DNA of 51,246 bases from Deltaproteobacteria bacterium (GTDB lineage Bacteria > Desulfobacterota > Deferrisomatia > Deferrisomatales > BM512). Of the stretch, positions 1 to 51,246 are shown in pieces (position 1 is the first letter of the stretch; each line of letters starts with the position of its first letter). The position numbers were made by a program, and so were the translations under genes. Location of the stretch: the NCBI GenBank assembly GCA_002869015.1, contig PKTT01000035.1, positions 1-51,246 on the forward strand, written 5' to 3'. The notes beneath the pieces are model-generated. The model was not told the DNA's origin. It made no database searches and saw only the letters and a list, made by a program, of their open reading frames with translations.

Positions 1-245
1 ACTCCGCTGGGGACCATCGAGAGGTCCTCCCAAATAGCGTCAAGGTCATCTTCTTTAATGCCGATGATCGCAATGCGTTGGGCACTGGTTAATTTTAAGG
101 CATCTGCCCCGTATTTTTCAGATATTTCAGCAATCGCGCGGAGCTGTTTAGGTGTGGTAAGCCCTGCCGGAATGGGCGGGGCTATCGCAAAAGTTTCGCG
201 GTCTCGTTGCACAATAGCGCCTTTTTCCAGAATATCCTTTTTCAC
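1..245 (-). CDS. nitrite/sulfite reductase ferredoxin-like half-domain protein, 5' part only
   Basis: A minus-strand reading frame starts at a GTG (243-245) behind a GGGAGG ribosome site at 251-256 and runs off the left window edge, so only about 81 residues are seen. The translated N-terminus has the pattern of the nitrite/sulfite reductase ferredoxin-like half domain: a stretch like LTTPKQLRAIAEISEKYGA followed by LKLTSAQRIAIIGI, the substrate-binding arm that normally precedes a sirohaem/4Fe-4S domain. Family knowledge suggests a small sirohaem protein for sulfite or nitrite reduction. The Fe-S cysteines would lie outside the window, so the activity cannot be confirmed. It is divergent from the gene at 417. 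Confidence 0.7.
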   Translation of the reverse strand, partial: MKKDILEKGAIVQRDRETFAIAPPIPAGLTTPKQLRAIAEISEKYGADALKLTSAQRIAIIGIKEDDLDAIWEDLSMVPSG

Positions 246-354
246 AAAAACCTCCCGGTAATTAAAAAACCGTCACCATATTTGATGTAAACGGAAAAAT
301 TAGTTTAGCCAATAATTGTGGCAGGGTCTACCGTGGGGTTGGGAAAATGGAAGA

Positions 355-383
355 TTGACCCCCACACCTCCCTCAATTAAACT
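355..383 (+). promoter_or_regulatory. sigma70-like promoter for the 107-aa gene
   Basis: TTGACC (355-360) and TAAACT (378-383) are separated by exactly 17 bp, 34 bp before the ATG at 417. The stretch 246-416 holds no gene. This is a pattern match only. Confidence 0.45.
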
Positions 384-416
384 CCCACCTTTAGTGAGTT
401 TTATGAGGACGAGTTG

Positions 417-740
417 ATGGACACAAAAATTATCTGGAAGAACCTAGAGGCTGCTATCGCCGCTATGGAGACCCGCGAGGGTGATTACAACCTGAAGTTG
501 GAAACAGTTATGGCCGGGGTTGAGCTTCTTTACGAGTGCCCAGTGGAGGAGATACTTCAACATGCTGCTGCCGCGACTATTCCCACAAGAGCCCTCGTTA
601 GTTGGTTGGTCTTTGAAGGGGAGCGCTTGTGCGGGGTTCCAAACTCTGCTGTTGAGGCGCTTAGAGCCGCTTACGAAGCAAAGGCGCCGGTGGGTGAGGG
701 CATCCTAAAAGGTCCACCGGGTCTTTCGCAGCCACACTAA
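417..740 (+). CDS. hypothetical protein, 107 aa
   Basis: I do not recognise this protein. The start is taken as ATG 417, eight bases after GAGG (405-408); a TTG three bases earlier is possible. It is acidic and mostly helical in composition, with two cysteines (in an ELLYECP stretch and in GERLCGVP), no signal peptide and no membrane segment, so it is probably cytoplasmic. A GPPG stretch near the C-terminus looks disordered. It lies 90 bp upstream of the multihaem cytochrome on the same strand and behind its own promoter-like sequence, so it could share that transcript. A link to respiration is only inferred from position. Confidence 0.6.
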   Translation: MDTKIIWKNLEAAIAAMETREGDYNLKLETVMAGVELLYECPVEEILQHAAAATIPTRALVSWLVFEGERLCGVPNSAVEALRAAYEAKAPVGEGILKGPPGLSQPH

Positions 741-829
741 TTGCGAGTTTTTTTTGCCGCTTCTTTACTGCGGCTGGTTAAGCATAAAGCGGGTTCGGCA
801 TTTAAGTTGATCTATTTGAGGAATTTTTA

Positions 830-2932
830 ATGGGACATCCCGCCAAAACATTACGTTTAATCTTGGCGCTTTTCTCCCTCGCCCTGGCGTCCTCGGCATC
901 TGCAAGGGACGTAACGATTACTTTACCAGTGACGGATACTATAGTCGCCACTCAGCTATTGCGTGTCTCTGGTTATTTTGAGACACAGGACTCTTCAACA
1001 ACAAAACTTACCTTAAAGCATCTGGCCTCGGCCAGCGTAGAGGAGTATGACCTAACCTTATCTGGTGGAGGCCGCATCTTTTATGCAGAGGTTGAGTTGC
1101 GGGAGGGGTTAAACGATATTCTGGTTGGTGATGCGGTAGCCTCTGTTTTTCTTGATAATGGTAAAGGCGGAGCCGACAAACGTTTCCGCAAGTACCAATA
1201 CCATGATGCTGTAGAAAATTGCGGTGAGTGCCATTCGATTTGGGATGGCGAACTTGCTCTAAATGATGGGATGCCTGGACTCTGCACTCGCTGCCATGAA
1301 GTTGGCGTCTCCTCGGAGTTGACCAGCTACCAAATTAATGAACATAGCGAGAAAGTCACCCTCTTTTGCGTGGGATGCCACAGGCCGCACGGGTCTGAGG
1401 AAAATCATCTCCTCAAACGAGGGACTCGCTTGACATGTTTAAAATGCCACCAGCAGCTTGACACAAAATCCAGCCATGCTGGTAAAGAGGGGCGCGACTG
1501 CGCAACCTGCCATGATCCCCACCAATCCGTGTATGAGTATATGCTGAAGTGGCAAGAGCCGCAGAAAGTATGTCTAAACTGCCATGAAGACGTATTTATA
1601 AGGAGCTACGAAAGCCGCTCTCAGCACCGCCCAGTAGCGCGAAAAGAGTGCGGTAGATGCCACTCTTCCCATGGAGGGGAGCTGCCTTTTAACCTTAAAG
1701 ATGAAGAACCGGCTTTATGTATGGATTGCCATGCACTTCCAGAACTTCATGTCAAAGAGCTTTCGAGCTGTTCAGCTTGCCACAACCCACACCAGGCTAA
1801 GGAGCGGAGCTTGGTCGAGCCCTCAGGGAGTGACCTCTGCCTTGACTGCCACAGGAATTTCAAAGGCAGGGAATTTCACGGTGAAGGAAGCAACGTAGGC
1901 TGCCTTAAATGCCACGACCCGCATAAAATGATAGATGATATCTCTACCTCTGTATGTGGCGAGTGCCACCAGTTGACTAGCTCGGATTTCAAGGCGATCC
2001 ATGAGGGCCTTCCTATGGATATAGCGGAGCAATGCTCTTACTGCCATAACCCCCATGGTGGCGATGGTGAGGGAAATTTTTACGGCACGCTGCATTATCC
2101 AGTTGATAATGGCGGTTGTCTCGTATGCCACATAGTTAAAGGAGGCGCTTTAGAGCTCCGCTATGAGAAGTCTGAGACTTGTTACAGGTGCCATGGAGAG
2201 ACAGTGGGCGTTTCATCGGTGGTCAGGGAGGATATTGTCCACAGCCCAGTTGCAGAGGATGCCTGCACCGCATGTCACGACCCCCACGTAAAGCAGCGAA
2301 ACAAGATGCTGCTACTTGAGGTCGGCGAGCTGTGCCGCTGGTGCCATGGAGATGAGATGGTGTCAAAGGGGGTACTTCACGGAGCCCTTGAGGATGGTGG
2401 CTGTACCGATTGCCACAGACCGCACATAAGTGAGAGCAAACCCCTCCTTGAAGAACCCCAGCCAGAGCTTTGCATAACTTGCCATGATGATGTTTTTGAT
2501 GGTGACCCCCGCCAGAACCCTCTGGTGCATGGTGCCCTAAAAGAAGGACGTTGTTCCGGATGCCATGACCCCCACAGCGAGGAGAATACTTCGTTAATCA
2601 GCGGAGGAGAAAACGGAGCTTGCAATAAATGCCACCCCGAAGTCCTGAAGGATGAAGATGGAGCGCCGTGGCCCAACCTTCATGGCCCTGTTGCAGCGGG
2701 TGAGTGCGTAGCTTGCCACACTTTGGGGCATCTACATGACAAAAGCTTGGAAGATAAATTTCTTCCGGTTACAGCGCCGGAAGATATATGCCTTGAATGC
2801 CATGACACAGATAAGGAGCACATCCCCAGTAGGGTTTTGTCAAGGGAGAGGAGAAAGCCGTGGGAATGCCTCGCCTGCCATTATCCCCATGGCGCAAAGA
2901 ACGCCCTTATGCTCAAAAAGATGAATTACTGA
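830..2932 (+). CDS. 24-haem periplasmic c-type cytochrome (doubled CXXCH family)
   Basis: The 700-residue product starts with a Sec signal peptide (hydrophobic residues about 8-25, ending SSASA). A beta-rich region without haems covers about residues 27-125, and then come 24 CXXCH motifs to the C-terminus. I counted them from CGECH near residue 131 to CLACH about 20 residues before the end. Many are followed by DPH or NPH, the paired layout of the doubled CXXCH family, with histidines available as second ligands. No membrane anchor follows the signal, so the protein is probably soluble in the periplasm or secreted, acting as an electron wire between inner-membrane quinol oxidation and outer carriers. 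A TGAGG ribosome site precedes ATG 830. Its 3' end overlaps the convergent kinase gene by 20 bp. Each motif requires the Ccm haem-attachment machinery, which is not in this window. Confidence 0.93.
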   Translation: MGHPAKTLRLILALFSLALASSASARDVTITLPVTDTIVATQLLRVSGYFETQDSSTTKLTLKHLASASVEEYDLTLSGGGRIFYAEVELREGLNDILVGDAVASVFLDNGKGGADKRFRKYQYHDAVENCGECHSIWDGELALNDGMPGLCTRCHEVGVSSELTSYQINEHSEKVTLFCVGCHRPHGSEENHLLKRGTRLTCLKCHQQLDTKSSHAGKEGRDCATCHDPHQSVYEYMLKWQEPQKVCLNCHEDVFIRSYESRSQHRPVARKECGRCHSSHGGELPFNLKDEEPALCMDCHALPELHVKELSSCSACHNPHQAKERSLVEPSGSDLCLDCHRNFKGREFHGEGSNVGCLKCHDPHKMIDDISTSVCGECHQLTSSDFKAIHEGLPMDIAEQCSYCHNPHGGDGEGNFYGTLHYPVDNGGCLVCHIVKGGALELRYEKSETCYRCHGETVGVSSVVREDIVHSPVAEDACTACHDPHVKQRNKMLLLEVGELCRWCHGDEMVSKGVLHGALEDGGCTDCHRPHISESKPLLEEPQPELCITCHDDVFDGDPRQNPLVHGALKEGRCSGCHDPHSEENTSLISGGENGACNKCHPEVLKDEDGAPWPNLHGPVAAGECVACHTLGHLHDKSLEDKFLPVTAPEDICLECHDTDKEHIPSRVLSRERRKPWECLACHYPHGAKNALMLKKMNY

Positions 2933-4241
2933 TTTGCTCCTTGGCGAGCCCCATATAAATGGCTCCGCGCCACAGCGCCTCGGAGAGAAGCGAAATGGGC
3001 GCACCTTCGTTGAAGTGGTCCTTGAGGTAGAGCTCGGCAGCCTGCTCCAGGTCGAATTCGCTATGTAGTGAACGGGCAGAGCCCTCTATAGTGAGCAGCG
3101 CTTTTATCAGGAGGGCATATTTGTGGGGTATACGTACCCGGTTTTTTCTAACCGCTGCCAATATCCCTCGGCCTATCCGGGCCATATCAACGTCTGCAAG
3201 TTCACCCGGTAGGGCGTAGTCGATTAACTTTGATATATCGGCTACGAAGCTATCCCTTGAGGCTTCAGTTACCTTTACCCCAAGCCCCTCCAAATGTCTT
3301 AACGCGATGACGCTGTCTCTGGAGATTAGCCCCGCGAGAGCGCCGAAGACGTTATGCCGCTCCTCATTTGAAAGCTCTCCCCAGATTCCGAAGTCTACAT
3401 AAGCAATCTCTCCCCCGTCAGTAATTAGGACGTTGGAGGGGTGAAGGTCTGCGTGAAAGAGGCCGTGTGCGAGAACCTGACGGAAAAAAATAAGCGCTCC
3501 ATCAAGCGCAAGCTCTTCATATTGCCAGCAATCAGTGGAGGTGCGTTCAGAAATTTTGCTCCCCGATATGTATTCACTGGTCAGTATGGTGCTGGTGGTA
3601 AGTTCCCAATAGATTTTTGGAATTTTGGGTCTGGGCGCTACCTTGAAGTTCCTTCTAAACCGCTCTGCTATCTCCCCCTCCCGTCTGAAGTCAAGCTCAA
3701 GCGAGCAGCTTGATTCTATCTCCTTGGCAAATTCTACAAAATCGATATGTTGGTTGATAAAGGAGAGTCTGCTCAGGAAAGAAGCCAGTGAGATAAAAAG
3801 CGCAACGTCCCCCTTGAGAAGCGCTGCTGCCTCCGGCCTTTGAACTTTAACCGCGACAGCTTTGCCCTCCTTTGTTATTGCCCGGTGAACCTGGCTTATG
3901 GAGGCTGAGGCGAGCTCGTTTCTTTCAAAGGATGTAAAGAGCTCATCTAGAGGGGCTGAGAGGCTTTGCTCAACAAGCTTTTTTACAATGGTGAACTCCA
4001 ACCGTGGTGCTTTGTCTTGAAGAGTCTCGAAAACCTTGGCTCTTTCATGCCCGATTAGGTCAGAGCGAATGGAGAGAAATTGCCCAAATTTAATGAAAGC
4101 GGGGCCGAGCTCCTCAAAGGCGTTTCTCATGGAGGTCGCCAACGGAAAATGTTGGCGCGTGAGTAACATCTTTAAAATTCCCACCCAAAAGTGGCAGAGG
4201 ATGGTGATGATTATTTTTAAAATGCGGGCCGTGTAGGCCAA
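2913..4241 (-). CDS. AarF/ABC1/UbiB-family atypical kinase
   Basis: The 442-residue protein carries the marks of the UbiB/ADCK atypical kinase family: the KxGQ motif (KFGQ, residues 51-54) followed by SIRSDL, the ATP-anchoring lysine in AVKVQRP near residue 130, the catalytic HADLHPSN loop and the metal-binding DFG in YVDFGIWG. A hydrophobic N-terminal segment (about 8-25) may tether it to the inner membrane. UbiB proteins support isoprenoid quinone synthesis or lipid handling through ATPase activity; the exact substrate is unknown. It is the last gene of a minus-strand run after thiL and a small coiled-coil protein. In a cytochrome-rich anaerobe menaquinone rather than ubiquinone would be the likely client, which is inference. 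Confidence 0.88.
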   Translation of the reverse strand: MAYTARILKIIITILCHFWVGILKMLLTRQHFPLATSMRNAFEELGPAFIKFGQFLSIRSDLIGHERAKVFETLQDKAPRLEFTIVKKLVEQSLSAPLDELFTSFERNELASASISQVHRAITKEGKAVAVKVQRPEAAALLKGDVALFISLASFLSRLSFINQHIDFVEFAKEIESSCSLELDFRREGEIAERFRRNFKVAPRPKIPKIYWELTTSTILTSEYISGSKISERTSTDCWQYEELALDGALIFFRQVLAHGLFHADLHPSNVLITDGGEIAYVDFGIWGELSNEERHNVFGALAGLISRDSVIALRHLEGLGVKVTEASRDSFVADISKLIDYALPGELADVDMARIGRGILAAVRKNRVRIPHKYALLIKALLTIEGSARSLHSEFDLEQAAELYLKDHFNEGAPISLLSEALWRGAIYMGLAKEQISNSSF

Positions 4242-4580
4242 CTAACGATCCCCCTTGATCCTCTCCAGCTTAGTTTCAAGCGCTCTTATGCGCTCTCTGA
4301 GCTCCGAGACCTCCTCCGAAAGTTTTTCCTCGTCGCTCTCGTGAATGAAGCCGAGGTGCTTTAGCTCACAGGTAATCGCTTCAGAGAAAATTCCTTTGAG
4401 AGCCTCTTTCTCACGGTCAACCCCAATGAGGAATCTTTGGTAATCTCTGCGGCTTTCCTCGGGGGCTTCATTTGCTCGTCTTAAAGCATCACGGAGCCAA
4501 TCGTCAGCCTTCTCGTGTAAAAGCATCCATGCGGCGAAGAAGCTGAATCCTCCTCCAAGTTCTTTTGTTTGATCGGCCAT
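4242..4580 (-). CDS. small coiled-coil protein, phasin-like
   Basis: The 112-residue protein has no signal peptide. Its C-terminal third (about residues 80-110) is a heptad-rich coiled coil (SEEVSELRERIRALETKLERI). The N-terminal half is amphipathic with aromatic residues (FSFFAAW). This layout recalls phasin-type polyhydroxyalkanoate granule proteins and small coiled-coil partners, but the match is only by general form. It abuts the AarF-like kinase (stop and start adjacent) and follows thiL by 16 bp, so it is co-transcribed with both. A membrane- or granule-associated scaffold is one guess and is unproven. Confidence 0.6.
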   Translation of the reverse strand: MADQTKELGGGFSFFAAWMLLHEKADDWLRDALRRANEAPEESRRDYQRFLIGVDREKEALKGIFSEAITCELKHLGFIHESDEEKLSEEVSELRERIRALETKLERIKGDR

Positions 4581-4596
4581 GTATACTTCCCTTCAT

Positions 4597-5604
4597 CTAC
4601 TTGAAATGCTCGAATCCATCCAAGGCAAGGTCGATAATATCCCCCACGCCATTGGTAACTTTAACAGCATGTTTATCATCTTTAAGAGTTGCCCTGCCGA
4701 TACGGGTAAGCTCAACTCCCAACAATTTGCCAAGGCTTAAGACCTCCTCTCGGTGTTTAGTGTTGGCGGTAAAGAGGAGTTCATAGTCCTCTCCACCTGC
4801 GAGTACCAGAAGGCGAGGTTCTTTAACCCCTAACTTTGCGGCCCCTTCCATTAGGGGCGCTGAGAGCGGCAGCAAGTCGATGGATATTTCGACGCTGACC
4901 CCGGACCTTCTCGCTATATGGGCCGCGTCCTTGGTAATGCCATCCGAGATGTCTATCATTGAGGTCGCAAGATGGCCCTTAGCGAGGGCGGCACCAAGGT
5001 CTACCCTCGGCGTAGGGCGGGTATGCCTCTTTATTAGTGTTTTTAGTGCAGGAGTTTTGCTCTCTACCCCGCCTTCGAGGAGGAGCAATCCGCCGCGTGA
5101 TTCCCCCGGAGTTCCGCTCACCCAGAGGTCTTCACCGGCAGCAGCGCCGCTCCTCAGGGGTGCATTTTCACCATTTAATTTGCCTAGCGCGGTAATGTTG
5201 ATAAATATCTTGTCGCCCGAGGAGGTATCTCCCCCGACTAAATGGCAACGGTACTCATCTGCGCAGCATTTTATCCCGGAGTAGAAATCCTCAACCCAGC
5301 CAATATCCGTCGAGAAGGGCAGCGCGATTGAAAGTGTTGAAGCTAACGGGGTCGCCCCCATAGACGCCAGGTCACTTAGGCTTGCTGCTAGAGCTTTGTA
5401 CCCCAAATCAGCAGCGCTGGTGGTGGCGAGGCGAAAGTGCACTCCCTCTATTAGAATGTCAGCCGTGATGGCGAGGGTTTCATCCCCGATTGGAATTAGG
5501 GCACAATCATCTCCGGGCCCAAGCCAACCTTGGGGCAGCTTCCCATTATCCACCCCAAGGTGAGCTAGAAGGCCGAACTCGCCAATTTCCCGGAGCGTTT
5601 TCAC
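4597..5604 (-). CDS. thiL: thiamine-monophosphate kinase ThiL
   Basis: The 335-residue product matches ThiL of the AIR-synthase-like ATP-binding superfamily in length and motif order: GPGDDCALI near residue 30, an ADILIEGVHF metal-binding segment, GDTSSGD near residue 120, and GGEDYELLF near residue 265. It phosphorylates thiamine monophosphate to thiamine diphosphate with ATP in the cytoplasm, the last step of cofactor synthesis. The GTG start overlaps the lon stop in a GTGA junction, so translation is coupled to lon. The usual partner nusB/ribE genes are not next to it here. Confidence 0.95.
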   Translation of the reverse strand: MKTLREIGEFGLLAHLGVDNGKLPQGWLGPGDDCALIPIGDETLAITADILIEGVHFRLATTSAADLGYKALAASLSDLASMGATPLASTLSIALPFSTDIGWVEDFYSGIKCCADEYRCHLVGGDTSSGDKIFINITALGKLNGENAPLRSGAAAGEDLWVSGTPGESRGGLLLLEGGVESKTPALKTLIKRHTRPTPRVDLGAALAKGHLATSMIDISDGITKDAAHIARRSGVSVEISIDLLPLSAPLMEGAAKLGVKEPRLLVLAGGEDYELLFTANTKHREEVLSLGKLLGVELTRIGRATLKDDKHAVKVTNGVGDIIDLALDGFEHFK

Positions 5605-8012
5605 TTACTCTTTCTTCTCCGCGGAGTGTTTGCAACGGGTTCGGCGAGCACAATATCAGCAACCTCATCCATCGTTGAGACAAAGTGGAATGTCAACGCC
5701 TTCCTGGCTTTGGCAGGGAGGTCAGAGAGGTCTTTCTCATTACTATCTGGCAAGATGACATCTGTTATTCCAGCGCGCATAGCTGCCAGGCATTTTTCCT
5801 TTACACCGCCTATGGGCAACACCCTGCCGCGTAGCGTTATCTCTCCTGTCATAGCTATCTTGTGGTTGATGAGCCGTCCCGTCATAAGGCTGAGGACCAC
5901 AGTAGCCATCGTAATCCCAGCTGAGGGGCCATCTTTGGGGATGGCGCCCGCGGGAACATGAATATGGAAGTGGCGTTTCTCGAAGAATTCTTTAGGCACA
6001 CCGTACTCTTCGGCTTTTGCCCTGGCCCAGGAGAGGGCTGTTTGCGCCGACTCCTTCATTACATTGCCAAGTTGACCGGTCAAGAGCAGGCCGCCGTCCC
6101 CTTGGGTGGTGGTCGCCTCAATATGCAGAATCTGCCCACCGCTTTGAGTCCAGGCCAGGCCATTTGCCACTCCGACCATGTCGTGGTCGAGCTCCTCACC
6201 GCCCTGGAATGGAGGTGTCCCAAGATATTTGTGGACATCGGCTTTGCCAATCCTGTGAAGCTTTTTTGCACCGCCGGCAACTTTTTTAGCAACCTTTCGG
6301 CATATATTGGCTACCTCACGCTCAAAGTTTCTTAAGCCGGATTCGCGGGTGTACTCGTCAGCGATTAACCCCAAAGCATCGTTTGTAAATTTCACGTAAT
6401 TTTCACTTATGCCCTGCTCTTCGATCTGCCTTGGAACAATGTACCGTTGACCTATCTTTAGCTTTTCTTCGCGTGTGTAGCCGGAGAGGCGAATAACCTC
6501 CATTCTGTCAAGGAGCGCCGGAGGTATGGGGTCAGTGAAGTTGGCGGTGCAGATGAACATTACCTTGGAGAGGTCATATTCAACGTTCAGGTAATGGTCC
6601 TCAAAGGCGTTGTTCTGCGCCGGGTCCAGAACCTCCAAAAGCGCAGAGCTGGGGTCGCCCCTGAAATCTTGCCCTATTTTATCTATCTCATCCAACATGA
6701 ATACAGGGTTGGCGGTTCCTGCTTTTTTAACGCCTTGAATGATGCGTCCGGGCATAGCTCCTACGTAAGTGCGGCGATGCCCCCTTATCTCGGCCTCATC
6801 CTTAACGCCGCCAAGACTTATCCTCACGAACTTGCGGTTCATCGCCCGCGCAATGGAATGACCAAGGCTTGTTTTCCCGACTCCAGGTGGTCCCACAAAG
6901 CAGAGGATGGGTCCTTTTGCGTAAGGCTTTAGTTTTTTAACAGCCAGATGCTCAAGGATGCGCTCCTTTACCTTTGCGAGGTTGTAGTGGTCCTCATCCA
7001 GGATGCCTTTTGCTTTCTCCAAATCCAGGGCATCACGTGAGACCTTTCTCCAAGGCACGGATACAAGCCAGTCGATATAGGTTCGTATGACCGAAGCCTC
7101 CGCCGAGGAGTGGGACATCTCTTTTAGGCGGGAAAGCTCCTTTCTGGCAGCCTCTTTTGCTTCCGGCGTCATCTTCGCCTTCTCTATGGACTCCTCAACC
7201 TTCGCCAGCTCCTCGGATTGCTCATCTCCCACCCCGAGCTCTTCTTGTATCGCCTTCATCTGCTGGCGCAGGAAGTATTCTCGCTGGCTCTTTGACATCT
7301 CCTCCTTGGCTGCGGACTTAATCTTATTTTGAACCTCCAGGACCTGTAGCTCCCGGTCCAGAAGCTGGTGTATAAGCTCAAGTCTCTCGGCAGCATCTGT
7401 CTCGGAGAGCACATCCACGGCATCGGAGACCTTAAGGTTGAGGTTAGCCGCAATAATATCTGCGAGCCGTCCAACCTCATCCACATTTTCCAGAACCATC
7501 ATTATCTCTGTCGAGATTCCCTTGCCATGCTCTATGACCGCTTGAAGCTTCTCGTGGACCGAGCGAACCAGCGCCTCTGATTCAAAGTCCGGCTTGTCGC
7601 TATCCTCCTCAGGTAGAACCTCAATCCTGGCGCGCAGGTGCGGGTCTCTTTCGAGTATCTCTATCCTCCTGGCGCGGGAGAGGCCCTGCACCAGTATCTT
7701 AACCCGTCCGTCTGGGAGCTTAAGCATCCTCATGATAAGGGCTACGGTGCCCATTTCATGCAGGTCATCCTCCTCGGGCTCCTCTACCATCATGTCTTTT
7801 TGGGTTGAAAGGTAGATCATGCGGCCGTTGGCGAGGGCATCCTCCACCGCGCTGATGGAGCGGTCTCTACCAACAAAAAGTGGCAAAATCATATATGGAA
7901 AGACTACGACGTCGCGCACAGGCAACATCGGAATTATCTCTGGTATGTCAGCTATCTCAGCCTCGACTTCTCCCCCGCCTGAGCCGCTAAGGATTGTGTC
8001 GTCGATTGCCAT
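5601..8012 (-). CDS. lon: ATP-dependent protease Lon
   Basis: The 803-residue protein has the full Lon layout: an N-terminal substrate-binding domain starting at IPMLPVRDVVVFPYM, a central AAA+ ATPase with Walker A GPPGVGKT and Walker B FMLDEIDKI, and a C-terminal peptidase with catalytic Ser in PKDGPSAGIT and Lys in GGVKEKCLAA. It degrades damaged and regulatory proteins in the cytoplasm. The tail ends in a basic run (RRRKSK). A sigma70-like promoter lies 60-90 bp upstream, between dinG and lon, so lon can be transcribed apart from the secretion operon. It is translationally coupled to thiL. No clear heat-shock sigma32 site was seen. Confidence 0.97.
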   Translation of the reverse strand: MAIDDTILSGSGGGEVEAEIADIPEIIPMLPVRDVVVFPYMILPLFVGRDRSISAVEDALANGRMIYLSTQKDMMVEEPEEDDLHEMGTVALIMRMLKLPDGRVKILVQGLSRARRIEILERDPHLRARIEVLPEEDSDKPDFESEALVRSVHEKLQAVIEHGKGISTEIMMVLENVDEVGRLADIIAANLNLKVSDAVDVLSETDAAERLELIHQLLDRELQVLEVQNKIKSAAKEEMSKSQREYFLRQQMKAIQEELGVGDEQSEELAKVEESIEKAKMTPEAKEAARKELSRLKEMSHSSAEASVIRTYIDWLVSVPWRKVSRDALDLEKAKGILDEDHYNLAKVKERILEHLAVKKLKPYAKGPILCFVGPPGVGKTSLGHSIARAMNRKFVRISLGGVKDEAEIRGHRRTYVGAMPGRIIQGVKKAGTANPVFMLDEIDKIGQDFRGDPSSALLEVLDPAQNNAFEDHYLNVEYDLSKVMFICTANFTDPIPPALLDRMEVIRLSGYTREEKLKIGQRYIVPRQIEEQGISENYVKFTNDALGLIADEYTRESGLRNFEREVANICRKVAKKVAGGAKKLHRIGKADVHKYLGTPPFQGGEELDHDMVGVANGLAWTQSGGQILHIEATTTQGDGGLLLTGQLGNVMKESAQTALSWARAKAEEYGVPKEFFEKRHFHIHVPAGAIPKDGPSAGITMATVVLSLMTGRLINHKIAMTGEITLRGRVLPIGGVKEKCLAAMRAGITDVILPDSNEKDLSDLPAKARKALTFHFVSTMDEVADIVLAEPVANTPRRRKSK

Positions 8013-8072
8013 ATTCTATCTCCACCGGCAGTAAAAAAGACCTGCCGTTTCAAGTGTTTATTTTCACCTTGA

Positions 8073-8101
8073 AGAATAGCCATCACTGTGGGTGCCGTCA
8101 A
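8073..8101 (-). promoter_or_regulatory. sigma70-like promoter upstream of lon
   Basis: Read on the minus strand, TTGACG (8096-8101) and TATTCT (8073-8078) are 17 bp apart, 61 bp before the lon ATG. A small hairpin (CGGCAG / CTGCCG around an AT-rich loop) lies in the leader between promoter and start. Confidence 0.5.
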
Positions 8102-8114
8102 GAAATCGGACTGA

Positions 8115-10022
8115 TTAGGAGAAAAAAGCCCTTAAATCGTCAATACTTCTGGTGATCGGGGCTTTTGGAAGGGAGCGGCGTAGATAACCGCCGTAATTTT
8201 TAGTAGCCAATCGGGTGTCTAGGATTGCTACGACGCCCCGATCATCCATTCGCCTTATAAGTCGCCCGACCCCTTGACGAAGAGCCATTGCCGCCATTGG
8301 CAGCTGGTATCTATTGAAAGGCGAATTTCCCTCTTCCCGAATCTTCTCTATTCGCGCCTCAACCAGAGGGTCTCCGGGAGAGGAGAAGGGGAGCTTGTCA
8401 ATTATCACAGCGCTCAAAGCTTCGCCAGGGACGTCTACCCCCTCCCAAAAAGCCTGAGCGCCGAGGAGCACTGAATGCATGTCGTTTCTAAATTGCTCCA
8501 AAAGTGTCTCACGGGGGGCATCGCCCTGAACCAAAAGATGGTATGGGAGCTTCGTCCGCCTTAGCCTTGCTGCCACCTCCCTCAAGATTCGGTGAGATGT
8601 GAAGAGGCAAAATCCGCGCCCCTTGGTTATTGAGAGTATCCTGAGGACTTCCTTGTAGGCGCTCTCGGAGAAATTTGCGGCGTTTGGGTCAACCTCATCT
8701 GCCGGTATGTAGATCAGGCATTGCCTTGCGTAGTCAAAAGGGCCCTCTACTGCTATTTCAGAGGCTTCGGCAGGTACCCCGAGGCGAGAGCGCAGATAAT
8801 CAAAGGAGCCTCCGACTCTCAAAGTTGCAGAGGTGAGGATAATTGGTTTTGGAGTTGAAAAAAGTTGCTCCGTAAGAGTTGTGGATATGTCCACTGGAAC
8901 GGAGTGAAGAAAGGTCGTCCTGCCTCTCGGCTCAATCCAGCGCACCTCCCCAGCTTTTGGAGGGGTGGTAAAAAGATTGAGCTCATCAACTAAGAGGGAT
9001 ATACGCCGTTTGAGCCCTTCGGTCTCGTCATCCGGGTTGGCGAGAAGCGTTATCACCTCGCTCATTACGCCAAGGGCCGAAACGAGAAACTCAAGCCGTT
9101 TTGCAGGCTCACCGGCAAAGGTCTCATTTATTCTAAGGGAGGTCGGAGATGGTGCGAGCGCTGACCAAAATCCTGCGGATGTCGCCTCTACGCTGGAGAG
9201 CGCTTCCTCAACCCGCGGCGGGGTGTTCTTCTTACCCGCGCCAAGGAGCGCGCCGGCATCCCTGAGCAGGTCCATTACCCGTCCCGAGCTAACCTTGACG
9301 CCGAAATACTGCGTAGCTACACGCTCGATATGTTGCGCCTCATCAAGTATGACCGCCGAATATTGGGGCAGCACCTCACCTCCGGTAGAGCTCCTAAGGG
9401 CCAAATCCGCAAAGAAGAGGTGGTGGTTGACTACTACTATCTGCGCCCGCGCCGCATCACGCCGCCTACCTTGTAAATGACACCTTTCAAAATCTTTACA
9501 CTTTGAGCCGAGGCAGCTCTCCGAGGTCGCGCAAATTAGCCGCCAGGCATCGAACTCTTCAGGGAGGTCTGTAAGTTCGCCCCGGTCTCCGCTGGTTGTT
9601 CTCTCTCCCCAGGCTATAAGAGTGTCCGCAGCTGTGCCGAGCTTTAAGGAGCGTTGAGAGCGGTAGCGGTTAAAGCGGCGCAGACAGAGGTAGTTCTCGC
9701 GCCCTTTAAGAATTACGGCGGAGATTGGCCGTTCAAGGGCCTTTGAAAGAAGGGGTACCTCCCGGTCTATAATTTGCGACTGTAGCGTCTTAGTGGCTGT
9801 TGAGATTACAATCTTTTTGCCGGAGAGCAGCGCAGGAATCAGGTATGCGAGGGTCTTTCCCGTCCCCGTGCCTGCCTCTGCAAGGAGTGTCCCCCCTATA
9901 ATTAGCGTCTCCTCTACCTTTTGGGCGAGCAGGAGCTGGTCGGGGCGGTGGTTGAAGTTTTCCACCACCTCGGCTATGGGCCCATCCACCGAGAGGATTT
10001 TTTCTATCGTAAGATTGCTCAA
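8115..10022 (-). CDS. DinG/YoaA-type ATP-dependent DNA helicase
   Basis: The 635-residue protein is an XPD/DinG-like superfamily 2 helicase. Walker A is AEAGTGTGKT (about residues 47-56), motif II is DEAQH and the last motif is QGVGRLIRR. Four cysteines between motifs I and II (C in LICATSES, then SCLGSKC and ERC) have the spacing of the iron-sulfur cluster of this family. It probably unwinds 5' to 3' at damaged DNA, R-loops or stalled forks. It lies downstream of gspK and a 68-aa gene on the same strand, so it is probably the end of that transcript; lon has its own promoter after it. Confidence 0.92.
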   Translation of the reverse strand: MSNLTIEKILSVDGPIAEVVENFNHRPDQLLLAQKVEETLIIGGTLLAEAGTGTGKTLAYLIPALLSGKKIVISTATKTLQSQIIDREVPLLSKALERPISAVILKGRENYLCLRRFNRYRSQRSLKLGTAADTLIAWGERTTSGDRGELTDLPEEFDAWRLICATSESCLGSKCKDFERCHLQGRRRDAARAQIVVVNHHLFFADLALRSSTGGEVLPQYSAVILDEAQHIERVATQYFGVKVSSGRVMDLLRDAGALLGAGKKNTPPRVEEALSSVEATSAGFWSALAPSPTSLRINETFAGEPAKRLEFLVSALGVMSEVITLLANPDDETEGLKRRISLLVDELNLFTTPPKAGEVRWIEPRGRTTFLHSVPVDISTTLTEQLFSTPKPIILTSATLRVGGSFDYLRSRLGVPAEASEIAVEGPFDYARQCLIYIPADEVDPNAANFSESAYKEVLRILSITKGRGFCLFTSHRILREVAARLRRTKLPYHLLVQGDAPRETLLEQFRNDMHSVLLGAQAFWEGVDVPGEALSAVIIDKLPFSSPGDPLVEARIEKIREEGNSPFNRYQLPMAAMALRQGVGRLIRRMDDRGVVAILDTRLATKNYGGYLRRSLPKAPITRSIDDLRAFFS

Positions 10023-10032
10023 TATATAAATT

Positions 10033-10239
10033 CTATCTGCTAAGTGGGCTTGGGGGGAGGGAGCTACGGCTAAGCGCGGGCTCTATAGATACTACCTTTT
10101 CAAGGGCGACCTCACGGTATCCCGTAGGCGCGCGGAGTATAACCGACATTTCATTTATCTCTACGAGGGTGCCGGTATAGGAGATACCTGAGGCGACTAC
10201 ATCCACCTCCTTACCGGTAAGTTTGTTCCACTCAGCCAT
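10033..10239 (-). CDS. hypothetical 68-aa protein, small beta-barrel-like
   Basis: I do not recognise this protein. It has no signal peptide. The pattern GKEVDVVASGISYTGTLVEI then SVILRAPTGYREVALEKV suggests alternating strands, as in Sm-like or SH3-like small barrels, followed by a Ser/Pro-rich tail. It lies between gspK (8 bp gap) and the helicase (10 bp gap), so it is co-transcribed. It occupies the place where gspL/gspM could be expected but is too short and lacks a membrane segment, so it is not a GspM. Confidence 0.6.
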   Translation of the reverse strand: MAEWNKLTGKEVDVVASGISYTGTLVEINEMSVILRAPTGYREVALEKVVSIEPALSRSSLPPSPLSR

Positions 10240-10247
10240 AAAAGCTC

Positions 10248-11144
10248 CTAATTTTGAGTCCAGTCGGCTATGCGATAGACCCCCTCTTTATCTTTTTCGA
10301 TTATACATTCAGCCTCGCGCCTTACGTCACGCACATCGGCGCTTAGTATAAGCCTAAGCCTATTAGAGTTTAAAACTACCTTCATGGCCCTGGCAGATAT
10401 GGGAATGCTCCCCGCAATTGAAGCTTCGGTGTCCGCTGGACTTTCTCCCAGCTGCTCGTAAAGGTCCTCTGCCTCTGTAATCGTGAGGGTGGGGGAGAGC
10501 GCCATCAGCATGGGCACAGAGGCGGTATTTACGTTTACCTCCGCGTCTACCCTGGTGTCGAGATAAGAGAGGATGACCTCCAGCGTCTCAGGGGCCAGCC
10601 CGTCATAGCCTGTTATTCTCCCAAGCTCATCCAGGTGCTCAATCGGGGAGTCAGGTACAACAAAATTTTCATTGAACTCGTATTGGTCATCTGTCGAATC
10701 ATCGTCAATCCAGTCAACAAGGGCCCATGTGAGCTCATCTACGTCAATATCCTCAAGCTCCATCCCTTCAAGGAGGCGTTTGTACGCGTCCACCATCTTT
10801 AAAACCGGCACGCCGTTTTTATCAATAAGCGCTCCGATGGGAAATTTGCCGTATTGGTCCTCTATTTTAAGCGAAACTGTGTTGTCGCCAACGGGAATAA
10901 GGTGGCCTACTTCGCTGTTCCAGTAGCCGTCCCGCCCAAGGACATCCGGGTCCTCAGCCCTGATAAGGGCGACTCCCGCAGCCGCCCCTGAGCGAACCAG
11001 CCCCTGTGCCTCAAGGGCTGCCAGGGTGTTGGCCGCGTAAGTGCGCTCAACACGGGCCTCGCGTTGAAACTGGACAACGGCAACTGAGAGCAGCGCAACG
11101 ACAGCCAGGACTATAAGCAATGCCGCGCCACGGTTAGAGCCCAT
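10248..11144 (-). CDS. gspK: type II secretion minor pseudopilin GspK
   Basis: The 298-residue protein starts with a prepilin-like segment (GAALLIVLAVVALLSVAVVQF) with a short basic leader. It has the large GspK insert typical of this largest pseudopilin, including acidic calcium-type loops (DWIDDDSTDDQYE) and the VNVNTASVPMLMAL helix-hairpin motif. GspK caps the pseudopilus tip with GspI and GspJ. It follows gspJ by 11 bp in the gspC-K operon. The position +5 Glu of normal pilins is replaced by a hydrophobic residue, as is usual for GspK. Confidence 0.92.
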   Translation of the reverse strand: MGSNRGAALLIVLAVVALLSVAVVQFQREARVERTYAANTLAALEAQGLVRSGAAAGVALIRAEDPDVLGRDGYWNSEVGHLIPVGDNTVSLKIEDQYGKFPIGALIDKNGVPVLKMVDAYKRLLEGMELEDIDVDELTWALVDWIDDDSTDDQYEFNENFVVPDSPIEHLDELGRITGYDGLAPETLEVILSYLDTRVDAEVNVNTASVPMLMALSPTLTITEAEDLYEQLGESPADTEASIAGSIPISARAMKVVLNSNRLRLILSADVRDVRREAECIIEKDKEGVYRIADWTQN

Positions 11145-11155
11145 TGCTCCCTCCT

Positions 11156-11794
11156 TTATTGACGGGCATTTCGGCCAGCCGCCGAGTAAATTGGCGTAGA
11201 GGTTTCCATCAGCTCTTCGTTATCCTCATCGTCTCCCCAGCCCAGCCTTATCTTGACAGCTAAAGGCATGAGGGGCTCACTTGATGAAGATTCGTCCCAT
11301 GCTGTAACCCACTCCTCCCCGTTGAAGCACTCTACCTCGAAGGTGGTTACGTTAGTGAGCATCTCGTAAGCGGTTGAGTCCAGATCCATCCTCCCGAAAA
11401 GGTCGGCTAGTTCGTAACGCATTAGCGCCATATCGCCATCGCCGCCTCTGGTGGAGCGCTCAATTTCATAGCGGATCCGTGTATCGCCGCCAGTCCGAAT
11501 AGAGGGTATTGCCGGGGTGCGGCTGGTGAATTCCAGAGTAGAGGTGTTTTCGCTGTCGGTGGTTAGAAGAAAGTAGGTTTGGTCCATTCTCCCAGGCAGC
11601 TGGAAAGACATGGCAAGCTCATCGGCTATGCGCTGCAAAACGGCGGAGGCAGTGTGGGCCTCCACTGTCCTTTTAACGGCACGCTCGCGGCTGCGGGTTG
11701 TGCCCGTGTAAACTCCCTGCACGAGCGCTATGAAGAGGGTCATGATGAATAACGCCACCAGCACTTCAAGGAGCGTAAAGCCGCGTTTCATCAT
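11156..11794 (-). CDS. gspJ: type II secretion minor pseudopilin GspJ
   Basis: The 212-residue protein has a short basic leader then GFTLLEVLVALFIMTLFIAL, a type IV prepilin cleavage site (G/F, Glu at +5) with its hydrophobic helix. The globular part has the GspJ feature of a long beta-rich domain. It forms the pseudopilus tip with GspI and GspK in the periplasm after processing by the prepilin peptidase GspO/PilD, which is not in the window. Two ATG codons are in tandem (11794 and 11791); the first overlaps the gspI stop. Confidence 0.92.
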   Translation of the reverse strand: MMKRGFTLLEVLVALFIMTLFIALVQGVYTGTTRSRERAVKRTVEAHTASAVLQRIADELAMSFQLPGRMDQTYFLLTTDSENTSTLEFTSRTPAIPSIRTGGDTRIRYEIERSTRGGDGDMALMRYELADLFGRMDLDSTAYEMLTNVTTFEVECFNGEEWVTAWDESSSSEPLMPLAVKIRLGWGDDEDNEELMETSTPIYSAAGRNARQ

Positions 11795-12240
11795 TACTCC
11801 TCCACCGCATACCAGGTGAGGGAGATTGACTCGTTGCTTCCACGCTCCTCCCAGATAATGGATATATTTACCTCGCGTACACCGGAAAGACCTGCTGGTA
11901 TGGGTATATCAACCCCTTCAATCCCGTAAGCGGAGAGCATAGAGGCTAGCATCCCAGTCAGGTCGGCGTCGGCCACCGAGCGGCGCCAAGTGTAGCCTGG
12001 GAAGTCATCACCGAAATCCCCATCGCTCTCCCCGGGCTCGGGATAGCCGTCAACCTCTGTCCAGGTAAGCACCTCCCGTGCCAGAGAGGTTGCGGTAAAG
12101 AGTTTTTGGGCGTGAACCTCCTGCCGGGCCGCGCCGGTGTGGGCGGAGATCAGTACGCCGAAGGAGGCCGCGAAGATAGCAAGGGCCACCATCAGCTCGA
12201 TTAGGCTAAAACCCTTTGCGCTCCATCTCGACGCGGCCAT
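11794..12240 (-). CDS. gspI: type II secretion minor pseudopilin GspI
   Basis: The start is set at ATG 12240, which gives a 10-residue leader before the prepilin motif GFSLIELMVALAIFAASFGV. An open frame to 12300 exists upstream but would add an untypical leader. The product (148 aa) has the size and C-terminal strand pattern of GspI, the adaptor that nucleates the pseudopilus tip. Its start overlaps the end of gspH by 35 bp and its stop overlaps gspJ. Confidence in the family is high and in the exact start moderate. Confidence 0.88.
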   Translation of the reverse strand: MAASRWSAKGFSLIELMVALAIFAASFGVLISAHTGAARQEVHAQKLFTATSLAREVLTWTEVDGYPEPGESDGDFGDDFPGYTWRRSVADADLTGMLASMLSAYGIEGVDIPIPAGLSGVREVNISIIWEERGSNESISLTWYAVEE

Positions 12241-12729
12241 CGACAATCTCCGTGCGGCCTGTGAGGGGGTGTACGATGAGTGTCCAGACTCTCTCTTCAT
12301 CTACCTCCTCAATGTGAATCCAGGTAGGGGTCGCGTACCCCTGCGGGACGTAGCGGGTCATCGCCACGCCGCCAGTAACTCTCCCTTCAAGGGCTGTCTC
12401 AATATCAACGAAGCGCATACCATCCGGGAGGAGATGTTCCTTTAAGGGAAGAGCATCCGAGGGCTCATACTGCCGGGTTTCGTCGTTAATCTCTCCCGCC
12501 CAGTATTTTTGTTCCTCTAAATCATAGACGAGCGCAAGGCTTTTTTTTTGAATGCCGCGTGTTCGTGGAGGGATTGCGCACTTAAAGCGAGCCTTCTGAG
12601 CTCAGTCCTCTTTTCGGAGCCGGTGACGTTTGGAAGCCTCGGCAGCACCAATGCAAAGGCCACTGAGAGGATCAATACGACTACGACTAGCTCGATCAGG
12701 GTGAAGCCTCTAAGGCTGCGGAACCTCAC
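12206..12729 (-). pseudogene. gspH: type II secretion pseudopilin GspH, frameshifted at an A9 run
   Basis: The N-terminal part (prepilin motif GFTLIELVVVVLIL with a GTG start at 12729 overlapping the gspG stop as GTGA) reads to a TAG shortly after a run of nine A on the coding strand (12541-12549). The other frame continues without stop from that run to 12206, reading SLALVYDLEEQKYWAGEI and onwards, which is the expected GspH globular domain. One extra A, or a -1 slip on A AAA AAA, restores a 174-175 aa GspH of normal size. The lesion may be a sequencing error, a true mutation or programmed slippage. A longer TTG start at 12741 is possible. Confidence 0.85.
12541..12549 (-). other. homopolymer A9 slippage site in gspH
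   Basis: Nine consecutive A on the coding strand (T9 on plus), with zero frame TTC AAA AAA AAA GCC. It is where the two halves of gspH must be joined. Confidence 0.8.
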
Positions 12730-13187
12730 TCGAGCTCCCAATTGTTGATATCGGCGTCGTTGCCCTCTCCGCCTGGTAGTCCATCTGCGCCGTAGCTGGA
12801 GAGGTCGAAAGCTCCGTTGTTGCCCGGGGAGAGGTAGATATATTTATTTTCCCAAGGGTCCTTCGGTACGTTGGGACGCTGTAAGTAGCCACCCTCACGC
12901 CAATTCTTTGCCTCTTTGCCTGTGTTAGGCTGGGAGACCAACGCTTCAAGGCCCTGCTCGGTTGAGGGGAAGAAGCCATTTTCGACCTCAAACTGGTTTA
13001 GCGCATCCTCAAGGGCCCTTATCTGAATTTTGGCAGCGCTTACTTTGGCCTTAGCCGTCTGGCCTGTTACGCGCGGCAGGACAAGCGCCGCAAGGATACC
13101 GAGGACCGTAATGACAACGAGAAGCTCCACAAGCGTGAAGCCCTCTTTTGCTTTGAGGAGTTTAAAAGAGTTTCTGTAATTTTTCAT
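12726..13187 (-). CDS. gspG: type II secretion major pseudopilin GspG
   Basis: The 153-residue protein has the prepilin motif EGFTLVELLVVITVLGILAALVLP and the conserved GspG C-terminal part: NGFFPSTEQGLEALV, GGYLQRPNVPKDPWENKY and a GADGLPGGEGNDADI calcium-binding loop. It is the main subunit of the pseudopilus that acts as a piston in the periplasm. It lies between gspF (4-bp overlap) and gspH (overlap). The sequence appears intact, unlike gspE and gspH beside it. Confidence 0.97.
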   Translation of the reverse strand: MKNYRNSFKLLKAKEGFTLVELLVVITVLGILAALVLPRVTGQTAKAKVSAAKIQIRALEDALNQFEVENGFFPSTEQGLEALVSQPNTGKEAKNWREGGYLQRPNVPKDPWENKYIYLSPGNNGAFDLSSYGADGLPGGEGNDADINNWELE

Positions 13188-14404
13188 CCCAGCGCTTCCG
13201 TAAGGTCGAAGATCGGTAATAATATCGCTAACACTACAAAGCCTACAGCTACGCCCATCGCGAGGATCATAAGAGGTTCCAAAAGGGCTGTCAAGGAAGC
13301 CACCGCGGCCTCTACCCGCGCTTCATATCCTTGCGCAATCTTTAAAAGCATGCGATCAAGCGCGCCTGACTCCTCTCCGACCCCAACCATTTGACGCATC
13401 TCGGAGGGAAAGTGCCCGGTTTTTTGCATTGCCGCTCTGAAAGATTTGCCCTCCCTCACATCTTCGCGAATCTCCTCAATGGCTTTTTCAATGACTGCGT
13501 TGCCAAGCACAGGCTGGCTTATCTCAAGGGCGTTTAGCAAATTGACGCCGCCTGTCGTAAGGGTGCCGAGAGTTTTCGCGAAGCGCGCCAGCGCTGTAAC
13601 CCGTATGAAATTTCCAACCCTTGGCAGCTTCAGCAGGAAGGAGTGGAAGGTGTAGCGCCCTTTGGGTGTGCGCACCCACGACGAAAGCCCTATAAAGAGG
13701 GCTATAAGCGCGATTAAGCCTATGAACCAGTACTCCCTTACACCATCGGAGAGGAGGAGCAACAGCTTGGTTGGCGCCGGCAGCGCACGCCCCAAGTCTT
13801 CAAATATACCAGTGACCTGAGGTACGACTGAGCCAAGGAGATAGATGAGTATCCCGGCGCCGAGGAGGGTCATGATAATTGGGTAGATCATCGCAGCCTG
13901 GACCTTCCTCTTGAGGGCGATTGAGGATTCCAGAAAGTCCGCCAAGCGGTCTAGAACCATAGCCAGATCACCTCCGGCCTCACCGGCCCTGACCATGTTT
14001 CTGTAAAAGCTGCTGAACTCGCGGGGGTGCTCTGCGAGGGCGTCGTGGAAGGTCATGCCCTCGTTTACCTTCTGCCTAATCTGCGAGAGCACCCGTCTGC
14101 TTCTGGAGGCCTCGGTCTGCTCTATTATGGAGCCAAGCGCGTCTACTAGGGGGAGTCCCGCATCTATCAATGTGCCGACCTGACGGGTGACCAAAGCCAG
14201 CTCTCCTACTCCTATGGCTGGACGAAAGGAGATGTTAAAGGAGCGCTCTTTGCCCGTGCTTTTGACTTTTGCTTCTTCGAGTGACGAGGCAAATATGCCC
14301 TCAGCCTTAAGGCGGGAACGAGCGAGGCGGGGGTTGTCGGCCTCGATGATTCCCGAGACCTCCTTTCCCTTGCCATCCAGGCCTGCGTACTCATAGACCG
14401 CCAA
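13184..14404 (-). CDS. gspF: type II secretion inner-membrane platform protein GspF
   Basis: The 406-residue protein has the two tandem GspF/PilC domains: the first near residues 70-190 (LALVTRQVGTLIDAGLPLVDAL ... FYRNMVRAGEAGG), the second near residues 270-390 (RFAKTLGTLTTGGVNLLNAL ... MRQMVGVGEESGALD). Membrane segments follow each domain and end the protein (LMILAMGVAVGFVVLAILLPIF). It sits in the inner membrane at the centre of the secretion platform and couples GspE ATP hydrolysis to pseudopilus assembly. It follows gspE by 3 bp and overlaps gspG. Confidence 0.96.
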   Translation of the reverse strand: MAVYEYAGLDGKGKEVSGIIEADNPRLARSRLKAEGIFASSLEEAKVKSTGKERSFNISFRPAIGVGELALVTRQVGTLIDAGLPLVDALGSIIEQTEASRSRRVLSQIRQKVNEGMTFHDALAEHPREFSSFYRNMVRAGEAGGDLAMVLDRLADFLESSIALKRKVQAAMIYPIIMTLLGAGILIYLLGSVVPQVTGIFEDLGRALPAPTKLLLLLSDGVREYWFIGLIALIALFIGLSSWVRTPKGRYTFHSFLLKLPRVGNFIRVTALARFAKTLGTLTTGGVNLLNALEISQPVLGNAVIEKAIEEIREDVREGKSFRAAMQKTGHFPSEMRQMVGVGEESGALDRMLLKIAQGYEARVEAAVASLTALLEPLMILAMGVAVGFVVLAILLPIFDLTEALG

Positions 14405-14407
14405 GGA

Positions 14408-15610
14408 CTATTCCTCTTCCTGGGTAACGCGAATGACCTCTGAGGCGCTTGTAATCCCAGCCGCAGCCTTCTTTGCGCCATCTTCGCGGAGGGTCAACAT
14501 GCCCCCCTTCATTGCAGCGCGTTTAATAGTCGAGGCATCAGCGTTTGAGGTTATGTGCGAACGTACAGCGTCGCTTAGGATAAGGAGCTCATATATGCCA
14601 GTACGCCCTTTGAAGCCTGTATTTTTGCACTCGTCGCATCCCTTCGCCCGGTAGAGGACGCCCTCGGCAAGCGCCTCTCGGGGAATGCCAAGCTGTGAAA
14701 GCTCCGCATCCTCCGGTGTATAGGGCTCACGGCAATTGGGGCAGAGCTTTCTTACCAGGCGCTGGGCTAAAATAGCGAGGAGTGAGGAAGAGACTAGAAA
14801 TGGTTCAATTCCCATCTCTATGAGCCTGGTCACCGCCGAGGATGCATCATTGGTGTGGAGGGTCGAGAAAACAAGATGGCCCGTCAGTGAGGACTGGATA
14901 GCGATCTCCGCCGTTTCGGGGTCTCGTATCTCGCCAACCATTATTACGTCGGGGTCCTGACGCAAAATGGAGCGGAGCCCTGCGGCGAAGGTCAAGTCTA
15001 TTTTGGGGTTAACCTGTATCTGCCCGATTCCCCTGATCTGGTACTCAATCGGGTCCTCAACTGTAATGATGTTGATATCTTCAGAGTTTATCCTTGATAG
15101 GGCGCTGTAGAGGGTTGTCGTCTTGCCTGAGCCTGTTGGCCCCGTGGAGAGGATAATTCCATTCGGTTTTGTAATCAGGTTTTTAAAAGCCTCAAGGCGA
15201 GCCCCGCCAAGGCCGAGATCCTCCAGCCTTAGAACCACTGAGGTCTTATCGAGGAGCCTCATGACCACCCTTTCGCCGAAGGCGGTGGGTAGCACGGAGA
15301 CGCGGATATCAATATCTTTGCCGGCGAGCTTTATCCTGATCCTGCCATCCTGGGGCAGCCGCTTCTCGGCGATATCCAGCCCGGCCATTATCTTTACCCT
15401 CGATACAATGGGCGCCTGCAGCGCGCGGGGCGGCGAAAGGACTTTGTAGAGCATGCCATCAATGCGGTAACGCACCGCAAGCTCTCGCTCATAGGGCTCT
15501 AAATGTATGTCGCTGGCACGATCTTTTACCGCTTGGAAGAGTATACCGTTGACGAGCCTTATTACCGGCGCTTCATCGGAGGCATCAAGTAGATCTTTTG
15601 GCTCCTCCAA
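14408..15610 (-). CDS. gspE: type II secretion ATPase GspE, C-terminal ATPase part after an in-frame TAG
   Basis: This 400-residue frame holds the complete catalytic core of GspE: Walker [16 protein letters not shown], the Asp box (EDPIEYQI), Walker [15 protein letters not shown], the His box ([16 protein letters not shown]) and a four-cysteine zinc site (CPNC and CDEC). It begins in the same reading frame as the N-terminal piece, separated from it only by TAG (15623-15625) and four codons. The possible TTG start at 15610 has no convincing ribosome site, so I read both pieces as one gene of 566 codons cut by an amber codon. The active site is otherwise intact. Confidence 0.9.
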
Positions 15611-15622
15611 CTCATGAGCCAG

Positions 15623-16108
15623 CTAATCAAGTCCCTTCTCCGCTATCCCCTCCATCAGGTCACCGGCATCTCCTGACCCCATCTCATAGGCGCGGTTGGT
15701 TGCGTCAAGGATGACCCGCTCGGGAGCCAGCGCCGCCTTGACGGGGCGGCCGTAAAGCACCCTAAGGTCGGAGAGGGCCTTAATGTCCTTTGGATCGGCG
15801 AAAGCGACTAAAATGGTATTGCCGCTCTCCCTGAAGGGTACAAGCTTGTTGCGTTTTGCAAATTGGATGGGCACAGCCTCAAGGATGTGCGGTGGGATCT
15901 TTTGAGGGTCTATATCGGTCACCGGTTCAATGCCCAGCGATAGCGCCATTACTTCAAGGGCTGCGGTCTCGTCGAGGAGTCCCTCCTCCTTCGCCAGCCT
16001 CACAAGCTTTATCCCGCTGCCGTTTGACCTCTCCGATAGGGAGGTCAATGCCTCCGCTGTTATCCCGTGTGAGGCGAGCAGCGATTCGGTGGTCGGTAAC
16101 GCTCCCAC
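15623..16108 (-). CDS. gspE: GspE N-terminal domain, ending at an in-frame TAG
   Basis: The 161-residue piece is the GspE/PilB N-terminal domain (MshEN-like; GIKLVRLAKEEGLLDE ... ALGIEPV ... VPIQFAKRNKLVPF ... ILVAFADPKD), which normally docks on GspL and links to the ATPase core in one chain. The GTG start at 16108 is directly after the gspD stop, with GAGG eight bases before it. The frame ends at TAG in GLD-stop, and the next codons read [12 protein letters not shown] into the ATPase part. A free N-domain would uncouple the motor from the membrane platform unless the stop is read through. Confidence 0.85.
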   Translation of the reverse strand: MGALPTTESLLASHGITAEALTSLSERSNGSGIKLVRLAKEEGLLDETAALEVMALSLGIEPVTDIDPQKIPPHILEAVPIQFAKRNKLVPFRESGNTILVAFADPKDIKALSDLRVLYGRPVKAALAPERVILDATNRAYEMGSGDAGDLMEGIAEKGLD

Positions 16109-18232
16109 TTACTCAGCCTCTTTTAGGTCGTCCAATACCTTCTTGGAGGCGGGGTTGGGGTCAAGTTCGTTGCTGATAAGCTCATGCAGCTTGTCGCCTA
16201 CAGATGAATTGTCATCAGCCATCTTGTCTTCCGAGAAACGTTCATGCTCCTCTGCCTTGTCTCTCGTTATCTCTTCGAGGTCAGCAGATTCCCTTATGAT
16301 ATGCGGCGTGAGAAAGATCATGAGGTTGGATTTATCTTTTGAACGGGAGTTTGACCTAAAGAGCGCTCCGATAAGGGGAAGGTCCCCGAGGCAGGGCACC
16401 GAGCTGCCAGTGAGCTGACTGTCATCCTGCAGGAGGCCACCGATAACGACGGTTGCCCCATCTTTAATGACCACTGTTGTTTTGGCGGAACGCTTGGTGG
16501 TAGAGGGAGCGTTTGAAGAGCCACCCGTGGAGACGGAGAGAACGTCGCTAATCTCCTGGAACAGGTTGAGCTTGACATAATCTTCGTCGTTGATCTGCGG
16601 AGTAAACCTAAGGGTCATACCTACATCGCGGTACTCGTAGGTGTAAATAGGGTTACCGTTGGAGTCAAACTTCTCACTCGTCTGGAAGGGGATATTGTCA
16701 GAGACGATTATCTCAGCCTCTTCGTTGTCAGTGGTGAGAAGGTGTGGAGTGGAGAGCACATCCACGTCTCCCTTTTTTTGGAGCGCTTTGACCAGCGCGC
16801 CTATGTTGGGGAAGGTTACTCCCCCAACTTCCACGGTACCGTCAATTGCGGCGAGGAAGAGGCCGGAGGGCCCTGCCAGAGGATTGGTGGCGAGGCTGGA
16901 GAGGCTTGATATCTCGCCGAAATTGGTAGCCCCGACAACGGTTGTGTTGTTACCTGAATAGTCTGTCGTTGTACGCCACTCAACTCCGAGCTCAAGTGAG
17001 CGCTGGTAGCCCATCTCCATTATCAAAGCCTCGACGAGCACCTGCGGACGCCTTACATCCAGCTCTGCGATAACTCCTTTTAATGTAATGAAATCTTGTG
17101 GCGCAGCGATTATCACAAGCGAATTTGTGGCGGCGTCAGCTGTGATGTGAACAGGCTCTTCAAAATTTACAGGGACTTGCGTGGCTCGGTTCGTTGGCGC
17201 GGCTGTAGCAACCTGCGCTGAAGGGGTAGCTTTGTCCCCCTGCCCGGGCTTGGTTTTCGTGCCAACAGCTTTCGAGATAGAGGTAAGCACTGATGCTACG
17301 TTGTCGGCGTCTGCGTACTTGAGGTGAAGCACTCTGATCTTTCCCGTGCCTGTGGGCATCTCTATGTCGAGCGCATCGATCATAGAGGAGATCATATCCA
17401 GGGTATCGGTATCGGAGATGATGAAGAGCTTGTTGGTGCGTGAATCGGGGATTATGTGCGTAATCTCCTCAGCGCTCACCTGTACCGCCGGTTGGGCTGC
17501 GCCGCCTTTTCCCGCGGCTATAACGGAGGGCGTCCTTCTTGCCGTGCGGGGGCTCTTGGCCGATTGGGTGATTGCTTGGGAGATGACATTTGCCACAGCG
17601 TCCGCCGCTGCATATTTTAGCTCGACAATCTTCATGTCCACATCAACTGTTTCAATGTCGATGGCGTCGAGTATCTCAATTAACCGTTCAATGTTTGAGT
17701 AAGCCTCTGTAATTATCAGGAGGTTTGTGGGCTCATAAGTAACAATCGAGGAGTTGGGGGAGCGCAGCTGTGTGAGAATCTCGGCGGCTTTAGCGGCCTC
17801 TACATATTTTGGGGTGACAAGCCGCGTTACGTAGCGGTCTCCGGGTGGCGTTTCATTGTCCACAGTCTCGATATTACTTTGCCGTGCTTTTTGAGTGGGT
17901 ACGATTTTAAAGACCGAGCCGCTGGGGACGATTGTCAAGTCTTTTACACCCAAAATGGCCTGGAAGACTTCATAAGCCTCCTCACTGCTCACCCTGGTAG
18001 GGCTTATGACTGTTACCTTTTTATTGGCAACCGCATCGTCCAGAATAAAGTTCTTCCCGGTGAGCTCCGAGATGAACTGAACCACCGCTTCGATATCGGC
18101 GTCCTTGAAGTTCATCGCAACCCTGTCCTCAGACATTGCATAAAGGGGAGCGAAGAGGATCGCCGCGGTCAGGAGCAGCGCCGTTGTAAATTTATTTATA
18201 CCCACAGTGCAAATTCTCCTCTTAAAGGCCAT
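16109..18232 (-). CDS. gspD: type II secretion outer-membrane secretin GspD
   Basis: The 707-residue protein has a Sec signal (ending near AMS, about residue 34), an N0 domain (VAMNFKDADIEAVVQFISELTGKNFILD), N1-N3 KH-like domains each with a KYADA-type repeat and a low-complexity linker, and the C-terminal secretin domain with the VGGLLQDD signature and DLPLIGALF. It forms the outer-membrane channel for folded exoproteins. It lies between gspC (9 bp gap) and gspE (adjacent). No pilotin gene is seen nearby. The sequence is intact. Confidence 0.96.
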   Translation of the reverse strand: MAFKRRICTVGINKFTTALLLTAAILFAPLYAMSEDRVAMNFKDADIEAVVQFISELTGKNFILDDAVANKKVTVISPTRVSSEEAYEVFQAILGVKDLTIVPSGSVFKIVPTQKARQSNIETVDNETPPGDRYVTRLVTPKYVEAAKAAEILTQLRSPNSSIVTYEPTNLLIITEAYSNIERLIEILDAIDIETVDVDMKIVELKYAAADAVANVISQAITQSAKSPRTARRTPSVIAAGKGGAAQPAVQVSAEEITHIIPDSRTNKLFIISDTDTLDMISSMIDALDIEMPTGTGKIRVLHLKYADADNVASVLTSISKAVGTKTKPGQGDKATPSAQVATAAPTNRATQVPVNFEEPVHITADAATNSLVIIAAPQDFITLKGVIAELDVRRPQVLVEALIMEMGYQRSLELGVEWRTTTDYSGNNTTVVGATNFGEISSLSSLATNPLAGPSGLFLAAIDGTVEVGGVTFPNIGALVKALQKKGDVDVLSTPHLLTTDNEEAEIIVSDNIPFQTSEKFDSNGNPIYTYEYRDVGMTLRFTPQINDEDYVKLNLFQEISDVLSVSTGGSSNAPSTTKRSAKTTVVIKDGATVVIGGLLQDDSQLTGSSVPCLGDLPLIGALFRSNSRSKDKSNLMIFLTPHIIRESADLEEITRDKAEEHERFSEDKMADDNSSVGDKLHELISNELDPNPASKKVLDDLKEAE

Positions 18233-18241
18233 CTCGTCTCC

Positions 18242-19180
18242 CTATCTGATATCGTAGGAGAGGGTTAGAGGCTGGTTGCGCCTGACCAGATTAACCTGGA
18301 TAGATGACGCTCCCTGAAGCTGGGAAAAAGCCTCGTAAGCCTGTTCGATGCTGTTTAGCTGGCTGTTGTTTATCTCTTTAACTATATCACCGTTGGAAAG
18401 GCCTATTTTAGCGAAGATAGACGCCGGTCTTATTGAAAAGATTTTAAAGCCGTCCGCTTGACCATCTCCGCCGAGGTTGGGCACCACCCTTATCTGAGTT
18501 ATCAGCTTCGACATATTTGAGATTGCATCGTCAACCTCTCTTCTGTCGATAACCCAGGCGGTATCTGATACCTGCCTTATTGTGTCATCCGCTGATGAAT
18601 CCGGTGCGACGTCTCTTCTAGACGGTCTCGGCCTCCGTAAGGTTGACCTTATAGGGGGACGCCTTTTGCTATCCTCCTCATCCTCACTGCCAAAGAGCTT
18701 TATCTCTTCTCGCCTGCCATTGTTGTCTACATACACACGGTCTGGCTTAACCTCAATGAGGCGGGCGCCCTCTGACAGCTCTTCACCGACCCTTATTAGC
18801 TTGGAGGTTCCCTCTATCTCGAAAATGGCAAAGGATACCCCTTGGCTTCTAACGCCGGTAGCGGTGAGGATTACGTTGAGGTCAGAGGGCTCGGCGACGG
18901 GTGTCGCATCCTCTGGCGTATCCTCACTTAAAGGTCTTTGGGGTTGCTTGGGCTTCGGGTTGTCGTTGAAGAGATTTCGGTTTTCGATGATTCTATAGTC
19001 GGCCAGACGTGGGGCCACTGTTGCGCGGCCCCTCTTTTTTGAGGTGGTCGCCTCGGCGTGCTCGCCAACAGAAAGATTTGCGGAGATCAGCTGCGAGGCC
19101 AGCCTGGCACCCAGATGGGCGGTTATGGCTACAAAGAGAGCCGTCACCAAAATGAAGTATTTGTTTGAACCTGTCCCCAT
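18242..19180 (-). CDS. gspC: type II secretion protein GspC
   Basis: The 312-residue protein has a short cytoplasmic N-terminus, one membrane segment (about residues 8-28), a homology region (RIIENRNLFND ... LTATGVR ... SFAIFE ... LIRVGEELSEGARL) and a C-terminal PDZ domain (IFSIRPASIFAKIGLSNGDIVKEINN). It couples the inner-membrane platform to the GspD channel through the homology region. It is first in the gspC-K operon. The leader on the minus strand holds an inverted repeat TTGAC-AG-GTCAA (19209-19220) that could be part of the control region. Confidence 0.93.
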   Translation of the reverse strand: MGTGSNKYFILVTALFVAITAHLGARLASQLISANLSVGEHAEATTSKKRGRATVAPRLADYRIIENRNLFNDNPKPKQPQRPLSEDTPEDATPVAEPSDLNVILTATGVRSQGVSFAIFEIEGTSKLIRVGEELSEGARLIEVKPDRVYVDNNGRREEIKLFGSEDEEDSKRRPPIRSTLRRPRPSRRDVAPDSSADDTIRQVSDTAWVIDRREVDDAISNMSKLITQIRVVPNLGGDGQADGFKIFSIRPASIFAKIGLSNGDIVKEINNSQLNSIEQAYEAFSQLQGASSIQVNLVRRNQPLTLSYDIR

Positions 19181-19208
19181 AAGCCGCCTGCCCCCAAAAT
19201 AAACGATG

Positions 19209-19220
19209 TTGACCTGTCAA
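19209..19220 (-). promoter_or_regulatory. inverted repeat in the gspC leader
   Basis: TTGAC, two bases, GTCAA, perfectly symmetrical, 28 bp before the gspC start. The left arm with its next base reads TTGACA, a possible -35 element, but no good -10 follows at 17 bp. Confidence 0.3.
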
Positions 19221-19274
19221 ATGAGTATCATGCTTGACGACTTCTTGCAAGGAAACACAGGGGTTTGCAGGTGA

Positions 19275-19439
19275 TCAGCCCTCTCTTCTACTCTCCTTCT
19301 CCAGCATATTTATCGGGCAAGCTGTGCGCCACTTGCAGTATGCTTTGGGGTCTACACAAGAGGGCTGCGAGAGGGGAATCTCCTTATTTGTGCGCTGGCA
19401 GGTATAGAGCTTCCCCGTTTCGCTTTTTTCGTTAATCAT
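19275..19439 (-). CDS. 54-aa four-cysteine protein paired with DUF2892 protein
   Basis: This short gene begins with an ATG that overlaps the stop of the DUF2892 gene as ATGA and ends at TGA 19275-19277. The product has four cysteines: one in LYTCQR, one in PSCVD, and the pair in YCKWRTACPIN. It has no signal or membrane part. The spacing looks like a small metal or Fe-S site. The translational coupling to a membrane DUF2892 protein suggests that the two work together, perhaps in sulfur or redox metabolism, where DUF2892 domains often occur. That function is inference. Confidence 0.65.
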   Translation of the reverse strand: MINEKSETGKLYTCQRTNKEIPLSQPSCVDPKAYCKWRTACPINMLEKESRREG

Positions 19440-19657
19440 TTTTTTGCAGTCTTCCTGAAATCGGCGTCGGGATTTTTAACCCCCATCATTGAGAGAATTG
19501 TCATGAGGGGGCACCACTTTGTAAAGGCTGATTGAAAGAGGTTAAGCCCAACAAAGGCCGTGAACCATAACCAGTTTGGGGAGTGTAGCTGTGACAAAGC
19601 AACTGAGAGAAGTATAAAGAATCCTGCGGTCATCCTGAGAATATCGTTAACTGTCAT
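19436..19657 (-). CDS. DUF2892 (YgaP-like) small membrane protein
   Basis: The 73-residue protein has two hydrophobic segments (DILRMTAGFFILLSVALSQL and WLWFTAFVGLNLFQSAF) followed by the family signature KWCPLMTILSMMGVK. This is the YgaP membrane domain, DUF2892, often found fused to or beside rhodaneses and other sulfur-handling proteins. It sits in the inner membrane. A good AAAGGAG ribosome site precedes the ATG. It is divergent from mreB, 200 bp away, and coupled to the four-cysteine protein. Confidence 0.85.
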   Translation of the reverse strand: MTVNDILRMTAGFFILLSVALSQLHSPNWLWFTAFVGLNLFQSAFTKWCPLMTILSMMGVKNPDADFRKTAKK

Positions 19658-19858
19658 CTTAATCTCCTTTAAATGTTTTCACGTTTATAGATATTCTAAA
19701 TTACTTCGATGCGAAAAAATGATAGCGGTTACAGGAAAAAAGGGTGATGGTGCTTGGATGAAGGGCACCAATTTGCTAACATTTAAAACCCCTTATGGAT
19801 ATCAGAATGGGACCCGTGCCGATTAGCGGTTACGACCCTGAAAAGGAAGAAAATATAG

Positions 19859-20893
<1,035 letters not shown>

Positions 20894-20943
20894 TGGAGCG
20901 CTAAAATCATCATCGGCGGATGCCGAAGTAAAATCGGAGTTTA

Positions 20944-21765
20944 ATGCAGGGCTTTTTCTCCAGACGCAGAAATATGTTGCTCGGTGGCTGTCTCATCGTT
21001 CTGGCAGTTTCTGTACTATTTTCCGGTCGTGAAAACGCAGGGCCCGTGGGGCGCACCCTTGGGCTAATAGGTTCGCCTGTGCAATCGCTCGTCGGGGCGG
21101 TAGGCAGTTCAATCGGTAGGGTAGTAGACCACTATATCTTTCTGGTCGGAGCCCGGGAGGAGGCCGAGCGGCTGCGCGCAGAGGTAGGTGAGCTACGCAC
21201 GGAGCTTATGAAGGTTGAAGAGTTTCGCTATGAGAATGCTCGCCTTAAGAGGCTCCTTGAATTTGGAGAAGCAACACAGCTTGAGCAGGTAGCTGCTTCT
21301 GTCGTAGGGCGCTCTGCTTCTGTATGGTACCGGACTCTTGTGCTTAACAAGGGCAGTGAGAATGGAGTTGCTGAGGGAAACCCCGTCGTTACAGCTTCTG
21401 GTGTAGTTGGCAGGGTTTTCGAGGTCTCCGGTGGCAATTGCCGCGTTTTGATGTTAACCGACGCCTCTTCAGCGGTTGACGGTGTCGTACAGCGCTCCCG
21501 CGATCAGGTGCTGGTTGAAGGGAATATGACCCCCTCGCCGAACCTCCTTTACATAACGCGTAGCTCCGACGTCCAGATAGGCGACAAGATAGTCACCTCG
21601 GGGCTGGACGGAATTTATCCCAAGGGTTATCTCCTGGGAAGGGTATCCGATGTTACTGAGGAGCCTGGAGCGTTTTTTCTAACCGCCTCGATGGAGCCCA
21701 CGGTTGACTTTGCCCGGCTTGAGGAGGTCTTCATTGTAACGGGAGGCGGGGAGGTCAGCCAGTGA
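20944..21765 (+). CDS. mreC: rod-shape protein MreC
   Basis: The 273-residue protein has one N-terminal membrane segment (about residues 11-29), a coiled coil (about 65-105) and the double beta-barrel periplasmic domain typical of MreC (VVGRSASVWYRTLVLNKGSENGV, GVVGRVFEVSGG, and a C-terminal ASMEPTVDFARLEEVFIV). MreC activates PBP2 in the elongasome. It starts 50 bp after mreB and overlaps mreD by 4 bp. Confidence 0.94.
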   Translation: MQGFFSRRRNMLLGGCLIVLAVSVLFSGRENAGPVGRTLGLIGSPVQSLVGAVGSSIGRVVDHYIFLVGAREEAERLRAEVGELRTELMKVEEFRYENARLKRLLEFGEATQLEQVAASVVGRSASVWYRTLVLNKGSENGVAEGNPVVTASGVVGRVFEVSGGNCRVLMLTDASSAVDGVVQRSRDQVLVEGNMTPSPNLLYITRSSDVQIGDKIVTSGLDGIYPKGYLLGRVSDVTEEPGAFFLTASMEPTVDFARLEEVFIVTGGGEVSQ

Positions 21766-22256
21766 GGGCGCAGGGCTCTTGGTGGGGCGCGCTTTTGTTA
21801 GCTCTAATCCTACAGTCTTCGGTATTTCCCTTCTTTTTGCCAGAGGGTTTCACCCCCGACCTTACACGCGGCCTTGTCCTGTGGCTGGCGTTGACCGGCA
21901 CGCCCAGGCATGGAGTAATCTTGGCCTTTGTCGCGGGCCTTACAGTCGACCTTTTTGCAGGCGCGCCCCTTGGCCTGACCGCGCTTATGCGCCTTGTATT
22001 ATATGGGTTTGCGCGCCCAGGACGGGGGATTTTGGAGATGCCCGTTGCGGTCTTTGTCGCAGGGCCTTTGGCTGTGCTATCAGATACAATAGTAATATTT
22101 CTTGTCAAGCGGGGGATATTCCTGAATGAGGTATCCCTTGGAGCTCTCTCGACGATAGCTTTAAAGCAGGCTGCTGTGGAGTTCGCCGCTATACCTCTCA
22201 TCTTCATCCTAATGGAGCTTGCCACCGGCTACCGCGCAGATGAGGCGCCAGCATGA
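21762..22256 (+). CDS. mreD: rod-shape protein MreD
   Basis: The 164-residue protein is almost wholly hydrophobic with about five membrane segments, as in MreD. The GTG start overlaps the mreC stop and the end overlaps the mrdA start. MreD is the least conserved elongasome member, so the call rests on hydropathy, size and position between mreC and mrdA. The segment LTVDLFAGAPLGLTALMRL is typical of the family. Confidence 0.88.
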   Translation: MRAQGSWWGALLLALILQSSVFPFFLPEGFTPDLTRGLVLWLALTGTPRHGVILAFVAGLTVDLFAGAPLGLTALMRLVLYGFARPGRGILEMPVAVFVAGPLAVLSDTIVIFLVKRGIFLNEVSLGALSTIALKQAAVEFAAIPLIFILMELATGYRADEAPA

Positions 22257-24100
22257 TCCCCAACCCCTCCGCGACACGCTCTGAGCTTAAGCAGCGCTTC
22301 GTTTTTTTCATCTCCATAGTAGGGGTTGTGTTCCTTATCCTTGCGTCCCGGCTATTCTATCTCCAGATAATAAAAGGAATTGTCTACTCCAACCTCAGCG
22401 AGAACAACCGCATTCGAGCTGAACGCTTGACCCCTCCGCGTGGGATGATCCTTGACAGGCACGGAAGAATTCTTGCCGATACAGTAGCGGCTTTTGACGC
22501 CGTGGTGGTTCCCTCGGAGCTCCCGGAAGAGGGGCGTGAAGATATATATGTGATGGTTTCAACGCTGCTATCGCTAGACCCTGAGGAGGTGAAGAGGGTT
22601 TCGGAGGAGGCTGGGCCGGCAAGATGGAAGCCGCGCCTCATAAAGCGCCAGTTGACGCGAAAAGAGATGGCAATGGTCGAAGGCCGGCGCCTTGAGCTCA
22701 CCGGCTTTGAGATAGTCCCCAACCCGGTCCGACACTACCCCTACGAAAAGCTGCTCGCGGGGACACTGGGCTATATGGGCGGAATAGGAAAGAAGGAGCT
22801 TAGTTCCCCTGAATACGAGGATTACGATGGCTCCGACTATATTGGCCGGGCGGGGTTGGAAAGAGAGTGGGAGCCTCTCCTGCGGGGCGAGCCGGGAGGT
22901 CTGCATACCGAGGTAGATGTCCTTGGGCGCAAGCTTAAAGAGATTGCGAGAAAACCTCCTGTACCAGGTGAGAATATTTATCTTTCTATAGATATTGAGC
23001 TACAAAGGATTGCCGAAGAGGCTCTTGGTGATAACGTTGGCTCCGTTGTCGCAATGGATATAAATACAGGTGAACTTCTCGCCTTAGTCACGGAGCCAAC
23101 TTTTGATCCAAATGGTTTAGCTCGTGGCCTCTCGGGCGATGAGTGGGCCGCCCTTGTAAACGATACGCATCACCCGCTACAGAACAGACCCATACAGGGG
23201 CTCTACGCTCCCGGCTCTACTTTTAAGGTGGTTATGGCTTTGGCCGGGCTTGCCGAGGGGGTGATCACCCAATCGACCACCTTCAATTGTACCGGTGCGC
23301 TACCTTTCGGAGGCAGAAATTTCAGGTGTTGGAAGCATACCGGGCATGGTGACGTTAACCTTAAAGAGGCCCTGGAGTCGTCGTGCGATGTTTATTTTTA
23401 CGAACTTGGCCTGCTCCTCGGTGTTGATACAATCCATGATTACGCTGCCCTCTTCGGTTTGGGAGCGCCGACGGGGTTGACCATCCCGGGGGAGAGTGGC
23501 GGGCTTGTGCCTTCAAAATCTTGGAAGCGTCGTGCCCGCGGTGAACCCTGGTATCCAGGCGAGACGCTCTCGGTCTCAATTGGGCAAGGATATCTCCTCA
23601 CGACCCCCCTACAGCTGGCAGTGATGACCGCAGCTTTGGCCAACCCACGCTCACTGGTAATGGAGCCGCGCCTGCTCCTTAAAGCGGAAGATGCCTCAGG
23701 TGAAGTGACGCGTACCTTTGCACCAAGGCCCGCAAGTGAGCTTCCTTTCAGGGAGACACACCTTGGCATGGTGCGGGAGGGTATGCTGAAAGTCGTCTAC
23801 GGTGAACACGGGACTGGTAAAAATGCGCAGGTCGAGGGGCTCAAAGTAGCTGGAAAGACAGGCACAGCGCAGGTTGTTTCAATGGCTGAGGATGAGTCAG
23901 GCATTGACCCTGAGGAGATTGCCTGGCGTCACCGCGACCATGCTTTATTTATCTGTTATGCCCCTGTAGAGGATCCCCAGATCGCTGTATCTGTGGTTGT
24001 CGACCACGGTGGACATGGGGGCAGCGGCGCGGCGCCCATTGCGCAGAAAGTATTGGCGGGCTACAAAAAACTCTTCATGGAGGGGGAGGGGGATATTTGA
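22253..24100 (+). CDS. mrdA: penicillin-binding protein 2 (MrdA)
   Basis: The 615-residue class B transpeptidase has an N-terminal membrane anchor (about residues 16-38), a pedestal/dimerisation domain starting at RIRAERLTPPRGMILDRHGRILA, and the catalytic domain with SXXK (GSTFK), SxD (SSCD) and KTGTAQ. It cross-links peptidoglycan during elongation and works with RodA, whose gene follows with a 4-bp overlap. The length is normal for PBP2. Confidence 0.96.
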   Translation: MIPNPSATRSELKQRFVFFISIVGVVFLILASRLFYLQIIKGIVYSNLSENNRIRAERLTPPRGMILDRHGRILADTVAAFDAVVVPSELPEEGREDIYVMVSTLLSLDPEEVKRVSEEAGPARWKPRLIKRQLTRKEMAMVEGRRLELTGFEIVPNPVRHYPYEKLLAGTLGYMGGIGKKELSSPEYEDYDGSDYIGRAGLEREWEPLLRGEPGGLHTEVDVLGRKLKEIARKPPVPGENIYLSIDIELQRIAEEALGDNVGSVVAMDINTGELLALVTEPTFDPNGLARGLSGDEWAALVNDTHHPLQNRPIQGLYAPGSTFKVVMALAGLAEGVITQSTTFNCTGALPFGGRNFRCWKHTGHGDVNLKEALESSCDVYFYELGLLLGVDTIHDYAALFGLGAPTGLTIPGESGGLVPSKSWKRRARGEPWYPGETLSVSIGQGYLLTTPLQLAVMTAALANPRSLVMEPRLLLKAEDASGEVTRTFAPRPASELPFRETHLGMVREGMLKVVYGEHGTGKNAQVEGLKVAGKTGTAQVVSMAEDESGIDPEEIAWRHRDHALFICYAPVEDPQIAVSVVVDHGGHGGSGAAPIAQKVLAGYKKLFMEGEGDI

Positions 24101-25197
24101 GCACCGGCAACTCTTTGTGGAGACAGATAGATTACCCCTTTTTGATTCTCCTCGCACTCCTCTCGGGGCTTGGTATCGCTGCGCTCTGGTCCGCAAGCCA
24201 AGGCGCGGGTGGCGGGCAGGCTTTCTATGCGCTCAGGCAGCTAAGGTGGCTTATGCTTGGTGCAGGGGCGATGCTCCTCTGCTCCCTCTTTGATTACCGC
24301 CATCTATACACGTATGCATATCCCATTTACGGGGTATTGATAATTCTCCTCCTAGTCGTGCTCTTTGGCGGCAAGACCTCAATGGGCGCTCAACGATGGA
24401 TATCCCTGGGGCCAATAAGGATGCAGCCCTCTGAGTTTGTCAAGATAGGGATTGCAATTACTGCGTCGCGCCTATTCGTACAGGAGGGCGCCAGGCCCCC
24501 ATATGGGCTGAGGGAATTGGCATTTCCAATAATCGTGACCTTGGTGCCGATGGGGCTAGTCCTCATGCAGCCAGACCTCGGGACTGCAATACTTGTAGGA
24601 GCGGTTGCTTTTACTATTGCCCTCTTCAGGGGGATAAAGAGAAAACTTCTTATCTGGTCGGGCATTCTCATGGCCTGCGCTGCTCCAATTTTCTGGAGCT
24701 TGCTCAAGGAATACCAAAAGGCAAGGATACTTACCTTCTTAAACCCCGAGCGTGACCCCTCTGGAGCTGGTTACCACATAATCCAGTCTAAGATAGCTAT
24801 TGGATCGGGGCAGTTCCTCGGAAAGGGGTACCTCAAAGGGACACAGTCGCATCTGCGTTTCTTGCCCGAAAGGCATACGGATTTCATATTCTCAGTTTTA
24901 GCTGAGGAGTGGGGTTTTTTGGGGTCTATTGGTGTTTTGGCCCTCTTTTTTGTCCTTATCCTCTGGGGGCTTGACATAGCAGCTAAGGCGCGGGACCCCT
25001 TTGGCAGGCTCCTAGCTGTTGGAGTAACTTCAATCCTCTTTTTTCATGTAATGGTCAACATCGCTATGGTAATGGGCCTCTTGCCGGTGGTAGGTGTTCC
25101 CCTGCCGCTTTTCTCCTATGGAGGCTCCTCAGTGCTTACCACCTATCTGATTGCCGGCATACTTATGAGCATAAGGATCAGAAGATTTTCAAGATGA
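24097..25197 (+). CDS. rodA: peptidoglycan glycosyltransferase RodA
   Basis: The 366-residue SEDS-family protein has about ten membrane segments and the signatures RWISLGPIRMQPSEFVKIG, QPDLGTAI, and PLPLFSYGGSSVLTT. It polymerises lipid II in the inner membrane together with PBP2. It starts with TTG, read from TTGA overlapping the mrdA stop. The next gene starts within its stop (ATGA). Confidence 0.96.
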   Translation: MSTGNSLWRQIDYPFLILLALLSGLGIAALWSASQGAGGGQAFYALRQLRWLMLGAGAMLLCSLFDYRHLYTYAYPIYGVLIILLLVVLFGGKTSMGAQRWISLGPIRMQPSEFVKIGIAITASRLFVQEGARPPYGLRELAFPIIVTLVPMGLVLMQPDLGTAILVGAVAFTIALFRGIKRKLLIWSGILMACAAPIFWSLLKEYQKARILTFLNPERDPSGAGYHIIQSKIAIGSGQFLGKGYLKGTQSHLRFLPERHTDFIFSVLAEEWGFLGSIGVLALFFVLILWGLDIAAKARDPFGRLLAVGVTSILFFHVMVNIAMVMGLLPVVGVPLPLFSYGGSSVLTTYLIAGILMSIRIRRFSR

Positions 25198-25826
25198 TCT
25201 TTATCTTTGAAAAAAAACTGCCGAAAAGTATCTCCATGAATAGAGAAGCACAAAAAGAATTGGCCATGTTGGGAAGCGCAATCGCCAAAGCATGCGAAGA
25301 TGGGCTCATTGAAAGAGAGAGTTATGGCGAGCTCTCGGGTGCTCTAGCGCTAGGGTTTCTCACTGGCAATATGGACATTGACGATTATGCCCGGATTCAT
25401 GACGCGCTCGCTTCAGCTTTGGAAGCGGTCTTCAGCGATGACGCGCTCTTTGCCGCCGTCCCTGAAGCAGCGGGGGAAAGCCTCTTTTCTCCACAGCTTG
25501 AGTTGATCGAGGATGTCTGGTCATTTGTAGATGATGAAACCAGTGACAACGGGGAACTTTCCGAGCTGCTTGCGAGTTCTTTAGATTTTGAAGGAAGCTA
25601 CTTTGGGGAGGATGTTTGGTTCTCCGCGCCTTTGAAGGTGTCTTTCAGCGATTTTACCACTGCTCTAAAGCGTGCCGGTGTCTCAATACTGCATCAGGAT
25701 GGAGAGATCTCAGGCGAGGGGAGATTTATCCAGATTGGAGACGCTGAAAAATTTGCCCCAGAAGGTAGATTGGTGCTGGGGTGGGGTGAGCACAGGGTAG
25801 CTATCTCGACGACAGACAAACGCTGA
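25194..25826 (+). CDS. hypothetical acidic protein, 210 aa
   Basis: I do not recognise this protein. The ATG overlaps the rodA stop, so it is the last gene of the elongasome operon. A later ATG (MNREAQKELAMLG, residue 15) is an alternative start. It has no signal or membrane segment. The N-terminal half is helical (about 15-90), a very acidic linker follows, and the C-terminal half looks like mixed alpha/beta. No catalytic motif is visible. Position suggests a cytoplasmic protein expressed with the cell-elongation genes, but nothing in the sequence proves a role there. Confidence 0.7.
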   Translation: MIFIFEKKLPKSISMNREAQKELAMLGSAIAKACEDGLIERESYGELSGALALGFLTGNMDIDDYARIHDALASALEAVFSDDALFAAVPEAAGESLFSPQLELIEDVWSFVDDETSDNGELSELLASSLDFEGSYFGEDVWFSAPLKVSFSDFTTALKRAGVSILHQDGEISGEGRFIQIGDAEKFAPEGRLVLGWGEHRVAISTTDKR

Positions 25827-25871
25827 GCGTAATCCTTTCCCACCGCTATTTTGCGATGGTACTATGGCCTT

Positions 25872-27254
25872 ATGGCTAAAACAAAATCCAAAACAATTTA
25901 TGAGTGTACCGCTTGTGGAAGCCGCTTCCCCAAATGGGTTGGACGTTGCACCGAGTGCGGAGGGTGGAGCTCTGTTGAGGAGTTTCGGGAGACACCTTTA
26001 TCCCCCGCCGCCGAGCGGTGGATTCCAGGTGAAGAGGGCGTTGGCCCTACTCCGTTGACCTCTGTAGAGGTTGATGAGAGGGAGCGGGTAAGCTCTACAA
26101 TGGAGGAGCTCGATCGGGTACTCGGGGGCGGTGTTGTTGCCGGTTCAGCTGTCCTGGTCGGAGGTGATCCGGGTATAGGGAAATCAACCCTCCTGCTGCA
26201 GCTTCTCCTTGGACTGGGGGAAGAAGGGCGCTCAACGCTATATGTATCTGGGGAGGAGTCGGCGAAGCAGCTGCGAATGCGTGCGGAGCGCCTTGGCGGC
26301 GCTTCGGAGAAGATCAAGGTTCTTACCGAGATAGATGTTGAGCGGATAGTCTCGGTGCTTGAAAGCGAGAACCCCGCCGCTGCAGTAATGGACTCTGTTC
26401 AGACTCTGGTGAGCCCGGAGATTCAGGGCGCACCCGGCACCGTCAGTCAGGTAAGAGAGGTTGCGGCGCAGCTGGTTGGGTGGGCAAAGGGTCGTGGAAT
26501 GCCCCTATTCCTTGTCGGACACGTTACCAAGGATGGAGCGCTTGCGGGACCGAGAGTTTTGGAGCACATGGTTGATACCGTTCTTTATTTTGAGGGAGAT
26601 AAGGGGCACCCGTACAGGATTTTGCGGGCGGTAAAGAATCGTTTTGGCTCGACAAACGAAGTTGGCGTTTTCGAGATGGGGGCTAAGGGGTTGATTGGCG
26701 TGAAGAATCCCTCAGAGCTCTTCCTCGCTGAGCGGCCGGAGGGTGCGAGTGGCTCCATAGTGTCACCCTCGCTTGAGGGCAGCCGAGTGATTTTGGTCGA
26801 AATTCAGACCCTGACCGCACCGCAAAATTATGGTTCTCCGCAGCGCACGGTTTCAGGTGTCGACCGCAATAGGGTGCAGATACTCGCCGCACTGCTGGAC
26901 AGGCGCCTTGGGCTTGCGCTCGCAAACCACGATATCTTTGTTTCGGTAGCCGGTGGGATGCAGGTCAACGAACCTGCGGGGGATCTCGGCCTCGTGGCAG
27001 CGCTAATCTCGGCATATACGGATAGGCCAGCGGACGCAAAGACTATATTCTTTGGAGAGGTTGGCCTTGCCGGGGAGGTCCGCGGGGTTTCAAGACCGAT
27101 GGACCGCCTTAAGGAAGCGAAGAAGCTTGGCTACACGAGGGCGGTCCTGCCCGCGAGGCAGGCGCGGGAGGTTTCCGGGGTCAAGGAATTGGCAGAAATG
27201 GAGCTTGTAGGAGTCGACAGTATAGATAAGTTGTTGGACTCAATGGGGGGTTGA
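25872..27254 (+). CDS. radA: DNA repair protein RadA
   Basis: The start is set at ATG 25872 (MAKTKSKTIYECTACGS), as in other RadA proteins; a TTG seven codons earlier is less likely. The protein has a four-cysteine zinc finger (CTACGSRFPKWVGRCTECGG), a RecA-like ATPase with Walker A GGDPGIGKST, the RadA-specific KNRFGSTNEVG motif and a C-terminal Lon-like domain without the protease Ser-Lys dyad context. RadA drives branch migration of recombination intermediates. It begins 45 bp after the previous gene. Confidence 0.96.
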   Translation: MAKTKSKTIYECTACGSRFPKWVGRCTECGGWSSVEEFRETPLSPAAERWIPGEEGVGPTPLTSVEVDERERVSSTMEELDRVLGGGVVAGSAVLVGGDPGIGKSTLLLQLLLGLGEEGRSTLYVSGEESAKQLRMRAERLGGASEKIKVLTEIDVERIVSVLESENPAAAVMDSVQTLVSPEIQGAPGTVSQVREVAAQLVGWAKGRGMPLFLVGHVTKDGALAGPRVLEHMVDTVLYFEGDKGHPYRILRAVKNRFGSTNEVGVFEMGAKGLIGVKNPSELFLAERPEGASGSIVSPSLEGSRVILVEIQTLTAPQNYGSPQRTVSGVDRNRVQILAALLDRRLGLALANHDIFVSVAGGMQVNEPAGDLGLVAALISAYTDRPADAKTIFFGEVGLAGEVRGVSRPMDRLKEAKKLGYTRAVLPARQAREVSGVKELAEMELVGVDSIDKLLDSMGG

Positions 27255-27290
27255 CCTCCCGCTGCCGTTAAAGTATAAGCAATTTTTCAC

Positions 27291-27365
27291 GGGCGATTAG
27301 CTCAGCGGGAGAGCACTGGCCTCACATGCCAGGGGTCACAGGTTCAAGCCCTGTATCGCCCACCA
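27291..27365 (+). tRNA. tRNA-Val (anticodon CAC)
   Basis: The 75-nt sequence folds as a cloverleaf. The acceptor stem is GGGCGAT pairing with ATCGCCC, then discriminator A and an encoded CCA. The anticodon arm is CTGGC-CTCACAT-GCCAG, which puts CAC at positions 34-36, reading GUG (Val). The T arm is ACAGG-TTCAAGC-CCTGT. It follows radA by 36 bp and is followed by a terminator. Confidence 0.97.
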
Positions 27366-27375
27366 TGATTATAGA

Positions 27376-27402
27376 GGCTCCGGAGTTTCCGGGGCCTTTT
27401 TC
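27376..27402 (+). terminator. intrinsic terminator after tRNA-Val
   Basis: A 9-bp GC-rich hairpin (GGCTCCGGA / TCCGGGGCC, one G-T wobble, loop of three) followed by TTTTT, 11 bp after the tRNA. Confidence 0.85.
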
Positions 27403-27426
27403 CATTTTTAGTATAGGGCTTAGGGC

Positions 27427-29436
27427 GTGAACCTTACTGGATTAAATGAAGAGCAGTATCAAGCGGTAACACATGGCGAGGGGCCTCTTTTAGTCCTTGC
27501 CGGAGCCGGCAGCGGCAAAACACGTGTAATCACATACCGCATAGCCCACCTAATCACCTCTGGAGTCTCCTCGGATAGAATCCTCGCACTTTCTTTTACA
27601 AACAAGGCCGCCCGGGAGGTCAAAGAGCGAGTCGTCTCAAATGTTGGGAAGGAGAGGAGCGATGGGCTAACCGTCTCAACATTCCACGCTCTTGGGCTAC
27701 AGATACTCAGGCAGGAGGGGAAGAGGATAGGTATACCCACCTCATTCACGCTGATGGGTGAAGGCGAGCGGCGATCCATCATAGTGGGGGTGATAAGGGA
27801 CCTCTCCCTGCCTATAGACCCCTTACTCGTCGGCGAGGCAATAGGTCGATGGAAAAACAGGGGCCTAACGCCAGCCGAGGTGGATTTGGGTGATTCCCCT
27901 GAAGCAAAGCCGCTCCTCGATGCCTTCAAGCTCTATGAGCAGATGACCCGCGCCCAGCAGCGTGTCGATTTTGACGATTTGCTCCTTCTACCGCTAAATA
28001 TATTCCGCCGCTATCCCGACTCAGGGAGTTGGTGGAGGGAGAAGTATCAGCATATCCTGGTGGACGAGTACCAGGACACGAACAGGGTGCAGTTTGAACT
28101 CCTACGCGAGCTCACCGGCGAGCGGGGTAATATCTGCGTTGTTGGTGATGACGACCAATCAATATATGGCTGGAGAGGTGCGGAGGTAGAGTTGATCCTC
28201 CGTTTCCCTGAACACTTCGCGGGAGCAAAAAGGGTGGTGTTGGATAAAAATTACCGATCTACCTCCACCATCCTGAATGCTGCACACGCCATAGTTGCCT
28301 CACTGCCAGACCGTCATGATAAAAAACTGCGCGCGGAGGAGGGGCGCGGCTCGCTAATCGGATGGATCGAAGCGGAGAATGAAGAGGAGGAGGCGGAAAA
28401 GATTATAGCCCACATCCTTGCAGACCGCTTCCGCCGTCGCCGCTCGTGGAATAGCTATGCAATCTTATACAGGACAAATGGGCAGTCTAGGCCTTTGGAG
28501 CAGGCGCTGCGCTCCCAGAACCTTCCACATAATGTCGTCGGCGGAACCAGATTTTTTGACAGGAAAGAGGTTCGCGACCTGGTAAGTTACCTGAGGGCGA
28601 TAGATAATCCAAGTGATGATGCCTCATTAATGAGGATCGCCAACGTACCAAAGCGGGGTCTTGGTCACAAAACCATGCTTGACCTCCTGGAGCTTTCTCG
28701 TGACAGGAGGTTGCCGCTGCAAGCAGTCCTGGCCGGCAGCGCAGATGGCATATCCCACTCAGCCTCTCGCGCCGGGGCAAAAGCCCTTCTGGAGCTCTTG
28801 GAGCGCTATCGCGCGCGCTTCTCAGAGGAGGGGGTGACGCCGGACAACCTCACCGATTTTATAAAAGATGCGAGGCTCAGGGAGGAGGTGCGTTCCTCAT
28901 ATGACTCCTCGCGGGCGGTCGAACGGCGGCTGGAGCTCTTTGACCAAATCGTTGAGGGAGTAATGGCGCTCAATAAAGGCCGCAAACGTCTGCCGCTAGG
29001 CGAATTTCTCGACGCTGTTACCCTCGACCCTCCCGAAGATAAAGATGATGGTGAGGAGGATGGGATTACTCTTATGACGCTCCACTCAGCCAAGGGGCTG
29101 GAATTCCCCGTTGTCTTTATAAGCGGAGTGGAGGAGGGTCTCCTGCCACATCTGAGGGAGGAGGGTGCCCTGGAGCGTGAAGAGGAGGAGCGTCGGCTGT
29201 TTTATGTGGGGATGACCCGCGCCAAAGAGGAGCTTGTGCTATCCCATGCAAAAATGCGACGTCGCAAAGGGCGGCTGCGTTCCTCTGAACCCTCTCGTTT
29301 CCTCAGTGAGATACCCCCCGAGCTTACGGTAAGGGAGGGTGTGGAGGAGAGGGTCGATGAAGCTGAGGAGGCTGAGATGGCAAAGAATTTCTTCGAGGAG
29401 ATGCAGCGTATGCTGGGTAGTAAGGATGATCAGTAA
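27427..29436 (+). CDS. UvrD/PcrA/Rep-type ATP-dependent DNA helicase
   Basis: The 669-residue superfamily 1A helicase starts with GTG. Motifs in order: Q motif LNEEQYQAV, Walker A AGAGSGKTRV, motif Ia SFTNKAAREVKERV, motif II DEYQDTNRVQ, motif III GDDDQSIYGWRGA, motif V ITLMTLHSAKGLEFPVVF and motif VI YVGMTRAKEEL. It translocates 3' to 5' on single-stranded DNA in repair or replication restart. The length is close to Rep and PcrA; which of these it is cannot be told by eye. Its stop is 7 bp from the hairpin that ends the opposing peptide transcript. Confidence 0.96.
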   Translation: MNLTGLNEEQYQAVTHGEGPLLVLAGAGSGKTRVITYRIAHLITSGVSSDRILALSFTNKAAREVKERVVSNVGKERSDGLTVSTFHALGLQILRQEGKRIGIPTSFTLMGEGERRSIIVGVIRDLSLPIDPLLVGEAIGRWKNRGLTPAEVDLGDSPEAKPLLDAFKLYEQMTRAQQRVDFDDLLLLPLNIFRRYPDSGSWWREKYQHILVDEYQDTNRVQFELLRELTGERGNICVVGDDDQSIYGWRGAEVELILRFPEHFAGAKRVVLDKNYRSTSTILNAAHAIVASLPDRHDKKLRAEEGRGSLIGWIEAENEEEEAEKIIAHILADRFRRRRSWNSYAILYRTNGQSRPLEQALRSQNLPHNVVGGTRFFDRKEVRDLVSYLRAIDNPSDDASLMRIANVPKRGLGHKTMLDLLELSRDRRLPLQAVLAGSADGISHSASRAGAKALLELLERYRARFSEEGVTPDNLTDFIKDARLREEVRSSYDSSRAVERRLELFDQIVEGVMALNKGRKRLPLGEFLDAVTLDPPEDKDDGEEDGITLMTLHSAKGLEFPVVFISGVEEGLLPHLREEGALEREEEERRLFYVGMTRAKEELVLSHAKMRRRKGRLRSSEPSRFLSEIPPELTVREGVEERVDEAEEAEMAKNFFEEMQRMLGSKDDQ

Positions 29437-29443
29437 ATAAAAA

Positions 29444-29474
29444 ACGGGAGCGGTGCTCTAAGCACTGCTCCCGT
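29444..29474 (-). terminator. strong terminator of the minus-strand peptide transcript
   Basis: A 14-bp hairpin (ACGGGAGC-G-GTGCT / AGCAC-T-GCTCCCGT, loop CTA, one G-T pair). On the minus strand it is followed by TTTTTTATTT, so it ends minus-strand transcription. On the plus strand it is followed by C and A6, so it is a poor terminator for the helicase gene. Confidence 0.85.
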
Positions 29475-29554
29475 CAAAAAACCGTCTCAGAGCGCAATCC
29501 TCCAACCCTCATCGACGAAAAACCGCCCCATCGCCAACTTGTGACGCCAGGGTC

Positions 29555-29605
29555 TTACCTGAACCGGATTACGCTCCCAGGCGGTAACCGGTCAAGGTTG
29601 CCAAC
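29555..29605 (-). other. in-frame extension of the peptide gene after UGA (possible selenocysteine readthrough) with two alternative hairpins
   Basis: After the UGA at 29608-29606 the frame stays open for 16 codons (VGNLDRLPPGSVIRFR) to TAA at 29557-29555. The RNA can form hairpin A (29602-29583, 7 positions with one C-A mismatch, loop of six) or hairpin B (29589-29567, 8 bp with one bulged C, loop CUGGGA starting 25 nt after UGA). They share GGUUACC, so they exclude each other. The distance of hairpin B suits a bacterial SECIS, but its loop lacks the usual G in the first two positions. Support is weak. Confidence 0.25.
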
Positions 29606-29665
29606 TCAGCAGGGGTGTACGCTGGACTGGCCTGTTACGCGAGGTTTCACATAGCGTGTTTTCAT
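29606..29665 (-). CDS. 19-aa candidate RiPP precursor peptide
   Basis: The short gene reads MKTRYVKPRVTGQSSVHPC then UGA. The start is ATG 29665, eight bases after the ribosome site GGAGG (29678-29674). An earlier ATG (29672) in another frame is only one base from the ribosome site and gives a less sensible peptide. A Tyr-x-x-Pro motif (YVKP, residues 5-8) resembles leader motifs that RRE/PqqD-like domains bind, and the end SSVHPC would be the core. The gene is 128 bp downstream of a radical SAM/SPASM maturase and PqqD-like gene on the same strand and has its own terminator. That it is a modified peptide is inference; no homologue is known to me. Confidence 0.5.
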   Translation of the reverse strand: MKTRYVKPRVTGQSSVHPC

Positions 29666-29734
29666 TTTTCATTCCTCCCTATTTTCAGGGTTCGCGTTAA
29701 CTCCACTTATTTAAATACTCTTGCCTTGCTTAAA

Positions 29735-29744
29735 TGTTGCAACA
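29735..29744. promoter_or_regulatory. perfect palindrome TGTTGCAACA upstream of the peptide gene
   Basis: A 10-bp perfect palindrome, three bases from a second one at 29748-29761. It lies in the 127-bp gap between the maturase stop and the peptide gene and could be an operator half. Confidence 0.4.
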
Positions 29745-29747
29745 GGG

Positions 29748-29761
29748 TGAAAAATTTTTCA
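29748..29761. promoter_or_regulatory. perfect palindrome TGAAAAATTTTTCA upstream of the peptide gene
   Basis: A 14-bp perfect palindrome, 82 bp before the peptide ATG and 32 bp after the maturase stop. It is either a protein-binding site or a weak AT hairpin. The start region is otherwise AT-rich with no sigma70 pair of correct spacing. Confidence 0.4.
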
Positions 29762-29793
29762 AAGACATTTTAATTCAAATGCACCATTCGTGC

Positions 29794-30777
29794 CTATTCT
29801 TTCCAGCAGTGGGGGTCAGGGGCATTAAATGAACCGGTAGTTGCCAGCGCCCTTGCGGTGCACCCACCAAGACACTCTCCATAAACTGAACAGCCTACGC
29901 ATTTTCCTGTGGCTTCCTTATTGCGCATCTGGTTTAACACATCGGAGTCGTTCCAAATCTTTTTAAGCCCATCAGTCAAAATATTTCCAAGGGATAGAGG
30001 GATGAATCCGCATGGTGTAGCATCGCCGTCAGGCTCCAGATGCAGTGAAAGCTTGCCACAGGTTGACCCCTTTACCGCCGCCGCAGACTCCTCCCCCAAA
30101 AGGGCGATGACAGGGTCATCAAAGGCTAAAGCGCAGGGGGCATCGTCGCGCCAGGCCAAAGCATCTTCATAAAAATCACGCCACTCGGATGGAGAAAGAT
30201 CGAGCTCCTCCCTGTTCTCCATTCCTCTGCCGGAACATTTGAAGTTGTGGAGGTATACAGTACCTGCACCGCTATCGGCAGCCTGAGATACTATCTCTTT
30301 ATAGCGCGTAACATTTCCTTTGAAAATCACTGTGCTCACGGTTGTTGGAACACCAGCAGCGCATAGGTTTTTCAGGGCGAGGTGAGCCCTGTCATAGCTG
30401 CCGGGACGGTCACGGAATCCATCATGAGTTGGAGCATCGGCGCCATCTATGGAGATGCCTACGGACCGAAAGCCGGCTTTGGCGCAATTACTTGCAGCCT
30501 CCTCATCGATGAGCCAGCCATTTGAATTCATCGTAACCTTTAAACCTTTTTTTGTAGCGTGTTCAGTGACTTCAAAGAGGTGCCGGTAAAGAAGCGGTTC
30601 ACCCCCGCCAAAGTTCACGAAAGCTATGCGAGCTTGTGACAAGGCATCTACGACCTTTAGGTTTTCCTCAAGTGCCAACTCTTCCTTCTCAATATCCCGA
30701 GAATAGCAGTGGCGACATGAGAAGTTACATGCGTATGAGAGAGTCCAATTAACAGTAAGCGGTGCTGATAACTTCAC
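29794..30777 (-). CDS. radical SAM/SPASM peptide maturase (GeoRSP-like)
   Basis: The 327-residue protein has the radical SAM CX3CX2C motif at C17, C21 and C24 (CNFSCRHC), the GGGEPLL SAM-binding stretch near residue 58 and a C-terminal SPASM domain with seven cysteines (TCGK, TPCGF, KCVGCSVYGECLGGC, PHCWKE), enough for two auxiliary 4Fe-4S clusters. This build is typical of enzymes that modify ribosomal peptides (PqqE, AlbA, and the GeoRSP family as I remember it). A GTG start follows GGGGAG by seven bases. It is 15 bp after the PqqD-like gene, its probable substrate-presenting partner. The likely substrate is the 19-aa peptide downstream, which is inference. Confidence 0.88.
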   Translation of the reverse strand: MKLSAPLTVNWTLSYACNFSCRHCYSRDIEKEELALEENLKVVDALSQARIAFVNFGGGEPLLYRHLFEVTEHATKKGLKVTMNSNGWLIDEEAASNCAKAGFRSVGISIDGADAPTHDGFRDRPGSYDRAHLALKNLCAAGVPTTVSTVIFKGNVTRYKEIVSQAADSGAGTVYLHNFKCSGRGMENREELDLSPSEWRDFYEDALAWRDDAPCALAFDDPVIALLGEESAAAVKGSTCGKLSLHLEPDGDATPCGFIPLSLGNILTDGLKKIWNDSDVLNQMRNKEATGKCVGCSVYGECLGGCTARALATTGSFNAPDPHCWKE

Positions 30778-30792
30778 AATTCATCTCCCCGA

Positions 30793-31104
30793 TCAGGCAA
30801 GCCAGCCTTTTTCGTCACACTCAGCGATAAATTCTCTAACGTCTTCGATTATCTCTTCAAAGGGGGCGTCATATCTTTCAACGAGATCATTCGCCACGCC
30901 AGCTTCATCAAGGGTGCCGTCCAGGAGGAGCCATATCTCTCCGGCAAGTAAATTAAGTTGGTGCATTGAGCCCTTGTCTATAATTATGACCCAGCCTTTA
31001 TCCGCCGCGCTTTCGTCACCCGACATAAGGGCATTTAAGATAACCTCTCGCTCCTCTGGTTCGTCACGCCAGACGAGGTCAGGGTTTCTCGAAAGTTTTT
31101 TCAT
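30793..31104 (-). CDS. PqqD-like peptide chaperone (RRE domain)
   Basis: The 103-residue protein matches PqqD-type RRE proteins in size and pattern: an N-terminal strand region (NPDLVWRDEPEEREVIL), the SMHQLNLLAGEIWLLLDGTLDEAGVANDL segment (the usual xLNxTGxxIWxLLDG motif) and the C-terminal helix EEIIEDVREFIAECDEKGWL. Such proteins bind the leader of a RiPP precursor and pass it to the radical SAM enzyme, whose gene follows. It overlaps the 3' end of the beta-helix gene by 26 bp, so translation is coupled. An acidic N-terminal insert (about 20-40) is longer than in PqqD. Confidence 0.85.
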   Translation of the reverse strand: MKKLSRNPDLVWRDEPEEREVILNALMSGDESAADKGWVIIIDKGSMHQLNLLAGEIWLLLDGTLDEAGVANDLVERYDAPFEEIIEDVREFIAECDEKGWLA

Positions 31105-31918
31105 CGCGCCTCTCCGTTTTTTTGCTTAAATCTAGCTCGGGGTCTGTTTTTACAAGACCAACCCCCGCTGAATCTTTGCCATCAAAGATTTTGACTCCCC
31201 CAAGAGCGGGAGAGGTCATCCACCAATTGGAGGACGCATTCACATCCTCCTCCTGTAGCTCGCCCAGCTTGATATCGTACTCAGCGTTGGCGAAATAATT
31301 TTTTGCTATGGAAATGTCGCGGATACCTTGCCGTAAAAATATTCCGGTCAGATTCTCGCTAAAGTCGCATGAGCTAATTGTTACGCCCTCGGCGTTTAAT
31401 AACCTCATTCCGATTTTATTGGCGGAAAAAACAGATCCGCTAACTTCGAGGTTGTCGCTGCTTGAGCGTATGCCCCCGTAACCCTCCATAAAGCGGGAGT
31501 TTTCAATAAGCGTGGGGGTGTCATGGATATGAAGCGCCCAGCCCGCACCGATGAAATGACCGTAAGAGATCTTTGCGCTTTTGGCTGCTAGCAGGTTGAA
31601 CATATCCTGTGTCGACTTTTGCACCGTCTTGTTCGCTACTTTAAAGATAACAGGGGCAGATGCTGTCCCCCCTATTTCTATACTTCCCTCAACCAATATC
31701 CAGGGAGTAGGCTCAAACTCCTCGCTGGAAGGAATATCAAAGGTGACCTTCGTTCCGGGAGTTATCTGAAGGTTGGCATCCTTTAACACGTGGAGGGGCT
31801 TAGTAACCGCAATCTCGCCCGACCATTTAGTATCTCTTTCGATATCTTCAAACCCGGACTCGCCGGCAAAGAGCGAAAGCGGCATTAAAAGCATCGTAAG
31901 GAGCGCGAATAACCTCAT
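31079..31918 (-). CDS. periplasmic right-handed beta-helix protein (NosD-like)
   Basis: The 279-residue protein has a Sec signal peptide (residues 1-18, ending LFAGE). Repeated short strands follow in the parallel beta-helix pattern (ITPGTKVTFDI, GSIEIGGTASAPVIFK, ISYGHFIGAGWALHIHDTPTLIENSRF, LEVSGSVFSANKIGMRL, GVTISSCDFSENLTGIFLRQ), with an NWW motif near the end (ASSNWWMTSP) as seen in NosD-type and related proteins. It is too short for a pectinase and lacks catalytic acidic clusters that I can recognise. NosD helps copper delivery to nitrous oxide reductase; a similar metal or cofactor role here is inference. It overlaps the YedE gene by 4 bp. Confidence 0.8.
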   Translation of the reverse strand: MRLFALLTMLLMPLSLFAGESGFEDIERDTKWSGEIAVTKPLHVLKDANLQITPGTKVTFDIPSSEEFEPTPWILVEGSIEIGGTASAPVIFKVANKTVQKSTQDMFNLLAAKSAKISYGHFIGAGWALHIHDTPTLIENSRFMEGYGGIRSSSDNLEVSGSVFSANKIGMRLLNAEGVTISSCDFSENLTGIFLRQGIRDISIAKNYFANAEYDIKLGELQEEDVNASSNWWMTSPALGGVKIFDGKDSAGVGLVKTDPELDLSKKTERRDEKTFEKP

Positions 31919-32970
31919 GCCCGCCGCCTTGTAAGGCTGAAAGCGCCTAGTAGCGCAAATCCAATTAGCACTGCTGCCTTACCCTGTGCGGTTACACCCG
32001 CAGAGGATGCATCCAGACTCCACAATTGGACCGCAGCAGCGCCTGAGAGCATACCGACTGTCATCATCCAGCCATCCAGATCACCCTCCCCGGCTTTTAT
32101 CAACTGGCGGAATGGGCAACCACCCGCAAGGACCGCCGCCCATCCGGTAAGCGCCATGCCTGCAAAACCCCAAAGAGGTTCAAGGTGTGCCCCAGGCTGG
32201 TCGAAGTAGCCGGGGTGGAACTGCCCTGTGAGGAGATTTGCTAAGAGTGCCCCACCAAAAGCGAAATAAAGGCCAAGCCCCGCTTTGGGTGAGTGTGTAA
32301 GGATAACGTCCCTAAGCGATCCGGTGACGCAGAATCTTGAACGCTGGCAAACAGCGCCAAGTATCAACCCTGCCATGATCGATACCAGGGTAGGGGCATG
32401 CATCGCTCCGCCACCGGTTTTTGATTCCAAAAGGTATCCTGCCGCTCCAAGTATAGTAAGGAGCAGAGTGGCTCCCAGTGCGGCTAACACAAGAGGTGTC
32501 GATCCCTCCCGCGAGGTGCCGAATATTTTTGTTTCCGGCCCCCTGAGCGTTTGCAGCCCTACCATCACTCCCGCTATAAGCCCAAAGAGACCTGAGACTG
32601 CGGCCAAGTCTCCCCCCGCCAGGCGAAAGAGTAATTTGATTGGGCAGCCGATGAAGACGGCTGAGCCGACTATCATCATAAAGCCCAAAGTAAAGCCGCC
32701 CAGCCCCGAGCCCTTGGAGTGGACTTTGAACTCTCTTTTTGCTATCGCAGCCAGAAATGAGCCAAGTATGAATGCCGTAAGTTCGGGCCTGAAGTAGCGC
32801 ATCCTTAGATCGTCATGGAGTCCCATCGCGCCTGCGGAGTTCTCCATGAAGCATGAGATACAAATTCCCGTGTTGGGAGGATTTCCCAAAAAGGAGAGTA
32901 GGCTACCGAAGACCCCCAGCAGTAACCCGGCGGCAACAATCCATTTCATGTCGCGGGAAAGAGCCATCAC
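31915..32970 (-). CDS. YedE/FdhT selenium-associated YeeE-family membrane protein
   Basis: The 351-residue protein has about ten membrane segments and two copies of the YeeE/YedE repeat. The motifs match the YedE/FdhT subgroup (which I remember as TIGR04112, a phylogenetic marker of selenium use): GNPPNTGICISCFMENSAGA near the start, FIGCPIKLLFRLAGGD, CQRSRFCVTGSLRD, and AGGCPFRQLIKAGEGDLDG. Conserved cysteines line the pore in the related thiosulfate transporter YeeE. It probably moves a sulfur or selenium species across the inner membrane. Start is GTG 32970 or ATG 32967, overlapping the TPR gene stop. Its place in a radical SAM peptide operon is the best clue to a selenium or sulfur role. 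Confidence 0.85.
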   Translation of the reverse strand: MMALSRDMKWIVAAGLLLGVFGSLLSFLGNPPNTGICISCFMENSAGAMGLHDDLRMRYFRPELTAFILGSFLAAIAKREFKVHSKGSGLGGFTLGFMMIVGSAVFIGCPIKLLFRLAGGDLAAVSGLFGLIAGVMVGLQTLRGPETKIFGTSREGSTPLVLAALGATLLLTILGAAGYLLESKTGGGAMHAPTLVSIMAGLILGAVCQRSRFCVTGSLRDVILTHSPKAGLGLYFAFGGALLANLLTGQFHPGYFDQPGAHLEPLWGFAGMALTGWAAVLAGGCPFRQLIKAGEGDLDGWMMTVGMLSGAAAVQLWSLDASSAGVTAQGKAAVLIGFALLGAFSLTRRRA

Positions 32971-33437
32971 TCGCAGCCCCCGTTTAAAGCTCTCAAAAGT
33001 CCATTGACCCCTGAAAGCTCCTTTGTATTACGTCCTCTCCAGGGGCCGCGCTTTAGCGCCTCCATATTCATCAATATCGTTTTTTTCGCGTTAAAGGGGC
33101 CGCCAGCGTCGCCCAGAGTTCGGTCGGCTTTTAGCGCCATGCGGTAGTTGTCGACTGCGCTGGTGTAAGCGCCTTCTTCATAGGCGAGATTGCCTAATAG
33201 ATAAAGAGCCCCGCCTTTATGCGGTCCCTTCTCTGCTCGCTTCCTTAGGAAGAGGAGGGTTTCTTCTCGCTTGCCGTCTTTAAGCGCTTTTAGGGCAAGA
33301 GAATAGGAGCGCTCAACTTCCTGCGGATCGGAGGTTATGCATGCTCTATCATCGCCGGGTTTAATCTGTCTGGCGTAATAAGCTCCTCCCGCGAGGGAGA
33401 GGATTATTAAAAGCGGTAGCAGGATTCGCAACCTCAA
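32967..33437 (-). CDS. membrane-anchored TPR protein, 156 aa
   Basis: The product has an N-terminal membrane segment (about residues 5-22, LLPLLIILSLAGGAYYA) and two or three tetratricopeptide-like helical pairs (SYSLALKALKDGKREETLLFLRKRAE, GGALYLLGNLAYEEGAYTSAVDNYRMALKADR). Two cysteines (residue about 33 and the penultimate residue) are present. It probably faces the periplasm and serves as a scaffold for neighbouring envelope proteins. It overlaps the PhnD-like gene by 4 bp and the YedE gene by a few bases. Confidence 0.75.
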   Translation of the reverse strand: MRLRILLPLLIILSLAGGAYYARQIKPGDDRACITSDPQEVERSYSLALKALKDGKREETLLFLRKRAEKGPHKGGALYLLGNLAYEEGAYTSAVDNYRMALKADRTLGDAGGPFNAKKTILMNMEALKRGPWRGRNTKELSGVNGLLRALNGGCE

Positions 33438-34333
33438 TACTCCTCATAGGGAGGCATTTTGGCTATCCTCGCCCAGTTATCGACAGTTTTAAAGTCCTCC
33501 ATGGAGAGGCGTTCGAAGCCATCGATGAATGCCCTTTTATTTACAAGAATCCGCTCATCGCCAACTAGAGCGGTAGTCTCGCCATCTAAGGAAAGCAGTG
33601 CTTCGCGTACCTTCTCCGCCCACTCACCGCTCACCTCGGCTGAGACACCATAAGTGCAATAGGGAGCAAGATCTGAGGCAGCGATAACCCTGAAATCATC
33701 ATGAGAGACACGCCCGTCGGAGGTCATCTCTTCAAGGTCGATTAGGGGTGCGGCGCCTGCGTCGTAGGCTCCGTAGAGGACTGAGTAGATGATCTTCTCA
33801 TGTTTCCAGTTGCCGCGTGGGAAGCCGTAGGGACCAAGGTCATCTTCCGGGTTGATCCCCCCTGTAAGCAGCGTGGCATACTGGGAGAGGAAACCAAAAG
33901 GAGCCCATTGAGGACCGAAGAGCAATCGTTTGCCCTTAAGGTCAGCGAGGGTTTTTATTTCGGAGTCGCTTCTGACGATGATAGTTCCCCGTGATAGCGC
34001 TCCATAGGTGCCGCGCTTCTCCGATGCGAGGAGCTTCACGCCGTGTCTTTTGGCGAGGGTTATGAAAAGCAGGGAGTTTGTGTGGGTAAAATCTATGTCA
34101 CCTTTTTTATAGGCTTCTTCAAAATCTACTGTGTCTAGGTATACTGACTCAAAGTTAGCTCCAGTGGCCTCGGATAAATATGCTGTTAGACCCTCGAAGC
34201 GGCCCTTCGATTCTTCAAGGGAGTTGCAGATCATGTAGGCAACCTTAAAGGTCGGCTTTTCTGCCTCACAGCCTGTAAGCAGTAAGGGGAGGGTCAAAAG
34301 CAGCAAAAGGGTTGCAATAGCTCTTTTAATCAC
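33434..34333 (-). CDS. PhnD-like substrate-binding lipoprotein
   Basis: The 299-residue protein has a lipoprotein signal with lipobox LLTG-C (Cys about residue 22) and the PhnD/SsuA-like periplasmic binding fold (FEGLTAYLSEATGANFESVYL, DFTHTNSLLFITLAKRHGVKLLA, TIIVRSDSEIKTLADLKGKRLLFG, YGAYDAGAAPLIDLEEM, FRVIAASDLAPYCTYGVS). PhnD proteins bind phosphonates, phosphite or other oxyanions; the ligand here is unknown. No ABC ATPase or permease is in the operon, so it may act as a sensor or scavenger rather than a transporter part. GTG start at 34333 overlaps the preceding gene by 8 bp. Confidence 0.82.
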   Translation of the reverse strand: MIKRAIATLLLLLTLPLLLTGCEAEKPTFKVAYMICNSLEESKGRFEGLTAYLSEATGANFESVYLDTVDFEEAYKKGDIDFTHTNSLLFITLAKRHGVKLLASEKRGTYGALSRGTIIVRSDSEIKTLADLKGKRLLFGPQWAPFGFLSQYATLLTGGINPEDDLGPYGFPRGNWKHEKIIYSVLYGAYDAGAAPLIDLEEMTSDGRVSHDDFRVIAASDLAPYCTYGVSAEVSGEWAEKVREALLSLDGETTALVGDERILVNKRAFIDGFERLSMEDFKTVDNWARIAKMPPYEEY

Positions 34334-34790
34334 TTTTTACCGCAGCCTTTCGCGCCGACTTTCTTGGGTTGTCACCCATGGCGTTTTCATTGAATTGTTC
34401 CGAAGTCAGAAATGATGATGCCCTTGCCAAGGCCCTCTCCACCGTCGTAAATCTCAAATCGTCAAGAACCTCAGGGTTTAGCCAGAAGGTAACCTTTCCC
34501 AACCCCTCTACAGCAGCGCCGGTCCTCTCTTCAACCCCTCGGGGCAGTGAGTCCTCGCCAACTTCCAGCCAAAGGTCGATTTCTCCATTCAGGATTGCCG
34601 ACTCCCCATCCGCTACCTCCACGAAGCGAGGGGCAATTCCCGTTTTCTCCTCAACGTAGTAGCCAACCGAATAGGCGGTATATGTTTGGAGTCCGGCATC
34701 GGGGGGAACGCCAACTCTAAGCTCGGCGCCGAAGCAGGCCAATGCCAAGGTGGGAACAAGTATAGATAAAAGAGTGTTAAATAGTCTCAT
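34326..34790 (-). CDS. short periplasmic substrate-binding-like protein, 154 aa
   Basis: The start is ATG 34790, just after the stop of the polyferredoxin gene; a longer frame to 34937 only runs through that gene. The signal peptide ends near LALAC-FGAE, which could also be a lipobox. The mature part begins LRVGVPPDAGLQTYTAYSVGYYVEEKTGIAPRFVEV and continues DLWLEVGE, the first lobe of a substrate-binding fold, but at about 130 residues it is half the normal length and ends in a basic tail (NPRKSARKAAVKSD). It overlaps the PhnD-like gene, which could supply a partner lobe. It may be a shortened family member or a truncated remnant. Confidence 0.65.
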   Translation of the reverse strand: MRLFNTLLSILVPTLALACFGAELRVGVPPDAGLQTYTAYSVGYYVEEKTGIAPRFVEVADGESAILNGEIDLWLEVGEDSLPRGVEERTGAAVEGLGKVTFWLNPEVLDDLRFTTVERALARASSFLTSEQFNENAMGDNPRKSARKAAVKSD

Positions 34791-34797
34791 CTGCCCT

Positions 34798-36237
34798 CTA
34801 TCTCCCGGGGAAAAGCCAGTGTTGGAGTAGTGCCGCAAAAAGTATGGAGATGGAGAAATAACTTGAGAGACCAAAGAACCTCGATATGTTCCCCGGCAGG
34901 GACCTCCAGCTACTGCGCATCTCGAATACGCCTGCAATCACGCCACATCCAAGCAATGAAAGGGCAACCCACCTGAGAATGTATAGGTGCAGGATCATAT
35001 CAGGCAATGGTAACGTATCCGCAACATGTATCGCCAAATATGTCTCTGCTCCGGTGGGGTCGTAGGGTAGGTAGGTCAGGTAGAGTGCTTTGGCATTTAG
35101 CTTAACAAGAGCCAGCGCCATATGCCCCCCAAAAAGCGGTCCTATAAATGGTATGGCTGAGGTGCGCGCCATGGACCAGAAACCTTCACCAACAGCTGCT
35201 TTTGAGTCGTTGGGAGAGGTTACCTCGCTCCCTGAAAGTGTCTTGGTGAGTGCGCCGATAAAAGCAGGTGCAAAGATGATCACCGCCGGTAGTACCAAGC
35301 CCAGCCATAGGTAGGTCAAGCGCTGTGAAGGGTTTACCGAAGGGGTTATGTTAATGGAGAAGGCCGGCCATGTTCTAGCAAGCGCCAGCGTAACGAGACC
35401 TGTGAGTAAGACCAAAAGAATGAGCGCAGCTGTTGAGAGCTTGCCGCCAAGGGGTCTGGCTCCATAGAAAAGGCCAAGGTTTTCCGAGGGGCAGCGCCTT
35501 ATACATTCCATGCAGAGCTGGCAGCGGGTGGCGTCCATCTTTGGGGGATATAGCCCCACAGGGCAGCCCCCCGTAGAGAGCTTTCTGTGGAATACTCTCC
35601 CGCTAATGCTCCAGCGCCGCCATGAGGTTTCACGCCTGACACAAGCGCCATTATTGCAGGTTTTACAAAGCTCGGGGTTTATCGCCGCCACCTTCACAGG
35701 GGAGAAGCGGGAGTAAAGTGAGAGAACTACCCCCACCGGACAAAAGAGCTTGCAGAAGGGCGCGCCACGCCATAAGAAGCCGCTTAGCGCTGCAAAGAGC
35801 GCCGCTATCCCGACTAAAATTGCCGTAGCGTGAGGGGATTTATGAACGTTCCAAGAGAGTGCTCCGCCCATTCCTGCTAGGAAAATTATGATCATCCCCA
35901 GCCAACCGCCCCAACTTCTTGGCCAAGGCGCAGCGCGCCCCATTTTGGCGAAGCGCTCGGTAATATAGCCAAGCGGGCAGATTGAGCACCAGAGCCTCCC
36001 TAGCAGCGGCACCGTCAAAACCAACCCCATGAACCAAATTACCCAGAAGATAAGTGTCGTCGCATTGGTGTAGATAAGGGGCCAGCGGTCAGGTATGCCG
36101 GGTATGGCCTCCCTGCCCCAGGCAATCGTAAGAAGGTAGATGAGTGACAAGATGGCAAAGCCCTGCACGGTCCGCTGATAAATGGGGTTCTTAATCAGCG
36201 GCTTTGTGATTTTGGCTTTGTAAAGGTTAAGCGCCAT
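34798..36237 (-). CDS. NapH/NosR-like polyferredoxin membrane protein
   Basis: The 479-residue inner-membrane protein has about nine hydrophobic segments and several Cys motifs: CSICPLGY (about residue 84) and CKLFCPVG (about 163), the CX3CP pair of NapH/NosR/CcoG-type proteins; then CKTCNNGAC, GGCPVG and a ferredoxin-type CQLCMECIRRCP (about 240-252). Such proteins take electrons from quinol and pass them through Fe-S clusters to periplasmic acceptors. The C-terminal third (about 280-479) is a further membrane part not seen in NapH. It is the only evident electron-input protein of this operon. Confidence 0.88.
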   Translation of the reverse strand: MALNLYKAKITKPLIKNPIYQRTVQGFAILSLIYLLTIAWGREAIPGIPDRWPLIYTNATTLIFWVIWFMGLVLTVPLLGRLWCSICPLGYITERFAKMGRAAPWPRSWGGWLGMIIIFLAGMGGALSWNVHKSPHATAILVGIAALFAALSGFLWRGAPFCKLFCPVGVVLSLYSRFSPVKVAAINPELCKTCNNGACVRRETSWRRWSISGRVFHRKLSTGGCPVGLYPPKMDATRCQLCMECIRRCPSENLGLFYGARPLGGKLSTAALILLVLLTGLVTLALARTWPAFSINITPSVNPSQRLTYLWLGLVLPAVIIFAPAFIGALTKTLSGSEVTSPNDSKAAVGEGFWSMARTSAIPFIGPLFGGHMALALVKLNAKALYLTYLPYDPTGAETYLAIHVADTLPLPDMILHLYILRWVALSLLGCGVIAGVFEMRSSWRSLPGNISRFFGLSSYFSISILFAALLQHWLFPGR

Positions 36238-36257
36238 CTTTCAGCCTTGCTCCCTGA

Positions 36258-37181
36258 CTAATGATAAAGCGAGTCCGGGACCTTCCACTCGCCTGAAAAA
36301 GTTTTGTACTCAACAGGGTTGCCCTCAAAAAGCGCCATTGCCCTTGCCGACCATTCGCGAACAGCTTTTACGGGGTCTTCAGCCCTAAGATAGTCAAGCT
36401 TTGCCTTAGCGTCATCTTCCTGAAGAAGGCCCACCGCTCTTGCCGCCTCAACCCTGACACGCCAATCTTTGTCATCAAGGTAGCTTAGGGTATTAATGGA
36501 CTCACCTATACGACCCATTGTGCCAAGGGCCCAGAGGGCATCTTCGCGAGTCACCGGATCATCCAGCGCCTTTATTATGTAAGGCTTGCCCCGCTCATCT
36601 CTAAGCTCTCCCAATACCCTCAAAGTGTAACCCTTACGAAGGGGAGGCATCTTTTCCAGATTTTTAGCCAAAGGGATCACCGCTGATTTGCCGAAGCGCG
36701 CAAGTGCCCGCACCGCCTCCCTCGCCGTAAGCTCACCTTTAGAGGATAGTACAGCGTCGGCGAGGGGCTCGATGGCTTTGATGTCACCAATTTCACCAAG
36801 CGCCCAAGCGGCTGAGTGGCTGCGGGGGAAAGAGGGGTCGTTGAGCGCATTTACAGCCGCTTCAAAGCTACCTTCTAATTTTAGATTGGCTGCAAGAGCG
36901 ATCGCATGCTCCCGCTGAGAAGGGTCCCCCTCAGCGGCGGCTGCCATAATTGCCGGTGCAGCATCCCTCCCGGCTTTGAGCAGGGCGATATATGCCCGTG
37001 ACCGTTCTGCCTGGCTCTTATCCTCTACCATGAAGTCAAGGAGCCCCTTGTAAGCAGCTGAATCCCCAGACGCCGCTCTCTCCTCAAGGGCTTTGAGGGA
37101 GGGGGGAGGGCCGTTACCAGAGCAGCCTATCAAGAGGAGCGCGGTTACGATTAGCAGGTAAAAGTTTGCCCGGAGCATCAT
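36258..37181 (-). CDS. HEAT-repeat lipoprotein
   Basis: The 307-residue protein has a lipoprotein signal (LLIG-C, Cys about residue 20) and a chain of HEAT/PBS-lyase-type repeats from about residue 90 to 285 (SHSAAWALGEIGDIKAIEPLADAV, AREAVRALARFG, REDALWALGTMG, RVRVEAARAVGLL, REWSARAMALFEG). HEAT repeats form protein-binding solenoids, so this is probably a periplasmic scaffold anchored to a membrane. It follows the carboxypeptidase-regulatory-like gene directly and precedes the polyferredoxin by 20 bp. No catalytic motif is visible. Confidence 0.8.
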   Translation of the reverse strand: MMLRANFYLLIVTALLLIGCSGNGPPPSLKALEERAASGDSAAYKGLLDFMVEDKSQAERSRAYIALLKAGRDAAPAIMAAAAEGDPSQREHAIALAANLKLEGSFEAAVNALNDPSFPRSHSAAWALGEIGDIKAIEPLADAVLSSKGELTAREAVRALARFGKSAVIPLAKNLEKMPPLRKGYTLRVLGELRDERGKPYIIKALDDPVTREDALWALGTMGRIGESINTLSYLDDKDWRVRVEAARAVGLLQEDDAKAKLDYLRAEDPVKAVREWSARAMALFEGNPVEYKTFSGEWKVPDSLYH

Positions 37182-37931
37182 CTACCAGACTGTATGGACC
37201 GTTATGTCCACACCCTCTAAGGTGTTACCATCCTCAACGATAACCGCAGATGGCTCAACTGTTCCCATATAGTAGCGTCCATAAAGGTCCCCTACCTTAG
37301 GCGGGCCGCCGTACTGGTCTCGGGCGCAGAGATAATAAGTGCCGCCTTCCGGGAGGTTGAGTTCATATCTGCCGTCCGGCCCCGTTCTCGCGGAAACGAA
37401 CTTTGGACGCTCGGACATCTGGACATGGTCGTATGCGTGTACCCTTACGCCCTCAACTGGGCCCCCCTCCGCATCGGTTATCCTGCCCTCCAGCCTTGCT
37501 TTGTATTTTACCTCTTCTCCGAAGCTCTCTTTTGCGTTGCCCTCTTTGATGAAGCCCTTCAAATCTAGTGATATAGGTCTACCTGCCGCTACTACAACCT
37601 TGATTGGGTCGGTCTTAAGGTCGCCCTCTTTTACAGGTCCCGAGTCATCGCCCTCTGCTCGTTGCCTGAGGAGAAAATTGTACTCTCCCGGCGGCAGGTC
37701 TACCGAGAAGGAGCCATCAAAGGCTAGGGGCCCGATTCGTGTCATCGGCGGCCCCCTGAAATCATCACCTACGCGATAAACATATATAGTAGCGGCCTCA
37801 GCGGGGCGGTAGGCTATTCCGCTTACCGTAGAGAGGGCGGTAGGATCGCCTTCGGGGGCCTTTGAGCTATCGCAACCGGCCAGGGCTAACGCCGTTAGTA
37901 TAAAAAGAAAACAAGGTATCAATCTCTTCAT
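37182..37931 (-). CDS. carboxypeptidase-regulatory-like beta-sandwich lipoprotein
   Basis: The 249-residue protein has a lipoprotein signal (ALAG-C, Cys about residue 20). Two Ig-like beta-sandwich regions follow: one (about 40-130) with FDGSFSVDLPPGEYNFLLR, and one (about 150-249) with the CarboxypepD_reg pattern RLEGRITDAEGGPVEGVRVHAYDH ... ARTGPDGRYELNLPEGGTYYLCARD. Such domains bind partner proteins or surfaces. No enzyme part is attached. It adjoins the HEAT gene (stop and start adjacent) and lies 4 bp after the EB_dh-type gene. Confidence 0.8.
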   Translation of the reverse strand: MKRLIPCFLFILTALALAGCDSSKAPEGDPTALSTVSGIAYRPAEAATIYVYRVGDDFRGPPMTRIGPLAFDGSFSVDLPPGEYNFLLRQRAEGDDSGPVKEGDLKTDPIKVVVAAGRPISLDLKGFIKEGNAKESFGEEVKYKARLEGRITDAEGGPVEGVRVHAYDHVQMSERPKFVSARTGPDGRYELNLPEGGTYYLCARDQYGGPPKVGDLYGRYYMGTVEPSAVIVEDGNTLEGVDITVHTVW

Positions 37932-37935
37932 TGCT

Positions 37936-38934
37936 TCAATCCTCGGGGGGAGGAGTTATGCTCCCCGGTTCAACAAGCTTTAAGCGCAGCGGAATGCGCC
38001 CGGCGTTGTGGTCATTGCCAACTCCGTCCAGTACCGCCACGCCAAAGAAATATTCGCCACCGGGGGAGAATGTTACATCCCCTTTGCCGACAGGTGTAAG
38101 GGACCTCGATATAGTCACCACCCAGCGCCCCTCTAAATATTTACCAGTAGCGCTGACCTCAAGCCTGTCATAGCTTCCGTCAGCGAGGAGTTCACCGGGC
38201 GCTACTGCATCAATGCTCTCATGAGGATGTTTTATCGGTGCGTCCCCTTCACTGAAAGTATTCTCCTGGCCGCTTTCTGCCTTCTTAGAGTTGGGAGTAA
38301 ATAGCTCCCATGTATCTCCGGTATCGCTAACGCGCCCCCTCTCCGAGAGGGTGGCATCCTCCGCCATGCCACCTGGCGCGCCTCTGCCTGAGCGCCATAT
38401 CCAGAAGTCTTTAACTGTGTTGGTTTGCGTCTCCATTGCGAAGTCAGCGGTGGCTTTCATCTCCCCCGCCATCCTCCAATCTTTCAGATGGCAGGAGTGG
38501 GCGCAGTCAAAGTTTTTATTTTCACCCCAAAGTATACCCGCTCCATCTTCACGCCCATCGCCGGAGGTCCAATCAGCACCGTTCCAGCGCCAGCTATGCC
38601 CCAGATCCATCGTGGGGTCTTTCCACTCAAGGCGCATGTAAAAAGTCGATGGTGTGTAAAATGCCTTGACTGTCATATCTACCGGGGGTGCGCCGGTACC
38701 GTGATGGCAGGAAGCGGTTGCAACATGGACGGAGTCCTCGTCCACCTCCGATTCTTTTTTCTGACTCGTTGCGCCCCCGCTAGCTTCAAGGCGGAGAGGC
38801 ACCGCCGCCGCCCACTCTCTCTCTGTTGGAGTCGAGGAGAGCTGAAGGGCATAAACGGTGTCACTCTCAATGGAACATCCAGCAATAAATAGGGTTAGCG
38901 CCATTAGCGCCAAAACAGGCAAAGTTTTGTGCAT
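37936..38934 (-). CDS. ethylbenzene-dehydrogenase-type haem-binding lipoprotein
   Basis: The 332-residue protein has a lipobox (FIAG-C, Cys about residue 20) and an EB_dh/DOMON-like haem-binding domain: AVPLRLEA, VDMTVKAFYTPSTFYMRLEWKDPT, and a C-terminal GEYFFGVAVLDGVGNDHNAGRIPLRLKL. It contains CAHSCH (about residue 145), a CX3CH arrangement, and ASCHHG near residue 73, but no standard CXXCH. The family holds b- or c-type haem in periplasmic electron transfer. It is the first gene of the operon; its ATG lies only 13 bp after a terminator hairpin, with no strong ribosome site. Confidence 0.75.
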   Translation of the reverse strand: MHKTLPVLALMALTLFIAGCSIESDTVYALQLSSTPTEREWAAAVPLRLEASGGATSQKKESEVDEDSVHVATASCHHGTGAPPVDMTVKAFYTPSTFYMRLEWKDPTMDLGHSWRWNGADWTSGDGREDGAGILWGENKNFDCAHSCHLKDWRMAGEMKATADFAMETQTNTVKDFWIWRSGRGAPGGMAEDATLSERGRVSDTGDTWELFTPNSKKAESGQENTFSEGDAPIKHPHESIDAVAPGELLADGSYDRLEVSATGKYLEGRWVVTISRSLTPVGKGDVTFSPGGEYFFGVAVLDGVGNDHNAGRIPLRLKLVEPGSITPPPED

Positions 38935-38947
38935 ATCTTCAGCTCAT

Positions 38948-38994
38948 GCAAAAAACGGCCCCGGAAGATCGCTCTTCGGGGCAGCTGTTTTTGC
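38948..38994 (-). terminator. terminator/attenuator between the NtrC-type gene and the lipoprotein operon
   Basis: On the minus strand a long hairpin (core GCCCCGAAG / CTTC-C-GGGGC, flanked by GCAAAAA / TTTTTGC) runs into TTTTTT. It lies between the response-regulator stop (39015) and the EB_dh start (38934). Confidence 0.8.
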
Positions 38995-39014
38995 ATCGTT
39001 TAGACGAAATTCCG

Positions 39015-40403
39015 TCAATCACCATTGTTTACCAGACCATATTTCTCCATCTTGTATCTAAGCGTCGTCCTCGCAATACCAAGCTGGTTAGCCGCTTTGG
39101 TCTGGGAGCCTCCCACCGCTTCGATAGTGCGTATAATGATCTGCCTCTCCAAATCATCAAGCATCTCAGGAAGATTCATAGCTCCTTCAGGTATAGCTAA
39201 CGCGGAGCGCTGCTCGCCATCTATTCCCATTGGGAGATCAGCGGGGACAACGGTTTCTCCCCTTGAGAGGACTACAGCCCGCTCGATTGCATTTTCAAGC
39301 TCCCTGACGTTGCCGGGCCATCGGTAGCGCCTAAGCACCTCCATAGCCAATGGCGAAATAGAGATAACGTTCTTACCGGTCTCCCTTACATATCTGTTAA
39401 GGAAATAGTTGGATAATGGCTCGATGTCATCAATGCGCTCCCTCAATGGCGGCAGGGGGATTTCAACGACATTGAGCCGGTAGAAGAGGTCTTCCCGGAA
39501 CCTCCCAGCGGTGACCTCTGCACGCAGGTCTTTGTTTGTCGCTGCGATTATCCTTACATCAACCTCAATGGTTTCATCTCCGCCGACGCGCTCAAACTCC
39601 CGCTCCTGAAGGACCCTGAGTAAGCGCACCTGGCTTGAGAGGGAGAGCTCGCCCACTTCATCTATAAAGAGCGTGCCTTTGTGCGCTAACTCAAAGCGGC
39701 CCTTCCTCTGCCTGACCGCGCCGGTGAAGGCGCCTCTCTCGTGGCCGAAGAGCTCGGATTCGAGGACTCCCTCCGGCAGCGCCCCGCAATTTAGGACTAC
39801 AAAGGGTGCTTCTGCGCGGTGGCTGTTGAAGTGTATTGATCGAGCGAGGAGCTCTTTGCCCGTTCCCGATTCCCCAGAAATTAGCACGTTTGCGTTGGTT
39901 TCAGAGACTGATGAGGCAACATCAAATACGCGGGTCATCTGTGGCGAGTTGCCGACTATGCCCTTAAAATCCCACTGCCGCTCCATCTCCTCGCGGAGAT
40001 ATTGGCGTTCATTCAGGAGGCGGACCCTGTCAAGGGCTTTAGCGACCACCATCCCAAGCTCATCAACGGAGAATGGCTTTGTAAGGTAGTCGTTTGCGCC
40101 TCGTTTCATAGCCTCCACCGCTGATTCCACGGTGCCATAGGCTGTTACCATAACCACTGGAATGTCGGGAGCACGTTCGCGGATTTTATCAAGGAGAGTG
40201 AGGCCGTCCATGGGCTCCATCACAATATCACTGACTACAAGGTCAAATGAGGATGAGAAGAGCTTTTCAAGTGCCTCCTCCCCGCTGGCGGAGCTCTCTA
40301 CGCGGTACCCGTCCCGGGTGAGGGCGCGTGAGATCATCCGGCGCATACCCGGCTCATCGTCAACAATGAGAATCTGTCCAAGTGCTTTTGTGTCAGCGCT
40401 CAT
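39015..40403 (-). CDS. sigma54-dependent NtrC-type response regulator
   Basis: The 462-residue protein has a receiver domain (ILIVDDEPGM acid pocket, phospho-Asp in VVSDIVMEPMDG, conserved T in VMVTAYGT, K in LTKPFS), a sigma54 AAA+ domain (GESGTGKE Walker A, the GAFTGA sigma54 contact loop, Walker B TLFIDEVGELS) and a Fis-type helix-turn-helix at the C-terminus (GGSQTKAANQLGIARTTLRYKM). It activates sigma54 promoters when phosphorylated. No histidine kinase lies in the window. It overlaps the FAD oxidase gene by 4 bp and sits upstream of the lipoprotein/radical SAM operon, which it may control (inference). Confidence 0.95.
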   Translation of the reverse strand: MSADTKALGQILIVDDEPGMRRMISRALTRDGYRVESSASGEEALEKLFSSSFDLVVSDIVMEPMDGLTLLDKIRERAPDIPVVMVTAYGTVESAVEAMKRGANDYLTKPFSVDELGMVVAKALDRVRLLNERQYLREEMERQWDFKGIVGNSPQMTRVFDVASSVSETNANVLISGESGTGKELLARSIHFNSHRAEAPFVVLNCGALPEGVLESELFGHERGAFTGAVRQRKGRFELAHKGTLFIDEVGELSLSSQVRLLRVLQEREFERVGGDETIEVDVRIIAATNKDLRAEVTAGRFREDLFYRLNVVEIPLPPLRERIDDIEPLSNYFLNRYVRETGKNVISISPLAMEVLRRYRWPGNVRELENAIERAVVLSRGETVVPADLPMGIDGEQRSALAIPEGAMNLPEMLDDLERQIIIRTIEAVGGSQTKAANQLGIARTTLRYKMEKYGLVNNGD

Positions 40404-41809
40404 ATAACCTTGCCCGGATTTAGTATCCCTTTGGGGTCAAAAACATTTTTTATGCCACGCATCAAGGCCAGCGTCTCTGCTCCCAAGAAATTTTCAAGCT
40501 CCTCACGCTTCAATGCCCCTATGCCGTGCTCTCCCGATGGGCGGCCGCCAAGCTCTATTACAACCGACATCGTCTCCGACATAGCTTTTTTTAGACCCTT
40601 GCTCCAGAGATTCTCTGAAAGGTCGCGGCGGAGGATGTTTACATGCACATTTCCATCGCCTGCGTGTCCGAAGCAAGCAATATCTATAGATAGCGCCCGA
40701 CCAATCTCCTTTACTCTCGTAACCAATTCGGGAACTGCTCCCCTTGGGACGACTACATCGGCTTTGCCGATTACCGGGCTCAGCCCCTTCATCGCCGTTC
40801 CAAGGGTGCGGCGACTCTCCCAGAGCCGTTCCTGTTGTCCCTCGTCGATAGCAGCGAGAATATCAAGGGCGTTGTGTTTTTTTGCTATAGCCCCGACGCT
40901 GGTCATCTGCCGCTCAAGGGCCTTAGCTTCATCGCCGTCGAGGCAGATAAAAGCAAACGCGTTTGCTTTATCCTCGCAGGGCAGCGAGCGGGAAAGATGG
41001 CGCCCTGCAGCCTCAATTGCTATATCGTCGATAAATTCCGCTACGGCTGGCAGAACCCCGGCCAGAGTTATCTCGTGCACCGTCCGTGCTGCATCGGCGA
41101 GGTCTTTAAAGGGAAGCAGCATGCTAACCCGTCGCTTTGGTTTTGCGATGAGCCTGAGGGTAACTTCTGTAATTACCCCCAGCGTTCCCTCTGCCCCGAC
41201 CATCAACTGCAAGAGGCTGAAGCCTGACGCGTCTTTGACATTTTTGCCGCCTAGCGAAATTATGCGCCCCTCGGCGAGGGCCACTCGCATGCCAAGAACG
41301 TAATCACGGGTAGTGCCGTATTTTACAGCGCGTGCGCCTCCTGCCCCCACTGCAACGTTCCCGCCGATTGAGCAGGAGTCCGCTGAAGCTGGGTCAGGTG
41401 GGTAGAAGAGCCCCAATGTCTCAACTTCGCGCTGAAGAGCCTCTGTTATGACACCCGGCTGGCACGTTATCGTGAGGTTGTCGCTATCTATGGAGAGGAT
41501 CTCGTTTAGCCGCTCAAGAGAGAGGACAACCCCCCCTCCCAGTGCTACTGAGCCGCCCGCCACGCCAGTCCCCGCGCCCCTAGTAACTATAGGGAAATAA
41601 CCCTTGTTAGCCCAGGAGAGCACCTGTGCAACCTCCTCCTCTGTGGAGGGAATCACCACTGCCCAGGGTAGCGCCTCGGCGCGGGTGGACTCATCGCGGC
41701 TATAGCGCTCTATTGCTTCAGGCGCGGTGAGCAGCTTTCCATTCGGGATTAGCTTCGTGAGAGCTTCATAGTCGCTTTTTTTTGGTTTACGAAGCTCAGC
41801 TGAGAGCAT
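40400..41809 (-). CDS. FAD-linked oxidase, glycolate/lactate dehydrogenase GlcD type
   Basis: The 469-residue protein has the PCMH-type FAD-binding domain (GYFPIVTRGAGTGVAGGS, VVLSLERLNEIL, CQPGVITEAL, SCSIGGNVAVGAGGARAVKYG, FSLLQLMVGAEGTLGVITEV) and the FAD-oxidase C domain (ACFGHAGDGNVHVNI, SGEHGIGALKRE). It belongs to the GlcD/D-lactate dehydrogenase group that oxidises 2-hydroxy acids; the substrate cannot be read from the sequence. The GlcF-type iron-sulfur partner is absent here. It overlaps the response-regulator start by 4 bp. Confidence 0.92.
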   Translation of the reverse strand: MLSAELRKPKKSDYEALTKLIPNGKLLTAPEAIERYSRDESTRAEALPWAVVIPSTEEEVAQVLSWANKGYFPIVTRGAGTGVAGGSVALGGGVVLSLERLNEILSIDSDNLTITCQPGVITEALQREVETLGLFYPPDPASADSCSIGGNVAVGAGGARAVKYGTTRDYVLGMRVALAEGRIISLGGKNVKDASGFSLLQLMVGAEGTLGVITEVTLRLIAKPKRRVSMLLPFKDLADAARTVHEITLAGVLPAVAEFIDDIAIEAAGRHLSRSLPCEDKANAFAFICLDGDEAKALERQMTSVGAIAKKHNALDILAAIDEGQQERLWESRRTLGTAMKGLSPVIGKADVVVPRGAVPELVTRVKEIGRALSIDIACFGHAGDGNVHVNILRRDLSENLWSKGLKKAMSETMSVVIELGGRPSGEHGIGALKREELENFLGAETLALMRGIKNVFDPKGILNPGKVI

Positions 41810-41812
41810 CTG

Positions 41813-42037
41813 CTACTGCACTGCCTCTACGGCTTTTACCTCTGGAATCTCCTGCTTGATAAAGCGTTCGATGCCCTGCTTAAGGGTCATCTGGCTCATC
41901 GGACATCCCTTGCAGGCTCCCTGGAGGCGAACTTTAACGATGCCGTCATCTGTTACGTCGACAAGCTCGGCGTCACCGCCGTCAGCTTGCAATTTAACGC
42001 GGACCTGATCCAGTGCGGCTTGAACTTTTTCCTTCAT
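41813..42037 (-). CDS. NifU-like C-terminal domain protein (Nfu type)
   Basis: The start is set at ATG 42037 (MKEKVQAALDQVRVKLQADGGD) behind AAAGGA; the frame extends upstream to 42106 without a ribosome site. The 74-residue protein is a stand-alone Nfu domain with the cluster-binding CXXC in GACKGCPMSQMTLKQGIE. It carries or delivers 4Fe-4S clusters to targets in the cytoplasm. It precedes the FAD oxidase gene by 3 bp and is divergent from rubrerythrin. Confidence 0.92.
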   Translation of the reverse strand: MKEKVQAALDQVRVKLQADGGDAELVDVTDDGIVKVRLQGACKGCPMSQMTLKQGIERFIKQEIPEVKAVEAVQ

Positions 42038-42170
42038 TTGTATTCCTTTCGAGTTATGAAAAATTGCCGGTAGCGACAATTTACCTTCCATGAAGCGGAG
42101 GGTCAATTACATTGATTTTCTTGTAGTTTTTTAATTAAGTGTTAATTTGTGGGGGAAGATATTTTTCCCC

Positions 42171-42199
42171 TTGACAAATTATAACCATTTTGGTTAACT
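42171..42199 (+). promoter_or_regulatory. rubrerythrin promoter with overlapping dyad operator
   Basis: TTGACA (42171-42176) and TTAACT (42194-42199) are 17 bp apart. The dyad TAACCA-TTT-TGGTTA (42182-42196) covers the spacer and the -10 box, where a repressor would block polymerase. It loosely recalls a PerR-type box, but the match is not exact. Confidence 0.5.
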
Positions 42200-42255
42200 A
42201 AAGCCAGCAGTTGGAAATACACATACGACTTAAATTTACCAGAGGAGAAAAACTA

Positions 42256-42750
42256 ATGAGCAAATCAACCGACAATCTCTGGGCCGCTTTCGCGGGCGAA
42301 TCTCAGGCTAACCGTAAATACACCGCGTTCTCCAGAAAAGCAGATGACCAGGGCTATGTACAGGCCGCCAAGCTCTTTCGCGCAGCAGCAGCAGCAGAGA
42401 CCGTTCATGCGCTTAGCCACTTTAAAGCCCTTGATGGTGTGAGCGAGACCGCTGACAATATCCGCGCAGCCATCGCTGGTGAAGACCACGAGGCTGAGGT
42501 CATGTACCCGGAGTTCATTGCGACGGCAGAAGCCGAGGGTGAAAAGAAGGCGCTAACTACCTTCAAGTGGGCCTTTGAAGTTGAGAAAACTCACCGTACC
42601 CTCTTTCAGAGCATGCTTGAGAATTTGGATTCCGAGGAGACATTTGACTACTACGTGTGCCCCATTTGCGGCCATACGCACGAGCGAAATGCCCCCGATA
42701 AATGCCCCGTATGTGGAGCCTCCGGCGATCGTTTCGAGCGTATCTCCTAA
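42256..42750 (+). CDS. rubrerythrin
   Basis: The start is ATG 42256 (MSKSTDNLWAAFAGESQANRKY) behind AGGAG. The 164-residue protein has the ferritin-like diiron four-helix bundle (E in FAGESQA, EExxH-type helices with AETVHALSHFKAL, EVMYPEF and EVEKTHRTLF) and a C-terminal rubredoxin-like Fe(Cys)4 site (CPICGH and CPVCGA). It reduces hydrogen peroxide with electrons from rubredoxin or NADH, a normal oxidative-stress defence of anaerobes. It is monocistronic between its own promoter and a terminator. Confidence 0.96.
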   Translation: MSKSTDNLWAAFAGESQANRKYTAFSRKADDQGYVQAAKLFRAAAAAETVHALSHFKALDGVSETADNIRAAIAGEDHEAEVMYPEFIATAEAEGEKKALTTFKWAFEVEKTHRTLFQSMLENLDSEETFDYYVCPICGHTHERNAPDKCPVCGASGDRFERIS

Positions 42751-42777
42751 AGACAGATAAAGAGAATATTTATAATA

Positions 42778-42816
42778 AAAAAGGGAGCGCATTTAGCGCT
42801 CCCTTTTTGTTTTTAG
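42778..42816. terminator. bidirectional terminator between rubrerythrin and GAPDH
   Basis: A hairpin AAAGGGAGCGC-atttA-GCGCTCCCTTT with A-rich and T-rich flanks on both sides serves the converging rubrerythrin (plus) and long GAPDH (minus) genes. Confidence 0.88.
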
Positions 42817-42832
42817 TTTCTTTGGCTTCAGC

Positions 42833-44287
42833 TTATGCCTTGGGAAACTCCGGCAGGTCTATATCGGCCATCTGCTGAAGAAGGCGCATCAGCTGACAAG
42901 TATAACCATACTCATTATCGTACCAAACATAGAGGACTACGTTATGAGGGTCCGCTTCATTTACGATGGTAGCCTGACCGTCAAAAACACCTGCGTGGCG
43001 AGAACCAACTATATCCGAAGATACGATATCTGCGGAGTTCGTGTAGTCAATCTGGGTCTGTAGGGGGCTATTAAGGGATATTGATCGTATATAGCTGTTG
43101 ATGTCCTCTTTTGAGACCTTCTTTGCCAGAGAGAGCTTTAATATGGCTAGTGAAACGTTTGGAGTGGGAACCCTTATCGCATTACCGGTGAGCTTACCCT
43201 TCAGCTCAGGAAGAACCTTTGCCACAGCGGAAGCCGCTCCCGTCGAGGTTATGACCATATTAAGGGATGCGGCACGACCGCGCCTTGGTTTGCTGTGGTA
43301 GTTGTCAATAAGGTTTTGATCGTTGGTATAGGAGTGACAGCTTTCAATATGGCCGCTAACAATGCCGTATCGCTCGTCCATGACCTTCAAGATTGGGGCG
43401 ATGGCGTTAGTTGTACAGCTTGCCGCTGAAACAATTTTTTCACCGGGGGAAAGCTGATCGTTGTTTATTCCAAATACTATATTAGGGATATCACCCTTGC
43501 CAGGGGCAGTTAGTAGAACCTTCTTCACGCCCTTACCCTCAAGGTGCCTGGAGAGCCCCTCGCTATCACGCCACCTGCCGGTGTTGTCCACAACGATTGC
43601 GTTATCTATTCCATAGCGGGTGTAATCCATCTCCTCAGGGGGTATGGAGTCAATTAGCCTCATCATGTTGCCGTTGGCAATTAGCGCCCGCTCCTCATGG
43701 TCGACCTCCAAGGTGCCTTTGAAGGTCCCGTGAACGGAGTCCAGCCTGAGGAGTGCGGCGCGCTTTTCAAGGTCGTCGGCCCCCTGATTTCTGACCACGA
43801 TCCCTTTGGGGCGTATCTTGTCGCCGTTTCCGATCTTATCTAGTAGCACCCGCGCCACGAGGCGGCCTATTCTGCCGAACCCATAAAGAACCAGATCCTG
43901 TGGGCTCTTGAGCACAGGATGTTTGCCGGTGCATGCGCTGGCGAGCTCCTTGTCAAGGAACTCCTTAACGGAGCTTGTCCCTGAGTGGAGAAATTTATGC
44001 GTAATTTTTCCGAGGTCTATTCGGCATGGACCAAGGTCCATCTTGGCAATCTGCTCAAGAACGGGCAGGGTATCCTCAACAGTCAGCTCTTCACCCGTTA
44101 CCAGCAGGCCGTAGCGGTGAGCCTTTAAAACGTCAAGGGAGCTTACCTTGGCGATTGACCTGCCATAGACATGGATGAGTACGCCGCGTTCCAAACGCAG
44201 TTCGTTGAGCGGTGCCAACATTTTATTGGCGATTACTTCGTAGCGAGCCCATTTTTCAAAGTAGAGATCACCTTTGGTGAGGTCCAT
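42833..44287 (-). CDS. long-form glyceraldehyde-3-phosphate dehydrogenase
   Basis: The 484-residue protein has a normal GAPDH core from about residue 128 (VLYGFGRIGRLVARVLL) with catalytic Cys in SAASCTTNAIAP, the general-base His in ESCHSYTNDQ, and WYDNEYGYTCQL at the C-terminus. About 125 extra residues precede the core. Such long forms exist in pseudomonads and some other bacteria. It probably oxidises glyceraldehyde-3-phosphate; the direction in vivo is not known. It is divergent from the XRE-cupin gene and behind a clear GGAGG site. Confidence 0.93.
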   Translation of the reverse strand: MDLTKGDLYFEKWARYEVIANKMLAPLNELRLERGVLIHVYGRSIAKVSSLDVLKAHRYGLLVTGEELTVEDTLPVLEQIAKMDLGPCRIDLGKITHKFLHSGTSSVKEFLDKELASACTGKHPVLKSPQDLVLYGFGRIGRLVARVLLDKIGNGDKIRPKGIVVRNQGADDLEKRAALLRLDSVHGTFKGTLEVDHEERALIANGNMMRLIDSIPPEEMDYTRYGIDNAIVVDNTGRWRDSEGLSRHLEGKGVKKVLLTAPGKGDIPNIVFGINNDQLSPGEKIVSAASCTTNAIAPILKVMDERYGIVSGHIESCHSYTNDQNLIDNYHSKPRRGRAASLNMVITSTGAASAVAKVLPELKGKLTGNAIRVPTPNVSLAILKLSLAKKVSKEDINSYIRSISLNSPLQTQIDYTNSADIVSSDIVGSRHAGVFDGQATIVNEADPHNVVLYVWYDNEYGYTCQLMRLLQQMADIDLPEFPKA

Positions 44288-44304
44288 CTTTGGCTATCCT
44301 CCGG

Positions 44305-44315
44305 GGAAAATTTCC
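44305..44315. promoter_or_regulatory. dyad in the GAPDH/XRE divergent region
   Basis: GGAAA-A-TTTCC, an 11-bp dyad in the 140-bp region between the long GAPDH start and the regulator start. It overlaps the leader of the GAPDH gene and might bind the neighbouring XRE regulator. Confidence 0.25.
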
Positions 44316-44427
44316 GACAAAATTAGAGGGAGGAACTATACACGATCTTTTTTATACGTTAAAAAAGAAAAAGGAATTTTTACCGAATATAGCATCCATA
44401 ATGTACAGCGCAAGGACGGGTAGCCAA

Positions 44428-45027
44428 ATGAAACGCATGGACCCCGAGGTTGAAGAATTAGGGATTGGCAGGAAGATAAGGTCATTGCGAAAGCAGCTTG
44501 ATTTTACCCTCCAGCAGCTCTCCGATAAAACAGGACTCTCTAAACCGCTCCTGTCACAGGTAGAAAACGGCCATGTGGTGCCGCCCGTTTCAACGCTGAT
44601 GAGGATCGCCAAAGCGCTTGGCGTAAATATCTCCTTCTTTTTCCAGGATGAGGAGGAGGACGTCAAGGTGTCCGTCACCCGCGCCAGCGAAAGGCATGAG
44701 GTTGGCCCTCGCCCACACCACCCAAACGATGAAGTGGGTTATAGCTATGCCTCCCTTGAGATACATAAGGCAAGGAAGTCGATGCAGCCTCTCATGGTTA
44801 CCTTCGGCAGGGAGGAGGGAGACGCGCTGAGGTTTTACAGCCACGAGGGTGAGGAGTGCGTTTACCTGATCGAGGGGCAAGTCGAGTTTATCTCTGATGA
44901 GGGTAACTGGACGCTTGATGTTGGCGACTGCCTCTATTTCGACTCGGAGATTCCACATGCGTTGAGAACCGTCTCGGATAAGCCTGCTAAAGCGCTTATC
45001 GTTTTGTTTCCGGGGAGGAAACTTTAA
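44428..45027 (+). CDS. XRE-family regulator with C-terminal cupin domain
   Basis: The start is set at ATG 44428 (MKRMDPEVEELGIGRKIRSLRKQ); the frame is open from 44290 but that region overlaps the divergent promoter area. The helix-turn-helix lies at about residues 15-70 (TLQQLSDKTGLSKPLLSQVENG). The cupin barrel at about 110-195 (EGEECVYLIEGQVEFI, DVGDCLYFDSEIPHAL) would bind a small ligand. Similar regulators control amino-acid, polyamine or redox genes. It is joined directly to hpt (stop followed by ATG). Confidence 0.9.
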   Translation: MKRMDPEVEELGIGRKIRSLRKQLDFTLQQLSDKTGLSKPLLSQVENGHVVPPVSTLMRIAKALGVNISFFFQDEEEDVKVSVTRASERHEVGPRPHHPNDEVGYSYASLEIHKARKSMQPLMVTFGREEGDALRFYSHEGEECVYLIEGQVEFISDEGNWTLDVGDCLYFDSEIPHALRTVSDKPAKALIVLFPGRKL

Positions 45028-45549
45028 ATGGCCGAAGATTTAAAAATTTTATTCACCAAGGAAGAGATCGCCGAGGCAACAGCAACTATTGCTGAGGAGA
45101 TAAATCGTGATTACGAAGGTAGAGAAATTGTGCTCTTAGGAATATTGACGGGGGCTTTTCTCTTTCTTGCGGACCTTGTGAGGCTAATTAAGGTTGATTG
45201 CAAGATAGATTTCGTCCGCCTTTCTTCATATGGCAATGATACCGCCTCAAGTGGGAAGGTGGAGAAGTTGATGTCCCACAAGCTGGACCTGACCGGAGCC
45301 AATGTAATTGTTGTCGAGGAGGTGGTGGACACTGGCTTGACGCTCAGTTATTTTTTAGAAGACTTAAAGTCTTCTGGGCCAAAAGAGGTCAAAGTTTGCT
45401 CACTCGTCGATAAAAGGGAGTGCAGAAAAAAAGAGATTGAAATTGATTACGCCGGTTTCGTGATAGAGGATGGTTTCCTTCTAGGTTACGGGATGGACCT
45501 TGCAGAGCGCCTGAGAAATCTACCCGATATCAGAGTGAAGGAAGATTAA
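45028..45549 (+). CDS. hpt: hypoxanthine phosphoribosyltransferase
   Basis: The 173-residue protein has the HPRT flexible loop and PRPP loop. VVEEVVDTGLTLSYFL is the PRPP-binding motif (usually VEDIIDTGLT) with the first acidic pair changed to EE. LLGILTGAFLFLADLVRLI is the N-terminal strand-loop, and LVDKRECRK and GFVIEDGFLLGYGMDLAERLRNL complete the fold. It salvages hypoxanthine and guanine with PRPP. It follows the XRE-cupin gene without gap and precedes the small rubredoxin-like gene by 20 bp. Confidence 0.92.
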   Translation: MAEDLKILFTKEEIAEATATIAEEINRDYEGREIVLLGILTGAFLFLADLVRLIKVDCKIDFVRLSSYGNDTASSGKVEKLMSHKLDLTGANVIVVEEVVDTGLTLSYFLEDLKSSGPKEVKVCSLVDKRECRKKEIEIDYAGFVIEDGFLLGYGMDLAERLRNLPDIRVKED

Positions 45550-45569
45550 CAGAGAATAAGGAGTGAATT

Positions 45570-45680
45570 ATGGCTACCTGGAAATGCCCCGACTGCGGCT
45601 ACGAGCGTGACTCGCGCTGTAAACCAAAGAAATGTCCCGATTGCGACAAGCCTGTCACCTTCGAGAAAAAAGAGAGCTGA
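45570..45680 (+). CDS. RCKP-type rubredoxin-like protein, 36 aa
   Basis: This short gene starts at ATG 45570 behind AAGGAG and ends at TGA 45680. The product has two CPxC knuckles, CPDCG and CPDCD, joined by a short turn with SRCKPKKCP. I remember a named family of RCKP-type rubredoxin-like proteins with this form. Five cysteines are present; four would bind one Fe or Zn. It may be a small electron carrier or a metal-binding adaptor. It is the last gene of the XRE-cupin/hpt operon and is followed by a terminator. Confidence 0.85.
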   Translation: MATWKCPDCGYERDSRCKPKKCPDCDKPVTFEKKES

Positions 45681-45683
45681 TTG

Positions 45684-45712
45684 AAACCGCCCTAAAGGGC
45701 GGTTTCTTTTTG
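45684..45712 (+). terminator. intrinsic terminator after the RCKP gene
   Basis: A perfect 9-bp hairpin AAACCGCCC / GGGCGGTTT with loop TAAA, followed by CTTTTT. Confidence 0.92.
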
Positions 45713-45776
45713 GCTGTTTATAGTAGAGGTGGTATTAATTTTGTAGCTGATCATTAAGTTCAACCGGGAGCTGATT

Positions 45777-46790
45777 ATGTCGCTGAAAGTTGGGATAGTA
45801 GGTTTTGGAAGGATAGGCAGAGCGCTATTTAGGCTTGGTTTTGACAGGCCGGGGATAGAGTTCGTGGCCATTTGTGATGATGGCGATGCCGATTCGCTCC
45901 TTTATCTTCTTAACCACTCAACAGTTGAAGGCGCTTTTGACTCTCCTGCGAGGCTCGTGGGGAATCACATAGTCGATGGGAGTCAGCGGGCGAGGATAAT
46001 GAAGCAATCAAAGCCCGGCGCGGTTCCTTGGGATAGCCTAGGCGTGGATTATGTATTTGATTGCACAGGCGAATATCGCACTGAAAAAGAGCTCTCAAAG
46101 CACTGCGAAGCGGGAGCCCGTCTGGTGATATCCTCTACGCCCTCTTCGGATGCTTCTATTCCTGTAATAGTAAGAGGGGTGAATTGCGCCGGGGTTACAG
46201 GGGACGAGGTGATAATCTCCTGTGGATCATCATCGATACATGCGCTCTCCCTGGTACTAAAGGTGCTTATCGATGGCCCAGGTGTTGACGCCGCGACGAT
46301 GACCTCGGTCCATGCATATACAGGGAATCAGCATCTCTCAGACTCTGCCAGCGTATCGCTCAGGTGGAGCCGTTCAGCGGCCCAGAACATAATTCCCAAT
46401 GAAACCTGGGCTCCTGAGGTTGCTTCCTCTTTGCTACCGAAGTTAAATGGCAAAATTGATGGCTTAGCGCTGAACGTACCCGTAGCGGCGGGTTCCAATA
46501 TCGACCTTGTAACCAAGCTCGGAAAGGCTTTGAGCGTAGAAGAGGTAAACGCTCTCTTCTTAGAGGCTTCACAGGGGGCGATGAAGGGGCTCATGGGCTA
46601 TACCGACGCACCAATCGTCTCCAGTGATGTAATTGGGGACCGTCATTCGGCGCTTTTTGACTCCAACGCTACCCTTTCTATGGAGAGCGGACTTGTCAAA
46701 ACGCTCGCATGGTTTGACAACGGTTGGGCTTTCGCCGAGAGGATGCTCGAAACGGCTGAGATCCACGCGATAAGGGGAGGTGCCCTGTGA
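45777..46790 (+). CDS. GAPDH paralogue lacking the catalytic cysteine
   Basis: The 337-residue protein aligns with GAPDH over its whole length (VGIVGFGRIGRALFRLG, LLYLLNHSTVEGAF, SVHAYTGNQHLSD, SSDVIGDRHSALFDS, WFDNGWAFAERML). At the active site, where the next gene has SNASCTTNCMAP, this one has SCGSSSIHALSL: aligned from the conserved following helix, the catalytic Cys is Ser and the Asn is His. A Cys occurs three residues earlier. The general-base His is kept. Normal catalysis is unlikely; a regulatory or NAD-binding role is possible. Its stop overlaps the start of the intact gap gene, so the two are made together. Confidence 0.88.
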   Translation: MSLKVGIVGFGRIGRALFRLGFDRPGIEFVAICDDGDADSLLYLLNHSTVEGAFDSPARLVGNHIVDGSQRARIMKQSKPGAVPWDSLGVDYVFDCTGEYRTEKELSKHCEAGARLVISSTPSSDASIPVIVRGVNCAGVTGDEVIISCGSSSIHALSLVLKVLIDGPGVDAATMTSVHAYTGNQHLSDSASVSLRWSRSAAQNIIPNETWAPEVASSLLPKLNGKIDGLALNVPVAAGSNIDLVTKLGKALSVEEVNALFLEASQGAMKGLMGYTDAPIVSSDVIGDRHSALFDSNATLSMESGLVKTLAWFDNGWAFAERMLETAEIHAIRGGAL

Positions 46791-47785
46791 GAGTCGCTAT
46801 AAACGGCTTTGGGCGTATCGGGCGTTCAATCTACCGTCTCCTAAATGAAAAAGAGGGGTTTGAGGTGGTCGCGGTAAATGACTTGGCTGACCCTGCCGCC
46901 CTTGCTTACCTGCTAAATCACGATACCGTCATGGGCAACTTCGAGGACAGCGCCATAATTGAAGATGGGGAGATGGTTACGGGGCATCAGCGGACCAAAA
47001 TGCTCTCCGAGCGCGATCCGGCAAAGCTGCCATGGCGGGAGCTTGGGGTCGACTATGTCATTGAGGCCACAGGTGTTTTCCGAGATCTGGAGAAAGCCGC
47101 GCTCCACCTTGATGCTGGCGCCGGGAGGGTTATATTGACCGTGCCGGCAAAGGGGGAGGTTGATGCAACGGTCGTCCTAGGCGTCAATGAGGAGACGATT
47201 ACTCCTGAGTGCAGGGTGATCTCCAACGCCTCATGCACCACAAACTGTATGGCGCCTGTTGTAAAGATTCTGCATGAAAACTTCACCATTCTTTCAGGTC
47301 TTATGACCACCGTGCATGCCTATACCAATGACCAGCGTCTGGCGGACGTGCCCCACTCGGACTGGAGGCGATCACGCGCTGCGGCGGAGAATACCATTCC
47401 CACAACTACAGGGGCCGCGCGCGCTGTGGGTGTGGTCTTGCCGGAGCTAAAGGGGAAGCTGGATGGAATGGCGATGAGGGTGCCCATACCTGACGGATCG
47501 GTAGTTGATCTGGTAACTGAGGTTTCCCGTGATGTAACTGTCGAAGAGGTGAACGCTGCGATCCGTTCAGGCGCTAATTCTCCGTCAATGAGAGGTGTGC
47601 TCCGCTACTCGGAGGGGCCCCTTGTCTCAAGCGATATAGTCGGAGATCCCCACTCGGCGATCTTTGATGCCCCCCTTACGCAGGTTATAGGTGGAAGGTT
47701 GGTTAAGACAATCTCCTGGTATGACAACGAGTGGGGCTATTCAAACAGGGTGGTCGACCTCATAGAATATCTTGCGGGGTTATAG
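46787..47785 (+). CDS. gap: glyceraldehyde-3-phosphate dehydrogenase
   Basis: The 332-residue protein is a standard GAPDH: NAD-binding INGFGRIGRSIYRLL, catalytic Cys in SNASCTTNCMAP (about residue 150), general-base His in TTVHAYTNDQRLAD, and WYDNEWGYSNRVVDLI at the end. It oxidises glyceraldehyde-3-phosphate to 1,3-bisphosphoglycerate. GTG start overlaps the preceding paralogue (GTGA). The phosphofructokinase gene converges from the other side, 3 bp away, and pgk is not present. Confidence 0.97.
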   Translation: MRVAINGFGRIGRSIYRLLNEKEGFEVVAVNDLADPAALAYLLNHDTVMGNFEDSAIIEDGEMVTGHQRTKMLSERDPAKLPWRELGVDYVIEATGVFRDLEKAALHLDAGAGRVILTVPAKGEVDATVVLGVNEETITPECRVISNASCTTNCMAPVVKILHENFTILSGLMTTVHAYTNDQRLADVPHSDWRRSRAAAENTIPTTTGAARAVGVVLPELKGKLDGMAMRVPIPDGSVVDLVTEVSRDVTVEEVNAAIRSGANSPSMRGVLRYSEGPLVSSDIVGDPHSAIFDAPLTQVIGGRLVKTISWYDNEWGYSNRVVDLIEYLAGL

Positions 47786-47788
47786 TCC

Positions 47789-48946
47789 TCAGTACATAAA
47801 CATGGGTAGGCCGAGGCCGTGGCGAACCCTCGGCACATAGTTTTTAGGGTCGTATAACGCTTCTACATCCACCTTTTTCTCTCCCATAAGGGGCATGTCT
47901 CCCTCGACGTGGGTGTAGCGGCCCTCGCGCAGCGCCACCATACGACCAAAGGTGCCGGCGTCTATCAAGTCAAGGGCGCAGTTGGCGAAGGTCTTTGCCA
48001 CCATCGTATCAAGGCCATCAGGCGCGCCAGAGCGCATAAGGTAACCCAGGGATTGGAATAGAGTTTTCTCCCCCGTCAACTTCTCAATCCGTGCTGCGGT
48101 CTCTTGACCAACGCCCCCCAACTTCCTGTGCCCGAAGGCGTCAGCCTGGCCATGCTCGACTACTTTTCCGCCTATCTCGGAGGCTCCCTCAGAGATGGTC
48201 ATCATGCAGTAGTTTGAAGGGTTGGCATGTTTGTCTTCCATCAGGAGATTGGCTAAATGCTCCGCATCAAAAGGGACTTCGGAGATTACAGCCCTGTCAA
48301 CCCCGGCGAGGTAGGCGGAGACCAGTGACGTTTCACCGGAGCTCCTGCCGAAAAGCTCGACTACACCTATGCGTTCATGGGAGCCGGTAGAGGTTCTAAG
48401 TTGGCTGATGTATTCGACTGAGCGGGTAACAGCCGTTGAGAAGCCAATGCAAAAGTCCGTGCCATAGACATCGTTGTCCATTGTCTTTGGTATTGAGACT
48501 ATTGGGAAACCCTCTCGGTGGAGGTGTGAGGCGTAGCCAAGGGTGTCCTCCCCGCCGATTGGTATGAGTACATCCACACCCAAGCGTTCAAGATTTTTAA
48601 TTACATGGGGGGTGCAGTCAAAGGTTTCTCCTTCTCCCCGGATGCGGTCACCTTCGGCTATAAACCAGGGCAAGTCATCCTTGTTGACAGATATCGGGTT
48701 GACCCTTGCGGTATGGAGGAAGGTTCCCCCGGTGCGCTCAATTTTCCTAGTGTTATCAGGGGTCAAGGGGAGGGTGTATCTTTCTACAGAGTCGGGATTT
48801 TCCGTATCGAGGTCGAGCAGGCCCATCCACCCTTTGCGTATGCCCAGAACCGAGTGGCCCTCTTTAGCTGCGCGTAGTGTGACGGCGCGGATTGCCGGGT
48901 TGAGACCGGGGACGTCACCCCCACCGGTGAGTATTCCAACCTTCAT
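47789..48946 (-). CDS. 6-phosphofructokinase, ATP or PPi dependent
   Basis: The 385-residue protein has the PFK motifs [14 protein letters not shown] near the start, GGEDTLGYA (donor site, about residue 137), [12 protein letters not shown] (catalytic Asp, about 160) and the [13 protein letters not shown] segment. The Asp after GGE and the Lys in PKTMDND are the residues seen in pyrophosphate-dependent enzymes, while ATP enzymes usually have Gly at both; some related enzymes break this rule, so the donor is uncertain. It has a clear GAGGAG site before the ATG. With gap alongside, it supports an Embden-Meyerhof pathway. Confidence 0.92.
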
Positions 48947-49012
48947 CCATTGTTCTCCTCTTAAGGAAGGTTTTTTAGGAGTATATGGCAGGTGAAGCTT
49001 CGGTCAAGGTGG

Positions 49013-50221
49013 TCAGTCGACCCTGATGGCTTTTATGGGGTCAAGGCGTGAGGCCCGCCAGGAAGGGTAGATTGTCGCCAGATAACAGAGTGCTATCGCT
49101 ACAGATGCGCAAATTAGCGATGAGGCGAAGGAGGTGTGAATTGGGAACTCGTCAAAGAGATATATGTCTCCAGGGAGCCTGATGATATGCCACCTGTTTT
49201 GCACCCAGCAGAGAGAGTTTCCCAGCGTTACCCCTAAAATCGAGCCAACCGCCCCAATCACGATCCCCTGAAGGGCAAAGAGGCGCCGTATTGTCTTAGA
49301 GCTAGCCCCCATAGCTTTTAAGATGCCAATCTCCCGCGTTTTTTCCAGGACTACCATTATCAGCGTCGCCGCAACGTTGAAAGCTGCTACGACAACTATG
49401 AGCCCCAAAATTATTAGGAGAACAACTTTTTGTAGCCCCAGCGCGCTGAGCATGTTTCTATTCAGGCGCTTCCAGTCGCTGACCCAGTAATCCGCGCCTA
49501 GAAGTTTTGAGATTTCACCTGCTATGCTGCTGGCGTCTTCAACATTTTCCACTCTTACGTCAAGCGCAGAGATTTTGCCCTCCATTCCTAGAAGGGAGGC
49601 AGCGTTATCTATGGACAGAAAGGCGAAAGTAGAATCAAAATCGTACATCCCCGAGCTGAAGATGCCGCCTACTGAAAAGAGCCTTGAACGTGGCAATTTA
49701 CCCGTGGGTATCGTAACCCGTACCTGATCGCCTGTATTAACTCCAAGCTCGCGGGCTAGCTCAGTTCCGAGGAGAATTGATGGGGTAGAAGATATAAGGG
49801 AGGATATTTCGCCCTCAATCATCCCTTCACCTACAAGCGCCAGCCATCCGGGGTCATTGGTGTCGACGCCCCTGAGAGCCCCTCCGGTGTTGGATCTTTT
49901 GGACTCTATCATTCCCTGGCCCAGCACAACGGGGTTAACTCTGACCACCCCCGCAACATCTTTTAGTGCTCGGAACTCCTTGGCCCCGTTTTCTGCTATT
50001 GGGCCTCGGAGCGAATATATGGAGATATGAGAGTTCATACCGACCAGCTTGTCGCGAAAGGTTGAGATGTAGCCGCTCATCACTGCATACACTATTATGA
50101 GCGCTGCCACACCTACGGCAACCCCGCCCGTTGATAGGTAGGTGATTAGAGAGATAAATTTCGCCCCCTTGCGGGCACGAAGGTGGCGGAGCGCCATCCA
50201 AAACTCTAAATTATTTTTCAT
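49013..50221 (-). CDS. LolC/LolE-type lipoprotein-releasing permease
   Basis: The start is set at ATG 50221 (MKNNLEFWMALRHLRARKGAKFISLITYLST), matching the usual start of LolC/E; the frame continues upstream without support. The 402-residue protein has one N-terminal and three C-terminal membrane segments with a large MacB-like periplasmic domain between, and the FtsX signature (VVLEKTREIGILKAMGASSKTIRRLF). It lifts mature lipoproteins from the inner membrane for outer-membrane sorting. The ATPase LolD is not in the window, though it could lie elsewhere. Many lipoproteins in this window would be clients. Confidence 0.92.
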   Translation of the reverse strand: MKNNLEFWMALRHLRARKGAKFISLITYLSTGGVAVGVAALIIVYAVMSGYISTFRDKLVGMNSHISIYSLRGPIAENGAKEFRALKDVAGVVRVNPVVLGQGMIESKRSNTGGALRGVDTNDPGWLALVGEGMIEGEISSLISSTPSILLGTELARELGVNTGDQVRVTIPTGKLPRSRLFSVGGIFSSGMYDFDSTFAFLSIDNAASLLGMEGKISALDVRVENVEDASSIAGEISKLLGADYWVSDWKRLNRNMLSALGLQKVVLLIILGLIVVVAAFNVAATLIMVVLEKTREIGILKAMGASSKTIRRLFALQGIVIGAVGSILGVTLGNSLCWVQNRWHIIRLPGDIYLFDEFPIHTSFASSLICASVAIALCYLATIYPSWRASRLDPIKAIRVD

Positions 50222-50338
50222 GTGAGGAGTATAGTCTTTCAACCACGGAGCGCTCAACTCCCAAAGACATGATTGACTTGACAATCATTGCCACCTCTCC
50301 GATGCTGCTTACAGTTACTGCGAAAGGGAGTGGACCAA

Positions 50339-51246
50339 ATGAATAATCGCTGGGTTACTGCCGCAGCCGCTATGCTCTTGGCAATAGGGGCCTTTTTTAT
50401 ACTTATTTGGGGAAAGGGTATTCTCCTGCCCCTTGCTGTGGCCATTATGCTCTGGTACTTACTTGATGCCTTGAGCGACACCATCGCCGGGTATGGCGCA
50501 AGGGTAGTCTCCTTGCCAAAGTGGGTATATACGGTGCTCGCCCTGGTTGTCTCCTTAGGCACTGCATCCATAATCTTTGACGCGTTAACCTCATCCCTTT
50601 CATCGGTGACGGAAGCCGCTCCCCTATATCAAACCAACTTCACCAAGCTCGCTGAGAAGGGCGCGGCTTTTTTAGGGTTGGAGGCTACTCCGACCATAAA
50701 GCAGCTTGCAGGTTCGCTTGATATGAAGAGCCTTGTAGGCAGCCTCGCCGGCTTGGTAACGACCCTGGCCGGGAACATTGGAATAATAATCGTCTACTTG
50801 CTGTTCATCCTCATTGAGGAGCGCACCTTTGAGAAAAAACTGACCGCTCTTTTTACATCAAAAGAGGACCGGGGGCGTGTAAAAGATATAATTGAGGGTA
50901 TTCAATCGCGCATAAGAACTTATGTCTTTATAAAAACGGCCCTTAGTGTGCTCACCGGGGTAATATCATATGTCATATTGCTGATGGTGGGGGTTGATTA
51001 CGCCCTTTTCTGGGCCTTTCTAATATTTTTATTGAACTACATACCAACCATTGGCTCAATGGTCGGGGTAATCTTGCCTACCCTGCTTACGTTGGTGCAG
51101 TTCTCCTCAGCTGGCCCCTTTTTCATAGTGTTGGCGTCGCTTGGCACGGTACAGTTCCTCATCGGCAATATCCTTGAGCCCAAGCTTATGGGGGGAACTC
51201 TTAACCTTAGCGCGTTGGTGGTCCTCTTCTCTCTGGCGCTATGGGG
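50339..51246 (+). CDS. AI-2E/PurR-regulated permease family transporter, 3' end cut by window edge
   Basis: The gene starts at ATG 50339 behind AAAGGGAG and runs open to the right edge (302 codons). The product has about seven membrane segments and the AI-2E family signature near the end (LIFLLNYIPTIGSMVGVILPTLLTLV, FLIGNILEPKLMGGTLNLSALVVLFSL). Family members export AI-2 or act as Na+/H+ antiporters and others are uncharacterised. It is divergent from the LolC/E gene, 117 bp apart. Confidence 0.92.
   Translation, partial: MNNRWVTAAAAMLLAIGAFFILIWGKGILLPLAVAIMLWYLLDALSDTIAGYGARVVSLPKWVYTVLALVVSLGTASIIFDALTSSLSSVTEAAPLYQTNFTKLAEKGAAFLGLEATPTIKQLAGSLDMKSLVGSLAGLVTTLAGNIGIIIVYLLFILIEERTFEKKLTALFTSKEDRGRVKDIIEGIQSRIRTYVFIKTALSVLTGVISYVILLMVGVDYALFWAFLIFLLNYIPTIGSMVGVILPTLLTLVQFSSAGPFFIVLASLGTVQFLIGNILEPKLMGGTLNLSALVVLFSLALW

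Follow-up and report, generated by a model that had tools for sequence, protein, structure and literature searches.

A conserved 19-residue peptide ending in Val-His-Pro-Cys is a probable substrate of the orphan GeoRSP radical SAM/SPASM maturase

Among the described systems that combine a radical SAM enzyme with a PqqD-type protein, GeoRSP (TIGR04302, TIGR04303, TIGR04304) comes closest to the locus reported here. It is a named radical SAM/PqqD system whose maturase is an orphan: the curated libraries that we searched hold no peptide family for it. In mycofactocin, a related system, the precursor MftA ends in VY. The role of PqqD proteins as RREs has been described previously (PMC7470986). We analyzed a 51,246-nucleotide stretch of DNA from a Deltaproteobacteria bacterium (contig PKTT01000035.1; hereafter the window), in which a PqqD-like gene, a radical SAM/SPASM gene, a peptide gene and a downstream hairpin follow one another in this order on the minus strand. 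The 327-aa radical SAM/SPASM protein (29794-30777) scores 406.8 bits against the GeoRSP maturase model TIGR04303 (cut-off 400). The 103-aa PqqD-like RRE protein (30793-31104) matches PF05402 (E 1e-14) and scores 60.9 bits against TIGR04302, below the cut-off of 100; judged by its sequence, it would be a divergent member of the GeoRSP PqqD type, with a predicted PqqD role. Its phmmer match to the ABC ATPase 1vpl (E 6e-6, for 30796-31104) is probably due to chance or composition.

The peptide gene (29606-29665, minus strand) opens with an ATG at 29665 and encodes the 19-aa peptide MKTRYVKPRVTGQSSVHPC before a TGA stop at 29608-29606. Ordinary annotation overlooks this gene, and annotation pipelines miss the peptide because its length is under 22 residues. 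A ribosome binding site, GGGAGG (29674-29679, minus strand), lies 8 nt 5' of the ATG, and similar sites also precede the peptide genes of relatives. Downstream, on the same strand, a terminator-like hairpin followed by a T run occupies 29443-29475 (dG -23.8 kcal/mol, z = -7.0); a simple terminator scan left it unflagged, and the promoter/terminator scan yielded nothing useful. An earlier reading of this DNA from its letters alone (the sequence-only reading) had claimed the 19-residue frame, a strong ribosome site, SPASM radical SAM and PqqD genes upstream and a strong minus-strand terminator, and we found all of these. Its start at 29672 had to be corrected to 29665, as the ATG at the former position opens a different, out-of-frame 26-aa frame. 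In the window genome this is the single peptide copy, placed directly behind its maturase and last in the operon. Within the peptide, a YVKP motif of the form Y/FxxP (29642-29653) is the proposed leader contact for the PqqD/RRE protein, and the C-terminal VHPC (29609-29620) is the proposed modified core. A riboswitch or other known RNA in the intergenic stretch was considered and rejected, given that Rfam returned nothing credible and that the fold after the stop has z = 0.17.

The sequence of this short frame is conserved as protein, and we regard it as practically certain that it is a real coding gene. An identical peptide is encoded by a second genome (G002) whose maturase is only 73% identical to that of the window genome, and the two peptide genes differ at eight synonymous and no amino-acid-changing positions. 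Around the gene, the identity between these two genomes falls to 55% in the spacer before it and 49% in the next 60 nt, and the DNA just past the stop drops to 49-61%. The identical peptide, the exclusively synonymous changes and the drop in flanking identity together place the gene far above chance. The same frame occurs behind the maturase in clusters of the same genus, family and order as well as in distant families, with peptides such as MKKVRYIKPSITGQSSVHPC, MKKIPYVKPRIAGTSSVHPC, MKKYMKPRVVGSSNVHPC and others. We aligned 59 copies (47 distinct peptides of about 20 residues), nearly all of which end in Val-His-Pro-Cys. Across them, third codon positions are free to vary, and codon positions 1 and 2 of VHPC are nearly fixed. 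The Y/F and the P of the leader motif are present in 59/59 copies, although these counts, like those of the H and C columns, are partly fixed by the search patterns used. An unbiased test of the C terminus comes from a search that fixed only N-terminal features and length and left the last seven residues free: 53 of its 55 matches end in VHPC, the two exceptions being one VHLC and one unrelated frame. The VHLC copy (L179, G306 C2, position 1472) has a near-identical relative in G268 that ends in VHPC, and probably reflects either decay of the copy or an error in sequencing. In another genome (L135, G008 C69, 827-2799), three tandem peptide-like copies lie within 2 kb and adjoin other radical SAM genes; two have no good start and one carries LHPC, suggesting recent duplication and decay. 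The sequence-only reading had named, as the finding that would support it, a conserved short frame near homologous maturases with a YxKP leader and a C-terminal HPC, and this test came out positive. Of the maturase-bearing genomes, 11 have such a frame immediately behind the enzyme gene and 14 others have it at another location; in its Y/FxxP leader as in its HPC, it is the protein sequence and not the DNA that is conserved. That part of the leader and core proposal stands, with the conserved end extended to VHPC, whereas the basic residues to which it assigned the leader vary more than Y/F, P and G do. The peptide family is matched by no model in Pfam or NCBIfam.

We then asked how the peptide is distributed with respect to the maturase among 395 genomes of the phylum. 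The pattern Y/FxxP...VHPC-stop found 61 copies in 28 of these genomes, and the reversed pattern, used as a control, found none; a match in G305 was left out for lack of a start codon. With maturase presence defined as a TIGR04303 match at E <= 1e-80 (26/395 genomes), the peptide is present in 25 of the 26 positive genomes versus 3 of the 369 negative ones (Fisher p = 3.5e-35, a value that overstates independence because the genomes are related). The full tally is 25 genomes with both, one with the maturase only (G009), three with the peptide only (G010, G249 and G362) and 366 with neither. The link still holds within families: f28 has two genomes with both genes and three that lack both, and f30 has three with both, 11 that lack both and one in which only the peptide is present. 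Four further named Deltaproteobacteria or Geobacter genomes, fetched via the maturase, carry two or three peptide copies each, and no copy was found in nine genomes with only distant (25-34% identical) maturase relatives. A relaxed search at E <= 1e-20 turned up no enzyme of GeoRSP grade in the three peptide-only genomes. Of these, G010 is 81% complete, G249 is a draft of 120 contigs and G362 one of 450; other peptide carriers in the family of G362 do have the maturase. The genome with the maturase and no peptide is 92% complete, in about 150 contigs.

In the maturase itself, the CX3CX2C motif, seven SPASM cysteines and Cys181 are invariant in 19 orthologues. Other NCBIfam models (MftC, AhbD, NirJ2 and others) score far below their own cut-offs. 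The folds nearest to its AlphaFold2 model (pLDDT 79) are those of SkfB, BlsE, SuiB, PqqE, viperin and anSME; SkfB, SuiB, PqqE and anSME modify peptides or proteins. SkfB is its best PDB match by both sequence and fold.

The genes around the maturase form a conserved cassette on the minus strand. It comprises a secreted beta-helix, NosD-like protein (31079-31918), a YedE-family putative selenium/sulfur transporter (31915-32970; TIGR04112 333 bits, cut-off 200), a small TPR protein (32967-33437) and a PhnD-like periplasmic binding protein (33434-34333; PF12974 E 1.2e-42). In relatives of the window, the order PhnD-like, YedE-like, beta-helix, PqqD, maturase is kept, usually with the small TPR protein included. 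Further upstream in the window lie an ORF with a conserved C-terminal half (34326-34937; no Pfam match in the scanned part 34329-34727), a NapH-like membrane ferredoxin protein (34798-36237) from a family that also adjoins peptide copies in L143 and L144, a HEAT-repeat lipoprotein-like protein (36258-37181), a carboxypeptidase-regulatory-domain lipoprotein-like protein (37182-37931) and an ethylbenzene-dehydrogenase-type heme-binding (EB_dh) protein (37936-38934; PF09459 E 4e-25), all on the minus strand. Elsewhere in the window, at 42833-47785, three glyceraldehyde-3-phosphate-dehydrogenase-like ORFs lie within 5 kb and adjoin a phosphofructokinase-like ORF (by eye). Distant cassettes add a TIGR04304 SPASM partner, a cysteine desulfurase (TIGR01977, L167), ResB, an ArsP_1-type permease, FmdE, NikR, CbiM or NicO. 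The TIGR04304 partner scores 336.8 in L074 (cut-off 300) and matches weakly in L167, and none was found among the seven window cassette proteins scanned. These genes suggest the handling of sulfur or selenium, metals and electrons across the membrane, and they leave the function of the system unfixed. In Geobacter-type genomes (loci L188, L189, L159 and L154), NikR, CbiM or NicO stand beside the cassette, and a NikR gene lies directly 5' of two peptide copies (L188 and L189), a hint at nickel or cobalt. The SAO organometal system was considered for the SaoE-like permease and set aside, that weak match being its sole backing.

Many genomes carry several scattered peptide copies, up to six in G287. 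We sorted the copy neighborhoods ourselves, using crude longest-ORF gene calls that make lengths and some neighbors in the following counts approximate. Directly behind the maturase lie 11 copies, in 11 genomes; those away from it often follow giant secreted proteins at 24-118 bp. Giant secreted multiheme cytochromes, or fragments of these, precede 13 copies by 24-115 bp, with 11-34 CxxCH motifs where long stretches were read and PF09698 in L160. Another seven copies follow Big_1/fn3 proteins with a lipoyl-like C-terminal domain, two follow fn3 giants, two follow propeller proteins and five adjoin FG-GAP/UnbV proteins; the remaining copies have other or unclear neighbors. Away from the maturase there are approximately 48 copies, and upstream of 22 of these stands a giant cytochrome, a Big_1/fn3 protein or an fn3 protein, whole or in fragments, which links the peptide to the extracytoplasmic side; in 19 of these 22 the upstream ORF is at least 900 aa long. 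The giant cytochromes are only partly paired with the peptide: in G159, PF09698 proteins are numerous, and the single peptide does not adjoin them. In G228, G268 and G306, a peptide copy away from the maturase stands beside homologues of the NapH, HEAT, carboxypeptidase-regulatory and EB_dh proteins, and these shared loci tie this redox module to the peptide. The cytochromes that precede peptide genes in L184, L185, L187, L160, L161 and L143 share a C-terminal tail resembling ...NCH...WN.K(T/S).W. In L132, L140, L163 and L136, the Ig-like/fn3 secreted proteins 5' of the peptide end in a biotin/lipoyl-like domain in which, by eye, the modified lysine is absent.

We propose that the peptide is very probably the substrate of the orphan GeoRSP maturase, given that its family occurs almost only in bacteria carrying that enzyme. 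The peptide gene is coding and conserved, it is found in the same genomes as the maturase and it sits in the maturase cluster; the full SPASM cysteine set, the RiPP-maturase-like fold (SkfB, SuiB, PqqE) and the PqqD-like partner lend further support. These findings also support the interpretation of the sequence-only reading, a radical-SAM-modified peptide, in which the modification itself is inferred. Against a substrate role stand the multi-copy genomes, which place most copies beside secreted proteins and not beside the maturase, the three genomes with the peptide and no detected maturase, the one with the reverse, and a PqqD protein below the equivalog cut-off. As a substrate, the peptide would be made in the cytoplasm; the PqqD-like protein would hold its Y/FxxP leader, for which the YxxP of lasso leaders offers an analogy, and present its C terminus to the radical SAM/SPASM enzyme, which would abstract a hydrogen in or near the invariant V-H-P-C and modify the peptide there. 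The product may then work outside the cytoplasm, either as a redox- or metal-active peptide or as a cofactor cut from it, and we consider it rather likely that it acts there with the adjacent secreted redox or metal proteins (multiheme cytochromes, EB_dh, NapH, FG-GAP and Ig-like proteins). As for the chemistry, the solved enzymes nearest to the maturase make thioether or carbon-carbon links, and the families that score nearest include decarboxylating enzymes (MftC, AhbD). On these grounds we favor a change centered on the cysteine, without certainty. By analogy, our leading, if tentative, candidate is a thioether that would join the terminal Cys to a residue before it, such as Val; oxidation of that Cys, by an MftC-like oxidative decarboxylation or in another way, seems less probable, and a carbon-carbon or other crosslink among His, Pro and Val would be a weaker candidate still, on a par with some different reaction altogether. 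It is conceivable, and we put it forward as a speculation of some weight, that one maturase modifies in trans several dispersed peptides of 18-20 residues, many of them encoded behind giant cytochromes or other secreted proteins, and that the product is a dedicated cofactor, cap or metal-binding accessory and a hidden component of extracellular electron transfer.

Other explanations differ from a GeoRSP substrate either in the fate of the product or in the nature of the gene. A sub-case of the substrate explanation is that the peptide gives rise to a small redox cofactor able to diffuse, as MftA does for mycofactocin and PqqA for PQQ; after modification of its C-terminal residues by the maturase, a peptidase would free a VHPC-derived molecule for many redox proteins. 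Next to GeoRSP, MftC is the family that fits the maturase best (195 bits), redox proteins are abundant in the neighborhood, and the conserved part is the very end of the C terminus, as has been described for mycofactocin (PMC3023750). Precursors of the mycofactocin type, however, are normally single and beside their maturase, while here up to six dispersed copies lie by secreted proteins, and we found no dedicated peptidase among the cassette proteins scanned, so we consider this fate unlikely, if plausible. Slightly less probable in our view is a metal-binding peptide, matured or unmodified, whose C-terminal His and Cys would bind nickel, cobalt or copper while the cassette moves metal and sulfur species. 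NikR_C and CbiM beside YedE in L159, NicO in L154, the NikR genes upstream of copies in L188 and L189, the ArsP_1 permease of L074 (a relative of the SO_0444 and SaoE efflux families) and the retention of YedE and PhnD in most cassettes all agree with it. The metal genes, though, were seen in some Geobacter-type clusters only and were not identified among the window cassette proteins scanned, and the window cluster, with NapH and EB_dh, points to electron transfer.

That most copies in multi-copy genomes adjoin secreted proteins would also fit a small structural or regulatory partner of those proteins, sharing a pathway with the radical SAM enzyme and not its substrate. We regard this as improbable in view of the near-perfect co-occurrence with one maturase, the lack of a signal peptide, the Y/FxxP leader beside a PqqD-like protein and the invariant reactive C terminus. 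Far less probable again are two readings that we reject. In one, selenocysteine is inserted at the UGA that follows HPC, and the peptide would run through Cys-Sec and continue; selenium-type genes are nearby, an in-frame extension is open in the window and the stop is TGA in 50 of the 59 copies. The other copies end in TAA (eight) or TAG (one), as do 7 of 10 copies in separately fetched genomes, nothing is conserved past the stop and no Rfam element was found. The free third positions and the use of all three stops show HPC to be the true C terminus and exclude selenocysteine. In the other, equally negligible reading, the frame arose by chance or serves as a regulatory leader (attenuator) and its peptide does nothing, as a very short frame next to a terminator might suggest; this is contradicted by amino acids conserved with free third positions, by its place as the last gene in the operon here and by its recurrence in unrelated contexts.

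The family appears to be without earlier description in Pfam, NCBIfam or the open-access literature searched, where queries on GeoRSP, GeoRSP-type gene sets and VHPC-type sequences returned nothing relevant and RiPP mining papers dealt with other systems; a description beyond open access is possible. GeoRSP thereby gains a defined, synthesizable candidate substrate in more than 25 genomes, which makes its chemistry directly testable. Furthermore, the extra copies beside giant multiheme cytochromes suggest that electron-exporting bacteria may need a ribosomally made, modified peptide.

The locus shares features with several known systems. As in mycofactocin (MftA, MftB, MftC), the precursor is short and conserved at its C terminus, the RRE protein is small, the radical SAM/SPASM enzyme is of a related kind and the context is one of redox proteins (PMC3023750), but the maturase reaches 195.3 bits against an MftC (TIGR03962) cut-off of 265, the precursors are multiple and dispersed, and the peptide ends in VHPC. 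PQQ (PqqA, PqqD, PqqE) likewise has a very short precursor, a PqqD and a SPASM radical SAM enzyme, and PqqE is among the nearest folds; unlike PqqA, the peptide has no Glu and no Glu/Tyr core, and the maturase scores 113.6 bits against TIGR02109 (cut-off 381.35). With SbtA/SbtM thio(seleno)oxazole maturation it has in common the radical SAM maturation of small Cys peptides and a selenium-type setting, whereas the maturase scores 90.2 bits against TIGR04082 (cut-off 350) and the peptide has no selenocysteine. Membership in the mycofactocin, PQQ and SbtM families was rejected on these scores. The sactipeptide/ranthipeptide-type systems (SkfB and relatives) also have a Cys-containing substrate, and SkfB is the best PDB match, but here a single C-terminal Cys is found in 19 residues, no export cassette was seen and the SkfB model scores 94 (cut-off 300). 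GeoRSP differs in that the window PqqD protein falls under the TIGR04302 cut-off, though it matches the PqqD family PF05402, and in that no TIGR04304 partner was seen among the window proteins scanned, whereas Geobacter-type members do have one. The locus agrees with GeoRSP in a maturase that exceeds the TIGR04303 cut-off and in the PqqD-family protein next to it. As in radical SAM/RRE RiPP systems generally, a short conserved peptide gene is linked to a maturase and an RRE.
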